A DNA stretch of 64,000 bases from Flexibacter flexilis DSM 6793 (lineage in GTDB: Bacteria; Bacteroidota; Bacteroidia; Cytophagales; Flexibacteraceae): positions 565,854 to 629,853 of the forward strand of contig NZ_FOLE01000002.1 in NCBI RefSeq assembly GCF_900112255.1, in the 5' to 3' direction. The translations under genes and the position numbers were made by a program. A model generated the notes under the pieces. That model was given only the letters and a program-made list of their open reading frames with translations, searched no databases and had not been told where the DNA came from. Below, one piece after another: positions 1 to 64,000 of the stretch. Position 1 is the first letter of the stretch, and every line of letters begins with the position of its first letter.

Positions 1-6
1 TATAGG

Positions 7-180
7 TTAAATATTGTAAATAGTGGCCAACATCATGAGTGCAACTGTTGCGGTGATGATGCCGAAAGCTCCAAACGATGTGGAAGCAATGCGCCATTTT
101 TCGTGTATCCATTGGCGGAATGTATAAATGCCAAGCCCCAATGTGAGCAGTATCAAGGGAATAGTAAATAAGTTTACCAT
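7..180 (-). CDS. Small two-helix membrane protein, unknown function
   Basis: The product of about 57 residues is mostly hydrophobic, with two likely membrane segments (about residues 3-19 and 33-54) separated by a basic stretch containing QWIHEKWR. I chose the ATG at 180 because a GGAG lies a few bases upstream; the open frame continues to 246, but its extra residues add no recognisable feature. The stop is only 7 bases from the window edge, so downstream neighbours are unseen. I do not recognise a family. The hydrophobic pattern supports a real inner-membrane protein, but the function is unknown. Confidence 0.5.
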   Translation of the reverse strand: MVNLFTIPLILLTLGLGIYTFRQWIHEKWRIASTSFGAFGIITATVALMMLATIYNI

Positions 181-405
181 AGCTCCGAAAAATACCCCTG
201 TTTGGAGATGAAAATGAGAAATGCTAATTAGGCCAGCGAAATACACGAAAATAGGAATACTTCAGCTTACTATTTTTTGAAAATCAGCTACATCACAAAA
301 CTTTGTTAGAGAAGTGATTATAAATTTTAGTGGCGTACTTGCGTGTGTTGCTTGAATTAAAACTGTTACTTTGCTTATCGAAATAAAATTTTAAAGCATA
401 AATCA

Positions 406-1650
406 ATGATTATCAATCACTATACAGTTACCGAACGCTTTTTGCGCTACGTGCAAATAGACACGCAAAGCGACCCCAACTCCCCTACTTGTCCTTCTAC
501 GGAAAAACAAAAAAACTTAGGGCGTGTGTTGGTGGAAGAGCTACTTGCCATGGGTATTTCGGACGCGCATCTAGACGAACACGGCTACGTGTATGCTACA
601 ATTCCCTCAAACACAGACAAAAACGTGCCTGTGATTTGCTTTTGCTCGCACATGGACACTTCGCCAGATTGTAGCGGTGCAAACGTGAAACCTGTCGTAC
701 ATCGCAACTACGACGGATTGGAATTGCTTTTGCCTGCCGACCCGACGCAGGTAATCCGCCCAAGCGAACACCCGTCATTGCGTAAACAAATCGGCAACGA
801 CATTATCACTGCCGACGGCACTACCCTACTGGGTGCCGACAACAAAGCGGGTGTGGCCGAAATCATGGACGCGGCGCATTGGCTGATGACAAACCCGCAA
901 ATTAAGCACGGCAAAATCCGTATTTTATTTACGCCAGACGAGGAAATCGGGCGCGGCGCGGACAAAGTCAATATTGAGAAATTAGGCGCGGATTATGGCT
1001 ATACAATGGACGGCGAAGAGGCTGGTCATTTGGAAAACGAAACTTTCTCGGCAGACGGCGTTGCTCTGACCATTCACGGTATTAGCGCACACCCAGGTTT
1101 TGCCAAAGGCCAGATGCTGAGTGCCTTAAAAATCGCTTCGGAAATCGTGGCGGCTTTACCCAAAACAATATTAAGCCCCGAAACCACCGAGAAAAAAGAA
1201 GGTTTTATTCACCCCGTGAGCATGAGCGGCGGCGTAGAAAAAACAACGGTGCAGTTCATTATCCGCGATTTTGAGGAAGCGGGTTTGGTGGCGTTGGAGC
1301 AGACGTTAGAAGGAATCGTAAAAGCGGTATTAGTGAATTACCCGCAAGCTCGCTACGATTTTGTGGTAAGCAATCAGTACCGCAACATGAAGCAGGTTTT
1401 GGACAAAAATCCTGAAATCGTAACCAACGCCTTGGAAGCCATTTCGCGCGCGGGACTTGAGCCAGTATTGTCGAGCATTAGAGGCGGAACGGACGGTTCG
1501 AGACTTTCGTACATGGGCTTGCCTTGCCCGAATATTTTTGCAGGCGAACACGCTTTTCACTCCAAATACGAGTGGGTTTCGGTGCAGGATATGCAAAAAG
1601 CGGTGGATACGATTGTGCATTTGTGCATGATTTGGGAAGAAAAAGCCTAA
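406..1650 (+). CDS. pepT: Peptidase T (tripeptide aminopeptidase)
   Basis: This is a zinc-dependent M20B aminopeptidase that removes the N-terminal residue from tripeptides in the cytoplasm. At 414 residues it is close to the usual length of about 408. Visible motifs are the first zinc ligand and catalytic Asp in SHMDTSPD (H82, D84), the bridging Asp in GADNKAG (D145), the catalytic Glu pair in PDEEIGRG (E179/E180), TMDGEEAG, and the C-terminal ligand in HAFHSKYEW (H385). The fold is a catalytic domain interrupted by a dimerisation domain around residues 210-320. It stands alone, followed by tRNA-His, with no operon partner. Assignment is secure from motif order and length. Confidence 0.95.
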   Translation: MIINHYTVTERFLRYVQIDTQSDPNSPTCPSTEKQKNLGRVLVEELLAMGISDAHLDEHGYVYATIPSNTDKNVPVICFCSHMDTSPDCSGANVKPVVHRNYDGLELLLPADPTQVIRPSEHPSLRKQIGNDIITADGTTLLGADNKAGVAEIMDAAHWLMTNPQIKHGKIRILFTPDEEIGRGADKVNIEKLGADYGYTMDGEEAGHLENETFSADGVALTIHGISAHPGFAKGQMLSALKIASEIVAALPKTILSPETTEKKEGFIHPVSMSGGVEKTTVQFIIRDFEEAGLVALEQTLEGIVKAVLVNYPQARYDFVVSNQYRNMKQVLDKNPEIVTNALEAISRAGLEPVLSSIRGGTDGSRLSYMGLPCPNIFAGEHAFHSKYEWVSVQDMQKAVDTIVHLCMIWEEKA

Positions 1651-1740
1651 GAAATTAGCCCTACGAAAAAAAACTTTAAAGGTTAATTTATTGGTATAAA
1701 ATACATTGCAAATAATTTTTATTTTTGTGAAAACAAAAGT

Positions 1741-1771
1741 TTGGAATTGCAAAAACAAACAACTTACTTTG
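1741..1771 (+). promoter_or_regulatory. Putative tRNA-His promoter
   Basis: TTG at 1741-1743 and TTACTTTG at 1764-1771 are separated by 20 bases. This matches the Bacteroidota TTG-N17..21-TAnnTTTG pattern with one mismatch. The predicted start falls a few bases before the tRNA at 1785. Confidence 0.5.
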
Positions 1772-1784
1772 TGCCCACAAAAAC

Positions 1785-1862
1785 GGAGGATGTAGTTCAG
1801 TCGGTTAGAACGTCGGTTTGTGGTACCGAAGGTCGTGGGTTCGAGCCCCATCTTCCTCCCCA
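1785..1862 (+). tRNA. tRNA-His (GTG anticodon)
   Basis: The cloverleaf can be drawn by eye. The acceptor stem is 1786-1792 with 1852-1858, and the extra G at 1785 faces C1859, the feature typical of tRNA-His. The anticodon stem is 1813-1817 with 1825-1829, with a seven-base loop carrying GTG at 1820-1822. The T arm contains TTCGAGC. CCA is encoded at 1860-1862. One T-T mismatch is visible in the acceptor stem. Confidence 0.93.
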
Positions 1863-1869
1863 GAAAGTT

Positions 1870-1901
1870 AAAGCTATCTCAGCAATGAGGTAGCTTTTTT
1901 G
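1870..1901 (+). terminator. Rho-independent terminator of tRNA-His
   Basis: An 11-bp stem (AAAGCTATCTC with GAGGTAGCTTT, one G-T pair) has a six-base loop and runs into a T tract, 8 bases after the tRNA. Confidence 0.85.
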
Positions 1902-1992
1902 TTTTGTTCAAATTTGCATTTATCTGACGCTTTTATTTCATCATTTCATCATTAAAGACATAAAAAACAGCGATAGAGACGCGTATCTTAAA

Positions 1993-2724
1993 ATGAGGCA
2001 ATTATTTATGATAAAACAATTCTTGATTTTTGGTATTCTCAGCGTGCTTTTGGGTAGTTGCAGCGTGTTGCAAAACATGAGCAAAAAGGGTTTGGGTAAT
2101 GGTTTTTACAACGAACAAAGCAGTAGCAAAGAACGCCGTAAAGTTTATATTGACATTCAAGACGACGAGACAATTTGCGCCTATGCCACCAAAAATAACA
2201 ATGGACAATTGGTGATAGACACGTCCCAAGCTTGCCAACTTTATAGTCAGGAATTAAAAAAGGATTTGACCCAAACCATTATCCTGAGCAAACCCTCATT
2301 TGATATTGATTTTCTGACCATTCCCCTCAAATACAGGCCGAAACAAACAGATGTTCCCGCGCAACTCAACGCCAACCTGAATGGCGCATTTTATTTTGGC
2401 TACCGAACGGATAAATATGTCATAAATTACAATGCCACGCCTGTTGGGAAAGCCAACCGCAACATCAATCACTTTGGCTTTTCGATGGGCGCGTTTACGG
2501 GCATCGGCACTACGTTTATGTCGCCAACCAACACCAACAATCATTTGCAACAAGAATACGATGGCATTGTTTGGAGTAAAGGCATCGCTAGTATTTTTGC
2601 GGCCAATAATTTTACAGTCGGCCTTTCGGTTGGGTTTGATAATTTATTAGACAAAAATCACAATATTTGGATATATCAAACGAAAACTTGGCTGGGGCTT
2701 GCCTTTGGTCTGAATCTTAACTAA
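1993..2724 (+). CDS. Putative lipoprotein, unknown function
   Basis: The 243-residue product starts with a lipoprotein signal: a basic start, a hydrophobic core and the lipobox LLGSC around residues 20-24. An ATG at 2008 (residue 6) is an equally good start. The mature protein has alternating hydrophobic segments and a C-terminal half rich in Gly, Asn and Phe (for example FGFSMGAFTGIGTTF), which resembles beta-rich envelope proteins. It is followed after 8 bases by another envelope gene, so the two are probably cotranscribed. I recognise no family. Confidence 0.7.
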   Translation: MRQLFMIKQFLIFGILSVLLGSCSVLQNMSKKGLGNGFYNEQSSSKERRKVYIDIQDDETICAYATKNNNGQLVIDTSQACQLYSQELKKDLTQTIILSKPSFDIDFLTIPLKYRPKQTDVPAQLNANLNGAFYFGYRTDKYVINYNATPVGKANRNINHFGFSMGAFTGIGTTFMSPTNTNNHLQQEYDGIVWSKGIASIFAANNFTVGLSVGFDNLLDKNHNIWIYQTKTWLGLAFGLNLN

Positions 2725-2732
2725 CAGAAACA

Positions 2733-3179
2733 ATGAAAAATACCCAGTCTTTTTTCCCTGCCGAAACCAAAATCTACATGGGTTTCCCGACCAATATTGT
2801 TATTTTTTTTGCAGTTGGAGTAATATTTATATTGGTGGGATTTTCAGGTTTTTATTTCAATGAAACGCAGGCCATTTGGCCAAGTCTGATTTTGGGCAAT
2901 ATCTTAATCGGAATTGGTTTTTGGGAATTGAGCAGGCGTAAAAAATACAGCAATCAACCCCAAATCGTGTTGAATGAACGCGGAATACAGGTGATTGGCC
3001 ATGATTTTGCGGAATGGAAAGAGATAAAATATGCGCGTGTTGCGGCTTCTGGTGCGGCAACATCTTGTTTAGTTTTCACCCACAAAGACAAAGAAATTTC
3101 GGTCTCATTGGTGGGGCTAAACGTGAAAGATGACAAACTGGAAATAATGCTTTCGCATTACAGAAAATCAGCCAAATGA
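2733..3179 (+). CDS. Membrane protein with two N-terminal helices and a PH-like tail
   Basis: This 148-residue protein has two transmembrane segments (about residues 20-43 and 49-66), a basic SRRKKY boundary, and a soluble C-terminal part. The tail pattern, ending a strand with QIVLNERGIQVIG followed by AEWKEIKYARV, is typical of small bacterial PH-like membrane proteins, where W-x-x-I marks a strand of the domain. It starts 8 bases after the upstream lipoprotein gene, which suggests a two-gene operon. The family link is by pattern only and the function is unknown. Confidence 0.65.
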   Translation: MKNTQSFFPAETKIYMGFPTNIVIFFAVGVIFILVGFSGFYFNETQAIWPSLILGNILIGIGFWELSRRKKYSNQPQIVLNERGIQVIGHDFAEWKEIKYARVAASGAATSCLVFTHKDKEISVSLVGLNVKDDKLEIMLSHYRKSAK

Positions 3180-3213
3180 TGTGCTTTTGTTCCTTTATCA
3201 GGAGCAATATTTC

Positions 3214-3762
3214 TTAAAAATTCAGCTTTCGGCGTATCCATCTCACTGTAAAGTTGATGCCCGCTGCAATAGCCAAAAACATGAAACCGACCACTACAGG
3301 AAGCACGCCACCCACAAAATAAGTAAGGCCAAGTACAAAACCCAAAAAGTATTCGGCTTTATACACAGGAAAAAATACAGCCAATCCGAGAACAATAAAG
3401 GGGACATTTTCCAGAAAAATACTCCAGTTAAACAGTAACGCCAGCCCCAACGAAATACCAAAAGCCGCTGCGCATCCAAAAGCCAAAACCGTATTTTTAG
3501 GAAAGTTAATTTCTGTGAGATTGTTGAATAATCCAGCTTTGATTCGCTGTAAAGAAAACCACGTCAGTAACGGAATAGTCAATGCGCCCCACGCATTAGA
3601 AACGACGGGCATACTTTCGTCGGCCAAAAAATGATGCTTAGGAATACCGCCATTAAAATATTGCCACAGCAAAAGCCCGTCCAAAAGTACCGTGATGATG
3701 GCCGTAGCCCAGCGACTAAAAATCTCAAATTGCGTGATGGTGATTTGTTCCTGATTTTTCAT
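3214..3762 (-). CDS. Polytopic membrane protein, unknown function
   Basis: The 182-residue product has about five hydrophobic segments (around residues 18-36, 55-68, 88-110, 115-135 and 138-170) and a basic C-terminus (RWIRRKLNF). It is convergent with the preceding gene, and the stops are 34 bases apart. I see no catalytic motif or known signature. The hydrophobicity and lack of disruption support a real inner-membrane protein. Confidence 0.6.
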   Translation of the reverse strand: MKNQEQITITQFEIFSRWATAIITVLLDGLLLWQYFNGGIPKHHFLADESMPVVSNAWGALTIPLLTWFSLQRIKAGLFNNLTEINFPKNTVLAFGCAAAFGISLGLALLFNWSIFLENVPFIVLGLAVFFPVYKAEYFLGFVLGLTYFVGGVLPVVVGFMFLAIAAGINFTVRWIRRKLNF

Positions 3763-3894
3763 TTTTTATGTTTTTTGATGAGAAAATTTAATAATCAGGT
3801 CTATTTTAAACAATTGTGAAGTATGGATATTTCACAAAATGACAAACGGCAGATTCTTGAATTGGAGAGGATTTGCCAAAGGATTTATTAACCA

Positions 3895-3932
3895 CTAAAA
3901 AAAAGCCCACACCATGACGTGCGGGCTTTTTA
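3895..3932 (-). terminator. Terminator after etfA
   Basis: AAAGCCCACAC pairs with GTGCGGGCTTT (one mismatch) around a short loop. Read on the minus strand it ends in a run of eight T, 33 bases past the etfA stop. Confidence 0.8.
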
Positions 3933-3963
3933 GGGAAAATCTTACCAAATTTATAAGGAAAAA

Positions 3964-4929
3964 TTATTTTGCAGCTTTAAAAGCCTCCGTAAGTTTCGGT
4001 ATAACTTCGAAAGCATCGCCCACGATACCGTAGTCAGCAGCTTTAAAAATTGGAGCTTCAGGGTCTTTGTTGATAGCTACAATTACTTTAGAAGAGTTGA
4101 TACCTGCCACGTGCTGGATAGCTCCCGAAATACCGATAGCGATGTAAAGGTTCGGGCTTACTTTAATACCAGTTTGGCCTACGTGCTCGTGGTGTGGTCT
4201 CCAGTCAAGGTCAGAAACAGGTTTAGAACAACCCGTAGCCGCACCCAATACTTTCGCCAAATCTTCTACCAAGAACCAGTTTTCAGGGCCTTTCAAGCCG
4301 CGACCGCCTGATACAACGATTTCTGCTTCTGGCAAAAGGATTTCGCCTGTTGCTTTTTCCACGCTTTTGCTTTTCACCAAGAAATCCGAATCAGCGAAAG
4401 TTGGCGCGAATGCTGCCACTGTGGCCGAGCCGCTACCTTCTGTTACTGTTACGGCATTTTTCTTGATAGAAACGATTTTTTTATCGCCTTTCAACTCTAC
4501 GTTAGCAAATGCTTTGCCTGTGTAGATGCTGCGTTTTACGGTGAATTTGCCGCCGTCTGTGCTTGGCACTTCCGAAGCGTTGGTTACGAAACCAGCTTTG
4601 AAGCGAGCCGCTACGCGAGGAGCTGCACCATCTGTAAGCGATGATTTTGCGAAAATAACTACCGTTGCGCCTTCTGCTTCTACTGCTTGGCTGATAGCCG
4701 TTGCAGCCGCTACGCTGTTGGGATTTTCCAAACGGCTATCCGTAGCGTTAAGCACTTTTGTAGCACCGAATTTGCCCAAGTCAGCCAAAGCCGCTTCGCT
4801 ACCGCCAAACGCCAAAGCCGTTACACTTGTACCCAATTTAGCGGCTACGGCTGCTGCGTAGGCTACCGCCTCTTGAGATGATTTTTTTACTTCGCCTTCT
4901 GCACTTTCTACAAATACTAATACAGACAT
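3964..4929 (-). CDS. etfA: Electron transfer flavoprotein, alpha subunit
   Basis: This is the alpha subunit of the ETF heterodimer, which takes electrons from acyl-CoA and other dehydrogenases and passes them on through FAD. The N-terminal domain has the adenine-nucleotide hydrolase-like fold (MSVLVFVESAEGEVKK). The C-terminal FAD domain has the family signature LYIAIGISGAIQHVAG followed by SKVIVAINKDPEAPIF, and upstream GGRGLKGPENW and CSKPVSDLDW. At 321 residues it is of usual length. etfB lies 54 bases upstream on the same strand, and a terminator follows. The pair points to fatty-acid or branched-chain amino-acid oxidation; no dehydrogenase or ETF:quinone oxidoreductase gene is visible nearby. 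Confidence 0.97.
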   Translation of the reverse strand: MSVLVFVESAEGEVKKSSQEAVAYAAAVAAKLGTSVTALAFGGSEAALADLGKFGATKVLNATDSRLENPNSVAAATAISQAVEAEGATVVIFAKSSLTDGAAPRVAARFKAGFVTNASEVPSTDGGKFTVKRSIYTGKAFANVELKGDKKIVSIKKNAVTVTEGSGSATVAAFAPTFADSDFLVKSKSVEKATGEILLPEAEIVVSGGRGLKGPENWFLVEDLAKVLGAATGCSKPVSDLDWRPHHEHVGQTGIKVSPNLYIAIGISGAIQHVAGINSSKVIVAINKDPEAPIFKAADYGIVGDAFEVIPKLTEAFKAAK

Positions 4930-4983
4930 ATCGTTAATTTTTTTGATTATTGATTAAAATAGTTTTGGAGGTAAAATGGTGAA

Positions 4984-5724
4984 TTAAAGCACTTTCGCTT
5001 CAGTTTTTAACAAATTCACCAATTCGGCTGGATTTTCTGCCGAAACCATTTTCACAGCACCTTTTTGTGGAGGAAGTTCGTAGCTCACAAGCGAAGTAAG
5101 GGCTTCGTTGTTGCTTACGGCTACCACTTTCAAAGGTTTCGTGCGTGCCGACATGATGCCGCGCATGTTTGGAATACGCCATTCTGCGATAGGCTCTTGG
5201 CAACCCGCCACGAAAGGAAGGTTTAATTCCAAATATTCTTTACCGCCTTCGATTTCGCGTGCCACTGTCGCTGTGCTACCCGCAAGGTCAAGTTTCATTA
5301 CAGGCGATACCGACGGAACGCCAAGCAACTCACCAACAAGACCATGAACTTGGCCGCCGTTGAAGTCGATAGACTCACGTCCCATCAGGATAAGGTCGTA
5401 TTTTTCGGCGCGAGCCACTTCCGCGATTTGTTGCGCTACGAAGAAAGAATCTGTTGGTTCTGCATCTACACGGATAGCGTCGTCAGCACCAATAGCCAAA
5501 GCCTTACGGATAGTTGGCTCTGTTTCGGCTGTACCCACGTTCAACACGGTTACGGTTGTACCTGCGTTTGCTTCTTTGATTTCGATGGCTTTTGCCAATG
5601 CGTAATCGTCGTAAGGGCCTACGATAAACTGAACTCCAGCGGCGTTCAATTTTGTATTATTCTCAGTAAACGTAATTTTTGTGGTGGTGTCTGGAACGTT
5701 GGTAATACAAACGAGTATTTTCAT
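4984..5724 (-). CDS. etfB: Electron transfer flavoprotein, beta subunit
   Basis: This is the beta subunit of ETF, which binds AMP and contacts the partner dehydrogenase. The 246-residue product starts MKILVCITNVPDTT. It has the DDYALAKAIEIKE segment, the nucleotide-binding stretch ILMGRESIDFNGGQVHGLVGE, here split as LMGRESIDFNGG then QVHGLVGE, and the C-terminal LPPQKGAVKMV recognition region. It is the first gene of the etfBA operon. A Bacteroidota-type promoter lies about 120 bases upstream (5847-5878). Confidence 0.97.
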   Translation of the reverse strand: MKILVCITNVPDTTTKITFTENNTKLNAAGVQFIVGPYDDYALAKAIEIKEANAGTTVTVLNVGTAETEPTIRKALAIGADDAIRVDAEPTDSFFVAQQIAEVARAEKYDLILMGRESIDFNGGQVHGLVGELLGVPSVSPVMKLDLAGSTATVAREIEGGKEYLELNLPFVAGCQEPIAEWRIPNMRGIMSARTKPLKVVAVSNNEALTSLVSYELPPQKGAVKMVSAENPAELVNLLKTEAKVL

Positions 5725-5846
5725 AGTTAGACGTTAATTGGGTTAAATATTAAAAGATTATTTTTTTGGAGAAATATTTTGAAAATCAATATTTTAAAGA
5801 AATTATTTTGGCTTAGGATACTTGCTTTACGCTTTGTATCTGCGCA

Positions 5847-5878
5847 CAAAAGTAGTAAATTTGGGACTAAGTTATCAA
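5847..5878 (-). promoter_or_regulatory. Putative etfBA promoter
   Basis: On the minus strand TTG (5878-5876) and TACTTTTG (5854-5847) are 21 bases apart, matching TTG-N-TAnnTTTG. This implies a leader of roughly 115 bases before etfB. Confidence 0.4.
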
Positions 5879-5903
5879 GAAAAAATTAAAAAGAAAAAAA
5901 TAA

Positions 5904-6236
5904 ATGAAACCAAATCGCTTAGAAGCACTATTTGCACTTTTAGAAGAAACGCCCAACGACCCATTTTTATTTTATGGCATCGCTTTGGAGTATCTGAAAA
6001 CCGACGAAAACAAAGCTATTTCGTATTTCGAAAAGCTGCTAACCGACTTCCCCGACTACGTGCCAACGTACTATCATGCAGCCCAACTCTACTCCGAACT
6101 TGGCCGCCGCCCACAAGCCCAACAAACCTACGAAAAAGGCTTGCAGGTAAGCAGTGCACAAGCCGAACACCACGCCTATAAGGAGTTGCGCTCGGCTTAC
6201 ACGAATTTTATGTTGGAAGAAGACGACGAAGAATAA
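5904..6236 (+). CDS. Small TPR-repeat protein
   Basis: The 110-residue acidic protein consists of about two and a half tetratricopeptide repeats. Signature spacing is visible in FLFYGIALEYLKTDENKAIS (about residues 20-39) and in TYYHAAQLYSELGRRPQAQQ (about residues 54-73), and the tail is EEDDEE. There is no signal peptide, so it is probably cytoplasmic and mediates protein contacts. It is divergent from etfB and convergent with the SpoIIE-domain gene, with stops only 4 bases apart. Partner unknown. Confidence 0.75.
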   Translation: MKPNRLEALFALLEETPNDPFLFYGIALEYLKTDENKAISYFEKLLTDFPDYVPTYYHAAQLYSELGRRPQAQQTYEKGLQVSSAQAEHHAYKELRSAYTNFMLEEDDEE

Positions 6237-6240
6237 AGAT

Positions 6241-8412
6241 TTACAGGCGCACGCCCATTACCAACACATCGTCGGTTTGTTGATTGTCTTTTTTCCAATG
6301 ATGAAAAATATCTTGGACATAAGCCTGTTGCAACTCGGTCGGTTGGCTGTGGATACGCGCCAACATTTCTTTGAACGACTTGGTCATGAATTTTTTGCCG
6401 TTTTTGCCGCCAAATTGGTCTTGGTAGCCGTCGGTGGCCATGTATATCATGTCGCCTTTGTGATAGACAAACGACTGTTGCGTAAATTCTTTTTCGGTTA
6501 AGGCCATTGTCCCAATCGAAAATTTGCTGGCGGGCACTACATGTAGTTCATTGTTGTGCCAATGGTAAAGCGGCTGTTTCGCACCTGCAAACGTAATTTC
6601 TTGCAAAGCAAAATTGATGTTTACCAGCACTATATCCATGCCCGACGAACCCGACTCAAACTCGTTGGAGTATTGTTGTTGGTGCAAGGCCACCACTACT
6701 TTTTTGTCCAGTTCCTGCAAAATGCGGCTGGGTTGCGTGATGCGGTTTTCATTTACGATTTCGTTGAGTAGCGCGTTGCCCATCACGGTCATAAATGCCC
6801 CTGGCACGCCGTGCCCCACGCAGTCGGCTACGGCCAAAATAATTTGCGAAGAAGCTTGTACTTCCGTAAACCAATAAAAATCGCCGCTTACGATATCGCG
6901 CGGATTATAAAACACAAACAAGTCGGGCAGCGTTTGGCGTATGCGCGGCAGCGATGGCAAAATAGCTTGCTGGATACGTTGCGCGTACAAAATACTGTCC
7001 GTAATTTCTTTGTTTTTGTATTCAACCAATTCTTTTTGATGCTGAATCTCAATGTTTTTGGCTTCAAGGTCATCTCTTTGCTCCTGAATCTCGACATTTT
7101 TTTCTTCCAACACCCGATTGGCACGCTGCTTTTGCTGGTTGCTGCGATACAAAATGAGTACCATCGTTACGATGAAAGCAAAGCCCGCCACAAACAATGC
7201 ATTAAACAAACGTTGCTTATTGATTTGGGCTTCTTTTTCTTTAAGTGCCAGATTCTGAATGGCTTGGTCTTTTTCTAAGAGTTTAATACGTGCCTCTTTC
7301 TGCTCGTCGTTGAAGTGTGCTTCAAGCTGCGTGAGGCGTTCCGTTTTTTCTTTATTAAAAATAGAATCCTTTATCGAAACGTAATTTTTATAATAGCTGT
7401 AGGCCGAACGGTAATCGCCTTTCCGCGCCGACAAGTTCGACAGACTCAAATAAATTTCTTTAATTTCTTCATTAGCACCCATTTGCATCGCATACACGAG
7501 GCCTTCTTCTTGGTAGAGTTGGGCAATCGCAAAATTGCCTTGCGAGGCGTGAATGTCTCCCACACGATTCAGGGAAACGGCGATGCCGTATTGATCGCCA
7601 AGTTCTTTCTTGATTTTCAGTGAGTTAAGATGATACCGCAACGCTTCGGGCAAATTGTTGCGGTAGCGATAGATTTCGCCGATGTTATTGTACGACTCGG
7701 CCATTCCGCGCAAATTCTTGATTTTGCTACGAATCTGTAACGCTTTTTGGTAATAATTAAAGGCTTCTTTCGTATTGCGTTGGCTACGATACACGTTGCC
7801 GATGTTGTTGTACGCACCCGCCACGCCTTCTTCGTTGCCGAGTTCTTGGCAAGCGGTTAAGGCCTGATTGTAATACAAAAGGGCGTGTTCGTAATCGTTG
7901 AGCGTTTCGTAAACATTGCCAATATTATTCACAGAAGCGGCGATGCCTGCTTTGTCGCCGAGTTGCTGACGAATTTTGAGCGAATTAACGAAAGCGTCCA
8001 ATGCTTCGGCGTATTGTGCTTGCAGCTTGTACACCAAACCTATATTATTCAACGCACTGGCTACACCTTGTTTGTCGCCGATGCTTTCGCGGATACTTTT
8101 CGCTTTTTCGTAGAAAGAAAGGGCTTTCACGTATTGCCCCAGCGTAAAATTAGCATAACCCAAATTGAGTAGGGCTTTGGCTTTGCCTTTTGGGTAATTG
8201 AGTTTTTCGGACAATTCGAGGGCGTAACGGCTGTGTTCGGCGGCCAAATGCGCGTCATCGGTTACTTCCTTAAAAGCAAAATTATTCAATTCATTAATTT
8301 TACTGGAATCGTCGGGCATTTGTAGTATTGCTTCAATGCTTGTATTATTCTGCGCAACGCTGGGCGTTGAGAAAAGCATAAGAAGTAATAAAAAATAAAA
8401 AATACGATTCAT
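6241..8412 (-). CDS. TPR sensor with SpoIIE-type PP2C phosphatase domain
   Basis: This 723-residue membrane signalling protein begins with a signal peptide ending in VAQNN. It then has about seven TPR units (residues ~55-345, repeated NNIGNVY and NNIGEIY blocks), one transmembrane helix (~402-423), a coiled coil (~428-478), and a C-terminal SpoIIE/PP2C Ser/Thr phosphatase domain (~490-723). Metal-site motifs visible in the phosphatase are SGDFYWF, ADCVGHGVPGAFM and MATDGYQDQFGG. The TPR part is presumably periplasmic and the phosphatase cytosolic. Such proteins are widespread in Bacteroidota and are thought to act in partner-switch signalling, but no anti-sigma partner gene is visible here. 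Domain calls are firm; the signal sensed is unknown. Confidence 0.92.
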   Translation of the reverse strand: MNRIFYFLLLLMLFSTPSVAQNNTSIEAILQMPDDSSKINELNNFAFKEVTDDAHLAAEHSRYALELSEKLNYPKGKAKALLNLGYANFTLGQYVKALSFYEKAKSIRESIGDKQGVASALNNIGLVYKLQAQYAEALDAFVNSLKIRQQLGDKAGIAASVNNIGNVYETLNDYEHALLYYNQALTACQELGNEEGVAGAYNNIGNVYRSQRNTKEAFNYYQKALQIRSKIKNLRGMAESYNNIGEIYRYRNNLPEALRYHLNSLKIKKELGDQYGIAVSLNRVGDIHASQGNFAIAQLYQEEGLVYAMQMGANEEIKEIYLSLSNLSARKGDYRSAYSYYKNYVSIKDSIFNKEKTERLTQLEAHFNDEQKEARIKLLEKDQAIQNLALKEKEAQINKQRLFNALFVAGFAFIVTMVLILYRSNQQKQRANRVLEEKNVEIQEQRDDLEAKNIEIQHQKELVEYKNKEITDSILYAQRIQQAILPSLPRIRQTLPDLFVFYNPRDIVSGDFYWFTEVQASSQIILAVADCVGHGVPGAFMTVMGNALLNEIVNENRITQPSRILQELDKKVVVALHQQQYSNEFESGSSGMDIVLVNINFALQEITFAGAKQPLYHWHNNELHVVPASKFSIGTMALTEKEFTQQSFVYHKGDMIYMATDGYQDQFGGKNGKKFMTKSFKEMLARIHSQPTELQQAYVQDIFHHWKKDNQQTDDVLVMGVRL

Positions 8413-8470
8413 AACTCAAGCAAAACGCCTAAAAGTAGTAAAAAAAATATGCAAGAATGCGCTTTGGAAA

Positions 8471-8535
8471 AAAAATCTTTTGTTCTTTGATTTTTACCAA
8501 TAAAATCGTTTGTTTTGCACCCACAAAAGATTTTT
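8471..8535. repeat. 13-bp inverted repeat upstream of the TPR/SpoIIE gene
   Basis: AAAAATCTTTTGT at 8471-8483 is exactly complementary to ACAAAAGATTTTT at 8523-8535, with 39 bases between. It lies 59-123 bases upstream of the SpoIIE-domain gene start. It could be a paired operator or an RNA stem; there is no direct evidence for either. Confidence 0.5.
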
Positions 8536-8570
8536 CATTTTTTTTGATGATTTAGTAAAATATAAAACAA

Positions 8571-8603
8571 CAAAACCTGCTCTCTGTGAGGGCAGGTTTT
8601 ATT
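8571..8603 (-). terminator. Terminator after purF
   Basis: AAAACCTGC and GCAGGTTTT pair, with an extra CTC/GAG at the loop. The hairpin is 24 bases past the purF stop; both ends are A/T rich, so it may work in both directions. Confidence 0.7.
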
Positions 8604-8626
8604 TTATACCTACTCCAATCTTTTGA

Positions 8627-10522
8627 TTAGTAAGCTCTTACCGTTTTGCCTTGCATAAAGTTGATAAATGCACGATTCACGACCTTATTACCGCCAGGTG
8701 TTGGGTAATTGCCCGTAAAATACCAGTCTCCAGAGTGCGCGGGACACGCTTTATGCAAATTATCTACGGTTTGGAATATAACTTTTACCTCAGCATTGCA
8801 ATTTTTGGGGGTAACAATTTTTGCCACTTTGTCCGAAATCTGCTCGTCTGTGAACAAAGCATATAATTCTTGTACAAAATTCTGTTCGTGGCTGCGTTCT
8901 TCGGCTTCGGCTGTGATACATTTTTCATACACTTCGTCCAGTTTTTGTTCTTGGCCAGTGTCTTGCAAAAGGGCTAACATTGCCCGAAACGCAACAAATT
9001 CACGCAATTTGGACATATCAATTCCGTAGCAATCAGGGTAGCGGATTTGCGGCGCAGACGAAACAATTACGATGCGTTTGGCTTCCAAGCGGTTGAGCAT
9101 GGTCAAGATGCTTTTTTCCAACGTCGTGCCGCGTACAATCGAATCGTCAATCACAACCACCGTATCTTTTTGTTTTTCAATCATTTCGTAGGTCGTGTCG
9201 TACACGTGCGAAACCATATCTTCGCGGTTTTGGTCGTCGGTGATAAACGTGCGCAATTTGGCATCTTTAATCACCAATTTTTCGATACGTGGCCTAAACG
9301 AAAAGATAGTATCCAGTTCTTCCGCCGAAAGTTGTTTATCCTGAATCGAACGTTTACGATAATCGCACAAATAGTCCTCTATGCCTTGCATCATGCCCAA
9401 AAAGGCCGTTTCGGCAGTGTTCGGGATAAACGAGAAAACCGTATTGGCCAAATCGTGGTCTATGTGTTCTAAGATTTGAGGGCAAAGCAACAAACCAAGT
9501 TGCTTGCGTTCGCGGTAAATATCTGGATCTGAGCCGCGCGAGAAATAAATACGCTCAAAGCTACACGAGTTTTTGGGGAGTTCGGGTATAAATTGTTTTT
9601 GGCTATAACTACCGTCTTTTTCGATAATGAGTGCGTGCGCGGGCTTTATTTCCTGAATATCACTGTACTGCACCCCAAAGGCAGTTTTGATAGCGGGTTT
9701 TTCGGAGGCAACGACTACGATTTCGTCGTCGGCATAAAAATACGCGGGGCGAATGCCTGCGGGATCTCTGGCCACAAAAGCTGCACCATGTCCCACAAGA
9801 CCAGCCATCGCATAGCCGCCATCGAAGTCTCGGCACGAACGCAAAAGCATACGTTGCAAGTCGAGGCGCGACTCAATCACTTCCGTAATTTCTTGATTGT
9901 TATATTCTTCTTTGTAAAAATCGAACTGGCGTTGGTTTTCTTCGTCAAGGAAATGGCCGATTTTTTCCATTACAGTTACTGTGTCGGCTATTTCCGTGGG
10001 GTGTTGTCCCAGTTCTACGAGTTTGTCAAAAAGCTCATCTACGTTTGTCATGTTGAAGTTGCCAGCTACTACTAAGTTGCGGCTTCGCCAACTGTTTACA
10101 CGCATCATGGGGTGGCAATTTTCTATGGAATTTACGCCGTGCGTACCGTAGCGTAAGTGTCCGAGCCAAAGTTCCCCCGAAAAAGGCATATTTTCCTTGA
10201 GCCAATGGGCATTTCGGAACTGTTCTTTGCTGGCATGCTTTTTGGCTTTTTTCACCTTTTTGGCAACTTTATTAAAAATTGCCGCGATGGGTTGGCTGTC
10301 CACAGATCGCACTCTATCTATGTAAGGAGTTCCTGGCGCTACGCCTATCTTAATGTTGGCCACTCCCGCACCGTCTTGCCCTCGGTTATGTTGCTTTTCC
10401 ATTAGCAAATACAACTTGTTGATGGCATAAAGAGGCGTGCCGTATTTGTCTATATAATATTGGTACGGCTTGCGTAGCCTGATAAGGGCTATGCCACATT
10501 CGTGTTTGATGCTATCGCTCAT
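8627..10522 (-). CDS. purF: Amidophosphoribosyltransferase
   Basis: This enzyme carries out the first committed step of purine synthesis, turning PRPP and glutamine into phosphoribosylamine. The N-terminal class II glutaminase domain carries the nucleophile in HECGIA (Cys9), preceded by an eight-residue stretch that would be removed as a propeptide. QHNRGQDGAG and GHLRYGTHG also belong to this domain. The C-terminal phosphoribosyltransferase domain has the PRPP loop VVVIDDSIVRGTT. At 631 residues it is longer than the ~500 of E. coli PurF, with extra sequence near residues 80-105 and in the C-terminal part. I recall this longer form as common in Bacteroidota. CAAAGGTA at 10585-10592 gives a minus-strand -7 box (TACCTTTG) upstream. 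Confidence 0.93.
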   Translation of the reverse strand: MSDSIKHECGIALIRLRKPYQYYIDKYGTPLYAINKLYLLMEKQHNRGQDGAGVANIKIGVAPGTPYIDRVRSVDSQPIAAIFNKVAKKVKKAKKHASKEQFRNAHWLKENMPFSGELWLGHLRYGTHGVNSIENCHPMMRVNSWRSRNLVVAGNFNMTNVDELFDKLVELGQHPTEIADTVTVMEKIGHFLDEENQRQFDFYKEEYNNQEITEVIESRLDLQRMLLRSCRDFDGGYAMAGLVGHGAAFVARDPAGIRPAYFYADDEIVVVASEKPAIKTAFGVQYSDIQEIKPAHALIIEKDGSYSQKQFIPELPKNSCSFERIYFSRGSDPDIYRERKQLGLLLCPQILEHIDHDLANTVFSFIPNTAETAFLGMMQGIEDYLCDYRKRSIQDKQLSAEELDTIFSFRPRIEKLVIKDAKLRTFITDDQNREDMVSHVYDTTYEMIEKQKDTVVVIDDSIVRGTTLEKSILTMLNRLEAKRIVIVSSAPQIRYPDCYGIDMSKLREFVAFRAMLALLQDTGQEQKLDEVYEKCITAEAEERSHEQNFVQELYALFTDEQISDKVAKIVTPKNCNAEVKVIFQTVDNLHKACPAHSGDWYFTGNYPTPGGNKVVNRAFINFMQGKTVRAY

Positions 10523-10626
10523 TGAGTTAAGAAGAAAAATAATAGAAAAACGTTAATGCTTTTACTTGTCCGAAAAAGACTATACAAAGGTAATGCTTTC
10601 GTGGTGGCTTTCGAGTATAGATGTAC

Positions 10627-10662
10627 CAAAAAAGTTTTTGCCGCCATTTCTGGGCGGCAAAA
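10627..10662 (-). terminator. Terminator after rsgA
   Basis: TTTTGCCGCC (10636-10645) and GGCGGCAAAA (10653-10662) form a perfect 10-bp stem 14 bases past the rsgA stop. On the minus strand it is followed by a T-rich stretch. Confidence 0.65.
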
Positions 10663-10675
10663 TTGTCGTACTCAT

Positions 10676-11599
10676 TTATTTTCGGTTGTCGTCGCCAGAG
10701 AGAATGCTTAAATAACTTTCGTAACGTGTCAGTGAAATTTGGCCCGCTTTTACCGCCGCCGATACCGCGCAATTGGGTTCGTGTACGTGCGTGCAGTTAT
10801 AAAAACGGCATTGCCCTAACATGGCTCTCATTTCTGGGAAAAAATGCGCTAATTCTTCATTTTCGATGTCCATAATGCCCAGTTCCTTAATGCCTGGCGT
10901 GTCTATCACAAAGCTATCAGGCTCAAATTCAAACATTTCCGCAAAAGTTGTGGTGTGTACGCCTTTGTTGGCAAACGTCGAAATTTCTTGTGTGCGCAAA
11001 TCCAATCCATTTCCAATCTGATTGATAAGGCTGGATTTTCCTACGCCCGAATGCCCAGAAAGTAACGTTTTTTTGTGGTGTAAAATCTCGTGCAAAGTGT
11101 CTATGTTTTCGCCCGTTACCGTCGAGGTTGGCAAACATTTGTAGCCTGCCGACTCGTACATTTTCATTACGTCGTCCAAATAGGCGCGGTCGTCTGTGTC
11201 CAGCAAATCCACTTTATTGAAAGCAATATAAGTTGGGATTCTGAACGATTCGGCACTGACCAAAAAGCGGTCTATAAATCCAAACGAAGTGCGCGGCAAC
11301 ACCAACGACGCCACCAAAAGGGCTTGGCCTATGTTGGCTGCGATAATATGCCCTTGTGCGGTTTTGTGTACGGATTTGCGCAAAATGTAGTTGTCGCGCT
11401 GCTCGATGTGTGTAATGGCTACGGTGTCTTCACCGCCTATTTCGGCCTCAAACTGTACGCGGTCGCCAACAGCCAGCGGGTTGGTAGTGGCTTTGTTTTG
11501 GAGCTTGAATTTGCCGCGCAAACGTGCACGGTGTAACGTGCCAGCCTCATCGCGGACGATGTACCACGAACCCGTAGATTTGACCACCATTCCCGTCAT
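10676..11599 (-). CDS. rsgA: Ribosome small-subunit GTPase RsgA
   Basis: RsgA (YjeQ) is a circularly permuted GTPase that helps mature the 30S subunit. The N-terminal OB domain begins MTGMVVKSTGSWYIV. The permuted G-motifs follow as NKVD (G4), then the P-loop GHSGVGKSS (G1), then DTPGIKELG (G3). The C-terminal zinc knuckle is visible in CRFYNCTHVHEPNC. I place the start at the ATG at 11599 (307 residues). The open frame extends ten codons further to a TTG at 11629, but a promoter (11627-11654) overlaps that extension and homologues begin at this point. Confidence 0.95.
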   Translation of the reverse strand: MTGMVVKSTGSWYIVRDEAGTLHRARLRGKFKLQNKATTNPLAVGDRVQFEAEIGGEDTVAITHIEQRDNYILRKSVHKTAQGHIIAANIGQALLVASLVLPRTSFGFIDRFLVSAESFRIPTYIAFNKVDLLDTDDRAYLDDVMKMYESAGYKCLPTSTVTGENIDTLHEILHHKKTLLSGHSGVGKSSLINQIGNGLDLRTQEISTFANKGVHTTTFAEMFEFEPDSFVIDTPGIKELGIMDIENEELAHFFPEMRAMLGQCRFYNCTHVHEPNCAVSAAVKAGQISLTRYESYLSILSGDDNRK

Positions 11600-11626
11600 A
11601 CTCAAATCGTTTTGTATTTTTTCGTT

Positions 11627-11654
11627 CAAATGTATTTTGTTAAAATATTGACAA
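11627..11654 (-). promoter_or_regulatory. Putative rsgA promoter
   Basis: On the minus strand TTG (11654-11652), a 17-base spacer and TACATTTG (11634-11627) match the Bacteroidota consensus. This supports the ATG at 11599 as the rsgA start. Confidence 0.5.
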
Positions 11655-11692
11655 ACAGTAAATTAATTTTTACCTGCTATTTTTATTAAAAG

Positions 11693-11971
11693 CTAAACCT
11701 CTCCATTTTTTATTTTTAGGATAAACTCAACAGATACATCAAAAATCGTGGCTATATCTTCCAAACTAAATTTATCTTGTGCTAAAGCCTTTTGAATTCC
11801 TTTGATAGTTGCAATCTCAATCCCTTCTTCGCGACCAAGTTCCTTGCCAATTTCAATCCCTTCTTCTCGGCCTTCCTCACGCCCTTCTTCCTTAGCGGTA
11901 TCCAGCGAGTTTTTGACATCGCGGTAATATTTCAAACTGTCCTCGTAGGCCGTGCGCTGCTGCTTAGCCAT
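11693..11971 (-). pseudogene. Duplicated C-terminal fragment of the Rpn-family nuclease gene
   Basis: The 92-residue frame repeats, almost without change, the last ~83 residues of the neighbouring Rpn-family protein (from RTAYEDSLKYYRD to the C-terminal KIKNGEV). It differs by an in-frame four-residue insertion (GREE) in the Glu/Arg-rich linker. It has an ATG at 11971 that overlaps the stop region of the upstream gene (TAGTAATG), but no nuclease domain. It is most likely the remnant of a tandem paralogue or a partial duplication. Translation through coupling is possible but unproven. Confidence 0.8.
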
Positions 11972-12227
11972 TACTAAACCTCTCCATTTTTTATTTTTAG
12001 GATAAACTCAACAGACACATCAAAAATCGTGGCTATATCTTCCAAACTAAATTTATCTTGTGCTAAAGCCTTTTGAATTCCTTTAATAGTCGCAATTTCA
12101 ATCCCAAGCTCTTTGCCAATTTCAATCCCTTCTTCTCGGCCTTCCTCACGCCCTTCTTCTTTAGCGGTATCCAGTGAGTTTTTGACATCGCGGTAATATT
12201 TTAAACTGTCCTCGTAGGCCGTGCGCT
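11693..12227 (-). repeat. Imperfect direct repeat pair of ~266 and 254 bp
   Basis: Bases 11693-11958 and 11974-12227 are near-identical direct repeats, 15 bases apart. They differ by a 12-bp indel within the GAAGAAGGG-type linker and a few substitutions. The second copy is the 3' end of the intact Rpn-family gene. Confidence 0.9.
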
Positions 12228-12867
12228 CGGTTGCGTCCAATTTCGCTAATTCTGCCGTGTCGAAGGCTTGCGCAAAAACGCGTTCTTGCAATCGCACAGG
12301 ACGATTTTGTAGCTTATGCAAATTTTTTAACAAATATAACCACTTGTCTTCCAGCGTTTCCAGTTCATTTTCTGACTTTTGGAAGTTGGGCATTTGCAAA
12401 TACAAAAACGTGAGTTTTTCGTAAAAAACACGGTTTTGCGCCTTGTCTTTGAGTTGAACTTCTACTTTCAAATCGTCTTTGAATTGGTCTTCAAAGCAAA
12501 AATCAAGAATCGCGACGGTATAAACCGCCTTCAGTTCGTAGTTCCAATCACCTTTTTCCGCTTGCTCTTGTATCGGAAATGTGGCATAAAAAATCGAACG
12601 GTCTTTAAAGAAACTTTGCCGCGCTTTTTGTAGCTCCACGATGAATTTTTCGCCTTGCTCATTTTCACAGTATAAGTCAAAAATAACTTTTCTGTCCAAA
12701 TCCGACGCACCCAAATGCTCGGTTTTCTTGTAAGTAAGCTCCACAATATCGAGTTTCAATATTTCATTTAAAAAGCTCACTAACAAGTTTTTGTTCGGTT
12801 CAGAGCCAAACAATTTCTTAAAACCAAAGTCCGTGAAAGGGTTGATATATTTTTCTTGCGTGGTCAT
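11974..12867 (-). CDS. Rpn-family PD-(D/E)XK nuclease (transposase-like)
   Basis: The N-terminus INPFTDFGFKKLFGSEPNK is the hallmark of the PD-(D/E)XK nuclease family that includes the recombination-promoting nuclease RpnA. A nuclease core follows, with VIFDLYCENEQGEKFIVELQ containing the D...E-x-Q pattern (about residues 65-85). The C-terminal part has a Glu/Arg/Gly-rich repeat linker (EEGREEGREEG) and a short helix-turn-helix-like tail. I start at the ATG at 12867, because the longer frame to 12924 adds unrelated residues. These genes are mobile-element-like, multiply in Bacteroidota genomes, and are linked in E. coli to recA-independent recombination. No inverted repeats are seen around it. 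Confidence 0.85.
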   Translation of the reverse strand: MTTQEKYINPFTDFGFKKLFGSEPNKNLLVSFLNEILKLDIVELTYKKTEHLGASDLDRKVIFDLYCENEQGEKFIVELQKARQSFFKDRSIFYATFPIQEQAEKGDWNYELKAVYTVAILDFCFEDQFKDDLKVEVQLKDKAQNRVFYEKLTFLYLQMPNFQKSENELETLEDKWLYLLKNLHKLQNRPVRLQERVFAQAFDTAELAKLDATERTAYEDSLKYYRDVKNSLDTAKEEGREEGREEGIEIGKELGIEIATIKGIQKALAQDKFSLEDIATIFDVSVEFILKIKNGEV

Positions 12868-12929
12868 GGGCAAAGCGCGGCAAAGTTCTATAATAAATGT
12901 ATTTGATGAGTTAAAAATACCCAATAATA

Positions 12930-14228
12930 TTATTTGCCAAAAGCTGCGGCCAATGCTTTTTTGTTGGCTTGTGCCACTTGTTGCAAAAGCGTAGGCTCGG
13001 CCAATGCCGTCGAGACAAACAAACTTTCAAACTGCGACGGGGCCAAATACACGCCTTCGTGCAACATGGCTTGGAAATATCGCCCGAATGCGGCCAAGTC
13101 GGATTGTTTGGCGGTGGTGAAATCTACCACAGGTTTATCCGTAAAGAAAACCGTAAACATTGACCCGATATGATTGATTGTCAGGTTCAAATCTAAGGCT
13201 TTGCAGTTGGCGCGAATGTCGTTCACGATGGTTTGCGAGGTTTGTTCGAGCAAGGTATAAACTTCTGGGTGTGTGTTCAGGTAGCGCAACATAGCCAAAC
13301 CTGCGGCCATAGCTACGGGGTTGCCCGAAAGCGTACCCGCCTGATATACAGGCCCTGCGGGAGCTACACAATCCATAATTTCGCGTTTGCCGCCGTAAGC
13401 ACCTACGGGCATTCCGCCGCCGATGATTTTACCCAAAGTCGTCATGTCGGGCATTACGCCTAAGCGTTCTTGTGCGCCGCCGCGTGCCAATCGGAAGCCT
13501 GTCATTACTTCATCAAAAATCAAAACAATGCCTTCGCGTGTGCACAACTCGCGCAAACCTTCCAAAAATCCTTCTTTTGGCAACACCAAACCCATATTCC
13601 CCGCCACAGGCTCAATAATAATTGCTGCGATTTGGTTCGGGTTGGCCGCTACAAGCATTTGCACGGCGGCAAGGTCGTTGTAAGGAGCTGTAAGCGTGTC
13701 GTTGGCTACGCCTTTAGTAACCCCTGGACTGTCGGGCACGCCAAGTGTAACCGCGCCACTACCCGCCGCAATCAGGAAAGAATCGCCGTGTCCGTGATAG
13801 CAACCTTCAAATTTAATGATTTTTTCGCGGCCTGTGTAGCCACGCGCCACCCGAATCGCGGACATAGTCGCCTCAGTGCCAGAGTTTACCATGCGAACTT
13901 TTTCCACCGAAGGCACCATATCAATAATCAATTCGGCCATTTCGACCTCGCGGCGCGTTGGTGCGCCAAACGACAAAGAAGAAGAAATGGCTTCGCGCAC
14001 GGCCTCTTCAATCACAGGATTGGCGTGCCCTAAAAGCATTGGCCCCCAAGAGTTGATAAACTCAATGTATTGGTTGCCGTCCTCGTCGTGTAAGTACGCG
14101 CCTTTGGCCGATTTGATAAAAACAGGATTGCCGCCTACGGCTTTGAAAGCACGAACAGGAGAATTTACGCCCCCTGGAATCACTTGTTGCGCTTTGCTAA
14201 ATAACTCGTGACTGATGGTGTGTTGCAT
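12930..14228 (-). CDS. hemL: Glutamate-1-semialdehyde 2,1-aminomutase
   Basis: This PLP enzyme converts glutamate-1-semialdehyde to 5-aminolevulinate in the C5 route of haem synthesis. The 432-residue length is normal. Visible features are [15 protein letters not shown] near the N-terminus, the PLP phosphate-binding [24 protein letters not shown] with the Asp that contacts the pyridine nitrogen, and the Schiff-base lysine in [17 protein letters not shown]. It stands alone; the Rpn-family gene lies downstream. A minus-strand -7 box TAGCTTTG (14313-14306) lies about 80 bases upstream, with no clear TTG partner. Confidence 0.97.
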
Positions 14229-14404
14229 TTTTTATAATGAAAAAATTTAATAACAATACAGAAATTTATCTTTTATAAAGATTTGGCCGTCTGCGCCAAC
14301 GCCTGCAAAGCTATCAATTATTTGGGGTTTTGTGTGGGGGAATTTTGGTAAATCGTTATAAACTTTCGCCCGAATTATATAAATGAATTTTGGAATGGTT
14401 TATC

Positions 14405-14412
14405 TATCTTTG
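14405..14412 (+). promoter_or_regulatory. -7 box for the HYC_CC_PP-like gene
   Basis: TATCTTTG is an exact TAnnTTTG match 16 bases before the ATG at 14428. It lies inside a longer open frame starting at 14383, so it argues for the 14428 start. No TTG is found at proper spacing. Confidence 0.4.
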
Positions 14413-14427
14413 TGCGGATTTATAGCC

Positions 14428-14829
14428 ATGAAACAGTATTTCGCTATCATATTGACCGCTTTTTACCTCGTGTTTGGTGCAAACATGGGCGTTTCGCTGC
14501 ATAGCTGCGGCGGCAATGTGGCTGTTTCCGTATTGGGGCAAAAGTCGGCTTGCTCGTGCCCCATGAAAAAAGAAGGCAACCCCAAAAAGGGCTGTTGCCA
14601 GCAATACGAAATCAAGAACCTGACCACCGACCAACACGTACAGGCGCAAGTAGATGTGCCGTTTGAGGTGGCTGCGCTGGTGGAATGGTGGCAACCCATA
14701 CAGTTACAGCAATGGGCGTTGTTGCCAGTGTTGGCCGTTCGTCCAAGCGCATTTTTTGCTGTTTCGGGGCAAGATTATCCTCCTCCCAAAAATCCCATTT
14801 GGCTTTCGCTCAATGTGCTAAGAATTTGA
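14428..14829 (+). CDS. Cysteine-rich HYC_CC_PP-type protein
   Basis: The 133-residue product has an N-terminal hydrophobic signal segment (residues ~4-20), then SLHSCGG, SACSCPMK, KGCCQQYE and a C-terminal DYPPPKNP. This order of His/Cys, Cys-Cys and Pro-Pro motifs matches what I recall of the Bacteroidota HYC_CC_PP family. The protein is probably exported and the cysteines could bind a metal such as copper. It ends 90 bases before a TonB-dependent receptor gene, an arrangement that suggests joint work in metal uptake or sensing. The metal is inferred, not shown. Confidence 0.75.
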   Translation: MKQYFAIILTAFYLVFGANMGVSLHSCGGNVAVSVLGQKSACSCPMKKEGNPKKGCCQQYEIKNLTTDQHVQAQVDVPFEVAALVEWWQPIQLQQWALLPVLAVRPSAFFAVSGQDYPPPKNPIWLSLNVLRI

Positions 14830-14919
14830 TTTTGAACAAAATAATTCGCTTTTGTTTTTGCGGCTGCTGCCCGAAAACATTGTTTCTTATTGTTCAAAAA
14901 AAAAGATTTTTAGTAAAAA

Positions 14920-17163
14920 ATGAAAACTTTAAAATATTGGTTGCTTGTGCTGTGCGCATGGGCAAGCGTTGGCGCGTATGCCCAACAAACCCAAACGGCC
15001 AAAGGTGTAGTACTTTCGGCTTCGAGTAATGGAACTTTTGAACCGTTGGTGGATGCTACGGTGCATTGGCAAGGTACTACGGTCGGGGCGGTTACGGACT
15101 CAAACGGTATTTTTTCGGTGCGAATTGTGCCAGAAACTAATAATTTGATAATTAGCTACTTAGGTTATAAATCCGATACTTTAAACATTAAAAATCCGCA
15201 ACAACTCCGCGTAGTGTTGCAGGAAAACGGCGTGTTGGCCGAAGTGAATATTGAGCACGAACGTGCCAGTTCGTATATTTCTGCCCTCGAACCCGTGCGC
15301 ACGCAAATCATGACCGAAAAGGAATTGTTTAAGGCTGCTTGCTGCAATTTGTCCGAAAGTTTCGAGACCAATCCGTCCGTTGATGTGGCTTTTTCAGATG
15401 CCGTTTCGGGCGCAAAACAAATTCAGATGCTTGGTTTGGCGGGCATTTACACGCAACTCACCAACGAAAACATGCCCGCAACGCGTGGTTTGGCCGCCGC
15501 GCAAGGCCTCAATTACACGGCAGGCACTTGGATTGAAAGCATACAGGTTACCAAAGGCATCGGCTCGGTAGCCAATGGTTTTGAGTCGGTGGCGGGTCAA
15601 ATCAATGTGGAGTTGCGCAAACCCGAAAAAATCGACAAACTTTTGTTCAATGCCTACGCCAACGAAATGGGGCGCACGGAAGCCAATCTTAATTTATCCA
15701 AAAAAGTAAATAACCGTTGGGCTACGGCTTTGCTTTTGCACGGCAACTATCTGGACAACAGCATCAAACGTACATTGGACATGAACCACGACAGTTTCCG
15801 CGACATTCCCGCAGGCAAACAATTTAATGCCCTGAATCGCTGGAAATACGACAACGGCAAAGGCCTCATGGCGCAAATGGGCGTGCGTGCCGTTTGGGAT
15901 TTGCGCGAGGGCGGCCAACTCGAAGACGGACACCATACAGCCGCCTACAAAATCCGTATCCAGACCCAACGCCAAGAAGTTTGGGGCAAATTGGGTTATG
16001 TTTTTCCACAAAAAAAATACAAAAGTATTGGCTTGATGGCCTCGCTGACCAATCACGAACAAGACAATATTTTTGGGCTAAAACAATACGATGCACGCCA
16101 AAAGTCACTGTATGCCAACCTGATATATCAGTCCATTATCGGCACGACGTTTCACAAATGGCGCGCTGGGGCGTCGCTGCAAGCCGACGACTACCGCGAA
16201 ACGCTCAACGATTTGGCTTTTAGTCGCCGCGAGCAAAGCACAGGAGCTTTTGGGGAATATACGTTTTCGGGGGTAAAAAATTTGGTGTTGGTGGCGGGGC
16301 TGCGTGCCGACTACAATAACTTGTACGGGGCATTTGTTACGCCGCGTTTGCATGCCAAATACGACTGGGACGAAAACACAACCCTGCGCCTTTCGTACGG
16401 ACGCGGCCAACGCACGGCCAACATTATCGCCGAAAATATGCCGCTGCTGGCCAGCTCGAGGGCATTGGAAGTACAAACCACTGATTTACAACGAAAAGCC
16501 TACGGCCTTACACCCGAAATCGCTTGGAATGGCGGCCTGAGCCTGACGCGCGAGTTTAGACTTTGGTACAGAAATGGCAGTGTTACGGTGGATTATTTCC
16601 GTACCGATTTTCAAAATCAGGTGGTCGTGGATTTGGACGCTTCGCCGCAAAAAGTGCTGTTTTATAACCTGAAAGGCAAATCTTTTTCCAATAGCGTGCA
16701 GGCCGAGTTGAATTATTCGCCCGTGAAACGTTTGGACGTAAAAGCGGTGTATCGTTGGCTCGATGTGCGTACCCGATACCGCCAAACGGATTGGTTGCAA
16801 AAACCGTTGGTAGCGCAGCACCGCGCCTTCGTGAATGTGGGTTATGCCACGCGCAGCCAATGGAAATTTGACGTAACGGCGCAATGGTGGGGCAAAAAGC
16901 GTTTGCCAAGCACAGCCAGCAACCCTGAAGCCTATCAAATGGGAACGTATTCGCCTGATTATGTGCAGCTAAATGCCCAGATTACGAAAAGTTTTTCTAA
17001 GAAATTAGATGTGTACGTGGGTGGCGAAAACCTAACCAGCTACCGCCAAAAACGCCTGATTTTGTCCGCCGAAGACCCTTACACGCCGTATTTTGATGCT
17101 TCGATGGTGTGGGGCAATGTGTTGGGCCGAATGTTGTACGCGGGTTTGCGGTATCGGATTTAA
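14920..17163 (+). CDS. TonB-dependent outer-membrane receptor
   Basis: The 747-residue receptor has a signal peptide (cleavage near AYAQQ), a carboxypeptidase-D-like beta-sandwich (residues ~25-105), a plug domain (~115-235, including QIQMLGLAGIYTQL and IESIQVTKGIGSVANGFESV), and a 22-strand barrel ending in a C-terminal aromatic strand (YAGLRYRI). It imports a ligand across the outer membrane using TonB energy. The plug begins with an unusual Cys pair (KAACCNLSESF). Combined with the cysteine-rich gene upstream, a metal or metal-chelate substrate is the best guess, but substrate cannot be read from sequence. Confidence 0.9.
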   Translation: MKTLKYWLLVLCAWASVGAYAQQTQTAKGVVLSASSNGTFEPLVDATVHWQGTTVGAVTDSNGIFSVRIVPETNNLIISYLGYKSDTLNIKNPQQLRVVLQENGVLAEVNIEHERASSYISALEPVRTQIMTEKELFKAACCNLSESFETNPSVDVAFSDAVSGAKQIQMLGLAGIYTQLTNENMPATRGLAAAQGLNYTAGTWIESIQVTKGIGSVANGFESVAGQINVELRKPEKIDKLLFNAYANEMGRTEANLNLSKKVNNRWATALLLHGNYLDNSIKRTLDMNHDSFRDIPAGKQFNALNRWKYDNGKGLMAQMGVRAVWDLREGGQLEDGHHTAAYKIRIQTQRQEVWGKLGYVFPQKKYKSIGLMASLTNHEQDNIFGLKQYDARQKSLYANLIYQSIIGTTFHKWRAGASLQADDYRETLNDLAFSRREQSTGAFGEYTFSGVKNLVLVAGLRADYNNLYGAFVTPRLHAKYDWDENTTLRLSYGRGQRTANIIAENMPLLASSRALEVQTTDLQRKAYGLTPEIAWNGGLSLTREFRLWYRNGSVTVDYFRTDFQNQVVVDLDASPQKVLFYNLKGKSFSNSVQAELNYSPVKRLDVKAVYRWLDVRTRYRQTDWLQKPLVAQHRAFVNVGYATRSQWKFDVTAQWWGKKRLPSTASNPEAYQMGTYSPDYVQLNAQITKSFSKKLDVYVGGENLTSYRQKRLILSAEDPYTPYFDASMVWGNVLGRMLYAGLRYRI

Positions 17164-17174
17164 GGTATAAATAC

Positions 17175-17207
17175 AAAAAAACGCAGCCCGTAAGAGTTGC
17201 GTTTTTT
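17175..17207. terminator. Bidirectional terminator
   Basis: AAAAAACGCA pairs with TGCGTTTTTT around a 13-base loop. It lies between the convergent TonB receptor and the lipoprotein gene ending at 17241, with T tracts on both strands. Confidence 0.8.
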
Positions 17208-17240
17208 GTTGGTGTTTGATAATCAATTATTTGCTGATAC

Positions 17241-17714
17241 TTATTTTCGGTTTTTAATAAAATCGAATTGCTGTTGTAGCTCGGCTGCTTTGATGGCAAC
17301 AATCGTATCAACAGCCTGATTTTTAAGAAAAATCGCTTGCGTGTGAGCAAATAACGGGTTGGTTTCGGGAGCCTCCTCATCAAAATAGACATTTTGGGTG
17401 GGCTGGTCTGTAAAAATCGAAATATCGACTGCCGTACCCGATGCCGCAACCAATACAATACTGGACGTGTCGTTGATGTTGCTGGAAATAAGCCGCGAAA
17501 AACGAGCATTACAACCCACACATTCTTTTTCGGTCAGTACAAATATTCGCTTAATTGCTGGGCTAATTCTTACATCATGTTTTTGCGAAAAATATTCCGA
17601 CAGTGTTTTATATTTTTCATCGGTAATGGTTTCTTTTGGGCTACACTGGCACAAAAAAACAAACGCCATAAGGCTATAAATACTTAAAAAGTGTGAAAGT
17701 GATTTGTTTTTCAT
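17241..17714 (-). CDS. Lipoprotein with a CxxC-type motif
   Basis: The 157-residue protein has a lipoprotein signal (KNKSLSHFLS, hydrophobic core, lipobox FLCQC near residue 23). It also has a single Cys-x-x-Cys in TEKECVGCNARF (about residues 63-74), which resembles the redox motif of thioredoxin-like proteins. The fold cannot be confirmed. Its start at 17714 overlaps the upstream lipoprotein gene by 41 bases; the next ATG (17669) would remove the basic start of the signal, so the overlap is likely real. The two genes are probably translated together. Function unknown. Confidence 0.65.
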   Translation of the reverse strand: MKNKSLSHFLSIYSLMAFVFLCQCSPKETITDEKYKTLSEYFSQKHDVRISPAIKRIFVLTEKECVGCNARFSRLISSNINDTSSIVLVAASGTAVDISIFTDQPTQNVYFDEEAPETNPLFAHTQAIFLKNQAVDTIVAIKAAELQQQFDFIKNRK

Positions 17715-18840
17715 TTGGTTTAGCTTTTTTGTCTATCAATAACCCATTTTTAATGGGGAAAATATATACACCGAAGTAATCTGTATTAGCAAAATTACGC
17801 TCAGCTATTTGTTTGAAAGTGCTATCTAAAGTAATAATAGAAAAGCCTCTGGCCTCAGTTCTATCGCGTGTTGTCATTTTATGATTAGTGCTATGCAATA
17901 CGATTACATAGTATAGGTTTTGTTTTTCGTTAAAAAATACTCTGGTATTAGAACCAATAGTCTGAAATTTGTAATTTAACGTAGCCTCATTTCCTAAAAT
18001 ATCGAAGCTATCTATTGGAATTGGCTTGATACCAATATTGGTATGAGCAGAATGAATGGGGATTTTATTTTCTATTTTCAGTGTATTTTCATCGACCACA
18101 AATATATTTTTATCGTAAGGCGTAATTAAAAATAACTTGTCATTAGCATGTGTGAAAAATGGTAGTTCGGGATAAGTAAATTTGTCAGTATTATTTATTT
18201 TATAATAAAAAGAATCAGCCCCAAATTCTGCCGTAGGTTTATCTAAAATATTGGTTATCCTCAATAAATACGGTTTATACAATTGTTGTTGAGCACGATA
18301 TTCATGGTATTTATCTGATTCTTGAGGTACTTTACCTGCTTTCTCATCATTTAGATTACTACTCCAATCAGCGGCAAAAAACAACGATTTTTGGATAGAA
18401 ACAGGGTAATTCATATACGATGTACCGAACTCATATTGATTTATTTTGTCAGGTACAATGTCATTTAGAAATATTTTTTTTAGTATTGTTCCTTCGCTGT
18501 TGATGGCACATAACTGATTGGTGTATTCGGAATTAATTACGATAGTATCTTTGGAAACTATCTGTATTCCGCCAATATGTTGCAGAAAGCCAATGGCTTC
18601 TTTGAGCGGAATAGTATAAAGATATTGGCCTGTCGTGCTAAAAACTTTAATACATTTTCGAGAAACTGGCTCGGCAAAATAAACAAATTCTGTGCCTTTA
18701 GAATCCTGAAAAGTACCAGTAAACTTGGGTTGTGAATTAAACCCTACATCGAAGGTAATATCTTGATTTTGGGATTTATTGCAAGAAAATACAGCGAATA
18801 GTAGCAATAAGCTATAGAGGCTCATTCGGAAATAGCGCAT
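17674..18840 (-). CDS. Lipoprotein, possible six-bladed propeller (DUF4221-like)
   Basis: Starting at the ATG at 18840, the product is 388 residues with a clear lipoprotein signal (MRYFRMSLYS, hydrophobic core, FSCNK). The mature part shows repeating strand patterns of the NHL/propeller kind: KCIKVFSTTGQYLYTIPL, NQLCAINSEGTILKKIFL, NIFVVDENTLKIENKIPI. It resembles what I recall of DUF4221-type lipoproteins, but that is a weak match. The gene is clearly richer in A+T than its neighbours. It overlaps the downstream CxxC lipoprotein gene by 41 bases, suggesting a pair made and exported together. Function unknown. Confidence 0.65.
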   Translation of the reverse strand: MRYFRMSLYSLLLLFAVFSCNKSQNQDITFDVGFNSQPKFTGTFQDSKGTEFVYFAEPVSRKCIKVFSTTGQYLYTIPLKEAIGFLQHIGGIQIVSKDTIVINSEYTNQLCAINSEGTILKKIFLNDIVPDKINQYEFGTSYMNYPVSIQKSLFFAADWSSNLNDEKAGKVPQESDKYHEYRAQQQLYKPYLLRITNILDKPTAEFGADSFYYKINNTDKFTYPELPFFTHANDKLFLITPYDKNIFVVDENTLKIENKIPIHSAHTNIGIKPIPIDSFDILGNEATLNYKFQTIGSNTRVFFNEKQNLYYVIVLHSTNHKMTTRDRTEARGFSIITLDSTFKQIAERNFANTDYFGVYIFPIKNGLLIDKKAKPNEKQITFTLFKYL

Positions 18841-19179
18841 ATTTCGGGCGTTTTTTTTTAAAGAAGTAGAAAATAGGTATAAATGACTCCTGTAAATGTA
18901 CAATAGCAAAAGTTAAAAACAAATATTTAGCTTTTTTTAATAGAAGGTACATTTAACAAATGCTGTCACCCCAAAAAACACCGCCCAAAGATTGAAGATT
19001 GTGTCTTGATGCCTTCCGCCTCAATTTTTTTAAGTTTTTTCGGAAAATTTTTACTGAGTCTAAATTTTATTTATAATCAACTGACTTACAGTAATTTATT
19101 TGATTAAAATTTGTATCATTTTTATGGCTTTAATGGCCGATTTCGGGGCGGTGATATACATGAAAAGCATATAGGTAAT
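18841..19179. other. Intergenic stretch without visible gene
   Basis: This AT-rich stretch lies between the divergent lipoprotein gene and the metB promoter. I find no tRNA, no open frame of note and no convincing hairpin in it. Confidence 0.5.
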
Positions 19180-19210
19180 TTGTTTATCCCAAAAACGTCT
19201 TTTAGCTTTG
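19180..19210 (+). promoter_or_regulatory. Promoter of the SAM-riboswitch/metB transcript
   Basis: TTG (19180-19182), a 20-base spacer and an exact TAnnTTTG box TAGCTTTG (19203-19210). Transcription would start just ahead of the aptamer. The box and following bases are nearly identical to those at the aceB promoter. Confidence 0.65.
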
Positions 19211-19240
19211 CAGCATCAAACGTTCTTTCTAAGTAAGAAA

Positions 19241-19350
19241 TCTTATCAAGAAAAGCAGAGGGATTTGGCCCGATGAAGCTTTAGCAACCCACTTAACAAA
19301 AAAGTGAAGGTGCTAACTCCAACCCAGAAGAAATTCTGGGATAGATAAGA
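19241..19350 (+). ncRNA. SAM-I (S-box) riboswitch aptamer
   Basis: P1 is TCTTATC (19241-19247) with GATAAGA (19344-19350). The conserved core reads GAGGGATTTGGCCCGATGAA then AGCAACC, and later AAGGTGCTAACTCC, all S-box signatures. P3-like CACTT/AAGTG (19290-19306) and P4-like CCCAGAA/TTCTGGG (19323-19340) stems are present. SAM binding is expected to repress the methionine-synthesis gene downstream. No strong terminator follows: a weak AAGAG/CTCTT hairpin with T's (19347-19364) overlaps the 3' strand of P1, so it would compete with P1. Control may therefore be at translation. Confidence 0.93.
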
Positions 19351-19351
19351 G

Positions 19352-19459
19352 ATGACTCTTTTTTATTCCAACGTAAAAAAGGCTCAACTTTTCTCCCAAA
19401 AAAGCATTCAGCTCCTCCTGAAGCTGCTCTTGATTAAGGTTTTATTGTTCAATCAATAA
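19352..19459 (+). CDS. Possible 35-residue leader ORF after the SAM aptamer
   Basis: An ATG begins one base after the last P1 base, and an uninterrupted frame runs 35 codons to TAA, 14 bases before the metB ATG and in a different frame. The predicted peptide is Lys/Leu-rich (ending LLLKLLLIKVLLFNQ) with no Met beyond the first. Its ribosome site would sit in the P1 strand GATAAGAG, so SAM binding could block it, and stopping close to metB could couple the two. It may also be a chance frame. Confidence 0.35.
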   Translation: MTLFYSNVKKAQLFSQKSIQLLLKLLLIKVLLFNQ

Positions 19460-19473
19460 AATGTTAATCAATC

Positions 19474-20652
19474 ATGAGTAGACAAACTGAAATTCTCCAT
19501 TCCATTCCAGTAGATGAACTAACAGGTTCTATCTCCGTTCCTGTGTATCAGACTTCTACGTTCGTACAGTCCGAACCTGGTGTACACAAAGGCTACGATT
19601 ATGCCCGTAGCAACAATCCCACGCGCAAAGTGTTGGAAGACGTAATCGCCAACCTCGAAAAAGGGCACAGCGGCTATGCGTTTGCCACAGGTTTGGCGGC
19701 CATTGATGCGGTGGTGAAACTGCTCAGCGCAGGCGACGAAATCATTGCCGTAGATGATATTTATGGCGGCGCGTACCGTTTGTTTACGCACGTTTACCAA
19801 AAATTTGGCATCAAAGTTCACTACGTGGACACGACCGACGCAGAAAATATTTTGCCGTATCTCAACGAAAATACCAAGTTTATTTGGCTCGAATCGCCAA
19901 CTAATCCTACGCTGAAAGTCAGCGATATAGCCACTATTTGCAGCTACGCCAAACGTGTTGGTGCGTTGGTGGTGGTGGATAACACGTTTGCCAGCCCAGT
20001 GGCGCAATTGCCGTTTGAGTTGGGCGCGGACATCGTGATTCACAGTGCCACCAAATACATTGGCGGCCACTCGGATTTGGTGGCGGGTTTGGTGGTAGTA
20101 AAAGATGCTGCTTTGGGCGAACGCGTCAAATTTACCCAAAATTCTACGGGCGGTATTCTTGGCCCTTGGGACTCGTTTTTGGTGATTCGCGGCATCGAAA
20201 CCATCGAGTTGCGTGTGCGCGAGCAGTCGGCCAACGCCCTGAAAGTGGCGCGATTTCTGGAAAGCTGTCCGCAAGTGGACAAACTCTATTACCCAGGCCT
20301 CGAACAGCACAAAAACCACGAGATTGCCAAAGCCCAACAAAATAATTTATTTGGTGGCGTGATTTCGTTCAGCCTCAAAAACGACACGATTGAAGCGGCC
20401 AAAAAAGTGGTTTCTTCGACGCAATATTTCAAATTAGCCGAAAGTTTGGGCGGCGTGAAAAGCCTTGTGTGCCAACCTGCCCTGATGACGCACGCATCTA
20501 TTCCGCGCGAAAAACGCCTGCTTTCGGGCGTACAAGATTCGCTAATTCGTCTGTCGGTGGGCATCGAAAGCCCTGAGGATTTGATAGACGATTTGCGCCA
20601 AGCCCTTAGCCAAATTCCTGTGCTGGAGGCTGCCGAACTACAGAATATTTAA
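19474..20652 (+). CDS. metB: Cystathionine gamma-synthase-type PLP enzyme
   Basis: This is a member of the Cys/Met-metabolism PLP family (392 residues). Visible are YARSNNPTR, SGYAFATGLAA, the PLP-stacking DDIYGGAYRLF, VVDNTFASPV, and the Schiff-base lysine in SATKYIGGHSDLVAG. The C-terminal SLGGVKSLVCQPALMTHAS matches cystathionine synthase/lyase. The SAM riboswitch upstream indicates a role in methionine synthesis, favouring cystathionine gamma-synthase or, less likely, beta-lyase or homoserine sulfhydrylase. Sequence inspection cannot separate these. It is monocistronic, with a terminator after it. Confidence 0.85.
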   Translation: MSRQTEILHSIPVDELTGSISVPVYQTSTFVQSEPGVHKGYDYARSNNPTRKVLEDVIANLEKGHSGYAFATGLAAIDAVVKLLSAGDEIIAVDDIYGGAYRLFTHVYQKFGIKVHYVDTTDAENILPYLNENTKFIWLESPTNPTLKVSDIATICSYAKRVGALVVVDNTFASPVAQLPFELGADIVIHSATKYIGGHSDLVAGLVVVKDAALGERVKFTQNSTGGILGPWDSFLVIRGIETIELRVREQSANALKVARFLESCPQVDKLYYPGLEQHKNHEIAKAQQNNLFGGVISFSLKNDTIEAAKKVVSSTQYFKLAESLGGVKSLVCQPALMTHASIPREKRLLSGVQDSLIRLSVGIESPEDLIDDLRQALSQIPVLEAAELQNI

Positions 20653-20690
20653 TGATAGTTTATAGTAATCGGTTAATATTATTGTGCAAT

Positions 20691-20730
20691 AGGCTTTAGG
20701 TAAACATTGTTTGCTTAAAGCCTTTTTTCT
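20691..20730 (+). terminator. Terminator after metB
   Basis: AGGCTTTA pairs with TAAAGCCT, with an inner AAAC/GTTT, followed by a T tract, about 40 bases past the stop. Confidence 0.8.
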
Positions 20731-20802
20731 TTGGTGGCTACTACATTTATCTGATTTTGTGTTGGAAATGGACGCGTGTATTTAAAATCTAAAGCCTTTT
20801 TT

Positions 20803-20810
20803 TATCTTTG
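20803..20810 (+). promoter_or_regulatory. -7 box of the OmpA-like gene
   Basis: TATCTTTG, an exact TAnnTTTG match, lies 34 bases before the ATG at 20845. No TTG is found at the usual distance. Confidence 0.4.
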
Positions 20811-20844
20811 AACAAAAGGCTTTGTTTTAATTCAACCTACAAAC

Positions 20845-22095
20845 ATGAAATATACAAACGTTCTAAAAATCAGCTTGTTGGCTGTTGCATTGGCCAGCTT
20901 TGCGGCTTGCGATTTGCTCAAACCAAAGCGCACTTATAGTTCTACTGCCGATTGCGGCGGCCCCGACGATGGGCGTTTTACCATTGGCGCAAATGGCATT
21001 CGCTTGATGTACGGCTTCCCGATTCCTGCTTCTACTTCGCATTTTGTGATAAAAGTAAACGACAAATACGCCAGTAATTATGGCGGCTTGGGCGGCAACG
21101 TGCAGCATATTTGTACGACAAAAAAAATGAAAGTGGTTGGCAAAAAGAAGTTTAGTGAAATGGAGTTTGAATTTGAGGGAATAAAACTTTTGCAAAGGCT
21201 CATTCCCGTAGATAACAACTTGGCCGAAGTGGATAGCACAGGCGCGGCGCGTTATTATCGCATCGAATACGAATTTACGAACAAGACTTTGGTTAATAAC
21301 ACTGTCGGACTTTTGCTCCTGATAGACAACATGATAGCCGACAACGATGCGCCCAAACTTGACGCAGACGGCAAACGCGTAACCGTCGAAACCAAATTTG
21401 AAGGGGCGCAAATTCCCAAGCAAGTGTTTTTGTACCGCACGGAAGGCGATTTAAGCGACCACACCGCCGAAATCCTGACGCAGCAAGCCGAAGCCACCAA
21501 ACCCGACGAGTTGGCGATTGGTCGTTGGCCGTATTTTCATCGCGTCGTTTGGGATTACACGCCAAGCGGCAGCGGTTACACCGACGCGGCGGTACTGATG
21601 CGCTGGAATCCGAGAGAAATCACGCCTTTGCAAAAAGTAAAATACGCTACTTATTATGGCATGGCGCGTAAAACCGACAAAAGTAAAAAGCTACTTACCA
21701 ATGAAAGCGTCAATATTTCGGCGGTATTTTCGGAGAAAAAATCCCCTGCGTTGCTGACCGACACCGTATATTTTGACAATGCAGACACGGAACTTAGCCC
21801 CAAATTCAAAAAGGCATTGGACAGGCTTTTGCAAGGTAAAAATCCGCAAAATGTAGTGGGCGCAATCGTGGAAGGCCACACCGACGCGGTGGGCGGCGAC
21901 GATGCCAACGTGGATTATTCGCGCAATCGCGCTAAAGCCGTACTGACGTATTTGGGCAAAAAAGGCATTGCGGCGAACAAAGTAGTACCGAAAGGCTACG
22001 GCGAAACCTATGCCGACCAAAGTGCCATTGCCCAGAAAAAAGGCAAAGCCAAAGACCGCAAAGCCGTGATTATCATTTATTATCAGGAAAGATAA
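20845..22095 (+). CDS. OmpA-family lipoprotein
   Basis: The 416-residue protein has a lipoprotein signal ending in SFAACD. A long N-terminal region of unknown fold (residues ~25-300) follows, and then a C-terminal OmpA-like peptidoglycan-binding domain (~305-416). The domain shows DTVYFDNADTELSPK, VEGHTDAVGGDDANVDYSRN and KGYGETY, which carry the Asp and Arg that hold diaminopimelate. It probably anchors the outer membrane to the cell wall. The N-terminal part has two Cys beyond the lipid Cys and no recognised repeat. Its own -7 box is at 20803 and a terminator follows. Confidence 0.88.
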   Translation: MKYTNVLKISLLAVALASFAACDLLKPKRTYSSTADCGGPDDGRFTIGANGIRLMYGFPIPASTSHFVIKVNDKYASNYGGLGGNVQHICTTKKMKVVGKKKFSEMEFEFEGIKLLQRLIPVDNNLAEVDSTGAARYYRIEYEFTNKTLVNNTVGLLLLIDNMIADNDAPKLDADGKRVTVETKFEGAQIPKQVFLYRTEGDLSDHTAEILTQQAEATKPDELAIGRWPYFHRVVWDYTPSGSGYTDAAVLMRWNPREITPLQKVKYATYYGMARKTDKSKKLLTNESVNISAVFSEKKSPALLTDTVYFDNADTELSPKFKKALDRLLQGKNPQNVVGAIVEGHTDAVGGDDANVDYSRNRAKAVLTYLGKKGIAANKVVPKGYGETYADQSAIAQKKGKAKDRKAVIIIYYQER

Positions 22096-22112
22096 ATGTT
22101 TGGCCAAATATT

Positions 22113-22152
22113 TGAGAGGGTTCGGGTGCATTATCCGAACCCTCTTTTTTTT
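22113..22152 (+). terminator. Terminator after the OmpA-like gene
   Basis: GAGGGTTCGG and CCGAACCCTC form a perfect 10-bp stem with a 9-base loop and eight T's. Confidence 0.92.
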
Positions 22153-22179
22153 GAAATCATCACAAAACTTTTATCTTTA
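22151..22179 (+). promoter_or_regulatory. Putative promoter of the gene at 22208
   Basis: TTG (22151-22153), an 18-base spacer and TATCTTTA (22172-22179) directly follow the previous terminator. Confidence 0.4.
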
Positions 22180-22207
22180 CTTACACACTTAAATCGTCGG
22201 GAAAAAT

Positions 22208-23185
22208 ATGTTACAAAAAATCAAACTCTTTGGTGTGGCGGTGATGGCTGCTGCTATATGGTCTGGGGCGCAAGCGCAAAGCCTTGATTTGAATTATGTT
22301 TTTAGGCCAAATATCAAAATTGGCGCAGAATATACACCAGAACAATCTATCCAAAATTCGGGCGACTCACTCAAATTTGGGCTGATTCGCGGCAACGTGC
22401 AATTGGTGATACCTCTTAAAAGTCGTGTACAAGTCAGTTTCCCGAATTTGGATGTAAAAGCCAAACAGATTTTTTGGAACATTAATGCAGGCTATCGCCA
22501 ACCGCAGTTGGGAAGTTTGGTACAAGACCAACGTCATTTGTATTCATTTTCGACGGGCATCACGGGCGTAAAAGTCGGGCTGCGCAGTAGTTTTTGGTTT
22601 TATAATGTGTCGGTGGGCTTGAGCGAAAGCGAAAATACATTGGAAAAATGGAAGCCAACGGCTGGCGGATTTTTGGCCAAAATTCACGTTCATAACCTCA
22701 AAACGGCTTATGTGTACGGGATTGGGGCATTTTATAGCAATGGCGCGTTTGTGCCTGCTCCGATTTTTGGGGTGGTGAAACGTTTTTCTAAAAAGTCAAA
22801 TTTCGCCCTGATTCTGCCCGCGCAAATCCGTTATTCGTATGCCCCGAGCAAAAGTGTACGACTAAGTTGGCAAATTTCGCCAAGCGGCCTAAGAGCTGGT
22901 TTTGCGACGGCTCCCGACTCGCTTTTTGGTCGAAAATCAGAACGTATTTTATTTAATTACAGCCAGTTGCGCGGCTCAATGGGCATTAATATACGTTTTT
23001 CCAAGCAAGCACAATTGCAACTGGAAGGAGGTTGGGCTACGCGCCGCCGCCTTGCGTTTGCCGATGCCGACCGCAACACCATTCACAAATACAAAATCAA
23101 TGCAGGGGCTTATGTTGGCGCAACCTTGCAGCTAAGTTTGGGCAAATCCTTGCTGGATTCTCAAAATTTTGGGTTTGATTTGTAA
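22208..23185 (+). CDS. Secreted protein, probable outer-membrane beta-barrel
   Basis: The 325-residue product has a signal peptide ending near GAQAQS. The mature part is made of alternating amphipathic strands with many aromatic residues (for example GLRSSFWFYNVSVGLSES and LQLEGGWATRRRLAF), as in small outer-membrane barrels. I do not recognise a family. It is followed after 18 bases by the secreted endonuclease/phosphatase-family gene, so the two probably share a transcript from the promoter at 22151. Confidence 0.65.
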   Translation: MLQKIKLFGVAVMAAAIWSGAQAQSLDLNYVFRPNIKIGAEYTPEQSIQNSGDSLKFGLIRGNVQLVIPLKSRVQVSFPNLDVKAKQIFWNINAGYRQPQLGSLVQDQRHLYSFSTGITGVKVGLRSSFWFYNVSVGLSESENTLEKWKPTAGGFLAKIHVHNLKTAYVYGIGAFYSNGAFVPAPIFGVVKRFSKKSNFALILPAQIRYSYAPSKSVRLSWQISPSGLRAGFATAPDSLFGRKSERILFNYSQLRGSMGINIRFSKQAQLQLEGGWATRRRLAFADADRNTIHKYKINAGAYVGATLQLSLGKSLLDSQNFGFDL

Positions 23186-23203
23186 AAACATTAAATACAC
23201 CCA

Positions 23204-24046
23204 ATGAAAAAAATAATACTGGCCGTATGGCTTCTGTTTGTGTTGCATTTTAGCGTAAATGCCCAAACAACCAAAGTAATGACTTATAATATCCGACTAG
23301 ACGTGGCATCGGACGGAGAAAATGATTGGAATCATCGCCGCGATTTTTTGACTTCCCAAATTAAGTTTTATGAACCTGACCTATTCGGTGTGCAAGAGGC
23401 TACGCCCAATCAGGTACAAGATTTGGATGCAATCCTGACCCAATACGCACACATCGGCATTGGCCGCGAAGGCGAAGGAAAAGGCGAGGCATCGGCTATT
23501 TTTTTCAAAAAAGAGAAATACACGGTTAGCAACCAACAAACTTTTTGGCTTTCCGAAACGCCCAACACGATTTCTAAAGGTTGGGACGCGTCCTATCTTC
23601 GGGTTTGTACTTACGCGCTATTTCGCGACAAACAAACCAAAGAAACATTTTGGGTTTTCAATACGCACTTAGACAATAACGGCGTGGTGGCACGCCAAAA
23701 AGGAATTGAGTTGATTTTGGCAAAAATAAAAGAAGTGAACAAAGCGGGTTATCCTGTGATTTTGACGGGAGATTTTAATGCAACGCCAAATTCGGAAGTC
23801 ATTAGTAATCTGCGCAAGGCCATGACCGACACGCGCGACATTTCCCAGACCAAAGCCTTTGGCCCAAACGGGACTTTCAATGGTTTTAATTACAGTCAGC
23901 CCGCAACAGAATTGATAGATTATATTTTTGTAGATAACTCAAAGAAAATCAGTGTAAAGAAACACGCCACTTTGACCGATTCTAACAATTTACATTTTCC
24001 GTCAGACCATTTCCCGATACTGGTGGAATTGTCTTTTCAAAAATAA
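23204..24046 (+). CDS. Secreted endonuclease/exonuclease/phosphatase-family hydrolase
   Basis: This 280-residue protein has a signal peptide (cleavage near VNAQT) and the EEP fold. Motifs visible are VMTYNIRLD, GVQEATPNQV with the metal-binding Glu, FNTHLDNNG, LTGDFNATPNS, and the C-terminal SDHFPILVEL with the catalytic His. These enzymes cleave phosphodiester or phosphomonoester bonds using Mg2+. Export suggests a nuclease or a phosphatase acting on lipids, inositol or sugar phosphates; the substrate cannot be told. It lies in the transcript begun by the barrel-like gene. Confidence 0.9.
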   Translation: MKKIILAVWLLFVLHFSVNAQTTKVMTYNIRLDVASDGENDWNHRRDFLTSQIKFYEPDLFGVQEATPNQVQDLDAILTQYAHIGIGREGEGKGEASAIFFKKEKYTVSNQQTFWLSETPNTISKGWDASYLRVCTYALFRDKQTKETFWVFNTHLDNNGVVARQKGIELILAKIKEVNKAGYPVILTGDFNATPNSEVISNLRKAMTDTRDISQTKAFGPNGTFNGFNYSQPATELIDYIFVDNSKKISVKKHATLTDSNNLHFPSDHFPILVELSFQK

Positions 24047-24050
24047 AAAT

Positions 24051-24088
24051 GCGGCGCAAATACGGACTGTTGTCCGTATTTGCGCCAC
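24051..24088 (-). terminator. Strong hairpin between convergent genes
   Basis: GGCGCAAATACGGAC and GTCCGTATTTGCGCC form a perfect 15-bp stem (24053-24086) with a TGTT loop. A T-rich run follows only on the minus strand, so it best serves pheS. Confidence 0.85.
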
Positions 24089-24097
24089 CACATAATA

Positions 24098-25123
24098 TTA
24101 TCCGATATGCGTAAACTGACGCAAAAAGCGTACATCATTTTCAGTGAAAAGGCGCAAATCACGAATTTGATATTTTAGGTTCGTGATACGTTCGATGCCC
24201 ATTCCAAATGCAAATCCTGTATATTCTTCTGGGTTAATGCCGCAGTTGTTCAATACGTTAGGGTCAACCATGCCTGCGCCGCCGATTTCTACCCAACCGC
24301 TATGTTTGCACATTTGGCAGCCGTCGCCGTTACAGATGCGGCACGAAATATCTATCTCGGCACTTGGTTCCGTGAACGGGAAAAACGAAGGGCGGAAACG
24401 AATTTTTACATCCGAACCAAACAGTTCTTTTACGAAATAATAAAGCGTTTGTTTCAGGTCGGCAAAACTCACGTTGCGGTCGATGTACAAACCTTCTACC
24501 TGATGAAACATACAGTGCGCACGCGCCGAAATGGCTTCGTTGCGATACACGCGACCAGGCGAAAGTGTACGAATAGGCGGTTTGCTGTTTTCCATCACGC
24601 GCACCTGCACCGACGAAGTGTGCGTACGCAAGGCAATATCTGGGTTTTTCTCTACGAAAAACGTGTCTTGCATATCACGTGCGGGGTGGTTTGGCGGAAA
24701 GTTCAAAGCCGTAAAGTTGTGCCAATCGTCCTCAATTTCAGGGCCTTCCGAGATGTTAAAGCCGATTCTTTCAAAAATACCAATGATTTCCGAACGCACC
24801 AACGAAAGCGGGTGGCGTGTGCCTTGCGCAAACGGAATGGCTGGCAAAGTCAAATCTTTGGGCGGCGCAACAAAGCTGCTGGCACTGTTTTCCAGAGCGG
24901 CAGCGGCCTCATCAAAACGAGTTTGTGCGGCGTTTTTGAGGTTGTTGAGTTGTGCGCCAACGGCTTTGCGGTCTTCGGGCGCAATGTCTTTGAGGCCTGC
25001 CAAAAGCTCTGCAATCACGCTTTTGCGGTTAATGAACTGCAAACGGAATTGCTCTAATTGTTCTTTGTTTTCTATGCGGAAGTCGGCAATTTGTGCCTGT
25101 ATCTGTTCTATGGTCTCTTTCAT
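24098..25123 (-). CDS. pheS: Phenylalanyl-tRNA synthetase alpha subunit
   Basis: This class II synthetase subunit charges tRNA-Phe as part of the alpha2-beta2 enzyme. The N-terminal coiled coil (residues ~1-85) binds tRNA. The catalytic core has motif 2 (SPGRVYRNEAISARAHCMFHQ), here around SPGRVYRNEAI then ARAHCMFHQVEG, FFPFTEPSAEID, and motif 3 in GFAFGMGIERI. A Cys cluster is present (SCRICNGDGCQMCKHSG). I start at the ATG at 25123 (341 residues). A longer frame to 25132 exists, and a -7 box (25196-25189) lies upstream. pheT is not in the window. Confidence 0.96.
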   Translation of the reverse strand: MKETIEQIQAQIADFRIENKEQLEQFRLQFINRKSVIAELLAGLKDIAPEDRKAVGAQLNNLKNAAQTRFDEAAAALENSASSFVAPPKDLTLPAIPFAQGTRHPLSLVRSEIIGIFERIGFNISEGPEIEDDWHNFTALNFPPNHPARDMQDTFFVEKNPDIALRTHTSSVQVRVMENSKPPIRTLSPGRVYRNEAISARAHCMFHQVEGLYIDRNVSFADLKQTLYYFVKELFGSDVKIRFRPSFFPFTEPSAEIDISCRICNGDGCQMCKHSGWVEIGGAGMVDPNVLNNCGINPEEYTGFAFGMGIERITNLKYQIRDLRLFTENDVRFLRQFTHIG

Positions 25124-25262
25124 GATACGCAAATATAATTCTAAAACGATATGGCCGCGTTATTTTTCCAAAATCTTGGCTTTGCGAGCAAAGATAAAAG
25201 CATTTTACAAAATTTTGTTTTTGAATAACTCAGTGTTTTAGTCAAGAACTTTCCTTTTTCTC

Positions 25263-25310
25263 TAAAAAGAAATAGTCCCTTCCGCCACAGCGAGCGAGAG
25301 GGACTATTTT
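25263..25310 (-). terminator. Terminator after the M1 peptidase gene
   Basis: AATAGTCCCT pairs with AGGGACTATT over an 18-base loop, 20 bases past the stop, with a T-rich run on the minus strand. Confidence 0.75.
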
Positions 25311-25329
25311 AATATTCCTTTAACAAAAA

Positions 25330-27660
25330 CTATTTGCCGTCTTGTGGCTTCGTTTCTGTACCTTGTTTTTCTTGTTGCATTGGGTTTGGCTGCGGGCGGC
25401 GGCTTTCCTTAAACAACTGAAAACGAGTAGGTGTAAGTTTGGCTGGATAGCTGTTGTTGCTCAAATCCGCGTCGGCTGTTTCCAAATACGGGTCGAGCGT
25501 GAACGACGCAACAGGCTTTTTGGTAACAAACACTTTGCTAATGTTTTTGTCGTTGAGTTTCCATACTTCGGCAGGAATACGTGCCACCGAGTCGGTGCCG
25601 TCTTCAAATTCCATGCGCACAATCAAAGGCATAATCATTCCGCCAATGTTTTCAAATTCGACAGTATAGAAATTCAAACCTGAATTAACGGTTGCTTTTT
25701 CATCTTCCGACAACGAAGCCACATAACGTTCGTATTTTTGTTTGTCTTGCGGCGTTACTTTCAGCGGGTCGTAAGTCGTATAAAAATCTTTAAGCTCTGG
25801 TTTCTCGTCGGTAAGCGTAGATTTCAACAGCTTTTCATTTTGCATCGTAGCATAAGACTTTGGTTGTGCTGCCTGCTCTTTGCGCGTAAGGTCGTTTTCT
25901 GTTTCAGGATTTTGGGTGTTGATGCGCGACCATTTTACACTTTTCAGGGCAATGTCCACGTGGTCGGTGGTATAGAACCAACCGCGCCAGAACCAATCCA
26001 AATCTACGCCAGAAGCGTCTTCCATCGTGCGGAAAAAGTCGGCAGGTTGCGGGTGTTTGAACGCCCAACGTTCTGCATACGTTTTGAAGGCAAAATCGAA
26101 AAGTTCGCGCCCCATAACGGTTTCACGCAAAATATTAAGCCCAATCGCTGGTTTTGCGTAAGCGTTGTTACCGAACTGCAAAGCCGATTCGGAATTGACC
26201 ATAATTGGAGCTTGCAAAGATTTATCGCTTTTCATGTACTCGGCAATTTTGGAAGGTTCGCCGCGCGAAGATTTGTAATTTCGTTCCCAAAGTTGCTCTG
26301 TCAGGTATTGCACAAACGAGTTCAAACCTTCGTCGAGCCAAGACCATTGGCGTTCGTCGGAGTTGATAATCATGGGGTAAAAATTATGCCCCACTTCGTG
26401 AATAATTACCGAAATCATGGCGTGTTTGAGGCGTTCCGAGTAAGTGCCGTCTTTTTCTGGACGACCGCCGTTAAAGCAAATCATCGGATATTCCATACCA
26501 TACACAGGGCCGTGTACCGAGATGGCCACAGGATACGGGTAATTGATAGAATATTTGGAATAAGATTTGAGCGTATGCGCCACCACTTGCGTCGAATATT
26601 GCCCCCAAAGCGGATTTCCTTCTTTCGGGTAATACGACATGGTCATTACTTTGCGGCCTGCTACATCAATTTGCATAGCATCCCAAATGAATTTGCGTGA
26701 GCTACAAAAAGCAAAATCGCGGACGTTTTTAGCCGAAAACGACCATGTTTTTGTACCTTTTGGCTTGCCTTTTTCGGCTTGTACGGCCTCGTCTTGCGAC
26801 ACGATTAGGACGGGTTTGGTAGCTTTTTTGGCTTGCTCCAAACGTTGTAATTGCTTGGCAGATAACACTTGCGAAGCGTTTTGCAACTCGCCAGTCGCGC
26901 CGACTACGTGGTCTGCGGGAACAGTCAGACTTACTTTATAGTCGCCGAATGGCAACGTAAATTCCCCACGCCCCAAAAACTGCTTGTGTTGCCAACCGTT
27001 CACGTCGTCATAAACGGCCATGCGCGGGAAAAACTGGGCAATTTCATAGACATAATTACCGTCTTCTGGGAAAAATTCATAACCACTACGTCCGCCCAAT
27101 TTTGGTTGGTCGTTGATGTTGTAAGACCATTCCACCGAAAAACTAACCGAACTTTTCGGGCGCAAAGGGCGTGGTAAATCCACACGCATCATGGTTTTGT
27201 TGATGGTGTACGGCAATGCCTTGCCTGTATTGTCTTTTACCGAAAAAATCTTGTAGCCACCTTCAAATTTGTCTTGTTCCAAGAAGCGAAGCGCGCCAAA
27301 ACTTTGCTGTCCGTCACCGATTTTATTGGTTTCGGTTAGCTGTGCATCAGAGCCTTTGGCATTAATGTTTTGGTCGAGCTGCAACCACAAATACTCCAAC
27401 ACGTCGGGCGAGTTGTTGGTATAAGTGATGGTTTCGCGACCTTTGAGGCTTTGTTTTTCGTCGTTCAAAGTGGCCTCAATTTGGTAGTCGGCTTTTTGTT
27501 GCCAATACTCATGGCCAGGAGCACCAGAAGCGGCGCGGTAAGTGTTAGGAGTTGGAAGCTCCGTCCCTAACTGCTTTAGTTTGGAGTTGTCTCCGTTGGT
27601 TTGAGCCCATAGCGTGTGCGCTGCGCAAAGCAGAAGCCCACAGGTAAATAATTTTCTCAT
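25330..27660 (-). CDS. M1-family zinc metallopeptidase (exported)
   Basis: The 776-residue enzyme has a signal peptide (ending near LWAQT) and the zinc site HEVGHN followed, 18 residues after the second His, by the Glu of WLDEGLNSF. This is the exact HExxH-x18-E arrangement of gluzincins. An N-terminal beta-domain with QLDQNINAKGSD precedes it. A C-terminal low-complexity tail rich in Pro, Gln and Lys follows. The typical exopeptidase GAMEN motif is replaced by GMEYPMICF, as in many Bacteroidota members. It probably trims peptides in the periplasm; aminopeptidase action is inferred from family. Confidence 0.92.
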   Translation of the reverse strand: MRKLFTCGLLLCAAHTLWAQTNGDNSKLKQLGTELPTPNTYRAASGAPGHEYWQQKADYQIEATLNDEKQSLKGRETITYTNNSPDVLEYLWLQLDQNINAKGSDAQLTETNKIGDGQQSFGALRFLEQDKFEGGYKIFSVKDNTGKALPYTINKTMMRVDLPRPLRPKSSVSFSVEWSYNINDQPKLGGRSGYEFFPEDGNYVYEIAQFFPRMAVYDDVNGWQHKQFLGRGEFTLPFGDYKVSLTVPADHVVGATGELQNASQVLSAKQLQRLEQAKKATKPVLIVSQDEAVQAEKGKPKGTKTWSFSAKNVRDFAFCSSRKFIWDAMQIDVAGRKVMTMSYYPKEGNPLWGQYSTQVVAHTLKSYSKYSINYPYPVAISVHGPVYGMEYPMICFNGGRPEKDGTYSERLKHAMISVIIHEVGHNFYPMIINSDERQWSWLDEGLNSFVQYLTEQLWERNYKSSRGEPSKIAEYMKSDKSLQAPIMVNSESALQFGNNAYAKPAIGLNILRETVMGRELFDFAFKTYAERWAFKHPQPADFFRTMEDASGVDLDWFWRGWFYTTDHVDIALKSVKWSRINTQNPETENDLTRKEQAAQPKSYATMQNEKLLKSTLTDEKPELKDFYTTYDPLKVTPQDKQKYERYVASLSEDEKATVNSGLNFYTVEFENIGGMIMPLIVRMEFEDGTDSVARIPAEVWKLNDKNISKVFVTKKPVASFTLDPYLETADADLSNNSYPAKLTPTRFQLFKESRRPQPNPMQQEKQGTETKPQDGK

Positions 27661-27836
27661 AAGCAGGTAAAAGAAAGGTAAAAACGGTTCTGTTCATCAA
27701 TGATTTTGAAACTGCAATCTACTAAGGTACCATTGTTTTTGTTTAAAATCAAAGGGTAAACGGCTTTATTTGTGTTTAAATGGCTAATAATTTGGGGGAT
27801 ACTGGCCCTAATATTCAATCATTCAAACTGTTTTAT

Positions 27837-27844
27837 TATTTTTG
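27837..27844 (+). promoter_or_regulatory. -7 box of the glycosyltransferase-like gene
   Basis: TATTTTTG, an exact TAnnTTTG match, lies 49 bases before the ATG at 27894. It lies inside a longer open frame, so it supports the shorter start. Confidence 0.35.
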
Positions 27845-27893
27845 CCGTAATTATTTTTATTTTTTCAAAAAATCAACTGGTATTATTTTTCAA

Positions 27894-29165
27894 ATGCGCA
27901 ATCGCACAGCTATTTATCTCGACCTCTTACACCATTATTTTTCCGATTATGTACTTGCGCTGCCCAAGGCCGAGCGTGCGAAAATGGCTGGTTTCACCCG
28001 CAAAGCAAAGCTAAGACATATCGCTCTTAATTCGGCTTTGGAACTAAAGCGAAACCTAAAAACAAAGTCGGTGGCCGAAACAGAGTTGCACGATAAAATT
28101 TGGGTATTTGCTTACAGCCAAAATGATTTTGATGCCTTAGCTTTTGCAAAAAAAATAGATGGAGCAATTTTTGTGGCCGAACGTGCCCGCAAACTCAAAA
28201 ATTGCGATAAATTATATGTACTCCCGTATCCGTCGCGGCTACCATATTTGCGCCATTTCCCATCATTAATCAAAGGTTTGGTAGAGGCAAAAAACGAACG
28301 CGCCGCTGATTTGTGGGATTTTATCTGGACGGTAACGGGTTGGTACGAAATCACACTCGAAGTTTTGAAAAAATATCGCCCCAAAGCCTTGCTTATTACT
28401 AATGACCATTCTTGTATCCCGAGAGCTTTATTGTTGGCTGGCAAGGAGTTAGGCATCCCAACTATTTTTGTGCAACACGCCAGCGTAACAGCGCATTTTC
28501 CGCCATTAGCTTTTGACCTGAGCTTGCTGGAAGGCCAAGCCGCATGGGACAACTATAAAAAAATTGGCGAAATCACGGGGCGTGTCGAGCTTATCGGAAT
28601 GCCCAAATTTGATAAATTTGCTCCATTGCGCAAGAAACCAACCGAAATAAACTCTTTGGGTATTGCTTTTAACCTAACTGATGATTTGGGTAAAATCCTG
28701 AAAGTTTGTGAGGTTTTGCATGCCAAACTTCCTGATTTGGCCTTATGTGTGCGCCCTCACCCCAAAGACCCGACAAAGCATGATTGGTCTGCGACACATC
28801 CCTACATCAGCAAATCTACGGGTGCGCAAGAAAGTGCCTTCGAGTTTTTGGGCAGACATGATGCCATTATCGCCAATAATACCTCTATTCATTTGGAAGC
28901 GTTGCTGCTCAATATGCCAAGTTTTTATCTGGATATTAGCCGCCCCGATTGCAAAATAGAAGATTTGTACGGTTACATTGCCAACAAACTCGTTCCTGTG
29001 GCGCAATCTGCCGACAATATTATTACCTTCATTCAAAAGCATAACCAACACCCCGAAGACGTGTACCAAAAAGCAAAATATTATAATGCGCTGGTCGGTA
29101 CGCAAGAAGAAGGCCATAGTGAAGAACTGGTCATTAAATACATTAATGATTTTTTAAATAAATAA
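27894..29165 (+). CDS. GT-B-like transferase, CDP-glycerol glycerophosphotransferase type
   Basis: The product of 423 residues (from the ATG at 27894) has the GT-B pattern of capsule and teichoic-acid transferases and related proteins. It shows LLITNDHSCIPRALLLAGKE and GIPTIFVQHASV in the first half, then ELIGMPKFDKF, CVRPHPKDPTKH and ANNTSIHLEALLLNMPSFYLD in the nucleotide-binding half. There is no signal peptide or clear membrane helix. It probably adds a sugar or polyol phosphate to a surface polymer. It stands alone, so donor and acceptor are unknown. The open frame extends to 27780, but the extra residues look like AT-rich promoter DNA. Confidence 0.65.
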   Translation: MRNRTAIYLDLLHHYFSDYVLALPKAERAKMAGFTRKAKLRHIALNSALELKRNLKTKSVAETELHDKIWVFAYSQNDFDALAFAKKIDGAIFVAERARKLKNCDKLYVLPYPSRLPYLRHFPSLIKGLVEAKNERAADLWDFIWTVTGWYEITLEVLKKYRPKALLITNDHSCIPRALLLAGKELGIPTIFVQHASVTAHFPPLAFDLSLLEGQAAWDNYKKIGEITGRVELIGMPKFDKFAPLRKKPTEINSLGIAFNLTDDLGKILKVCEVLHAKLPDLALCVRPHPKDPTKHDWSATHPYISKSTGAQESAFEFLGRHDAIIANNTSIHLEALLLNMPSFYLDISRPDCKIEDLYGYIANKLVPVAQSADNIITFIQKHNQHPEDVYQKAKYYNALVGTQEEGHSEELVIKYINDFLNK

Positions 29166-29166
29166 T

Positions 29167-29210
29167 AAAATTCCCTATAAGTCCACGAAAAATCTTATAG
29201 GGAATTATCT
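29167..29210. terminator. Bidirectional terminator
   Basis: AATTCCCTATAAG pairs perfectly with CTTATAGGGAATT (13 bp, 12-base loop) between the convergent stops at 29165 and 29222. Confidence 0.8.
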
Positions 29211-29221
29211 TTGATAATCAA

Positions 29222-30724
29222 CTACTTATAACGTTCGTTCAGGTGCGCCAATGCTTCTTGACGGTCTATTTCGCGTTGACGTTTGAGCATCACCGTTGGC
29301 GGAACCATGCGTTCAGCGCAGTTTTCGGCCTTGCAACGTTCGCACGTTTGGCTTACTTGGTAGGCGTGCAAATGCTCTTCGTCGGTCAGCGATGGCATTG
29401 TTTTGCGTAGGTCATTGTCTATCTTGATACCCAATGCCACACTACTAAGCCGCTCTGGGTGCAAGTGCGACGGACGCGCCAAAGCCACTATCAAATATTC
29501 GCTTTTCGTACCGATGTATTTGGAAATCTGTGCTTTGGAAATCGTTTCGGGGTTTTCGCCTTTGGCCTGCATTTCGGCCAAATCGTAGAGAATCGTCAAC
29601 GAAGCCCAACGGCGGCAATAATGTTCTTTCAGTACGGTAGCGTGCGGATTGTGCAAGCCCGCAAAGTGCATTTCTTTAATCAAACTCAACTCTTTGCTTT
29701 GTTTGTGATAATCAAAACGCAAGAAAAAGAGGCGATTGATACCAAAACTACGCGGCAAAATGCTGGTCAGGCGAACCATAAACACTTCTGGCGACACGTC
29801 GTAACGTTGCGCCAAATCTGCCCACGCTTGCCCGTCCCAAATCGGATTGGCAAACAATTCTTTTACGTCTTGCTCCAGCGTAACGCGGTTGATGAGCAGC
29901 CCCGCCGCAAAATACGAAGCCTTATAACTATTCAACACTTTCTCGAAAGAATTTACTTTGGTAAGCGAAAACGTAAGCGGTCGGTCGGTCAGGTGCAGGC
30001 GATTAAAACCAATTTCACGCGCCAACACAAAAGCCTGTTGGTACGGTTCTAAATGGCTGTTAATGATGAGTTTAGGGGCTTTGTCGTGTGGAACAAGCAC
30101 CGAACGTGTTTTTTGTAAGGCGGGTTCTTCCGCAAAATCATCGTAATACAGCGTGTAATGATATTTGGATTGAAGAATTTCGATCAGCGAATCTAAGTTA
30201 TGAAAATCAAAATCTTGGCCTTTTTCCGCGCGCAACTCGTCGATAGACGTTTCTATTTCTTCAAAATAATTTTCTTGTAGCTCGATATACGAACGCAAAG
30301 CCGAAAAATAAAAGTCTTCGACCTGCATGTCATAGCCTCTACTTATTTCTGATAGCGTACTGACAAACGCACCAACTTTGGTGGGCGTGTCGGAAAGTAT
30401 ATCCAAAATATCGCTTGGCTCGATGCCAAAAATCTCAAAAGGTAGCTCACTTAGGATATTTGATTTGAGCAAATCGCCGATAGGCTTGAGTCTTTTGTTG
30501 AGCTGAAGGGACACGAGCCAATCATAATTCACGTCCAAAGCCTCCGCCAACACCGCAATTTTATCGCCCTTCGGATATTTTTTTCCTTTTTCCATTTCAT
30601 TCAGATACGAAACAGAAATGCCTGTCTTCTCGCTTAATTCCACAAGTGAGAGACTTTTGTCTGTTCGTAACTGTTTGATTTTCAGACCAAAAATAAGTCT
30701 TATATTTTCTTCTTTGAGAGTCAT
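29222..30724 (-). CDS. RamB/ScfR-family XRE regulator (acyl-CoA metabolism)
   Basis: This 500-residue regulator has an N-terminal XRE helix-turn-helix (residues ~13-68, SLVELSEKTGISVSYLNEME). Its middle region resembles the IrrE/ImmA domain, but the usual HExxH is replaced by REIGFN. Its C-terminal DUF2083-like domain has a Cys cluster, CERCKAENCAERMVPP. That architecture belongs to RamB/ScfR proteins, which in actinobacteria and rhodobacteria control the glyoxylate shunt and short-chain acyl-CoA use. Here it is divergent from aceB, with 163 bases between the starts and a symmetric motif cluster between them, so control of aceB-aceA and itself is a strong inference. Whether it activates or represses is unknown. 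Confidence 0.9.
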   Translation of the reverse strand: MTLKEENIRLIFGLKIKQLRTDKSLSLVELSEKTGISVSYLNEMEKGKKYPKGDKIAVLAEALDVNYDWLVSLQLNKRLKPIGDLLKSNILSELPFEIFGIEPSDILDILSDTPTKVGAFVSTLSEISRGYDMQVEDFYFSALRSYIELQENYFEEIETSIDELRAEKGQDFDFHNLDSLIEILQSKYHYTLYYDDFAEEPALQKTRSVLVPHDKAPKLIINSHLEPYQQAFVLAREIGFNRLHLTDRPLTFSLTKVNSFEKVLNSYKASYFAAGLLINRVTLEQDVKELFANPIWDGQAWADLAQRYDVSPEVFMVRLTSILPRSFGINRLFFLRFDYHKQSKELSLIKEMHFAGLHNPHATVLKEHYCRRWASLTILYDLAEMQAKGENPETISKAQISKYIGTKSEYLIVALARPSHLHPERLSSVALGIKIDNDLRKTMPSLTDEEHLHAYQVSQTCERCKAENCAERMVPPTVMLKRQREIDRQEALAHLNERYK

Positions 30725-30770
30725 AGTGCAATTTTTTTACAATTTTACGCTTTTTCTTGAATAAAAAATT

Positions 30771-30821
30771 TTTGCGAAAAATAACCTTTAGCGAAATTTC
30801 GCTTGCAAATTAATTTTCGCT
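30771..30821. promoter_or_regulatory. Nested inverted repeat, candidate RamB/ScfR operator
   Basis: A perfect palindrome AGCGAAATTTCGCT (30790-30803) is flanked by outer half-sites GCGAAA (30774-30779) and TTTCGC (30815-30820). These sit symmetrically about its centre to within one base. The inner palindrome touches the aceB -33 TTG, and the right outer site lies in the promoter spacer. Confidence 0.65.
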
Positions 30822-30833
30822 GATATAGCTTTG
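30803..30833 (+). promoter_or_regulatory. aceB promoter
   Basis: TTG (30803-30805), a 20-base spacer and TAGCTTTG (30826-30833) match the consensus exactly. The leader to the ATG at 30888 would be about 48 bases. Confidence 0.65.
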
Positions 30834-30887
30834 CATCATCAAACGACGAAAACACCTCAATACAAATTCATTTCAACGAACAGAACC

Positions 30888-32510
30888 ATGACGACCATCA
30901 CCAAAGCTCATGCAGTTGTAGAGATTACAGGCAAAATTTTGCCAGAATACGAAACAGTATTGACCCGCGAGGCCTTACAGTTTGTGGCTCTATTACATAA
31001 AAAATTCAATAAACGCCGTGAGGAGTTATTGAGTGCGAGACAGGTGCGCCAACGCAAAATCGAGGCTGGCGAGCTTCCAACATTTTTGGAAAGCACCGCG
31101 CACATTCGCCAAAGCGAATGGAAAGTAGGCAATATTCCTGCCGACTTGCTCGACCGCCAAGTCGAAATTACGGGACCCACTGACCGCAAAATGGTTATCA
31201 ACGCCCTTAACTCTGGTGCTAAGGTTTTTATGGCCGACTTTGAAGATGCCAATTCCCCTACATGGACTAACATGGTGGAAGGGCAAATCAATCTTTACAA
31301 AGCCATTCGCCGTGAAATAGATTATACCGCCGAAAATGGCAAAAATTATGCACTTAAAGAAAAAGTAGCCGTACTTTTTGCTCGTCCGCGCGGTTGGCAT
31401 TTGCTCGAAAAACACGTGTTGGTGGACGGTGAAGCCGTTTCGGGTTCGATTTTTGACTTCGCTTTGTATTTCTACCACAACGTACACGAACTCACCAAAC
31501 GCGGTAGCGGTCCGTACTACTATTTGCCTAAAATGGAAAGCCATTTGGAAGCGCGTTTGTGGAACGATATTTTCGTAGAAGCCCAAATGCAATTGGGTAT
31601 CCCACAAGGAACTATCAAATCAACGGTACTTATCGAAACAATTTTGGCCGCTTTCGAGATGGACGAAATTTTGTTCGAGTTGCGCGAACACATTGTTGCG
31701 CTAAACGCTGGCCGTTGGGACTATATATTTAGTGTGATTAAAAAATTCCGTAACAATCCAAATTTCTTGTTGCCAGACAGAGGCCAAGTAACCATGACGG
31801 TTCCGTTCATGCGCTCTTATGCCAAACTTTTGGTAAAAACTTGTCACAAACGCGGTGCTTTCGCCATGGGCGGTATGTCTGCTTTCATTCCGAGCCGCAA
31901 AGACGAGGAAATTAACAAAGGTGCTTTCTCTAAAGTACAGTCGGACAAGGACTTGGAATCTACGACAGGTTTTGATGGCACGTGGGTAGCTCACCCAGAT
32001 TTGGTGCCAGTAGCTGCCGAAATTTTCGCGAAAGTGTTGGGCGGCAAGCCCAACCAAGTAGAAAAACAATTGCCAGAAGTAGAAGTAACAGCCGCTCAGC
32101 TACTTGACACCACCATCGAAGGTGGCCAAATCACAGAAGCGGGTTTCCGTGCCAACATCAACGTTGCGATTCTTTACATCGCTTCTTGGTTGCAAGGCGC
32201 AGGCGCAGCAGCTCTTCACAACCTCATGGAAGATGCCGCTACTGCCGAAATCTCAAGAGCGCAAATTTGGCAATGGTTGCACCTACCAAACGTGAAAACG
32301 GCTGAAGGCACTGCCATTACGACTGAATACTACAACAGCATTTTTGCGGAAGAAGTAGCTAAAATTAAAGAGACTGTGGGTGGCGAAGAAAACTTCAAAA
32401 CACAACGTTACGCACGCGCCGCTTCGATTTTCGACCATTTGGTAAAGAGTCCAAACTTTGAGCAGTTCCTTACGCTTCCTGCTTACAACGTTTTAGATTT
32501 AAAGAACTAA
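30888..32510 (+). CDS. aceB: Malate synthase A
   Basis: The enzyme joins glyoxylate and acetyl-CoA to malate, the second step of the glyoxylate shunt. Starting at the ATG at 30888 (540 residues), the product has FMADFEDANSPTW, LFARPRGWHL, YYYLPKMESHLEARLWN, IPQGTIKSTVLIETI, and the family signature REHIVALNAGRWDYIFS. In that signature the usual Gly before Leu-Asn is Ala. A long upstream frame (to 30831) is rejected because it overlaps the promoter. aceA follows 107 bases later, so the pair probably shares the regulated promoter. Confidence 0.97.
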   Translation: MTTITKAHAVVEITGKILPEYETVLTREALQFVALLHKKFNKRREELLSARQVRQRKIEAGELPTFLESTAHIRQSEWKVGNIPADLLDRQVEITGPTDRKMVINALNSGAKVFMADFEDANSPTWTNMVEGQINLYKAIRREIDYTAENGKNYALKEKVAVLFARPRGWHLLEKHVLVDGEAVSGSIFDFALYFYHNVHELTKRGSGPYYYLPKMESHLEARLWNDIFVEAQMQLGIPQGTIKSTVLIETILAAFEMDEILFELREHIVALNAGRWDYIFSVIKKFRNNPNFLLPDRGQVTMTVPFMRSYAKLLVKTCHKRGAFAMGGMSAFIPSRKDEEINKGAFSKVQSDKDLESTTGFDGTWVAHPDLVPVAAEIFAKVLGGKPNQVEKQLPEVEVTAAQLLDTTIEGGQITEAGFRANINVAILYIASWLQGAGAAALHNLMEDAATAEISRAQIWQWLHLPNVKTAEGTAITTEYYNSIFAEEVAKIKETVGGEENFKTQRYARAASIFDHLVKSPNFEQFLTLPAYNVLDLKN

Positions 32511-32513
32511 CCT

Positions 32514-32562
32514 TCTGATTTTATTATCAGATTTTAATAAAAAAACGGGTGGCTTGCCACCC
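32514..32562 (+). terminator. Two hairpins between aceB and aceA
   Basis: TCTGAT/ATCAGA followed by TTTTAAT (32514-32537), then GGGTGG/CCACCC (32547-32562). These may partly stop transcription or protect the aceB mRNA end. No separate aceA promoter is obvious. Confidence 0.45.
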
Positions 32563-32617
32563 ATCAAATTCCTATAAAATTCAACATTCCCATTAATCCT
32601 AAAATTTACATAATAAC

Positions 32618-33889
32618 ATGAAAGCCCAAGACATCAACGCATTAGTTCAAGATTGGTCAACCAACCCACGTTGGAAAGGTATCGAACGTCCTTACACTGC
32701 TGAAGACGTATTGAAACTTAGAGGTTCAGTAAAAATCGAATACACTGTGGCACAATTGGGTGCGGAACGCCTTTGGAACTTGCTTAATTCTGAAAGATAT
32801 GTAGCGGGTTTGGGTGCACTTACAGGCAACCAAGCGATTCAGGAAGTACAAGCTGGCTTGAAAGCTATCTATTTGAGCGGTTGGCAAGTAGCTGCTGATG
32901 CAAACCTTGCTGGTCACATGTACCCAGACCAAAGTTTGTATCCTGCGGACAGCGTTCCGAACGTAGTAAAACGCATTAACAATGCGCTTTTGCGTGCAGA
33001 CCAAATCCAATCGGTAACAGGCGAAGGCGATGTACATTGGTTAGCTCCAATCGTGGCAGATGCTGAAGCTGGTTTCGGTGGCAACCTCAACGCTTTCGAA
33101 TTGATGAAAATGATGATTGAGGCTGGTGCATCTGGCGTTCACTTCGAAGACCAACTTTCTTCAGCTAAAAAATGCGGTCACTTGGGTGGTAAAGTGTTGG
33201 TTCCTACGCAAGAGGCTATCAACAAATTAGTTGCGGCACGTTTGGCGGCTGACGCAATGGGCGTTTCTACGGTATTGGTAGCGCGTACGGATGCTGATGC
33301 AGCAAACTTACTTACAAGTGACGTGGACGACCGCGACCGTCGTTTCGTAACTGGCGAACGCAGCAGCGAAGGTTTCTATTATGTAAAAGCAGGTATCGAG
33401 CAAGCAATCGACAGAGGTTTGTCTTACGCTCCTTATGCTGACTTGGTATGGTGCGAAACTTCTCACCCAGATTTGGGCGAAGCACGCGAATTTGCGCAAG
33501 CAATCCACGCCAAATATCCAGGTAAGTTATTGGCTTACAACTGCTCACCTTCATTCAACTGGGCTTCTAAATTATCGGAAAGCGAAATGCTTACTTTCCG
33601 TGAAAATATTGCCGACATGGGTTACAAATTCCAATTCATCACGTTGGCTGGTTTCCATGCACTCAATACAAGTATGTTTGAATTAGCGTCTGCTTACCGC
33701 GACCGCGGCATGGCTGGCTACTCAGAGTTGCAACAAAAAGAATTTGCACTTCAGGCGAAAGGTTTCCGTGCAGTTAAGCACCAAGCCTTCGTAGGAACAA
33801 GCTATTTCGATGCCGTTCAGACCATCGTTACAAATGGTTTGTCTTCTACTACAGCATTGAAAGGTTCGACAGAAGAAGCGCAATTCTAA
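32618..33889 (+). CDS. aceA: Isocitrate lyase
   Basis: The enzyme splits isocitrate into glyoxylate and succinate, letting the cell grow on acetyl-CoA sources. The 423-residue product has [14 protein letters not shown], the metal-binding [15 protein letters not shown], the catalytic signature [15 protein letters not shown] (catalytic Cys in KKCGH), and [13 protein letters not shown]. The length fits the short bacterial class (about 430). It lies between aceB and pckA in the same direction. Codon choice is even and translation-friendly, as expected of a strongly expressed gene. Confidence 0.98.
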
Positions 33890-34045
33890 GAAGTAAGAAA
33901 ATTTTTTGAAAATAATATTTTTTGAAAAAAGCACCTCGTACAAGTGCCAAATTTCGGGAAAGTGTTATTAACCTATTGATTTTCATTACTTAAGATTTTT
34001 TTGAAATTATTTACTGTTTTCTCTCATCATTTATAGTTATAAAAA

Positions 34046-34110
34046 GGGAGTCGGTTGTTTGCAAACGTTTGAACGATGCGTTATCTTAGCACTCAATACC
34101 GACTTCTTTT
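34046..34110 (+). promoter_or_regulatory. pckA promoter with TTGCAAA site and flanking inverted repeat
   Basis: TTG (34059-34061), a 20-base spacer and TATCTTAG (34082-34089, one mismatch to TAnnTTTG). The TTG is the start of TTGCAAA, as at aceB, and lies in TTTGCAAACGTTTG, two overlapping palindromes. AGTCGG (34049) and CCGACT (34099), the latter followed by a T tract, flank the promoter. Confidence 0.45.
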
Positions 34111-34130
34111 TTCCTTCAAAAACATTTTTA

Positions 34131-34182
34131 GCACCACAAGAAGCGTAACGCCCCTTTGTAATAAGGCTATTTTGGGTGGTGT
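34131..34182 (+). other. Possible structured leader of pckA
   Basis: GCACCAC (34131-34137) can pair with GTGGTGT (34176-34182), with a smaller CCTT/AAGG stem inside. It lies 46 bases before the pckA start. It matches no riboswitch I know and may be chance. The rest of the 33890-34227 gap shows nothing else. Confidence 0.25.
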
Positions 34183-34227
34183 AAGAAATACTCAAACTTT
34201 TAACATAATTTCAATTCAACAACTGAC

Positions 34228-35829
34228 ATGTCATCTGTTCATTCAAACATCCTAAAAGGTGCAGCTAACTTCGCACCTTCGCAAGTATTGTGGAATCTAA
34301 CACCAGCAGAATTAGTAGAGGAAGCTCTACGCAATGGTGAGGGAGTATTAGCCGACAACGGCGCATTAATGGCCGACACTGGTAAATTTACTGGTCGTTC
34401 GCCTAAAGACAAATTCGTAGTAAAAGACGCTAACACCGAAAAAACAGTTTGGTGGGGCGACGTAAACAACGTATTTGATACCAACAAATTTGAGCAACTC
34501 TACAAAGACATGGTTGCGTTCTTGGAAGGTAAGCGTGTGTATGTTCGCGAATTGATTGCTGGTGCAAATCCGTCGCACAACTTGCGTGTACGCGTGGTAA
34601 ACACGGTAGCTTGGCACAACTTGTTCTGCTACAATATGTTTATCCGCCCAGCTGCTGAGCAATTGGCAGCATTTGACCCAGAGTTCACGATTTTGTGTGT
34701 ACCTGAGTTTCAAGCAGACCCTGCCGTACATGGCACACGTCAATCAAACTTTGCGATTTTGGATTTTACGCGCAAAATGATTTTGATTGGTGGCACGGGC
34801 TACGCTGGCGAAATGAAAAAAGGCATTTTCGCAGTATTGAACTACATGTTGCCACACGAACAAAATGTGTTGTCTATGCACTGTTCGGCAAACATTGGTA
34901 AAGACGGTGACTCGGCTGTATTTTTTGGCTTGTCGGGTACTGGTAAAACTACGCTTTCGGCTGACCCACTTCGCAACCTTGTAGGTGACGACGAACACGG
35001 TTGGGCTGCTGACGGCATCTTTAACTTTGAAGGTGGTTGCTACGCCAAAGTAATTGACCTTTCTCGCGAAAAAGAACCGCAAATTTTCGATGCCATTCGT
35101 TTCGGTTCGATTCTCGAAAATACGCGCTTCTATCCGAACACGCGTACTCCTGATTATGCAAACAAATCAGTAACAGAAAACACTCGTACTTCTTACCCAC
35201 TTCATTATATCCCAGGTGCGGTAGAACCATCGGTTGGGCCTGTTCCTAAAAATATATTCTTCCTTACAGCTGATGCTTTCGGTGTATTGCCTCCAATTTC
35301 ACGCCTTACACCAGGCCAAGCGATGTATCACTTCATTTCGGGTTATACCGCAAAAGTGGCTGGTACAGAAGTAGGCGTAGTAGAACCACAAACAACGTTC
35401 TCGGCTTGTTTCGGTCAGGCTTTCTTGCCTTTGCACCCAACTCGCTACGCTGCGATGCTCGGCCAAAAAATCAGCGAAAATAAAGTAAACGTATGGCTTG
35501 TAAACACTGGCTGGTCTGGTGGTAGCTATGGCGTTGGTAGCCGCATCAAATTGCCTTACACTCGTGCCCTTATTACGGCGGCATTGTCTGGCGAATTGGA
35601 CAAAGTGAGCTTTACCAAACACCCAGTATTCGGTGTGGAAATGCCTGATAGCTGCCCTAACGTACCAACAGAGTTGTTGCACCCACGCAACACGTGGTCA
35701 GACAAAGCCGCTTACGACGAAAAAGCACAACAATTAGCGAAAGCATTTGCCGATAACTTTGAAAAATTCAGCGATTTCGCAACAGAAGAAATGTTAGCGG
35801 GTGCGCCTAAAGTAGGAGTTTTGGACTAA
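34228..35829 (+). CDS. pckA: ATP-dependent phosphoenolpyruvate carboxykinase
   Basis: The enzyme turns oxaloacetate into PEP, the entry step of gluconeogenesis. The 533-residue product has GRSPKDKFVV, MHCSANIGKDGD, the kinase-1a P-loop GLSGTGKTTLSADP, and the metal-binding LVGDDEHGWAADGIFNFEGG. The ATP-dependent form is shown by these motifs and by length. It takes oxaloacetate made through the glyoxylate shunt encoded just upstream. It has its own predicted promoter at 34059. It starts ATGTCATCTG 338 bases after aceA. Confidence 0.98.
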   Translation: MSSVHSNILKGAANFAPSQVLWNLTPAELVEEALRNGEGVLADNGALMADTGKFTGRSPKDKFVVKDANTEKTVWWGDVNNVFDTNKFEQLYKDMVAFLEGKRVYVRELIAGANPSHNLRVRVVNTVAWHNLFCYNMFIRPAAEQLAAFDPEFTILCVPEFQADPAVHGTRQSNFAILDFTRKMILIGGTGYAGEMKKGIFAVLNYMLPHEQNVLSMHCSANIGKDGDSAVFFGLSGTGKTTLSADPLRNLVGDDEHGWAADGIFNFEGGCYAKVIDLSREKEPQIFDAIRFGSILENTRFYPNTRTPDYANKSVTENTRTSYPLHYIPGAVEPSVGPVPKNIFFLTADAFGVLPPISRLTPGQAMYHFISGYTAKVAGTEVGVVEPQTTFSACFGQAFLPLHPTRYAAMLGQKISENKVNVWLVNTGWSGGSYGVGSRIKLPYTRALITAALSGELDKVSFTKHPVFGVEMPDSCPNVPTELLHPRNTWSDKAAYDEKAQQLAKAFADNFEKFSDFATEEMLAGAPKVGVLD

Positions 35830-35934
35830 TAACCATTGATTTTAGACAAAAACAGAATTTCTATGAAAGGCAATCGCGCTTGTACAACGACACAGGTGTA
35901 AAGTGTTGAATTGCTCCCAACCACTCTTTTTTTT

Positions 35935-35962
35935 ACTACGTTTTCTTTCGGGAAAACGTAGT
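35935..35962 (+). repeat. 11-bp perfect inverted repeat upstream of fbp
   Basis: ACTACGTTTTC (35935-35945) and GAAAACGTAGT (35952-35962) are exactly complementary with a TTTCGG loop. The T tract lies before, not after, the stem on the plus strand, so it is not a normal terminator for pckA. It could be an operator or an RNA stem ahead of fbp. Confidence 0.6.
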
Positions 35963-36013
35963 GTTAACTTCTGTTCAATTGTTTAATTATCAAAACGTTA
36001 TCGTTGCAAAGCT

Positions 36014-37027
36014 ATGCTATCTGAAGAAGACATTGCAGTCCCCGTAGGGACTACCCTTGACCGCTTCATTATGCGCAAGCAAGAAGCGTTTCCGTATGCT
36101 ACTGGCGAGCTTTCGCAGTTGATTCGTGATATAGCCTTAGCCTCTAAGATTATCAATCGCGAAATTAACCGCGCAGGGCTTATCAATATAGCGGGCATGT
36201 ACGGAACACAAAACATACAAGGCGAAGAACAACAAAAGTTGGATGTAATCGCTGACGTGCGTTTTATCCGTGCCCTCAAAAATGGCGGCGAAGTATGTGC
36301 CATCATTTCGGAAGAACAAGATAAGATTATTGATACGGGCAATCGCCATGGCAAATATGTGGTGGCTCTTGACCCGCTGGACGGTTCGTCGAATATCGAC
36401 GTAAACGTCTCGATTGGAAGTATATTTTCGGTGTATCGCCGTGTAACGCCTGTTGGCACTGTGCCTAACGAAACCGATGTATTGCAGTCGGGTCGCAAAC
36501 AAGTAGCCGCTGGCTATGTGTTGTATGGCTCTTCTACGATGTTGGTTTATACCACAGGGCATGGCGTGCATGGTTTCACTTACGATGCTTCGCTGGGTGA
36601 GTTCTTTTTGTCTCACACCGAAATCAAAATTCCAGAGAAAGGGAAAATATTCTCTTACAACGAAGGAAACTACGACGATTTCTCACCAGCGATACAATCG
36701 TACATTACGGACTGTAAAACTCGCCGTTATTCGGGGCGTTATATTGGTTCGTTAGTGGCTGATTTTCACCGTAATATGCTCAAAGGCGGAATTTATTTGT
36801 ACCCTCCAACGCAAAAAGCTCCAAACGGAAAATTGCGTTTGTTGTACGAATGTTATCCGTTGGCGATGCTCATTGAGCAAGCAGGCGGCATGGCCACAGA
36901 CGGCAAACAGCCGATTTTGGACATCGTGCCAACCGACTTGCATCAGCGCACGCCACTGTATATCGGCTCGGCGGACATGGTTCGCACCGTAACGCAAGGT
37001 TTGGAAACCGAATATGCAGCACAATAA
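36014..37027 (+). CDS. fbp: Fructose-1,6-bisphosphatase class 1
   Basis: The enzyme removes the 1-phosphate from fructose-1,6-bisphosphate, the committed last step of gluconeogenesis. The 337-residue product has ISEEQDK, the metal site [16 protein letters not shown], and the active-site signature [20 protein letters not shown]. It completes the aceB-aceA-pckA-fbp set. A weak promoter, TTG (35979-35981) with TATCGTTG (35999-36006), would give a leader of only a few bases. Readthrough from pckA is also possible. A terminator follows. Confidence 0.97.
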
Positions 37028-37093
37028 CACACAAGGATTTATTTGCGAAAAATAAATATTAGGGAATATCAAATTTGGTGTTTGGTTGTGTTT

Positions 37094-37127
37094 ACCCCGT
37101 CAGGACTTTGTCTGGACGGGGTTTTTT
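37094..37127 (+). terminator. Terminator after fbp
   Basis: CCCCGTC pairs with GACGGGG, with an inner GAC/GTC, followed by six T's. Confidence 0.88.
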
Positions 37128-37267
37128 GTTGTTTAAAGAAAATTCGCTTCTGATTTTTAGCTCAAACAAAGAGTTTATATAGTTTTCATTCTGATAACAT
37201 ACCGCTAATACAAATATATTCTGTGGCTTGCCTTCAAAACTTGCCAAAAAAAATTTAGTTTAGCAGC

Positions 37268-40200
37268 ATGAAAAAACTTTTATTAGCTTGTCTATATATG
37301 TGTTTGGGCGGCGGTGTGGCTCATGCACAACTTACGGATACATTCGCCGACGGCGACTTTACCAGCAATCCCACTTGGAGCGGCGATGCAGCGGATTTTA
37401 CGGTAGCTTCCGAAAAATTGCGTTCCAATTCGGCTACGGCCAACGCTACTTTTGCGCTGAGCACTCCTTCCACACTGGCCACGCAAGCGCAATGGGATTT
37501 TTCTATTGAATTACAATTCAACACGTCCAGCACCAATTACGTGGACATTTGGCTCACGGCTTCCGAAGCCGACCTCAAATCCACGACCAACGAAGGATAT
37601 TTTGTGCGCATCGGCAACACCGCCGACGAGATTAGCCTTTACAAAAAAGTAGGCACTACCAGCACCAAACTCATCGACGGAACGGACGGCGTTACTAATT
37701 TTTCATCTAACAGTTTCCGCATTTTCGTCACCCGCGATGCGGCAAACCTCTGGACGCTCAAACACGCACCTGTTAGCTCTTCGGCTTTCACCACCGAAGG
37801 CACAGCCACCGACGCCAGTTTTACGACCAGTGCTTATTTCGGGTTTTCAATAAAACAATCTACGGCCTCGTTTTTCAGCAAACATTTTTTTGATGAAATA
37901 AACGTTGGCAATTTGGTCATAGACACGCAATTCCCTGACCTTTCATCGGTTACGGTGCAGTCGGCCAATACGTTGCGTTTGGTATTTAATGAAGCTGTAC
38001 TTTCGGACTCTGCCCAAATCGCCAGCAACTACACCGTAAACAATGGCGTAGGCGTGGCCACGAGTGCTGTCATGGATGGCGCGTATGCGGTGTTACTTAC
38101 TTTCGCAAACAATTTCGCGGCCAACCAACTTTCTACCCTGACCGTTACAGACATTGCAGACCTGAGTGGTAACGTAATGCCTATCGAAGCAGAAATTAAT
38201 TTCACGTATGTACCGCCTTACGTGGCGCAATACCGCGACATTGTGATTAACGAAATTTTTGCCGACGAAACCCCACAAATTGGGTTGCCTGCGGCGGAAT
38301 TTTTGGAACTTTATAACGCCTCCACTACACAAGCCATTAACCTACAAGGCTTTGTCCTTTCCGACGCGACGGGTAGCATCACGTTGCCCAGCTACACCAT
38401 GCAGCCCAACAGTTATTTGGTGCTTTGCGCCACCTCGCAAGTAGCTAATTTTCAAGCGTATGGAAATGTGTTGGGTGTTTCGCTCCCAAGCCTCAACAAC
38501 ACAGGCGAGTTACTGACGCTCAAAAATGCGGCGGGTACGGTGCTCGATGCCGTAGATTACAAAACCGCTTGGTACAACGATGCCGTAAAAGCCAACGGCG
38601 GTTGGAGTTTGGAACAAATCAATCCCCTGACGCTTTGCACGGGTTCTAATAACTGGACGGCTTCCGTAAATCCTGCGGGCGGCACGCCAGCCACCGCCAA
38701 TTCTGTGCTAAACACTGCGCCTGATGTGGTTGCGCCGCTTATTTCGGCGGTTACGGTACTTTCCAGCAATCAACTACAAATCACTTTCAACGAACGCATG
38801 GACAGCACCAGCCTCCAAACGGGTGCTTACGCAATTTCGGGCGGTTTGTCGGTGGCTACTGCAAAATCTGTTTATCCAGACTATAAAATTGCCTTGCTTA
38901 CGTTGGCCTCGCCGCTTACGGCTGGTTTGTTGTATGAACTCAATATCAGCAACGTAAAAGATTGTATCGGAAATCTTATTGGAACAAATACAAATACTTT
39001 TGGTTTGGGCGCAAAAGCAGCGTATAACGAGTTGGTGATTAGCGAAATTTTTGCCGACGAAACCCCACAAGTTGGTTTGCCTTTGTACGAGTTTTTGGAA
39101 ATAACAAACCGCTCAGCCAAAGTCATTGATATTGGCGGAATGTTGGTAGCTGATACATCAGGCGGTGGACATTTACCCACCAACACGACTTTATTACCCA
39201 ACGAAAAAGTAATCGTATGCGGCACGACGGCTGCCAGCCAGTACGCTACATTTGGCCGCACTTTTGGCATTTCAAATTTCCCGTCCTTGAATAATACAGG
39301 CGAAACGCTGCTTTTGCGTAACACAGATGGCACTTTGGTTTTTGCGGTTACTTATTCGGATACATGGTATCAGGACGAAGTGAAAAAACAAGGCGGCTGG
39401 ACATTAGAAATGATTGATACACAAAATCCGTGTGGCGGTGCAAGCAACTGGCGAGCTTCCTACAACACCAATGGAGGAACGCCTGCGGCCACTAACAGCA
39501 TAGTCGCCTCCAACCCCGACAACACGCCGCCACAACTCACAGGCGTACAAGTGCTTTCGGCTACGCAAATTGTCGCCATTTTCAGTGAACCACTGGACAG
39601 TTTGCAAGCACTTTCGGCTACTTACCAAATTAGCGGCGGTATTGGTGTAAACGCTGCAACGGTGCGCCGTTACCAATACGACCGCGTTTATATTACCTAT
39701 TCGGGAACGTTGGTTACAGGTGAATTTTACACTTTCACGGCTTCTAACGTCCGTGATTGCGCGGGCAACCTACAAACTTCCACCACTTATAGTTTTGGAC
39801 AAGGCGCAAAACCTGCTTATAACGAGTTGGTGATTAGTGAAATATTAGCCGACGAAACGCCGCAAGTTGGTTTGCCGCAATACGAATTTTTGGAATTAAC
39901 TAACCGCTCTAATCGTATTTTGGATGTGAGTGGAATGTTGGTAGCCGATACATCAGGCGGCGGACACTTACCCGCCAACACGACTTTATTACCCAACGAA
40001 AAAGTAATCGTATGCGGCACGACGGCGGCCAGCCAATACGCGCCATTGGGTCGCACGTTTGGCATTGCAAGTTTCCCGTCCCTGAACAATTCGGGCGAAA
40101 CCTTGCTACTGCGTAACACGGACGGCACATTGGTATTTGCGGTTACTTACTCGGATGCGTGGTATCAGGACGAAGTGAAAAAACAAGGCGGCTGGGCATT

Positions 40201-42247
40201 AGAAATGATTGATACACAAAATCCGTGTGGCGGCGCAAGCAACTGGCGAGCTTCCAACAACGCCAACGGAGGAACGCCTGCCGCTACCAACAGCGTAGCA
40301 GGCACAAACCCCGACAACACACCGCCACAACTCACAGGCGTACAAGTGCTTTCGGCTACGCAATTGGTGGCCATTTTCAACGAACCGCTGGACAGCTTGC
40401 AAGCTCTTTCAGCTGCTTATCAAATTAGCGGCGGCATTAGCGTAAGCAATGCTACGGTGCGCCGCTACCAATACGACCGCATTTACGTTACGTTTTCGGG
40501 GGCGTTGGTGGCTAGACAAACTTATACGTTTACGGCTTCTAACGTTCGCGACTGCGCGGGCAACCTACAATCTTCTACGACCGTCAATTTTGGGCAAGGT
40601 CGCCAACCGCTTTGGCACGAATTACTGATTACGGAGATTTACGCCGACGAATCGCCTTCGATGGGTTTGCCCGAATACGAATTTTTGGAGTTATACAACA
40701 ACACGGATTTGACTATTAGCCTAGACGGTTGTACGCTTTCCGACGCGACGAGTAGGGTAAAATTGCCGTCCGTGAATTTGTTGCCACGCCAACGCGTCAT
40801 TGTGTGCGGCACGTCTGCCCAAACCGCTTACAGTGCCTACGGTACGGCTTACGGCATTTCGAGCTTCCCGACCCTGAACAGTTCGGGCGACAACATGAGC
40901 ATTCGCAACGCCGCAGGCCAGTTGATTTGCAGCGTAAATTATACAGATGATTGGTACGGCGATGCCGCCAAAGCCGATGGTGGTTGGAGTTTGGAAATGG
41001 TGGATACACAAAATCCGTGCGGCGGTGCAAGCAATTGGCGAGCTTCCGAAAACCCGCAAGGCGGAACGCCTGCCGCGCCTAATAGCATAGCAGCTTCCAA
41101 CCCCGACAACACACCGCCCCAAATCCTGACGGCCAGTGTGTTAGATGCCCAAACCCTGCAACTGCAATTTTCGGAGGCACTCGACAGTGCCGCGACTGCT
41201 TCCAGCGCAACGGTATTTAGCATCGACAACGGCCTGACCGTTACCAGCCAAACCATACCCGCCGCCCAATTCGATGTAGTAACGCTGCATTTGGCTGCGC
41301 CAATGGATTATAACAAAGTTTATACGCTTACTATCAGCAACTTAAAAGATTGTGCAGGCAACGTGGCGGCCACCGCTTCCATTACGTTTGTGCGCCCTGA
41401 GCCTGCCGATACGTCCGATATTTTATTGAATGAAGTGCTATTCAATCCGCCTACTTCGGGCGTGGATTTTGTGGAACTTTACAACCACAGCAACAAATAC
41501 ATTGACCTGAAAGGCTGGGCTTTGGCTAATTGGTCGGATAATGTTTTGAGTAATATTAAAACCATTACCCAAACCTATATTTTGCCGCCCGCCGACTACG
41601 TGGCCATTACCACCGACAAAAACGCCACGCGCCGCGATTTTCCCAAAGCCATTGAATCCAAAATGTTGGAAATGCCGTCCCTGCCTTCTTATAACGACGG
41701 CGACGGAACGGTAATTCTGGTAAATCCACAAGGCAAAATCGTACAGCGTTTTGATTATGATGAAAAATTCCACTTCCCGCTGCTCGACGATGTGAATGGC
41801 GTTTCGCTGGAACGTATCTCTTTTGATGCGCCCGTAAATCAGCCAAGCAGTTGGCAATCTGCCGCCGCCAATGCGGGTTATGGTACGCCTACATTGCCCA
41901 ACTCGCAGCGCATCAACAACCTGACTTCGTCGGGGACAATGACCATCGAGCCGAAAGCCTTTACACCCGACAACGACGGCGACCGCGATTTTACGACCAT
42001 TCGTTACAAATTTAATTCGGGCAACGCCACCATCAATCTAAGTATTTATGATGACCAAGGCCGACTTGTTCGCCGCTTGGCTCAAAATCAGTTGGTTGGT
42101 TCGGAAGGTTTCTACACTTGGGACGGTGCTTTTGACAATGGCCAAAAAGCCCGCATCGGTTTGTATATGATGCTAATGGAAATTACAGAACCCAACGGCC
42201 ACAAAGCCAGCTACAAGGAAAGTGTAGCGGTTGGTGCAAAATTCTAA
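37268..42247 (+). CDS. Large secreted protein with repeated lamin-tail and Ig-like domains
   Basis: This 1659-residue protein has a signal peptide (ending GVAHAQ) and an N-terminal beta-sandwich-like region (~22-215). Units beginning at residues 322, 586, 851, 1116 and 1381 start with motifs such as NEIFADETPQIGLP and SEIFADETPQVGLP, a spacing of 264-265. Each unit has a lamin-tail domain (FLEL/FLEI, SFPSLNNTGETLLLRN, GGWTLEM) and an SbsA/Big_5-like Ig domain (FSEPLDS). The C-terminus (TPDNDGDRDFTTIRYKF to the end) resembles FlgD Ig-like or type IX secretion tails. It is probably a surface adhesin or matrix protein; the function is inferred. Confidence 0.88.
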   Translation: MKKLLLACLYMCLGGGVAHAQLTDTFADGDFTSNPTWSGDAADFTVASEKLRSNSATANATFALSTPSTLATQAQWDFSIELQFNTSSTNYVDIWLTASEADLKSTTNEGYFVRIGNTADEISLYKKVGTTSTKLIDGTDGVTNFSSNSFRIFVTRDAANLWTLKHAPVSSSAFTTEGTATDASFTTSAYFGFSIKQSTASFFSKHFFDEINVGNLVIDTQFPDLSSVTVQSANTLRLVFNEAVLSDSAQIASNYTVNNGVGVATSAVMDGAYAVLLTFANNFAANQLSTLTVTDIADLSGNVMPIEAEINFTYVPPYVAQYRDIVINEIFADETPQIGLPAAEFLELYNASTTQAINLQGFVLSDATGSITLPSYTMQPNSYLVLCATSQVANFQAYGNVLGVSLPSLNNTGELLTLKNAAGTVLDAVDYKTAWYNDAVKANGGWSLEQINPLTLCTGSNNWTASVNPAGGTPATANSVLNTAPDVVAPLISAVTVLSSNQLQITFNERMDSTSLQTGAYAISGGLSVATAKSVYPDYKIALLTLASPLTAGLLYELNISNVKDCIGNLIGTNTNTFGLGAKAAYNELVISEIFADETPQVGLPLYEFLEITNRSAKVIDIGGMLVADTSGGGHLPTNTTLLPNEKVIVCGTTAASQYATFGRTFGISNFPSLNNTGETLLLRNTDGTLVFAVTYSDTWYQDEVKKQGGWTLEMIDTQNPCGGASNWRASYNTNGGTPAATNSIVASNPDNTPPQLTGVQVLSATQIVAIFSEPLDSLQALSATYQISGGIGVNAATVRRYQYDRVYITYSGTLVTGEFYTFTASNVRDCAGNLQTSTTYSFGQGAKPAYNELVISEILADETPQVGLPQYEFLELTNRSNRILDVSGMLVADTSGGGHLPANTTLLPNEKVIVCGTTAASQYAPLGRTFGIASFPSLNNSGETLLLRNTDGTLVFAVTYSDAWYQDEVKKQGGWALEMIDTQNPCGGASNWRASNNANGGTPAATNSVAGTNPDNTPPQLTGVQVLSATQLVAIFNEPLDSLQALSAAYQISGGISVSNATVRRYQYDRIYVTFSGALVARQTYTFTASNVRDCAGNLQSSTTVNFGQGRQPLWHELLITEIYADESPSMGLPEYEFLELYNNTDLTISLDGCTLSDATSRVKLPSVNLLPRQRVIVCGTSAQTAYSAYGTAYGISSFPTLNSSGDNMSIRNAAGQLICSVNYTDDWYGDAAKADGGWSLEMVDTQNPCGGASNWRASENPQGGTPAAPNSIAASNPDNTPPQILTASVLDAQTLQLQFSEALDSAATASSATVFSIDNGLTVTSQTIPAAQFDVVTLHLAAPMDYNKVYTLTISNLKDCAGNVAATASITFVRPEPADTSDILLNEVLFNPPTSGVDFVELYNHSNKYIDLKGWALANWSDNVLSNIKTITQTYILPPADYVAITTDKNATRRDFPKAIESKMLEMPSLPSYNDGDGTVILVNPQGKIVQRFDYDEKFHFPLLDDVNGVSLERISFDAPVNQPSSWQSAAANAGYGTPTLPNSQRINNLTSSGTMTIEPKAFTPDNDGDRDFTTIRYKFNSGNATINLSIYDDQGRLVRRLAQNQLVGSEGFYTWDGAFDNGQKARIGLYMMLMEITEPNGHKASYKESVAVGAKF
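38231..41407 (+). repeat. Four consecutive ~265-codon repeats inside the LTD protein
   Basis: Units start at 38231, 39023, 39818 and 40613 and are 792-795 bp long, all whole numbers of codons. Units two and three are the most alike, with long identical DNA stretches (for example around 39180-39230 and 39975-40025), which suggests recent duplication or gene conversion. Confidence 0.85.
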
Positions 42248-42263
42248 TGCCATTACTTCCCAA

Positions 42264-42302
42264 CAAAAAAGCCTCTTGATATTTTTCAAGGGGCTTTTTT
42301 GT
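42264..42302 (+). terminator. Terminator after the LTD protein gene
   Basis: AAAAAAGCC.TCTTGA and TTCAAGGGGCTTTTTT form an imperfect stem followed by T's. Confidence 0.8.
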
Positions 42303-42313
42303 TTAAATAAACG

Positions 42314-42738
42314 CCCTTCCGCGACTGCTGTTAAAGTCCTCCCCTTGGGGAGGATTTAGGAGGGGTTTGAATATATCCCTTCCTAAATTCCTGTTATTAC
42401 TTTGTGGACTTCTGTTATTACTTGGTGGATTCCTGTTATTGCTTCCGCGACTTCTGTTAAAGTCCTCCCCTTGGGGAGGATTTAGGAGGGGTTTGAATAT
42501 ATCCCTTCCTAAATTCCTGTTATTGCTTTGTGGACTTCTGTTATTGCTTGGTGGATTCCTGTTATTGCTTCCGCGACTTCTGTTAAAGTCCTCCCCTTGG
42601 GGAGGATTTAGGAGGGGTTTGAATATATCCCTTCCGCGACTTCTGTTAAAGTCCTTCCCTTGGGGAGGATTTAGGAGGGGTTTGAATATATCCCTTCCGC
42701 GACTTCTGTTAAAGTCCTTCCCTTGGGGAGGATTTAGG
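42314..42738. repeat. Tandem array with 21-bp periodicity and a palindromic core
   Basis: Five copies of a 63-bp unit centre on CCTCCCCTTGGGGAGG or CCTTCCCTTGGGGAGG at 42339, 42464, 42590, 42653 and 42716. The first two units are each followed by another 63 bp made of three 21-bp pieces such as CTTCCTAAATTCCTGTTATT and CTTGGTGGATTCCTGTTATT. Steps are 125, 126, 63 and 63 bp. Both strands stay open through the array because 21 is a multiple of three. I treat the resulting long frames as artefacts. The copies have no spacers of the CRISPR kind. Confidence 0.9.
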
Positions 42739-42812
42739 AGGGGTTTTGAATATTCTTCACTCATAATTCCTGTTATCCTTCAGAATTTTAACGTAAGAGA
42801 GTGGTCTATATT

Positions 42813-42820
42813 TATCTTTG
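42813..42820 (+). promoter_or_regulatory. -7 box of the metal-receptor-fold gene
   Basis: TATCTTTG, an exact match to TAnnTTTG, lies 52 bases before the ATG at 42873. No TTG is seen at the usual spacing. Confidence 0.4.
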
Positions 42821-42872
42821 AACAATCTTTACATTGCCAATCATTTGCAATCAATTTTTATCAGAGAATAAA

Positions 42873-43655
42873 ATGCCTACCATCACCGACCAAATGGGGC
42901 GGCAAGTACTTTGTCCCCAACACCCGCAACGCATTATTTCTTTAGTGCCTTCCCAGACCGAATTACTAATGGATTTGGGCTTGGGCAATAGACTTGTTGG
43001 CCGAACAAAATTCTGCATTCACCCAGCCGACCAGTTGGCCAATATTACGGTCATTGGCGGCACAAAAAACTTTCGATTCGAGCAAATAGACGCACTTTCT
43101 CCTGATTTAATTATCGGCAACAAAGAAGAAAATTATGAAGAGGGCATTGCGGCTTTAGCTGAAAAATACCCAGTGCTAATGTCGGACATTTTCACGCTCA
43201 CCGACGCGCTGCAAATGATACAAATGGTCGGTACAGCCACAGGCACAGCCCCGCAAACCGCTGATTTGCTACAAAAAATTGAACAAGAATTTAATTTATT
43301 AATGCAGGCACAAACAGCACCCAAACGCGTCTTGTATTTGATTTGGAAAAATCCGTACATGGCCGCAGGCGGCAACACTTTTATTTCGGACATGATTAGC
43401 CGTATGGGTTGGCATAATGTTTTAGGCGATACGGAGCGTTACCCGCAACTCACCGACGCACAAATACAAGCCCTGCAACCCGATGTTATTTTACTTTCGT
43501 CTGAGCCTTATCCGTTTAGTTTGTCCAAAGATGCTGCTGCATTGGAAGATTTATGTCCTTCGGCCCAAGTGTTGCTTGTCGATGGCGAAATGTTTTCGTG
43601 GTACGGAAGCCGCCTTCGGTTTGCGCCACGTTATTTGATGGATTTATTATCCTAA
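42873..43655 (+). CDS. Helical-backbone metal receptor (BtuF-like), without signal peptide
   Basis: The 260-residue product (from the ATG at 42873) has the fold of ABC-transporter binding proteins for B12, haem or siderophores. It starts TDQMGRQVLCPQHPQRIISLVPSQTE, seen as QHPQRIISLVPSQTELL, then LSPDLIIGNKEEN, AAGGNTFISDMISRMGW and LQPDVILLSSEPYPF. No signal peptide or lipobox is present, and the upstream in-frame extension (TTG at 42834) does not provide one. It could therefore be cytoplasmic. No permease or ATPase gene is nearby. Family is secure; ligand and location are open. Confidence 0.82.
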   Translation: MPTITDQMGRQVLCPQHPQRIISLVPSQTELLMDLGLGNRLVGRTKFCIHPADQLANITVIGGTKNFRFEQIDALSPDLIIGNKEENYEEGIAALAEKYPVLMSDIFTLTDALQMIQMVGTATGTAPQTADLLQKIEQEFNLLMQAQTAPKRVLYLIWKNPYMAAGGNTFISDMISRMGWHNVLGDTERYPQLTDAQIQALQPDVILLSSEPYPFSLSKDAAALEDLCPSAQVLLVDGEMFSWYGSRLRFAPRYLMDLLS

Positions 43656-43700
43656 AAATATAAAGCCCGACCTCTTAAGAGGTCGGGCTTTATATTTTAT
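43656..43700. terminator. Strong bidirectional terminator
   Basis: AAATATAAAGCCCGACCTC and its exact complement GAGGTCGGGCTTTATATTT form a 19-bp stem with a TTAA loop, serving the convergent genes on both sides. Confidence 0.93.
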
Positions 43701-43713
43701 TCAATTAAACTGA

Positions 43714-44568
43714 TTACTGAGCAGGGGTAGAAAGAATATCACCCAAGTTAGTTATGCCATTAGCATAAAGTTTAATGTTTGTAACTTTATTAGTTGTAGA
43801 CGTAGATGGATCTAAACGGAAAATATAATTTTTATTATCACCTGATTTAGTTGCCAAATAATCTTCCATTACAAAATTTGCACTGATAGATCCATCAGTT
43901 GTTGGGTATAAGTTTGGAATGTCAATAACACCACCATCACCGCTGTAAGCAATAACAACAGTTGGTTCGATACTTACAGACGTTAGTTTACCCAAGCCAG
44001 TACCTTTGTCATAGTTAGCGGTGTTGTAAATTACACGCACTTTGTTATCTGCTGGCAACAAGTTTGTTCCAGCAGGCTCAACAGTAGGAAGACTTGGGTT
44101 GATTGTAAAATTACCATAGATACGAGCCTGAAGTGTAGCTGATTTTGGATATACCGCAACTTTAGAAGCAGCAAATTGTACTTGATCAGAATCACCAGCT
44201 GCTACAGTTGGAGTAAGATCTGATGTAAAGTTTACAGTAGAATAACCAGATACCTTTACAAAGCCACTTACAGTACCTGGAGATACGTTCGTGAATGTAG
44301 CAATACCGTCTTCTGTTACAGGAGCAGAAGATACTTTACCACTTGCGCTTGTAATCGTAACTACAGCACCAGCAACACCCGCAACTTTACCGCCAGTAGC
44401 ACTAACTGGGTTTACAACTTGTACTGAGTAAGTAATTTTAATACGTCCGTTAGGTACGTTGTTTTCTGCCACTACTGCAGGAGGGTTTACATCTTCATTG
44501 TCGCAAGATGCTGTGAAAAGCATACCACCCATCATAAGTGCCAAAACGTAGCTGTTTAATTTTTTCAT
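43714..44568 (-). CDS. Lipoprotein with a carboxypeptidase-regulatory-like domain
   Basis: The 284-residue protein has a lipoprotein signal ending in FTASCDN. The next part (residues ~40-125) follows the beta-sandwich pattern of CarboxypepD_reg-like domains (VAGVAGAVVTITSASGKV, EDGIATFTNVSPGTVSGFV). The rest is rich in Thr, Ser, Asn and Pro. Codon choice favours A/T-ending codons (GTA, ACT, GCA) unlike many neighbours, which in this window is also seen in the likely well-expressed aceA and pckA. It lies alone between two terminator-like regions. Function unknown; probably surface-exposed. Confidence 0.7.
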   Translation of the reverse strand: MKKLNSYVLALMMGGMLFTASCDNEDVNPPAVVAENNVPNGRIKITYSVQVVNPVSATGGKVAGVAGAVVTITSASGKVSSAPVTEDGIATFTNVSPGTVSGFVKVSGYSTVNFTSDLTPTVAAGDSDQVQFAASKVAVYPKSATLQARIYGNFTINPSLPTVEPAGTNLLPADNKVRVIYNTANYDKGTGLGKLTSVSIEPTVVIAYSGDGGVIDIPNLYPTTDGSISANFVMEDYLATKSGDNKNYIFRLDPSTSTTNKVTNIKLYANGITNLGDILSTPAQ

Positions 44569-44671
44569 AATACTGAAAAGGAGAAATTGGTTTGAAAAAT
44601 TAAAATAGTTGATTGTGAAAAGTATTCGCCATAAAAGGCATTACGGCCACAATGTTAAACAAAAAAATGTA

Positions 44672-45709
44672 TTATAACGTATTTTTATACCTGAAAAATT
44701 GATTTTCTTTGATATTTTCTACGGAAGTAGGCTTTTGGGGTAAGATAGGCGCAGCAATACCATTACCAAAGTTTTCGTTACCAACGAACTGCATTGCCTC
44801 ATCCCAGTAATTTTCCTGTACAAACATTTGTAGCAGTTGACTACCGCCTTCCACCACTATCGCCTGAATTTTATGCAAATACAAGGCCTCTCCTATCTGA
44901 ACAGCACTAGTGCGTTCTGTGTGTAGAGCAATGTATTCCACCATTTCCGATGAGTGTTCGGGCAATTCCTTACAAAGAACCAATGTGCGTTGCTTTCCGT
45001 CAAAAAGATGCAAATGGCGCGGCAAACGATTATGCCAATCCAGCACCACGCGCACAGGATTACGGCCTTGCCAGTCGCGGGCATTAAGTTGCGGATTATC
45101 ATAAAATGCTGTTTGCGTCCCGACCAAAATTGCGTCTTCTTCCGTGCGCCATTTGTGTACGAGTTTACGTGCCAGTGCATTGCTAATCCATTTAGAATCA
45201 AAGTTTTCTCGCGCTACAAAACCGTCTGGCGTTTGTGCCCATTTGAGCGTAATGTACGGACGTTTTTTTTCCATAAAACACAAAAAACGGCGATTCAACT
45301 CACGCCCTTCAGCTTCCAAAATACCCGTAATTACTTCTATTCCAGCGTTTCGCAACTTGTCGAGGCCTTTGCCAGCCACTAACGGATTGGGGTCGTAGTT
45401 ACAAACCACCACGCGCCGCACGCCACTACTCACCAACAAATCCGCGCAAGGTGGCGTTTTGCCAAAATGCGAGCATGGCTCAAGTGTTACATAAACCGTT
45501 GCTTCTTGGAGTAATTCTTTATTAGTAACACTGTTTACAGCGTTTACTTCGGCGTGCGCCTGTCCGTAACGTTTGTGCCAACCTTCGCCAATAATCTGAC
45601 CATTGGCTACAATCACGCAACCGACCAAAGGGTTTGGACTGACGTGTCCCGCGCCCAACGTGGCCAACTCTAAGGCACGGCGCATATATAATTCGTGATT
45701 TTCTTCCAT
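44672..45709 (-). CDS. ribD: Riboflavin biosynthesis deaminase/reductase
   Basis: This bifunctional enzyme deaminates and then reduces the pyrimidine intermediate of riboflavin synthesis. The N-terminal zinc deaminase domain shows SPNPLVGCVIV, the zinc ligand and catalytic Glu in HAEVNAV, and the two Cys ligands in EPCSHFGKTPPCADLL. The C-terminal reductase domain starts near RPYITLKWAQTPDGFVA. I start at the ATG at 45709 (345 residues); the longer frame uses a TTG. It follows the UbiA gene by 40 bases on the same strand, a likely operon. No FMN riboswitch is seen. Confidence 0.95.
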   Translation of the reverse strand: MEENHELYMRRALELATLGAGHVSPNPLVGCVIVANGQIIGEGWHKRYGQAHAEVNAVNSVTNKELLQEATVYVTLEPCSHFGKTPPCADLLVSSGVRRVVVCNYDPNPLVAGKGLDKLRNAGIEVITGILEAEGRELNRRFLCFMEKKRPYITLKWAQTPDGFVARENFDSKWISNALARKLVHKWRTEEDAILVGTQTAFYDNPQLNARDWQGRNPVRVVLDWHNRLPRHLHLFDGKQRTLVLCKELPEHSSEMVEYIALHTERTSAVQIGEALYLHKIQAIVVEGGSQLLQMFVQENYWDEAMQFVGNENFGNGIAAPILPQKPTSVENIKENQFFRYKNTL

Positions 45710-45749
45710 TTTTGGGTAATCTACTAACCTTATCGGTTCAATATTCTTT

Positions 45750-46634
45750 TTAAACAAAAAGCATCGTCACCACGCCCAACAGCATGAGTATTTTGCAAAA
45801 GCTGCTCAAATACCGATAATCTCGGATTTTGTCGGCGGCTACCAGTTTTCGGATAAAATAAACGAGCGGCAAAGCCAGCCCCAGCAAATAATACATCGCC
45901 AAAGTGGGCAACTTGTACGCGCCAATCGGCAGTCCCAACCCAAAACCGACGGCCAGCACCACCAAAAGCCATTTGGTACGGCGTATGCCCCACACGATGG
46001 GCAGCGTGCGACAACCGTAACGCGCATCGCCGCGCATATCTTCCATGTCTTTGACGATTTCGCGAATCAGCGAAACCAAAAACGCATAACCCGCAAACAA
46101 GCCAATCATTAACAACCTATTTTGGAAATAATAAGCAGGCAACCACACCGCCAAAGCCGACATAGCCGCCACCGCCACATTGCCCCAAAGCGGTTGGCGT
46201 TTGAGAAAATTAGAATAAAACCACAGCACAAAGGCCGACCCTGTTACGATAAGTCCCATTTTTGTACCCAACCCAAAAGCCAAGAAAATGCCTAAAAATG
46301 TGCAGATTAGGTGTAAAACAATGGCAATACGGCGTTTGAGATGGCGGTCGATGACCACGCGACTGGGTTTGTTGATAATGTCTATTTTGATGTCGTAATA
46401 ATCGTTGATAATGTAGCCGCCTGCCGTTACGAGCACCGTTGCGGCAATCAGCATCCACAGCGAAGGTTTGAGCAATTGCGGTAGCCAATCCGTTCCCGCA
46501 GGCCGAACCACCACGCCCACAATGGCTTGCGTGAGTGCCACAATCAGCAAATTGGTGGCGCGTACCAGTCGCAAAATGGCAGGCAACGAAAAATTTTGGG
46601 GTTGTTGTTGGTTGGATTGGATACGGCTGTACAT
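45750..46634 (-). CDS. UbiA-family prenyltransferase
   Basis: This 294-residue integral membrane enzyme has about eight or nine helices. It carries the two Asp-rich motifs of the UbiA family, NDYYDIKID (about residues 77-85) and REIVKDMEDMRGD (about 191-203), which bind Mg2+ and the prenyl diphosphate. Bacteroidota homologues are usually named geranylgeranylglycerol-phosphate geranylgeranyltransferase or 4-hydroxybenzoate prenyltransferase; the substrate cannot be read from sequence. It leads a short operon with ribD. The promoter is at 46673-46702. Confidence 0.9.
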   Translation of the reverse strand: MYSRIQSNQQQPQNFSLPAILRLVRATNLLIVALTQAIVGVVVRPAGTDWLPQLLKPSLWMLIAATVLVTAGGYIINDYYDIKIDIINKPSRVVIDRHLKRRIAIVLHLICTFLGIFLAFGLGTKMGLIVTGSAFVLWFYSNFLKRQPLWGNVAVAAMSALAVWLPAYYFQNRLLMIGLFAGYAFLVSLIREIVKDMEDMRGDARYGCRTLPIVWGIRRTKWLLVVLAVGFGLGLPIGAYKLPTLAMYYLLGLALPLVYFIRKLVAADKIRDYRYLSSFCKILMLLGVVTMLFV

Positions 46635-46672
46635 ATTTTTGGTAGCGGGGAAAGTGGTATGGCAAATGGCAG

Positions 46673-46702
46673 CAAATATAACAAAGGATTGATGCAGCCC
46701 AA
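46673..46702 (-). promoter_or_regulatory. Putative promoter of the UbiA-ribD operon
   Basis: On the minus strand TTG (46702-46700), a 19-base spacer and TATATTTG (46680-46673) match the consensus. The leader would be about 35 bases. Confidence 0.5.
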
Positions 46703-46781
46703 CGCCTCATTGCAAATACTTGCTGCGATTCTTTCTCTAAATTTTCTTAGGTTTGGGTAAAATTTTCGGGACAAATTAGAA

Positions 46782-47372
46782 ATGCTACAAATAGGAATTA
46801 CGGGCGGAATCGGGACAGGAAAAAGTTTGGTGTGTGCGATGTTTGCGGAATTGGGCGCACCCATTTACGACGCCGACACGGCAGCGCGTGAACTCATGAA
46901 CAACGACCCAACCATTAAAGAAGGTGTAATCAAACATTTTGGTGCGGAATGTTATAACTCCGACGGGCTTAATCGTGCGTATTTGGCTAAAATTGTTTTC
47001 TCTGACAGTCAGAAAGTTAAGGTGCTCAATGGCATCGTTCATCCGCGCGTAGGCGAGCATTACGTACAATGGCGCGAAAGCCAAACCGCTCCGTACATTT
47101 TGAAAGAAGCGGCCTTAATGTATGAGTCGGGTTCGTGGGAAATGCTCGACAAAGTGGCCGTAGTTACAGCCCCGCTACCCGTGCGGCTGGAGCGTATTCG
47201 CCGCCGTGACCCACACCGCACCGAAGCCGAAATCTTGGGAATTATTAGCAAGCAAATGCCCGAAGACCAGAAAATCGCGCGTGCGGATTACCTCATCAAC
47301 AACGACGGAGAAACGCCGCTTCAACCCCAAATCATGGCCTTACATCAGCGTTGGGCGCAAGGACAGTTCTAA
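46782..47372 (+). CDS. coaE: Dephospho-CoA kinase
   Basis: The enzyme adds the 3'-phosphate to dephospho-CoA, the last step of coenzyme A synthesis. The 196-residue product has the P-loop GITGGIGTGKS (residues 4-14), YDADTAARELM, and the lid-region RRDPHRTEAEI. Length is normal. It is 27 bases ahead of the AddB-like gene on the same strand, and divergent from the UbiA gene. Confidence 0.96.
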   Translation: MLQIGITGGIGTGKSLVCAMFAELGAPIYDADTAARELMNNDPTIKEGVIKHFGAECYNSDGLNRAYLAKIVFSDSQKVKVLNGIVHPRVGEHYVQWRESQTAPYILKEAALMYESGSWEMLDKVAVVTAPLPVRLERIRRRDPHRTEAEILGIISKQMPEDQKIARADYLINNDGETPLQPQIMALHQRWAQGQF

Positions 47373-47399
47373 CTTTTCTCTAAAAATCACGTCGCTTTT

Positions 47400-50330
47400 A
47401 TGATGCAAACTCCGTTTCTCAAACAACTGGCTCAGAGCCTTTTGGCCAAGCATGGCAACCAACTTTCAGATATTTGTTTGGTGTTCCCCAACAACCGCGC
47501 AGGCGTTTTTTTCAGGCGTTTTTTGTCCGAAAGCACCGACAAACCCGTTTGGTCGCCTGTGATTCTGAGTATCGGCGATTTGGTGGCGCGTCATTCGGCC
47601 TATATCAAACCCGACAAACTCACGCTGGCTTTTGATTTGTTTGAAGCGTATAACACACTTTTTAAGAAAAAATTTGGGCAAGAACAGACCTTCGAAAAGT
47701 TTTATTTTTGGGGAGAAATGTTGCTCAAAGATTTTGATGAAATAGATAAAAATCTCATCGACGCGGCGCGTTTATTCGAGGATTTGAGCGAACAAAAAGA
47801 GCTTGATTTTACGTTTGAAGATTTCTTGGACGAAGACCAAAAACATTTGATTCAATCGTTTTGGAGCAGCTTTCAGGCCGATCAGCGCGGTTCTGATTTC
47901 AGAGAGCAATTCCTGCAAATGTGGCGAATGTTGCCAGAAGTGTATGAGTTGTTCAAACAAAAGTTAGTCGAGAAAGGCCGCGCCTACGAAGGCATGATGT
48001 TTCGGGAACTTTCCGAAAAAATGCAAAACACAGATTTTACGCCATTGTGGTCAAACGTTATTTTTGCGGGCTTCAGTGTGCTCACGCGCTCGGAGTTGAA
48101 TTTGATAGAAGCCTTTGTAAAACGTGGCGGTGATGCTTTTTGGGACGTAGATGCGCATTATGTGAGCAGTTCGCGGCAAGAAGCGGGTATGCCTTTTCGG
48201 AAAATCGCTAAAAACCCGATACTCAAAAACACGTTGCCCGACCCACTGCCCAACCATTTTCAGCCCGAAACCGAAAGCAAGCAAATTGAACTTATCGGTG
48301 TTCCGCTACAAGCCGCACAAGGCAAAGTAGTCGGCGAATTGCTTTCGCAACTGCCTGCGCCAGATTTGCGCCTTAATACGTTGGTGGTGTTGCCGAGTCA
48401 GTCACTTTTGTTCCCGATGCTGCACGCATTACCCCAAAACATTGCCAGAATCAATGTTACGTTGGGTTATCCGATTCGTAGCACGCCCGTGTATAGTTTG
48501 TTTTTGCATTTGAGGTCTTTGCACAAAACCGCCAAAATCAGTGCCAACGGCAACGCCGCATTTTTCTACAAACCTGTTTTGGACTTGTTGCGCCACCCCT
48601 TTATTTTGTATTATAACAACATGAAGGCTGTGGCCAATATTCGCGACATTGAGGAAAGTAACCGTATTTATACTTCGCTTTTCAGGCTCAAAGAGCAAGA
48701 CGATTTTTATAGTTTGTTGTTCAGGCCGATAGCCGACACCGACGCGCTTTTTGAGTATTTGCTTACGCTTTTCCCAATGTTGGCCACGAGTATGCGCGGC
48801 AGCCTCAACGAAGACAGCCACACGATGGAAGAGGAATATTTGTTTGTGGCGTACACGCAAATTCAGGCGTTTCGGAACTTGCTCACGGAGCGAAAAATTA
48901 CGATTCCGCTCGAAAATGCGTGGGTTTTGCTCAAAAAAATGATTGAATCGTTGAGCATTCCGTTTCGTGGCGAACCGCTCGAAGGCTTGCAGGTAATGGG
49001 TTTGTTGGAAAGTCAAACGCTTGATTTTGAGAATATTATCATTCCTGCCATGAACGAAGGCCAGTTGCCGCCCACACCGCCGCAAGGTTCGTTTATTCCT
49101 ATCAATATTCGCCGCGCTTATGGGCTGCATTCGCCCGAAGAACACGACGCGCAATATGCCTATTATTTTTACAGGCTTTTGCATAAAGCAAAGCGTATCT
49201 ATCTGATACACAACACCGAATCGACCGCCGACCTGAAAAGCGAAATTAGCCGTTTGGCTTATCAGGTGCAGTTTGAATTGGGCTATCCCGTTACGATTCG
49301 GACGGCTTCGGCGCAGGCCATGCCGCTTGCCCCAACGCCGATAAGCATCCCGAAAACAGGCGAAGTAAAAGCATTGTTAGAGAATTTTTTAACCAAAAAT
49401 AATCAGGAAAAAAGACGTTTAACGCCTTCGGGTATCAATATGTACCTGAATTGTTCGCTGCAATTTTATTTTGCTCAAATTGCACAATTACAAGAACCTG
49501 AAACTGTTTCGGAAAGTATAGATGCAGCCACTTTCGGCAATTTGCTACACGAAACAATGCAGTATTTGTATGTGCGGTTGCGGGCAAAGAAAAAAAATAG
49601 AGATGTAGAGGCGCAAGATTTTGAAACGTTATTTAGCTGGATTCCAGAGATTTTTGCGGAAGTTTTTCGAAAAGAATTTGATATTCCGCAAAAAGAAGAA
49701 ATTATCTGGGAAGGTAAAAATCTGATTATCAGAAATGTAATTTACAAATATGTTCGCCAAATCCTGAAAATAGATAGCACGTACGCGCCGTTTGAGATTT
49801 TGGGCTTGGAAAGCGGCAAAGATTATCTACATGATTTCCCGCTTACAGTCGATGGGCAGCCGCAAGCCGTACAGCTCAAAGGCATCATTGACCGCATAGA
49901 CCGCAAAGGCAATTTGGTGCGCGTGTTGGACTACAAAACGGGGAAAGAAGAAATGTATTTTTCGGAGATGGAAGAGCTTTTCAAATCGGGGGTGCCCAAA
50001 AAAGCCATCATGCAGACGTTTTTTTATGGTTTGCTCTACTACGAAACGCAACCCGAAGCCCGCGACGCGGAAACGGTTTTGAATGTGGGGCTGGTGCTCA
50101 CGCGCGATCTTTTCGACAAAGAATATTCCGCCGAAAATTCCTATAAATTTGAAATGGGGGCAAAAGCTCCGCGCCAACGCCTGAGCGAAATCTCGCATCT
50201 TTTGCCCGAATTTAAACAGCTTTTGGAAGGGACGTTATCCGAAATTTTTGATGATACGCAGGCTTTTACCCAAACCGACGATTTATCGCGTTGTGTTTAT
50301 TGTGCTTACAAATCGCTGTGTCATAGGTAG
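47400..50330 (+). CDS. AddB-like PD-(D/E)XK exonuclease
   Basis: The 976-residue protein has the layout of AddB, the nuclease/helicase-like partner in AddAB double-strand break repair. The N-terminal helicase-like part includes ICLVFPNNRAGVFFRRF. The C-terminal nuclease has GIIDRIDRKG (D831) and LDYKTGK (D844, K846), the PD-(D/E)XK catalytic residues. The four Fe-S cysteines are visible: C685 in MYLNCSLQF and C965, C968, C974 in CVYCAYKSLC. No canonical Walker A is seen at the N-terminus. The AddA helicase gene is not in the window. Its last 48 bases overlap the convergent DinB-like gene. Confidence 0.9.
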   Translation: MMQTPFLKQLAQSLLAKHGNQLSDICLVFPNNRAGVFFRRFLSESTDKPVWSPVILSIGDLVARHSAYIKPDKLTLAFDLFEAYNTLFKKKFGQEQTFEKFYFWGEMLLKDFDEIDKNLIDAARLFEDLSEQKELDFTFEDFLDEDQKHLIQSFWSSFQADQRGSDFREQFLQMWRMLPEVYELFKQKLVEKGRAYEGMMFRELSEKMQNTDFTPLWSNVIFAGFSVLTRSELNLIEAFVKRGGDAFWDVDAHYVSSSRQEAGMPFRKIAKNPILKNTLPDPLPNHFQPETESKQIELIGVPLQAAQGKVVGELLSQLPAPDLRLNTLVVLPSQSLLFPMLHALPQNIARINVTLGYPIRSTPVYSLFLHLRSLHKTAKISANGNAAFFYKPVLDLLRHPFILYYNNMKAVANIRDIEESNRIYTSLFRLKEQDDFYSLLFRPIADTDALFEYLLTLFPMLATSMRGSLNEDSHTMEEEYLFVAYTQIQAFRNLLTERKITIPLENAWVLLKKMIESLSIPFRGEPLEGLQVMGLLESQTLDFENIIIPAMNEGQLPPTPPQGSFIPINIRRAYGLHSPEEHDAQYAYYFYRLLHKAKRIYLIHNTESTADLKSEISRLAYQVQFELGYPVTIRTASAQAMPLAPTPISIPKTGEVKALLENFLTKNNQEKRRLTPSGINMYLNCSLQFYFAQIAQLQEPETVSESIDAATFGNLLHETMQYLYVRLRAKKKNRDVEAQDFETLFSWIPEIFAEVFRKEFDIPQKEEIIWEGKNLIIRNVIYKYVRQILKIDSTYAPFEILGLESGKDYLHDFPLTVDGQPQAVQLKGIIDRIDRKGNLVRVLDYKTGKEEMYFSEMEELFKSGVPKKAIMQTFFYGLLYYETQPEARDAETVLNVGLVLTRDLFDKEYSAENSYKFEMGAKAPRQRLSEISHLLPEFKQLLEGTLSEIFDDTQAFTQTDDLSRCVYCAYKSLCHR

Positions 50331-50882
50331 TTCTGGCAAGTTTCGGTTTGCTTGCTGAATGTGGCGTTCGTTGTGCGTAATCAGAAATTCGAGTGCGTCG
50401 GAAAGGTACAAATGCAGAAACGGCGCAATCGAAATCGGGATACGGGCGCGTGTAATGTCGCGGTCGCGTGCCTGCAACAGCAGTTTTTGGAGTTGTTCTT
50501 GTTGGGCAATAAAAGTGGCTACGACGGCCAGCGCGTCGAGTTGAGGAGAAGGCGAATGTTTTTTAACGGCCTTGTAGTTTTTCTTCGATTGCGTAACGTC
50601 CATGGAGCGCACCGCCCAACGCCCCAGCCACGAGGTTTTAAGTAACTGATTTTCATTGCTTACCGCCGATTTTTGGATAGCTTTTTCAAACAAAGGCAAA
50701 TAATGAACACCGTAAGTATTGAGGTGTTCGAGGCATTGCGCCACGCTCCAACCACCTGAAGCAGAAGGCCATAGCAGTAAATCGGGCAAGGTATTTTGAT
50801 AAACAGTAATGGCCTGTTGCAAATGATTTTCGGTTTGGGCGTAAAGGCGGTCGATGAGCGAAAATTTATCTTGTGTATTCAT
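50283..50882 (-). CDS. DinB-like protein
   Basis: The 199-residue protein fits the DinB/YfiT four-helix-bundle family. It shows SGGWSVAQCLEHLNTYGVHYLP (seen as GGWSVAQCLEHLN), with the first metal-type His, and the C-terminal ALEFLITHNERHIQQ with H-x(3)-H spacing. Members bind a metal and several act as thiol transferases, but most have unknown roles. It is convergent with the AddB-like gene and overlaps it by 48 bases at the 3' ends. Confidence 0.8.
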   Translation of the reverse strand: MNTQDKFSLIDRLYAQTENHLQQAITVYQNTLPDLLLWPSASGGWSVAQCLEHLNTYGVHYLPLFEKAIQKSAVSNENQLLKTSWLGRWAVRSMDVTQSKKNYKAVKKHSPSPQLDALAVVATFIAQQEQLQKLLLQARDRDITRARIPISIAPFLHLYLSDALEFLITHNERHIQQANRNLPELPMTQRFVSTINTTR

Positions 50883-50971
50883 AACAAAGCATTGTTTGGG
50901 GTGAATGTTTCATTTTTACAAAGGCAAATTTCGGCCAAGCCAGCCATTTAATTTTTGGTAAAAACCAAGAT

Positions 50972-51547
50972 TTATATTTTGATGCTATTGAGCAACTTGC
51001 TGAAATTACTGGCATCAATGCCGATGTAGTCGGCCAAATATTTGTGCGGAACGATTTGCAAAATATGTGGGCTGCGCTGCAAAAGTTTACGAAATTTTTG
51101 TTCGGAAGAAAAGCATTGCAACTCTACCAGCCTTTCCAAAACGCCCGAAAATGCCCCAACTAATCCTTTGTGAATGAGTGTATTTATTTCTGGTCGGCTT
51201 TGGGCTAAGGCTTCTACTTGGCTGTATGGCGCACGCAAAAACACAGACGGCGTGAGCGTTTCGTAATAGTAGCGCGAAGGCGTGTGCATAAGCATCGCGT
51301 CCAACACGCCCCCAAAATTGCCTGTATAAGTAAATACCAGCGTGGCTTCGCGTTGGCTATCGTCCAGATAATAAAGGCGTTGCAGGCCTTCGACCACAAA
51401 ATACAAATGCTTTTCGGCCTCGCCCGCGCTGGTAAGCACGTGTTTGCGTTTGCTCTCAAAGGATTTGAACAAGCCAAAAAAATCTTCAAAATCTTGGGGC
51501 GTAAGCGGGTGTATCGCCGCGATGGTTTGCTGGAATAGACTTTTCAT
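50972..51547 (-). CDS. Crp/Fnr-family transcription regulator
   Basis: The 191-residue protein has an N-terminal cyclic-nucleotide-binding-like beta-roll (residues ~18-115, HLYFVVEGLQRLYYLDD and FGGVLDAML). The C-terminal region includes VPHKYLADYIGIDASNFSKL, the recognition-helix part of a winged HTH. The usual cAMP-contact residues are not evident, so the ligand is unknown. It is divergent from the TolC-adaptor-RND operon, with 160 bases between, which makes that operon its likely target. A minus-strand -7-like box TATTTTTG lies at 51570-51563. Confidence 0.87.
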   Translation of the reverse strand: MKSLFQQTIAAIHPLTPQDFEDFFGLFKSFESKRKHVLTSAGEAEKHLYFVVEGLQRLYYLDDSQREATLVFTYTGNFGGVLDAMLMHTPSRYYYETLTPSVFLRAPYSQVEALAQSRPEINTLIHKGLVGAFSGVLERLVELQCFSSEQKFRKLLQRSPHILQIVPHKYLADYIGIDASNFSKLLNSIKI

Positions 51548-51707
51548 TCAATCAAAATTTTTCAAAAATATAGCCAAAGCAATGCATATAAACGCAGTAT
51601 TTGCCTACTATTTTGAGGCTATCCAACAAATGTTCCCAAACAAGCCGTAGCCAGCCGCCAATTTTGCAACATCATTACACGATTGTACTCAATCACAAGC
51701 AAACAGT

Positions 51708-53054
51708 ATGATGTACGCACAAATTAGAACGGTAAAAACATTCCCCAAATCGCTGTTGGTCGGCTTGCTTTCGGCGGCGGCTTTGTGGCCAGCGCACGCC
51801 CAAGACTCTACCAAAGTCCTGACCTTAGAGCAGGCGGTTAGCACGGCTTTGCAATCCAACAAAAACATCAAGATTGCCACCCTCGACAAAAACGTAGCAG
51901 AGGCCAATTACAAACAAACCAACGCCATGTTTTTGCCGCAGGCCAATATTTCTTATACGGGTTTTACGACCAATAACCCGCTGAATGCCTTTGGTTTTAA
52001 GCTGCAACAGCAGTCCATTGCGCAGTCGGATTTTGACCCGCGCTTGCTCAACGACCCCGACCGCACCACCAATTTCTTGACCAAATTGGAAGTGCAACAG
52101 CCGCTTTTCAACATGGATATGTACATGATGCGAAAAGGCGCAAGCAAGCAAGTGGAGATTTACCAACACGGCATACAGCGCACGCAAGAACATATCACTT
52201 ACGAAGTAACCAAAGCCTATCAGCAGGTGCAAACGGCCTACAAAGCCGTTGCGGTGTTGGAAGAAGCCTTGCAAACGACCAAAGCCATGAACAAACTCGT
52301 TGGTGATTATTTGGCGCAAGGTTTGGTACAAAAGTCCGACGTGCTGAACACGCAAGTACACATCAGCACAACCGAAGCGATGCTTTCGGAAGCACGCAAC
52401 AACATCAAAAACGCGTCGGATTATTTGAGTGTACTCATGGGAACGCCTTCCAACTATGTTTATACCGTAGCCAGTGTTGCACCCGTAGCCGCGCCAGCCG
52501 CCGCCACTTTGCCCAACAATCGCGCCGACTTTTTGGCCATGAGCAAAGCCGCCGAAGCCTCCGAAATGATGACTAAGTCTATGAAAATGAGCTTTGTGCC
52601 GCGTCTAAATGCTTTCGGACAATATACTTTTAACGATAAAGACGCTTTGGGGTTTGGCTCAGATGCCTATATGCTCGGCGTGCAACTTTCGTGGAATGTG
52701 TTTGATGGAACAAAAACCAATCACGCCATCAAAGCCCAAAAGCTAAGTACCGAAAAATTGAGCAAACAATTAGAAGCACAAAAAGCTGAAAATCAAATGC
52801 TTTTGGATAAAACGTTGCGCGACATCGAAAACGCAGGTTTCACGGCACAACAATACCAATCGGCCATCAATCAGGCCACCGAAGCACTGACACTTTTGCA
52901 AAATCGCTTCAAACAGGGTTTGGCCAAAACAACCGACGTACTCATGGCGCAAAGCCAGCTTTCGCAACAAAAACTCATGTACGAGCAAAGTCAAATGAAC
53001 ATCAATATCCTGACGGCATACTTGCAATTCCTGACGGCTTCTTCTTCTAACTAA
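51708..53054 (+). CDS. TolC-family outer-membrane efflux protein
   Basis: This 448-residue protein forms the outer-membrane channel of a tripartite pump. It has a signal peptide (cleavage near AHAQD), then two repeats of the outer-membrane efflux domain, with long helical stretches (VLTLEQAVSTALQSNKNIKI; TDVLMAQSQLSQQKLMYEQ) and TolC-type strands (FTTNNPLNAFGFKLQQ). It is the first gene of a five-gene run, 18 bases before the adaptor gene. Confidence 0.92.
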   Translation: MMYAQIRTVKTFPKSLLVGLLSAAALWPAHAQDSTKVLTLEQAVSTALQSNKNIKIATLDKNVAEANYKQTNAMFLPQANISYTGFTTNNPLNAFGFKLQQQSIAQSDFDPRLLNDPDRTTNFLTKLEVQQPLFNMDMYMMRKGASKQVEIYQHGIQRTQEHITYEVTKAYQQVQTAYKAVAVLEEALQTTKAMNKLVGDYLAQGLVQKSDVLNTQVHISTTEAMLSEARNNIKNASDYLSVLMGTPSNYVYTVASVAPVAAPAAATLPNNRADFLAMSKAAEASEMMTKSMKMSFVPRLNAFGQYTFNDKDALGFGSDAYMLGVQLSWNVFDGTKTNHAIKAQKLSTEKLSKQLEAQKAENQMLLDKTLRDIENAGFTAQQYQSAINQATEALTLLQNRFKQGLAKTTDVLMAQSQLSQQKLMYEQSQMNINILTAYLQFLTASSSN

Positions 53055-53072
53055 AAATTATTTCGTCAAAAT

Positions 53073-54179
53073 ATGAAATCAGAATTGTCTATCATAAAAG
53101 CACAAGCTCTTGTAGGCGTTGGACTTGCGGTGCTAAGTGCGTGCGGTTCAAAACACGAACAAGGCGCAGTAGAATACCAATCAAAACTCCCAGCCGTACC
53201 CGTTGTAGTGGGTAAAGCCTCTACCACCAACACGGCGGGCATTAGTGCCAGTGGCCAAGTGGAAGCCCTCCAAACCGCCAACATTAGCACACGCCTCATG
53301 GGTTTTATTACGAGCATCAAAGTAAAAGTAGGCGACCGCGTACACAAAGGTCAGGTGTTGGCCACCATTAGCAGCCAAGAGATTTCGGCCAAACGCGCAC
53401 AAGCCCAAGCCATGATAACAGAAGCAGAAGCCGCCGTAAACAATGCCCAAAAAGATTACGACCGCTTTACCACTTTACTCGCGCAAGGCAGCGCAACCCC
53501 CAAAGAGATGGAAAACGTAACCTTCCAACTCAATTCGGCAAAAGCACACTTGGAAGCGGCCAAACAAATGCGCAACGAAGCAGATGCGATGTTGGCTTAC
53601 GCTACGCTTAAAGCTCCTTTCGATGGCATTATTACTCAAAAAATGGCTGACGAAGGAAACATGGCCGCCCCAGGTATGCCACTTCTTTCTTTGGAAGAAA
53701 ATGACGGCTACCAAGTGCGCGTAACTGTGCCAGAGTCGGACATTGAGCAAGTGCGCGAAGGCGCAACAGCCACCGTAAACATCAAATCTACGGGCAAGCA
53801 ACTCAAAGGCCGCGTAACGCAAATCAGTGAGTCGTCGCAGTTTACAGGCGGACAATATGCCGTGAAAATTAGCCTTGACAATCCCAAAGGTTTGTATGCG
53901 GGTATGTACGTGAACGTAAACATCGAACCCAAACAAAACACACAAGCCCAAGCAGAAACAGAAGCTACACTCGTGCCAGTGAGCAGCGTGGTGTACCGCG
54001 ACCAACTCACGGGCGTTTATACGGTTAGCCAAAAAAATACGGCCATGTTGCGTTGGGTGCGTTTGGGCAAAACCTTCGGCGATAAAGTAGAAGTGGTTTC
54101 GGGCTTAGATAAAGACGAAAGTTTTATCCTGAAAGCAGACGGAAAATTAGCCAACGGCACACCCGTAAAAACCAATTAA
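53073..54179 (+). CDS. RND efflux periplasmic adaptor (membrane fusion protein)
   Basis: The 368-residue adaptor links the inner-membrane pump with TolC. Its signal looks lipoprotein-like (AVLSACGSK). The order is a first barrel strand with GKASTTNTAGISASGQVEA, a lipoyl half-motif (MGFITSIKVKVGDRVHKGQV), a coiled-coil hairpin (residues ~110-175), the second lipoyl half (ATLKAPFDGIITQKMADEG), and the beta-barrel and membrane-proximal domains. It lies directly between the channel and pump genes. Confidence 0.94.
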   Translation: MKSELSIIKAQALVGVGLAVLSACGSKHEQGAVEYQSKLPAVPVVVGKASTTNTAGISASGQVEALQTANISTRLMGFITSIKVKVGDRVHKGQVLATISSQEISAKRAQAQAMITEAEAAVNNAQKDYDRFTTLLAQGSATPKEMENVTFQLNSAKAHLEAAKQMRNEADAMLAYATLKAPFDGIITQKMADEGNMAAPGMPLLSLEENDGYQVRVTVPESDIEQVREGATATVNIKSTGKQLKGRVTQISESSQFTGGQYAVKISLDNPKGLYAGMYVNVNIEPKQNTQAQAETEATLVPVSSVVYRDQLTGVYTVSQKNTAMLRWVRLGKTFGDKVEVVSGLDKDESFILKADGKLANGTPVKTN

Positions 54180-54217
54180 AAAACCCCATCTAAATCTTCC
54201 CCATAGGGAAGACTTTT
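54180..54217 (-). repeat. Degenerate copy of the palindromic repeat of the 42-kb array
   Basis: On the minus strand this stretch matches the array unit core at 31 of 38 positions by eye: AGTCTTCCCTATGGGGAAGA here against AGTCCTCCCCTTGGGGAGGA there, followed in both by TTTAG..GGGGTTT. It can form a CTTCCC/GGGAAG hairpin between the adaptor and permease genes. Confidence 0.65.
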
Positions 54218-54275
54218 AGTCAAATAAAAGGTTTTTAAAATTTAATTTATTCACTATCAATAAAATAAAGAATTT

Positions 54276-57200
54276 ATGCAAGAAGGTTTTTCGGGGAATG
54301 TCGCCAAGGCGTTTATTACCTCAAAGCTCACAATATTGCTCATGATAGCGTTCTTGCTCATTGGCGGATACAGCACGTTTCTGATTCCGCGCGAGGAAGA
54401 ACCACAAATTGAAGTGCCAATGGCCGATATTTTCATAGGTTTCCCTGGGGCATCGCCGCAAGAAATGGAATCGAAAGTAGTCGCGCCAATGGAACGCATG
54501 ATTTCTAATATTAAAGGCGTAGAATACGTGTATTCGACGACCATGAAAGGCCAAGCCATGCTCATTGTTCAGTTTTATGTAGGCGAAGACGTAGAACGCT
54601 CGCTCGTGAAACTTTACAACGAGATTATGAAAAACATGGACAAAATGCCGCAAGGCGTTACGTTGCCGCTTGTGAAGTCGCGCGCCATCGACGATGTACC
54701 CGTGCTGGGGCTTACGCTTTGGAGCGAAAAAACCAACGATTACACGTTGCGCCAAGTGGGAGAGGTGCTGACCAATGAGATAAAGAAAATCCCCAACATT
54801 GCCGACGTAAAAATTATTGGCGGACGTAGTCGCGTGGTCAATGTGGTATTGGATAAGGATAAAATGGCCGAAAATCATGTAGATTTCTTGACTATTAGCA
54901 AACAAATTCAGGCCAGCAATATGCAAATGATGTCGGGCGTGATGTTGCACAACAATATGGCTTTCAGTGTAGAAACTGGCAACTTTTTGACCAGTGCCGA
55001 CGAAATAGGTAATTTGATAGTTGGTTCTAACAAACAGTTGCCTGTGTATTTGCGCCAAGTGGCCAAAGTAGAAGAAAGTCCCGCGACGGCTTCGCAATAT
55101 GTGTCGTTTGGATACGGTCGTGCCGACACGGCCAAAGCCAATGCCAACGCTTCGGAATACCCAGCCATTACGCTTTCGGTAGCCAAGAAAAAAGGCGCAG
55201 ACGCGATGCACCTTTCCGAACAGATTTTGCACAAAATAGACCACCTCACACCGCAACTTTTGCCCGATGATATTCACTTAGAGCATACACGCAACTACGG
55301 CGAAACGGCTTCGGAAAAAGTATCCGAATTGCTCATGCACTTAATGGTGGCTATCGTGGTGGTTACGCTTTTCGTGATGCTGGCGATGGGTTGGCGCGGC
55401 GGTTTAGTAGTGTTTTTGTCCGTGCCAGTTACGTTTGCCCTTACGCTGTTTAGCTACTATATGTTGGATTATACGCTGAACCGCATCACGTTGTTTGCGT
55501 TGGTGTTTATTACGGGGATTGTGGTGGACGACTCCATTATTATTGCCGAAAATATGCACAGACACTTCAAAATGAAGCGTTTACCATTCTTGCAAGCGGC
55601 TATTTTTGCGATTAACGAAGTAGGCAACCCCACGATTTTGGCGACGTTTACGGTAATTGCGGCGGTGTTGCCGATGGCTTTTGTGTCGGGTATGATGGGG
55701 CCGTACATGAGTCCAATGCCGATTGGGGCTTCTATTGCCATGATATTGTCGTTGGTGGTGGCCTTGACGCTTACGCCGTATTTGGGCTATTTGTTTTTGC
55801 AAGAAAAAGAAAAACATGGCCACGAACACCAAGAACACGGCCACAACTTAGAGGACAGCGGCATTTATAAAATTTACAAAGCCTTTATAAATCCGTTGCT
55901 CGAATCGCGTTGGAAACGTTGGACATTTATTTTGTCCACAACTTTTATTCTGATTGGCTCAATGGGCTTGTTTTATACCAAAAGTGTAGCCGTAAAAATG
56001 TTGCCTTTTGACAATAAAAATGAGTTTCAGGTGGTAATAGATATGCCCGAAGGCACGACGTTGGAACAAACCGCCGCCGTAACGCGCGAAATAGCCGAAT
56101 ACATGGCGGGGCAACCAATGGTAATGAATTATCAGAGCTATGTTGGAACGTCTGCACCGATTAGTTTTAATGGTTTGGTGCGCCACTATGATTTGCGTAG
56201 AGGCGAAAACATGGCCGATGTGCAAGTGAATTTGGTGGACAAAAAGAACCGCAGCATTCAGAGCCACGACATCGTAAAACAAATGCGCCCAGCCGTGCAA
56301 GCCATTGCCAAAAAATACAAAGCCAATGTAAAAATGGTAGAAGTGCCGCCCGGCCCTCCTGTACTTTCGACGTTGGTAGCGGAAATTTATGGTCCTGATT
56401 ACGAACAACAAATGGCCATTGGCAAGCAAGTAAAAGACATTTTTGCCAAAACAACCGACATCGTAGATGTGGATTGGATGGTAGAAGACGACCAACCCGA
56501 ATACAAAATTGAGGTTGATAAAGAAAAAGCCATGCGTTATGGCGTAGCTCCTGCGCAAGTGGTGGCTTTGGTCAATGCCGCACTTTCGGATATGAACGTG
56601 GGCGTAATGCACAGCGCGACAGCTTTTGAACCCGTAAATATCATTCTCAAACTCAACGACGCGGACAAATCCGACCTAAACGGCATCAAAAACCTAAAAG
56701 TAATTGGCCAGCAAGGAAACGCCGTTCCCGTAGGGGATTTGGTGAGTATCAGCCAAGTAACGAAAGCCAAAAGCATTTTCCGCAAAAACCAAAAACGTGT
56801 GGTATATGTGTTGGCAGATATGGCGGGTTCGCTGGAAAGTCCGTTTTATGCCATGAGTGCCGTGTCGGAAAAGTTGGGAAGTATTCAGTTGCCGAAAGGC
56901 TACCAACTCAAAGAAGAATACAGCGCACAACCTGAATTGGAAGACGATTTTACGTTGAAATGGGACGGCGAATGGCAAATCACTTACGAGGTTTTCAGGG
57001 ATTTGGGTATTGCGTTTGTGGTCGCGATTATCATTATCTATATGCTCATTGTGGGTTGGTTTCAAAACTTTACCGTGCCTATCGTGATGTTGGTGGCTGT
57101 GCCGCTTTCGCTGATTGGTATTGTGTTTGGCCACTGGATGATGGGGGCGTATTTTACAGCAACTTCGATGATTGGTTTCATTGCATTGGCTGGGGTAATG

Positions 57201-57482
57201 GTTCGTAACTCACTGCTTATCATTGATTTTGTAAATATCCGTCTGGACGAAGGCGTACCGCTCAAACAGGCCATTATCGAGGCGGGCGCGGTGCGTACTA
57301 CCCCGATTTTGCTCACGGCTGGCGCGGTGGCGTTGGGTGCGGTGGTTATCTTGTTCGACCCGATTTTTCAAGGCTTGGCCATCTCGCTGATGGGCGGTAC
57401 GGTTACTTCTACGTTCCTGACCTTGCTTGTCGTGCCGTTGCTGTACTTCAAGATGATGCGCTCGAAAGAAGCCCAGAAATAA
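54276..57482 (+). CDS. RND-family efflux permease
   Basis: The 1068-residue inner-membrane pump has the RND layout of two six-helix halves, each with a large periplasmic loop. The first helix is followed by STFLIPREEEPQIEVP. The TM4 segment carries the proton-relay acids in ALVFITGIVVDDSIIIAENM, seen as GIVVDDSIIIAEN. A His-rich cytoplasmic loop KHGHEHQEHGH (about residues 514-524) follows TM6. The class resembles multidrug/AcrB-like pumps, but the His loop and the neighbouring small genes hint at metal or a metal-linked signal. Substrate unknown. Confidence 0.94.
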   Translation: MQEGFSGNVAKAFITSKLTILLMIAFLLIGGYSTFLIPREEEPQIEVPMADIFIGFPGASPQEMESKVVAPMERMISNIKGVEYVYSTTMKGQAMLIVQFYVGEDVERSLVKLYNEIMKNMDKMPQGVTLPLVKSRAIDDVPVLGLTLWSEKTNDYTLRQVGEVLTNEIKKIPNIADVKIIGGRSRVVNVVLDKDKMAENHVDFLTISKQIQASNMQMMSGVMLHNNMAFSVETGNFLTSADEIGNLIVGSNKQLPVYLRQVAKVEESPATASQYVSFGYGRADTAKANANASEYPAITLSVAKKKGADAMHLSEQILHKIDHLTPQLLPDDIHLEHTRNYGETASEKVSELLMHLMVAIVVVTLFVMLAMGWRGGLVVFLSVPVTFALTLFSYYMLDYTLNRITLFALVFITGIVVDDSIIIAENMHRHFKMKRLPFLQAAIFAINEVGNPTILATFTVIAAVLPMAFVSGMMGPYMSPMPIGASIAMILSLVVALTLTPYLGYLFLQEKEKHGHEHQEHGHNLEDSGIYKIYKAFINPLLESRWKRWTFILSTTFILIGSMGLFYTKSVAVKMLPFDNKNEFQVVIDMPEGTTLEQTAAVTREIAEYMAGQPMVMNYQSYVGTSAPISFNGLVRHYDLRRGENMADVQVNLVDKKNRSIQSHDIVKQMRPAVQAIAKKYKANVKMVEVPPGPPVLSTLVAEIYGPDYEQQMAIGKQVKDIFAKTTDIVDVDWMVEDDQPEYKIEVDKEKAMRYGVAPAQVVALVNAALSDMNVGVMHSATAFEPVNIILKLNDADKSDLNGIKNLKVIGQQGNAVPVGDLVSISQVTKAKSIFRKNQKRVVYVLADMAGSLESPFYAMSAVSEKLGSIQLPKGYQLKEEYSAQPELEDDFTLKWDGEWQITYEVFRDLGIAFVVAIIIIYMLIVGWFQNFTVPIVMLVAVPLSLIGIVFGHWMMGAYFTATSMIGFIALAGVMVRNSLLIIDFVNIRLDEGVPLKQAIIEAGAVRTTPILLTAGAVALGAVVILFDPIFQGLAISLMGGTVTSTFLTLLVVPLLYFKMMRSKEAQK

Positions 57483-57488
57483 ATCTTA

Positions 57489-57521
57489 ACCCTTGTAGGT
57501 TGTAAAAACCTATGAGGGTTG
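57489..57521 (+). repeat. Intercistronic inverted repeat
   Basis: AACCCTTGTAGGTT (57489-57502) and AACCTATGAGGGTT (57508-57521) are complementary at 12 of 14 positions around GTAAA. It lies between the permease and the PII-like gene; no T tract follows, so it is more likely an mRNA-stabilising stem or dispersed repeat than a terminator. Confidence 0.6.
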
Positions 57522-57547
57522 GTTAAACATCTTTCCCCCGAAAAAAT

Positions 57548-57856
57548 ATGAAACTTTTTATTCTGACTTGCCAACAAGACGACCGCAAAGCCGCCGTCGC
57601 GACCTTCAAAAAAGCAGGCATTGGCGCATACAGCATGGCCGACATTACGGGTTTTAAAACCTTCGCGCCAGAAGATTTATCGGACGAATGGTTTGCGGCC
57701 AGTCCCGTAGCGGCGGATTCGTTACTGTTTTTTAGCTTTTTAAGCGAAACACTCGCCGCCAAAGCCCTTGAATTGGTCTTTGAACACAACCAACAACACC
57801 CCTCAGATTTTCCGTTGCGCGGCTTTGTGCTGTCGGTGGACACGTGGGTAAACTAA
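57548..57856 (+). CDS. Small PII-like protein of the efflux operon
   Basis: The 102-residue protein has the length and strand-helix order of PII-like ferredoxin-fold proteins. The first strand is MKLFILTCQ, then a helix (DRKAAVATFKKAGIGAY) and a second strand (SMADITGFK). A second beta-alpha-beta unit follows, ending LRGFVLSVDTW. The usual long T-loop is absent. PII-like proteins encoded beside metal or RND efflux genes are known (the PII-NG group), so a sensing role in pump control is a plausible inference. The family match is by pattern only. Confidence 0.55.
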   Translation: MKLFILTCQQDDRKAAVATFKKAGIGAYSMADITGFKTFAPEDLSDEWFAASPVAADSLLFFSFLSETLAAKALELVFEHNQQHPSDFPLRGFVLSVDTWVN

Positions 57857-57883
57857 TTTTTTAGCGAAGCATCCAAAAATATT

Positions 57884-58090
57884 ATGAGAGAAAGAATTGT
57901 GAGAGCTGTGGCGGGCGTAATGGTGCTGCTCAGCATTGTGTTAGCGTATTTTGTGAATATCGGTTGGCTCGGCCTGACGGCTTTTGTGGGGCTAAATCTT
58001 TTCCAGTCGTCTATGACGCGGTTTTGTCCTTTGGAAAAAATCTTGGACGCTTTCGGTGTAGAAAAGTCCGAAACGGGCTGCGGCTGTTAA
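57884..58090 (+). CDS. DUF2892 membrane protein
   Basis: The 68-residue protein has two hydrophobic helices (about residues 7-25 and 26-42). It ends in a Cys-bearing tail: RFCPLEKILDAFGV followed by a C-terminal TGCGC. This is the YgaP-tail/DUF2892 pattern; in some members this domain is fused to rhodanese. The Cys residues could bind sulfur or a soft metal. It is the last gene of the efflux operon, followed by a terminator. Confidence 0.88.
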   Translation: MRERIVRAVAGVMVLLSIVLAYFVNIGWLGLTAFVGLNLFQSSMTRFCPLEKILDAFGVEKSETGCGC

Positions 58091-58123
58091 AAAAAAGAAC
58101 TCATTCAGTTTGTTTGTGAATAG

Positions 58124-58169
58124 GCCTCGCCCTCGTAGCTGTGTATGCTGCGGGGCGAGGTTTTTTTTA
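58124..58169 (+). terminator. Terminator of the efflux operon
   Basis: CCTCGCCC pairs with GGGCGAGG over a long loop, followed by eight T's. Confidence 0.88.
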
Positions 58170-58210
58170 TTGGAATTTAACTTATCTTTTTCCGATACCA
58201 TTGGTACAAC

Positions 58211-58253
58211 AAAAAGCCACAACCTCATTCGTTATTGAGGCTGCGGCTTTTGT
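58211..58253 (-). terminator. Terminator of the gene at 58295
   Basis: AAAAGCC..CCTCA and TGAGG..GGCTTTT pair, with mismatches, 42 bases past the stop. On the minus strand it runs into a T-rich stretch. Confidence 0.65.
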
Positions 58254-58294
58254 GTTTGAATAATTTTTATTGATAGTTACCTAATCCGAACGTA

Positions 58295-58570
58295 TTAGGC
58301 TTTTTCTCCTCCGCTACCCAACACAGCATCCGTAATTTGAGCAATTACTTTTTCTGTGCTAAAACCTGCAAACGAAGCTGGCATACCAACTTCCACATTG
58401 CTGATTTCTAATACTTCTGTCGCTTCGTCGTATTTGTAATCTGCCGAAACACCCATTTTAGAGATATTTCCTTGTTTGCCTGTAATTTCCAAACCAAATT
58501 TCTTGAGTTGTGTGGCAACTGCATTAAAAACGTCTGTGCTTACTTTTACGTAGCGTGCATTATTTGACAT
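58295..58570 (-). CDS. Small conserved cytoplasmic protein, unknown function
   Basis: Starting at the ATG at 58570, the product is 91 residues: a helix (NARYVKVSTDVFNAVATQLKK, seen as STDVFNAVATQLKK), strands (ISKMGVSADYKYDEATEVLEI) and an amphipathic C-terminal helix. There is no signal or membrane segment. A longer frame to 58690 adds only a hydrophobic upstream stretch and is rejected. I do not recognise the family. It has its own terminator and lies between the efflux operon and the hybrid kinase. Confidence 0.6.
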   Translation of the reverse strand: MSNNARYVKVSTDVFNAVATQLKKFGLEITGKQGNISKMGVSADYKYDEATEVLEISNVEVGMPASFAGFSTEKVIAQITDAVLGSGGEKA

Positions 58571-58710
58571 GAGACCAATAAGATATAAATGAAACAATTG
58601 TTTAACGTGCGAAATATAGTTATTTTCAGCAACAAGCAAGTATATGCGCCATAAAAAGTATTCTATTTGTACAAAAACAAGAACAAGCAAAAATACAATA
58701 TAGCATGTAT

Positions 58711-61700
58711 CTATACTTCTTTTGCAAGCAAATAGTCTGTTATGGTTTCTTTACTTTGTTGAAATATTTGTGCGGCAAGGGCTTGTTTATTCTGCACCTG
58801 CTCCCAATCTATCGTCTCTGCTTTCAGTAAAGACTCCAACTCCCTCAAATTCATTTCTAAGGATTCTAACCCAACGGCGGCGGCCATCCCCACCACACCA
58901 TGTGTAGCCTGTATGGCTTTTTCTGCTTCTTTTTGGGCTAATAGAACATTGGCCTCCTCCCACCGCGACTGCGCTTCTACCAAAAACATTTGCAATAAAT
59001 CTCGGAGTAAATCGCTGCTTTGCAAACGTGCTAAGGCTTTTGCAGCATCAAAAACAGGAATTATATCTGATTGATTTTCGGTGGGCAGCGGTACATTATC
59101 AAAAGCACCTTGCCACTGTTCTAACACTCCGTACAATACTTCTACCTGTAAGGGCTTGGTCAAGTATGCGTCCATACCTGCGGCCAAACACCTCTCCTTG
59201 TCTCCTTTCATGGCACTGGCTGTCATGGCTACAATAGGCGTGTGGCGTGTGGTACTGGCTTCGGCATTACGAATAATACGAGCTGCCGTAAGTCCATCAA
59301 TCACAGGCATTTGTACATCCATCAGAATCAGGTCGAAAGGCTGCGCGTTATATTGCTGAATGGCTTCTTCGCCATTGGTAACAATAAGCACTTTATGACC
59401 AGCTCTTTCCAATAATGTTTGGGCTAATTTTTGGTTAACGGTATTGTCTTCTGCCAACAAAATACGGAAATGCTTCTTGGGGCGCGGCGGTTGACGCAAA
59501 GTAGCCTTTTCCACAGCAGCCAAAATAGCGCGTTGCAATTCAAAAGCCATGACTGGCTTGAGCAAATAACCATCAATTTTGGATTTATTGGCGCGTTGTA
59601 CCTCGCCCGCCACGTCCGAAGACGACAGCATCATAACCACCAAATTAGTATCACAACCCAACTCTTTGGCTTGTTGCACCAGCACAAAACCGTCACTTTC
59701 AGGCATATTGCTATCCGTCAGTAATAACTGAAACGGTGTATTTTCTTTTTGCGCTTTTTGCAAATGAGCCAACGCCAATGCAGTGTTACTTACCGCCACG
59801 ACTTGCATTTTCCAGCCCGTCAGCATTTTGGACAAAAGCTCCAAATTCAGTTCGTTATCATCTACAATCAGCACTTTCCAACCTGCAACTTGGCCAATAG
59901 AAGAGGATTGATTATCTTTTTCCAACAAAAATTCGGAAGCCAAACCAAATGGCAATTCACAAACAAAGCTACTGCCCAGCCCTACCACGCTTTCCGCGCG
60001 AATAGTACCGCCCATCAAGTACGCCAAGTTGCGGCAAATCGAAAGCCCAAGTCCCGTGCCACCATAAAAACGAGTCGTAGAACTTTCGGCCTGCGTAAAC
60101 GGCGAAAATATATGTTCCAACTGCCGCGCCGAAATACCAATACCCGTATCTTTTATCTTGAAAACAAGGCCAACATTGTCCGTTTCGACGGCTGCTGGAT
60201 TAAGACCAATTTCTAATTCTACTTGCCCTTTGTGCGTGAATTTAACGGCATTGCTCAACAAATTCATCAGGATTTGGCGCAAACGAAACACATCACCCAC
60301 CAAGAAATTAGGTACATCTGGAGCAATGTTACAAATCAGTTCAACATTTTTAGTATGCGCTTTCAGGCTAATAATTTTCATCGCTTCGCTTACAACTTTC
60401 TGTAAATCAAAAGTTACTGGCGATATTTCGAGCTTTCCAGCTTCTATTTTAGAAAAATCCAGAATGTCGTTAATAATGGTCAGCAGCGAATCAGAACTAT
60501 TTTTGATAGTTTCCAAATAATCGCGTTGCTGGGCGGAAACAGGCGTTTCGAGCAACAAATCCACAAAACCCATAATCCCGTTCATTGGCGTACGGATTTC
60601 GTGACTCATATTGGCCAAAAACTCCGACTTGGCTACATTGGCTTGTTCGGCTTGCTTTTTGGCTTGCTCTAATTTCTGCTCGATTTCTTTACGATGCGTA
60701 ATGTCTTGCGCCACTGCAATAATTTGTTTTGCGCGGCCTTGTCCATCGCGCAGGAAAAGCGTGTTGCGCAAATGAACCCAGCGATACAAGCCATCTTTAT
60801 GCAAAACACGGTACTCGTATTCCTGCACAGCGTTGTTGTCCATGCCATCAAACAAACTCAATTGATAACGAACAATGGCTACATCGTCGGGATGAACCAA
60901 AGCAGGCCCTCCCTTTTCCTCCTGAAGCTGTGCCACCTCCTCTGGTGTATATCCAAGCAAAGCAGTCATTTCTCTATTGCTATAAATATTGCGTTTAAGT
61001 TGCATGTCGTACACAAACAGGACACCAGGCGTCGTATCGGCAATTTTCTCAATAAATTTCTGCTTTTCGAGTGCGTCATTTTGTGCCGTATTGCTTTCCT
61101 CCAACGCCTCATTGAGTGCATTCACCGACTCGCTCAAACGTAGAATAACAGGCCTGAAAATATAGTATCCCTCCAAAAACAGAAGAATTATGACCAAAAT
61201 GGTGGTGATAAGATTGGCTATTTGATGCTTTTGCGCCAACACTTCCGAGCGTTCGTTGTAATGCGTAATCACATTATCCATCGTACGCATCCATGCCGAC
61301 TCGTTTTCAAACAAAATTATGATGTTTTTACTCACAAATTCCTTGTCGGTCGGATGAGTCAATATAGCGTCAAAAGTATGCGTAAGTGTCTGAAAATAAG
61401 GCTCAGTCTCTTGCAAAAGTGTTTGTGCCTTTTGGTCATTATTGGCAGGCAAACGCAACGAGTCGTCGCCTAATCTCAAGCCTTTTTGATGATTTTTCCA
61501 GCGGCGTAACCCCCTACTAATGCGTTTCAAAGTCTCTTGTTGCTCTGCGGGTGTGTTACGACCATGTTCTAATATCAACACATTTTTTTCTAATTTCTGA
61601 AAAATCATGCGCTGCGTTCGTGCCACATTGATATAATGCAAACAATCTTGTTGCTGTTTGCTAATCGGGACAGTAAAAAAGAAGCCGACAAAAGCCACCA

Positions 61701-61776
61701 ATGCAATAAGCGACAAGGCCACTATATAACTAATGACAAGCCGCCGTATATAAAACTGGGTTAGTTGAATGGCCAT
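58711..61776 (-). CDS. Hybrid sensor histidine kinase with two receivers and an Hpt domain
   Basis: From the ATG at 61776 the product is 1021 residues. In order: a TM helix (~12-33), a periplasmic helical sensor region (~40-185), a second TM (~188-208), a PAS/PAC domain (~235-360, GLYRWVHLRNTLF), a HisKA domain with H392 in NMSHEIRTPMNG, an HATPase domain, and two receivers with predicted phospho-acceptors D688 (LLTDSNMPESDG) and D820 (ILMDVQMPVIDG). A C-terminal Hpt domain follows with H959 in THGVVGMAAAVG. This is a full phosphorelay in one chain. No response regulator with a DNA-binding output is next to it, so the target is unknown. The periplasmic part recalls type-IV-pili-type sensors. 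Confidence 0.94.
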   Translation of the reverse strand: MAIQLTQFYIRRLVISYIVALSLIALVAFVGFFFTVPISKQQQDCLHYINVARTQRMIFQKLEKNVLILEHGRNTPAEQQETLKRISRGLRRWKNHQKGLRLGDDSLRLPANNDQKAQTLLQETEPYFQTLTHTFDAILTHPTDKEFVSKNIIILFENESAWMRTMDNVITHYNERSEVLAQKHQIANLITTILVIILLFLEGYYIFRPVILRLSESVNALNEALEESNTAQNDALEKQKFIEKIADTTPGVLFVYDMQLKRNIYSNREMTALLGYTPEEVAQLQEEKGGPALVHPDDVAIVRYQLSLFDGMDNNAVQEYEYRVLHKDGLYRWVHLRNTLFLRDGQGRAKQIIAVAQDITHRKEIEQKLEQAKKQAEQANVAKSEFLANMSHEIRTPMNGIMGFVDLLLETPVSAQQRDYLETIKNSSDSLLTIINDILDFSKIEAGKLEISPVTFDLQKVVSEAMKIISLKAHTKNVELICNIAPDVPNFLVGDVFRLRQILMNLLSNAVKFTHKGQVELEIGLNPAAVETDNVGLVFKIKDTGIGISARQLEHIFSPFTQAESSTTRFYGGTGLGLSICRNLAYLMGGTIRAESVVGLGSSFVCELPFGLASEFLLEKDNQSSSIGQVAGWKVLIVDDNELNLELLSKMLTGWKMQVVAVSNTALALAHLQKAQKENTPFQLLLTDSNMPESDGFVLVQQAKELGCDTNLVVMMLSSSDVAGEVQRANKSKIDGYLLKPVMAFELQRAILAAVEKATLRQPPRPKKHFRILLAEDNTVNQKLAQTLLERAGHKVLIVTNGEEAIQQYNAQPFDLILMDVQMPVIDGLTAARIIRNAEASTTRHTPIVAMTASAMKGDKERCLAAGMDAYLTKPLQVEVLYGVLEQWQGAFDNVPLPTENQSDIIPVFDAAKALARLQSSDLLRDLLQMFLVEAQSRWEEANVLLAQKEAEKAIQATHGVVGMAAAVGLESLEMNLRELESLLKAETIDWEQVQNKQALAAQIFQQSKETITDYLLAKEV

Positions 61777-62055
61777 AAGGTAACACAATAGATGATTGAA
61801 AGATAAAAAATATAAGCATCAGGTAGCTGAAGCCTGACGGATCGTGCTAAATGCCGATGTGATAATGTATTGCGTAAAGTTAGTCTTTTCTACACAATAT
61901 AGAAAAAAACTAATAGCAATTACCTTTTTTATCCTTCAAAAAATAAAAAAAAATGGGAGACCTTTTTCGGAGGCGGTAATCATAGCACAGAAACAGCCTA
62001 AAAGCTGAAAATAAACAGGTGTATATTTTTTGAAAAATTAATCCAAAGCAACCCC
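61777..62055. other. Divergent intergenic region
   Basis: These 279 bases separate the hybrid kinase gene from the lipoprotein gene at 62056. Only a weak TCAGG/CCTGA inverted repeat near 61821-61838 is visible; no clear promoter box was found. Confidence 0.4.
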
Positions 62056-63510
62056 ATGAAAACAAGTTATCAACTCCTCGCCATTGGCCTTCTGGTGGCT
62101 ACCAACGCCTGCCAAACAGAACCTAATCCAGTACAACAAACAGATAACGTTGCTATCTCAAATGTTGGTACACTAAAAAAGAAACCTTTTGAATCAATAG
62201 ATATTGTATTCCAACAATACGAAATAAATACCAGCCGCGACACAACCATCATTTATCCGAATGGCTCTACTTTGGCCATTGCCAAAAACTCATTTGTAAA
62301 AGCCAATGGCCAACCCGCCACAGGAACATTGCAAATTCAGTACCGAGAACTACACAACCCGTACGAAATTTGGCTTTCGGGAATCCCGATGGCCGTCCAA
62401 AACAAAGCCCAAAGTCCACAACTGGAGTCGGCGGGTATGCTCGAAATACACGCGTCCCAAAACGGCGAAGCCCTACAATTGCAAACAGGTAAAAGCGTAA
62501 AAGTTGCGATGATTTCTGAGCAAGCAGACACAAACTACAATTTATATTACTTGGATTCGGTAGCGCAAAATTGGCAGGAAACAGAAAAAAATTTGGCCGT
62601 AACCGAAATGCAATCTTCGAGCGATAAAGCCAATACCGACAGCAAACAATTGCAAGCGGCTATTGAGCAAGTTCGTGAAAAAGCCGCTGAGAAATTGCCC
62701 GTTCAGCCACAAGTGGCCGCACCGCAACGCTATCGGTTTCATGTAAAACTTGACCTTTCTACTTTCCCCGAAATGAAAATTTATGACGGAATAGAATGGG
62801 AATACGCCGACACCAAATCCAGCAACAACCCGATAAACAACCCTTGGGTAACCGATAACACATGGCTGAGTATGGAGCTGGAACGCACCAACAAAAAAGA
62901 CATTTATTTGCTCACGCTTCGCGACCATACGCGCAGCTATTCGGCTAAAGTACGGCCTGTATTTGAAGCGGCCGACCTTGCCGACGCGCAAGCCATTTAC
63001 GACGAGCATTTTGAAATTTATCAAAAATATGTAGCTAAGAAAGAGGCGCAAGTACTTGAGCAACAAGCTCTTATCGCTCAACGCAAAAACCGCGAACAAG
63101 CCTTACAAACCGTTAGCCGCACTTTTGAAATTACGGCAATGGGCGTATGGAACAGCGACCGCATCATCAGTGAGCCAAATACTTCGTATGTAGTAAACGT
63201 TAGTTTTGAGTTGGATAAACAACCTTGCAAAGCCGTCAAAGTGTATATGATAGACCGCGCCCTCAATTCGGTTTATTACGCCTACGAGTTGCCGCGCTTG
63301 AGCTTCCACAGCGAACACGACAATACTTTGCTGGTGGTTACGGACAAAGGCGAATTGGGCATTGCTACCGCCAAACAGTTTGAGAAATTGGGCAGCCGCA
63401 CTGAACAACACGCCTTCCAACTGAAAAAAATTGCCTTCAATGCCACAGACTCACCCGAAAAGCTCCGCGATATTATCAACAAGCATTTGACAGGAAAAAA
63501 TAGAATTTAA
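62056..63510 (+). CDS. Putative lipoprotein, unknown function
   Basis: The 484-residue protein has a lipoprotein signal (LLAIGLLVATNACQT). The next section contains DTTIIYPNGSTLAIAKNSFV and GTLQIQYRELHNPYEIWLSGIPM, a pattern seen in Bacteroidota surface lipoproteins with a beta-rich domain. A helical stretch rich in Glu, Ala and Gln (about residues 312-355) follows. It is divergent from the hybrid kinase, which could control it, but nothing shows this directly. Function unknown. Confidence 0.7.
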   Translation: MKTSYQLLAIGLLVATNACQTEPNPVQQTDNVAISNVGTLKKKPFESIDIVFQQYEINTSRDTTIIYPNGSTLAIAKNSFVKANGQPATGTLQIQYRELHNPYEIWLSGIPMAVQNKAQSPQLESAGMLEIHASQNGEALQLQTGKSVKVAMISEQADTNYNLYYLDSVAQNWQETEKNLAVTEMQSSSDKANTDSKQLQAAIEQVREKAAEKLPVQPQVAAPQRYRFHVKLDLSTFPEMKIYDGIEWEYADTKSSNNPINNPWVTDNTWLSMELERTNKKDIYLLTLRDHTRSYSAKVRPVFEAADLADAQAIYDEHFEIYQKYVAKKEAQVLEQQALIAQRKNREQALQTVSRTFEITAMGVWNSDRIISEPNTSYVVNVSFELDKQPCKAVKVYMIDRALNSVYYAYELPRLSFHSEHDNTLLVVTDKGELGIATAKQFEKLGSRTEQHAFQLKKIAFNATDSPEKLRDIINKHLTGKNRI

Positions 63511-63511
63511 A

Positions 63512-63552
63512 GAAAAAGCCTATAAGACTTGATACATCTTATAGGCTTTTCG
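63512..63552. terminator. Bidirectional terminator
   Basis: AAAAGCCTATAAGA pairs perfectly with TCTTATAGGCTTTT (14 bp) between the convergent stops at 63510 and 63557. Confidence 0.88.
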
Positions 63553-63556
63553 CTTT

Positions 63557-64000
63557 TTATTTAAGCTCAGAAGCTTTTATTTGATATTGGGTTAATTCTT
63601 TACCCATCGTATCAAACATTTTGATAGACAAAACTCTATCGTTTTTCGCGCCTGTTACTTCAAAAATCGAGTAATTGCGTTCGCCTACCAGCGTATTCGG
63701 CAAACGGAAAGTATTGTTTTCGGAAGGGTCGGCATGCGGCCCAGCCGTAAGCGGCGAGCAGGTAACATCATACAACGGGTATGTTCCTTCTCTATTCATT
63801 TTACTAATTTCGCTATGATGGCGGTCGCCTGTCAGGAATATAACACCTTTAATACCAGCCTTTTGAATGGCCGAAAGTAGTTTTTGTTTTTCGTCTGGGT
63901 AAGTAGAGAATGTCTCGTATTTGGCTACGTCGTTGAGCATTTGGCCGCCAGTTGCCACAAATTTAAAAGTTGCTTTGCTGTTCACGAGCGCGTCTATAAG
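63557..64000 (-). CDS. PhoD-like phosphatase, C-terminal part (cut by window edge)
   Basis: The frame stays open to the window edge, so only the last ~147 residues are seen. They include FKFVATGGQMLND and KGVIFLTGDRHHSEISK, where the G-D-R-H-H-S-E block is the C-terminal metal-binding motif of PhoD-like alkaline phosphatases/phosphodiesterases. The C-terminal DVTCSPLTAG and NYSIFEVTG also fit. The GTG at 63985 is internal, not a start. These enzymes act outside the cytoplasm; the signal peptide is beyond the window. Confidence 0.85.
   Translation of the reverse strand, partial: LIDALVNSKATFKFVATGGQMLNDVAKYETFSTYPDEKQKLLSAIQKAGIKGVIFLTGDRHHSEISKMNREGTYPLYDVTCSPLTAGPHADPSENNTFRLPNTLVGERNYSIFEVTGAKNDRVLSIKMFDTMGKELTQYQIKASELK

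Follow-up and report, generated by a model that had tools for sequence, protein, structure and literature searches.

We propose that a cluster of palindromic half-sites in front of aceB in Flexibacter flexilis is the operator of the ScfR/IsaR-type regulator encoded divergently from aceB, and we put the probability that this regulator is its cognate reader at about 0.87. The cluster was identified in a 64,000-nucleotide stretch of the genome (the window), and its status as an operator follows from the conservation of the palindrome among relatives that carry the regulator. The conserved form of the site, as aligned here, is a core palindrome followed by a third half-site towards aceB. Neither the regulator family nor the kind of target is new; as far as our literature search reaches, the novelty lies in the operator with its three half-sites, the regulon and the phylum.

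Table 1. Features of the regulator-aceB region and neighbouring genes, in positions of the window
Feature	Position	Strand	Remark
Regulator, 500 aa, ScfR/IsaR type	29222..30724	-	HTH_3 at residues 16-70, IrrE-like domain at 203-320, cysteine-bearing C-terminal region
Codons of C461-x2-C464-x4-C469, predicted [4Fe4S] ligands	29318..29344	-	C370, at 29615-29617, joins as predicted ligand
Left outer half-site GCGAAA	30774..30779	.	17 bp from inner left half
Inner (core) palindrome AGCGAAATTTCGCT, perfect	30790..30803	.	centre between 30796 and 30797
-33 element TTG, predicted aceB promoter	30803..30805	+	first T common to palindrome
Right outer half-site TTTCGC	30815..30820	.	18 bp from inner right half; within -33/-7 spacer
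-7 element TAGCTTTG, fits TAnnTTTG	30826..30833	+	begins 29 bp right of palindrome centre
aceB, malate synthase A	30888..32510	+	ATG at 30888; direct target in the proposed reading
aceA, isocitrate lyase	32618..33889	+	downstream of aceB, same direction
pckA, PEP carboxykinase	34228..35829	+	motif precedes pckA in other genera
fbp, class 1 fructose-bisphosphatase	36014..37027	+	motif precedes fbp in other genomes

All four half-sites that a sequence-only reading of the window had reported were found exactly where it placed them (Table 1), inside the 163 bp that separate the regulator gene from aceB. Read from the letters, the outer half-sites are mirrored about position 30797 and the inner half-sites about 30796.5, in keeping with the earlier claim of symmetry to within one base. 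The coordinates also agree with that reading in that the palindrome abuts the -33 TTG and the right outer half-site lies in the promoter spacer; the -33 and -7 elements are those that we take to form the aceB promoter, judged by the Bacteroidota promoter consensus.

To follow the site across the order, we used an evenly drawn sample of 390 genomes in which the regulator was called at E <=1e-40 and aceB at E <=1e-60; 173 genomes have the regulator, 104 have aceB and 94 have both. In aceB upstream regions read up to 700 bp, GCGAANNTTCGC was present in 92/94 genomes with the regulator versus 1/10 genomes without it. The two misses among the 94 are G152, for which a 64-base stretch at the aceB start is available at a contig end, and G067, which is considered below. 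Eight of the ten regulator-negative aceB genomes belong to family f2, and none of these eight promoters has the site; the other two are G126 (81% complete), which also lacks both site and regulator, and G203 (77% complete), the exception with a site. At aceB, the positive side of the contrast comprises nine families that have both regulator and site, and the negative side is in essence a single family (f2) plus G126.

Scanning all genomes of the order sample, we found AGCGAANNTTCGCT in 155/173 regulator-positive genomes (256 sites versus 28 for the control motif, i.e. the same pattern reversed) and in 31/217 regulator-negative genomes (39 sites versus 34 for the control). The corresponding Fisher p-value of 6.5e-55 is inflated by related genomes, since members of a clade are not independent and the positives at aceB come from nine families. 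The exact AGCGAANNTTCGCT was absent from 18/173 regulator-positive genomes, 10 of which have GCGAANNTTCGC at aceB. Similarly, in 345 genomes across the phylum, the motif was present in 55/66 regulator-positive genomes (93 sites versus 19 for the control) and in 55/279 regulator-negative genomes (70 versus 70; p = 3e-22).

An alignment-based search for named relatives gave 542 matches, the best 80 of which make up our named loci, while a search with the single protein gave none. These best 80 of 542 include Pontibacter, Arcicella, Dyadobacter, Runella, Emticicia, Marivirga, Flexithrix and Saprospiraceae as well as one Chitinophagales and one Balneolales MAG. The sequence-only reading had named conservation of the palindrome where the regulator adjoins aceB as one of its checks: aceB adjoins the regulator in 30/80 of these loci (best 80 of 542), and the site lies between the two genes in 30/30, one of them from Balneolales. 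In the remaining 50/80 (again from the best 80 of 542), no aceB was found within the stretch examined; leaving aside L201, which is at a contig edge, the site is <=400 bp upstream of the regulator in 16 of these 49 loci and none was found there in 33. Altogether, the site was detected 52 times and the reversed control 0 times in 700 kb of named loci (best 80 of 542). In families f25/f26, the exact motif was present in 17 of 23 regulator-positive genomes and in none of the other 6. Of these 17, 15 have it 54-58 bp and one has it 107 bp in front of the regulator match, and in G527 it is found elsewhere.

We next describe the protein. In the window regulator, the HTH_3 and IrrE-like domains scored above the Pfam cut-offs, and the C-terminal domain of ScfRs (PF09856) scored 17.1 bits (E 0.0052), below its cut-off of 24; among 20 members of a regulator alignment, 12 matched PF09856 at E <=1, the best at 0.00099. 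This cut-off is a property of the library and not of the protein, and tests of fold and cysteines rank higher. C370 and C461-x2-C464-x4-C469 were invariant in 20/20 regulators and in 49/49 of a further set, which comprises the window protein and 48 of the 80 named loci (best 80 of 542; L170 has a stop). By order and spacing, and without a residue-level alignment, these four cysteines match the [4Fe4S] ligands of PrpR from Mycobacterium tuberculosis (MtPrpR), given as C363 and C447-x2-C450-x4-C455 in a motif described as a mark of the clade (PMC6765138). Moreover, a fold search with an AlphaFold2 model of the regulator (mean pLDDT 86, pTM 0.73) returned MtPrpR chains first (E 4.8e-11, TMt 0.66), with Z 25.1 over residues 137-492 and 19% identity in the aligned part; the next other protein reached Z 14.1, and CapP and IrrE had Z 13-14, among the matches listed. 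The MtPrpR fold in question combines an HTH with IrrE-like, GAF-like and C-terminal regions that follow it. A profile search of the PDB with the regulator matched HTH domains alone. Finally, the gene neighbourhood agrees with that of ScfR/IsaR proteins, whose genes lie beside acyl-CoA assimilation genes and whose sites precede these: aceB adjoins, with the site in between, in 30/80 named loci (best 80 of 542). On the four [4Fe4S]-type cysteines and the predicted fold, we assign the protein to the ScfR/IsaR regulators. Its identity as RamB was considered and rejected, as the RamB equivalog NF038139 matched residues 13-288 with 43.4 bits, far below the NCBIfam cut-off of 700; it is RamB-like in neighbourhood. 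With the conservation at 92/94 aceB genes and 30/30 named pairs (best 80 of 542), the cysteines and the fold uphold the earlier assignment of the site to the divergent RamB/ScfR-type regulator; the cooperative pair of dimers that came with this assignment is one possibility beside a single tetramer (below).

To define the conserved architecture, we aligned on the palindrome 90 aceB promoters from 36 genera with one vote per genus; 3/93 promoters with short flanks were left out. The conserved form of the core is AGCGAA-WW-TTCGCT, and the conserved stretch consists, in order, of TTTAGCGAAWTTTCGCTTG, TTTCGCT in the spacer and TAnnTTTG. In the site that lies closest to aceB, TTCGC was detected as right outer half-site in 68/93 promoters, 17-19 bp from the inner right half (59/68 at 18 bp), and GCGAA as left outer half-site in 19/93, with a distance of 17 or 18 bp to the inner left half (17 bp in 14/19); both were present in 12/93 and neither in 18/93. 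With shuffled flanks, the 90 promoters gave a mean of 0.28 and at most 2 for the right outer half-site, and a mean of 0.23 and at most 3 for the left one. The spacing in the window, i.e. 17 bp on the left and 18 bp on the right, is the commonest on each side. The -7 box starts +27 to +30 from the palindrome centre in 69/93 promoters and at exactly +29 in 51. A perfect TAnnTTTG box was looked for and was absent at 19/93 aceB, 6/21 pckA, 16/18 ilvD, 3/5 leuA and 5/5 pyruvate carboxylase (pyc) sites.

From this alignment, we conclude that the proposed operator in its conserved form is one of three half-sites, namely the core plus a third TTCGC approximately 18 bp towards aceB. The fourfold symmetric cluster put forward in the sequence-only reading is real in the window, but because the left outer half-site is present in 19/93 promoters and all four half-sites in 12/93, it is not the conserved form. 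Cooperative binding by two dimers would be one possibility and a single tetramer another, as most promoters lack the left outer half-site and the closest relative with a solved structure is described as a homotetramer (PMC6765138). Two palindromes were present in 17/93 aceB upstream regions, 9 of them with the pair 120-121 bp apart, in g36 genomes (e.g. L106, L113, L116), and 4 with the pair 129-135 bp apart; such pairs could permit looping.

The sequences themselves show where the site lies, how far it is conserved, that it accompanies the regulator, which genes follow it and to which family the regulator belongs; from this we infer physical binding, the oligomer, the ligand and the sign of regulation. 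An HTH dimer of the regulator would read the core AGCGAA-WW-TTCGCT; further HTH units of the same oligomer, which would be a tetramer if MtPrpR-like, would contact the third half-site, which lies in the spacer 18 bp further downstream, and F. flexilis and the minority of relatives with a fourth, upstream half-site would have this one contacted too. Bound in this way, the regulator would cover the -33 element and the spacer of the aceB promoter, and aceBA would most likely be silent while the cells grow on sugars. The C-terminal domain, stabilised by [4Fe4S], would bind a short-chain acyl-CoA; this would alter the complex, and aceBA would be turned on with acetate or fatty acids. We consider repression to be the more likely sign, because the core directly adjoins the -33 element and the spacer, which polymerase needs, holds the third half-site. 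Moreover, at ilvD and leuA of relatives, the promoter box is upstream of the site in the 4/23 cases in which a box was found, and 11/18 ilvD sites are no further than 32 bp from the called start codon (in 9/18 the centre lies 9-32 bp before it, in 2/18 just inside the called ORF), which also favours repression.

Activation, or a dual action switched by the ligand, has an appreciable, if smaller, chance. In its plainest form, which we regard as possible and slightly less likely again, the same regulator at the same operator activates aceB from the core at approximately -41, with the spacer half-site as an inhibitory contact or part of a two-state switch; this alternative differs from the proposed mechanism in sign only. 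In 51/93 promoters, 29 bp separate the core centre from the -7 box that follows it, which by the numbering of the -33 and -7 boxes corresponds to roughly -41, and this is a classic activator position. Furthermore, 4/21 pckA sites are located further upstream, at +47/+48 from the box. Precedents exist for both signs: RamB of Paracoccus, divergent to aceB-icl, is described as an activator that needs two boxes (PMC10370305) and MtPrpR as an activator of prpD and icl1 (PMC6765138), whereas RamB of Corynebacterium glutamicum is reported to repress aceA and aceB and to act mostly as a repressor (PMC4448153). Against activation stand the third half-site within the promoter spacer in 68/93 promoters and the ilvD and leuA positions described above.

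By contrast, it is very unlikely that another, unlinked regulator reads the palindrome and that the ScfR/IsaR-type protein merely co-occurs with it. XRE-type proteins are numerous, and the evidence for the regulator is co-occurrence and neighbourhood; however, the site tracks the regulator gene in 30/30 aceB-linked named loci (best 80 of 542), is near the regulator in 16/17 motif-bearing f25/f26 genomes and is absent together with the regulator in f2 and G126. Moreover, HTH and site are both changed in one genome, G067 (L150), the sole regulator-positive genome of the 94 that has a full aceB upstream region and no canonical site. Its recognition segment reads SYLHDIEN versus SYLNEIEK in most relatives, and upstream of its aceB there is an asymmetric AGCGAAAATTTCTCT plus the exact reverse complement. 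A changed HTH together with a changed site is what is expected if this HTH reads the site directly, and G067, as one genome, is a possible case of natural HTH-operator covariation; L064 (G249), with SYLSEIEN, has part of the G067 change, yet carries a canonical site beside the regulator. The surroundings of the palindrome are A/T-rich, but as an explanation, a chance repeat or a feature common to promoters at large, with no regulator involved, has practically no likelihood, because GCGAANNTTCGC is expected 0.046 times in 64 kb from base composition, GCGAAATTTCGC occurs a single time in the whole 4.25 Mb genome, 92/94 relatives have GCGAANNTTCGC upstream of aceB, the f2 aceB promoters lack the site (8/8), and motif counts are at control level in regulator-negative genomes (39 versus 34; 70 versus 70) and far above it in regulator-positive ones.

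Four characterised systems come closest to the one proposed here. C. glutamicum RamB (ScfR class 1) is likewise an HTH regulator of aceA/aceB and is described as negatively autoregulated; its box, given as AA/GAACTTTGCAAA, differs from AGCGAA-WW-TTCGCT (PMC4448153), and the window protein matches the RamB model weakly. The gene for RamB of Paracoccus denitrificans (ScfR class 2) is divergent from its neighbours for malate synthase and isocitrate lyase, and the protein uses a double site whose spacer is 18 bp, which we count as a likeness; by contrast, it is described as an activator of glyoxylate genes with two near-identical boxes (PMC10370305), where we find a palindrome plus half-sites. MtPrpR (IsaR) is the best structural match, has similarly ordered and spaced cysteine ligands and is divergent to its target; it differs in activating, as reported, the methylcitrate cycle and icl1 (PMC6765138) and in sharing 19% identity with the window regulator. 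MtPrpR is reported to bind TTTGCAAA-N-TTTGCgAA with the half-site GC(A/G)AA (PMC6765138, PMC3420887), and in our own reading of the letters the middle of this box, GCAAA-N-TTTGC, has the layout of GCGAA-NN-TTCGC. PccR of Rhodobacter (Cereibacter) sphaeroides is also an ScfR-type regulator of an acyl-CoA assimilation gene, with propionyl-CoA carboxylase as the target described (PMC12632250). In the same reading of the letters, the known ScfR boxes and the operator proposed here may share an inner inverted repeat, GC(A/G)AA...TT(T/C)GC. In the open-access literature searched, no Bacteroidota transcription factor or operator for the glyoxylate shunt or gluconeogenesis was found among the matches listed, which agrees with, but does not prove, the earlier statement that no described operator of this family was known in Bacteroidota.

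In F. flexilis itself, aceB, aceA, pckA and fbp form one row, all in the direction of aceB. A search of the 64-kb window with AGCGAAWWTTCGCT at <=3 mismatches gave 18 matches versus 15.8 expected, with none in the aceA-pckA or pckA-fbp gaps, and the aceB operator was the only one found in the window. With <=2 mismatches, the whole genome gave 179 matches versus 151 for the control, i.e. near background, and the 13 one-mismatch sites were all inside ORFs according to a simple ORF caller. The regulator looks like a local switch with one operator in this genome; in relatives, gluconeogenic genes and its own gene also have the motif in front of them. One of the one-mismatch sites, AGCAAAATTTCGCT (L324 1501-1514; C6:251811 of the same genome), coincides with the first bases of an ORF on the minus strand, so that it may in fact be intergenic; it is possibly a weak second site. 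On the other side of the regulator gene, an ORF of 461 aa (27780-29165) is convergent to it and had no Pfam match at E 0.01.

To identify targets in relatives, we examined 84 sites in 81 stretches from regulator-positive genomes picked for other or extra sites, for which reason the counts are not frequencies; target names were assigned after the clusters had been inspected, and one representative per enzyme cluster was searched. At 67/84 sites, at least one named target follows in the proper orientation at a distance of no more than 400 bp, and 17/84 precede none. Sites were found before pckA (21), ilvD (18), the regulator itself (9, of which 6 are common with pckA), fbp (6), pyruvate carboxylase (5), leuA (5), gltB (2), an SCP2 protein (2) and GAPDH (2), and once each before a FadE-like acyl-CoA dehydrogenase, glutamate dehydrogenase and citrate synthase. 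The genes on the opposite side of the same sites, i.e. the etherase murQ (11), a peptide symporter (10) and aspartokinase (6), were taken as divergent neighbours and set aside. The motif allows regulator and targets to be mapped with nothing but sequence searches.

Counterparts of a switch between sugar use and gluconeogenesis are known elsewhere in Cra or IclR. For Bacteroidota, we tentatively suggest, at slightly less than even odds, a phylum-wide switch of this type that responds to acyl-CoA, in which one ScfR/IsaR tetramer would act on three- or four-half-site operators, spaced by 17/18 bp, in front of its own gene and of aceBA, pckA, fbp, GAPDH and pyruvate carboxylase, with one family rewired to ilvD and leuA and with paralogues on CG- and AT-centred sites.

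In family f10, the palindrome precedes ilvD (18 sites) and leuA (5 sites), genes of branched-chain amino acid synthesis (stretches L254, L256-L259, L266, L270, L274, L277, L279, L281, L287, L289, L291, L292, L294, L295 and L297; further f10 stretches are L255, L260, L267, L272 and L286). The natural variants, i.e. G067 and the CG- and AT-centred sites, provide material on how HTH and operator change together. CG-centred sites (AGCGAACGTTCGCT) make up 5/21 pckA sites (L268, L269, L273, L290, L293) and the sites upstream of the regulator in f25/f26, and 15/18 ilvD sites are AT-centred; two or three paralogues of the regulator were present in some genomes.
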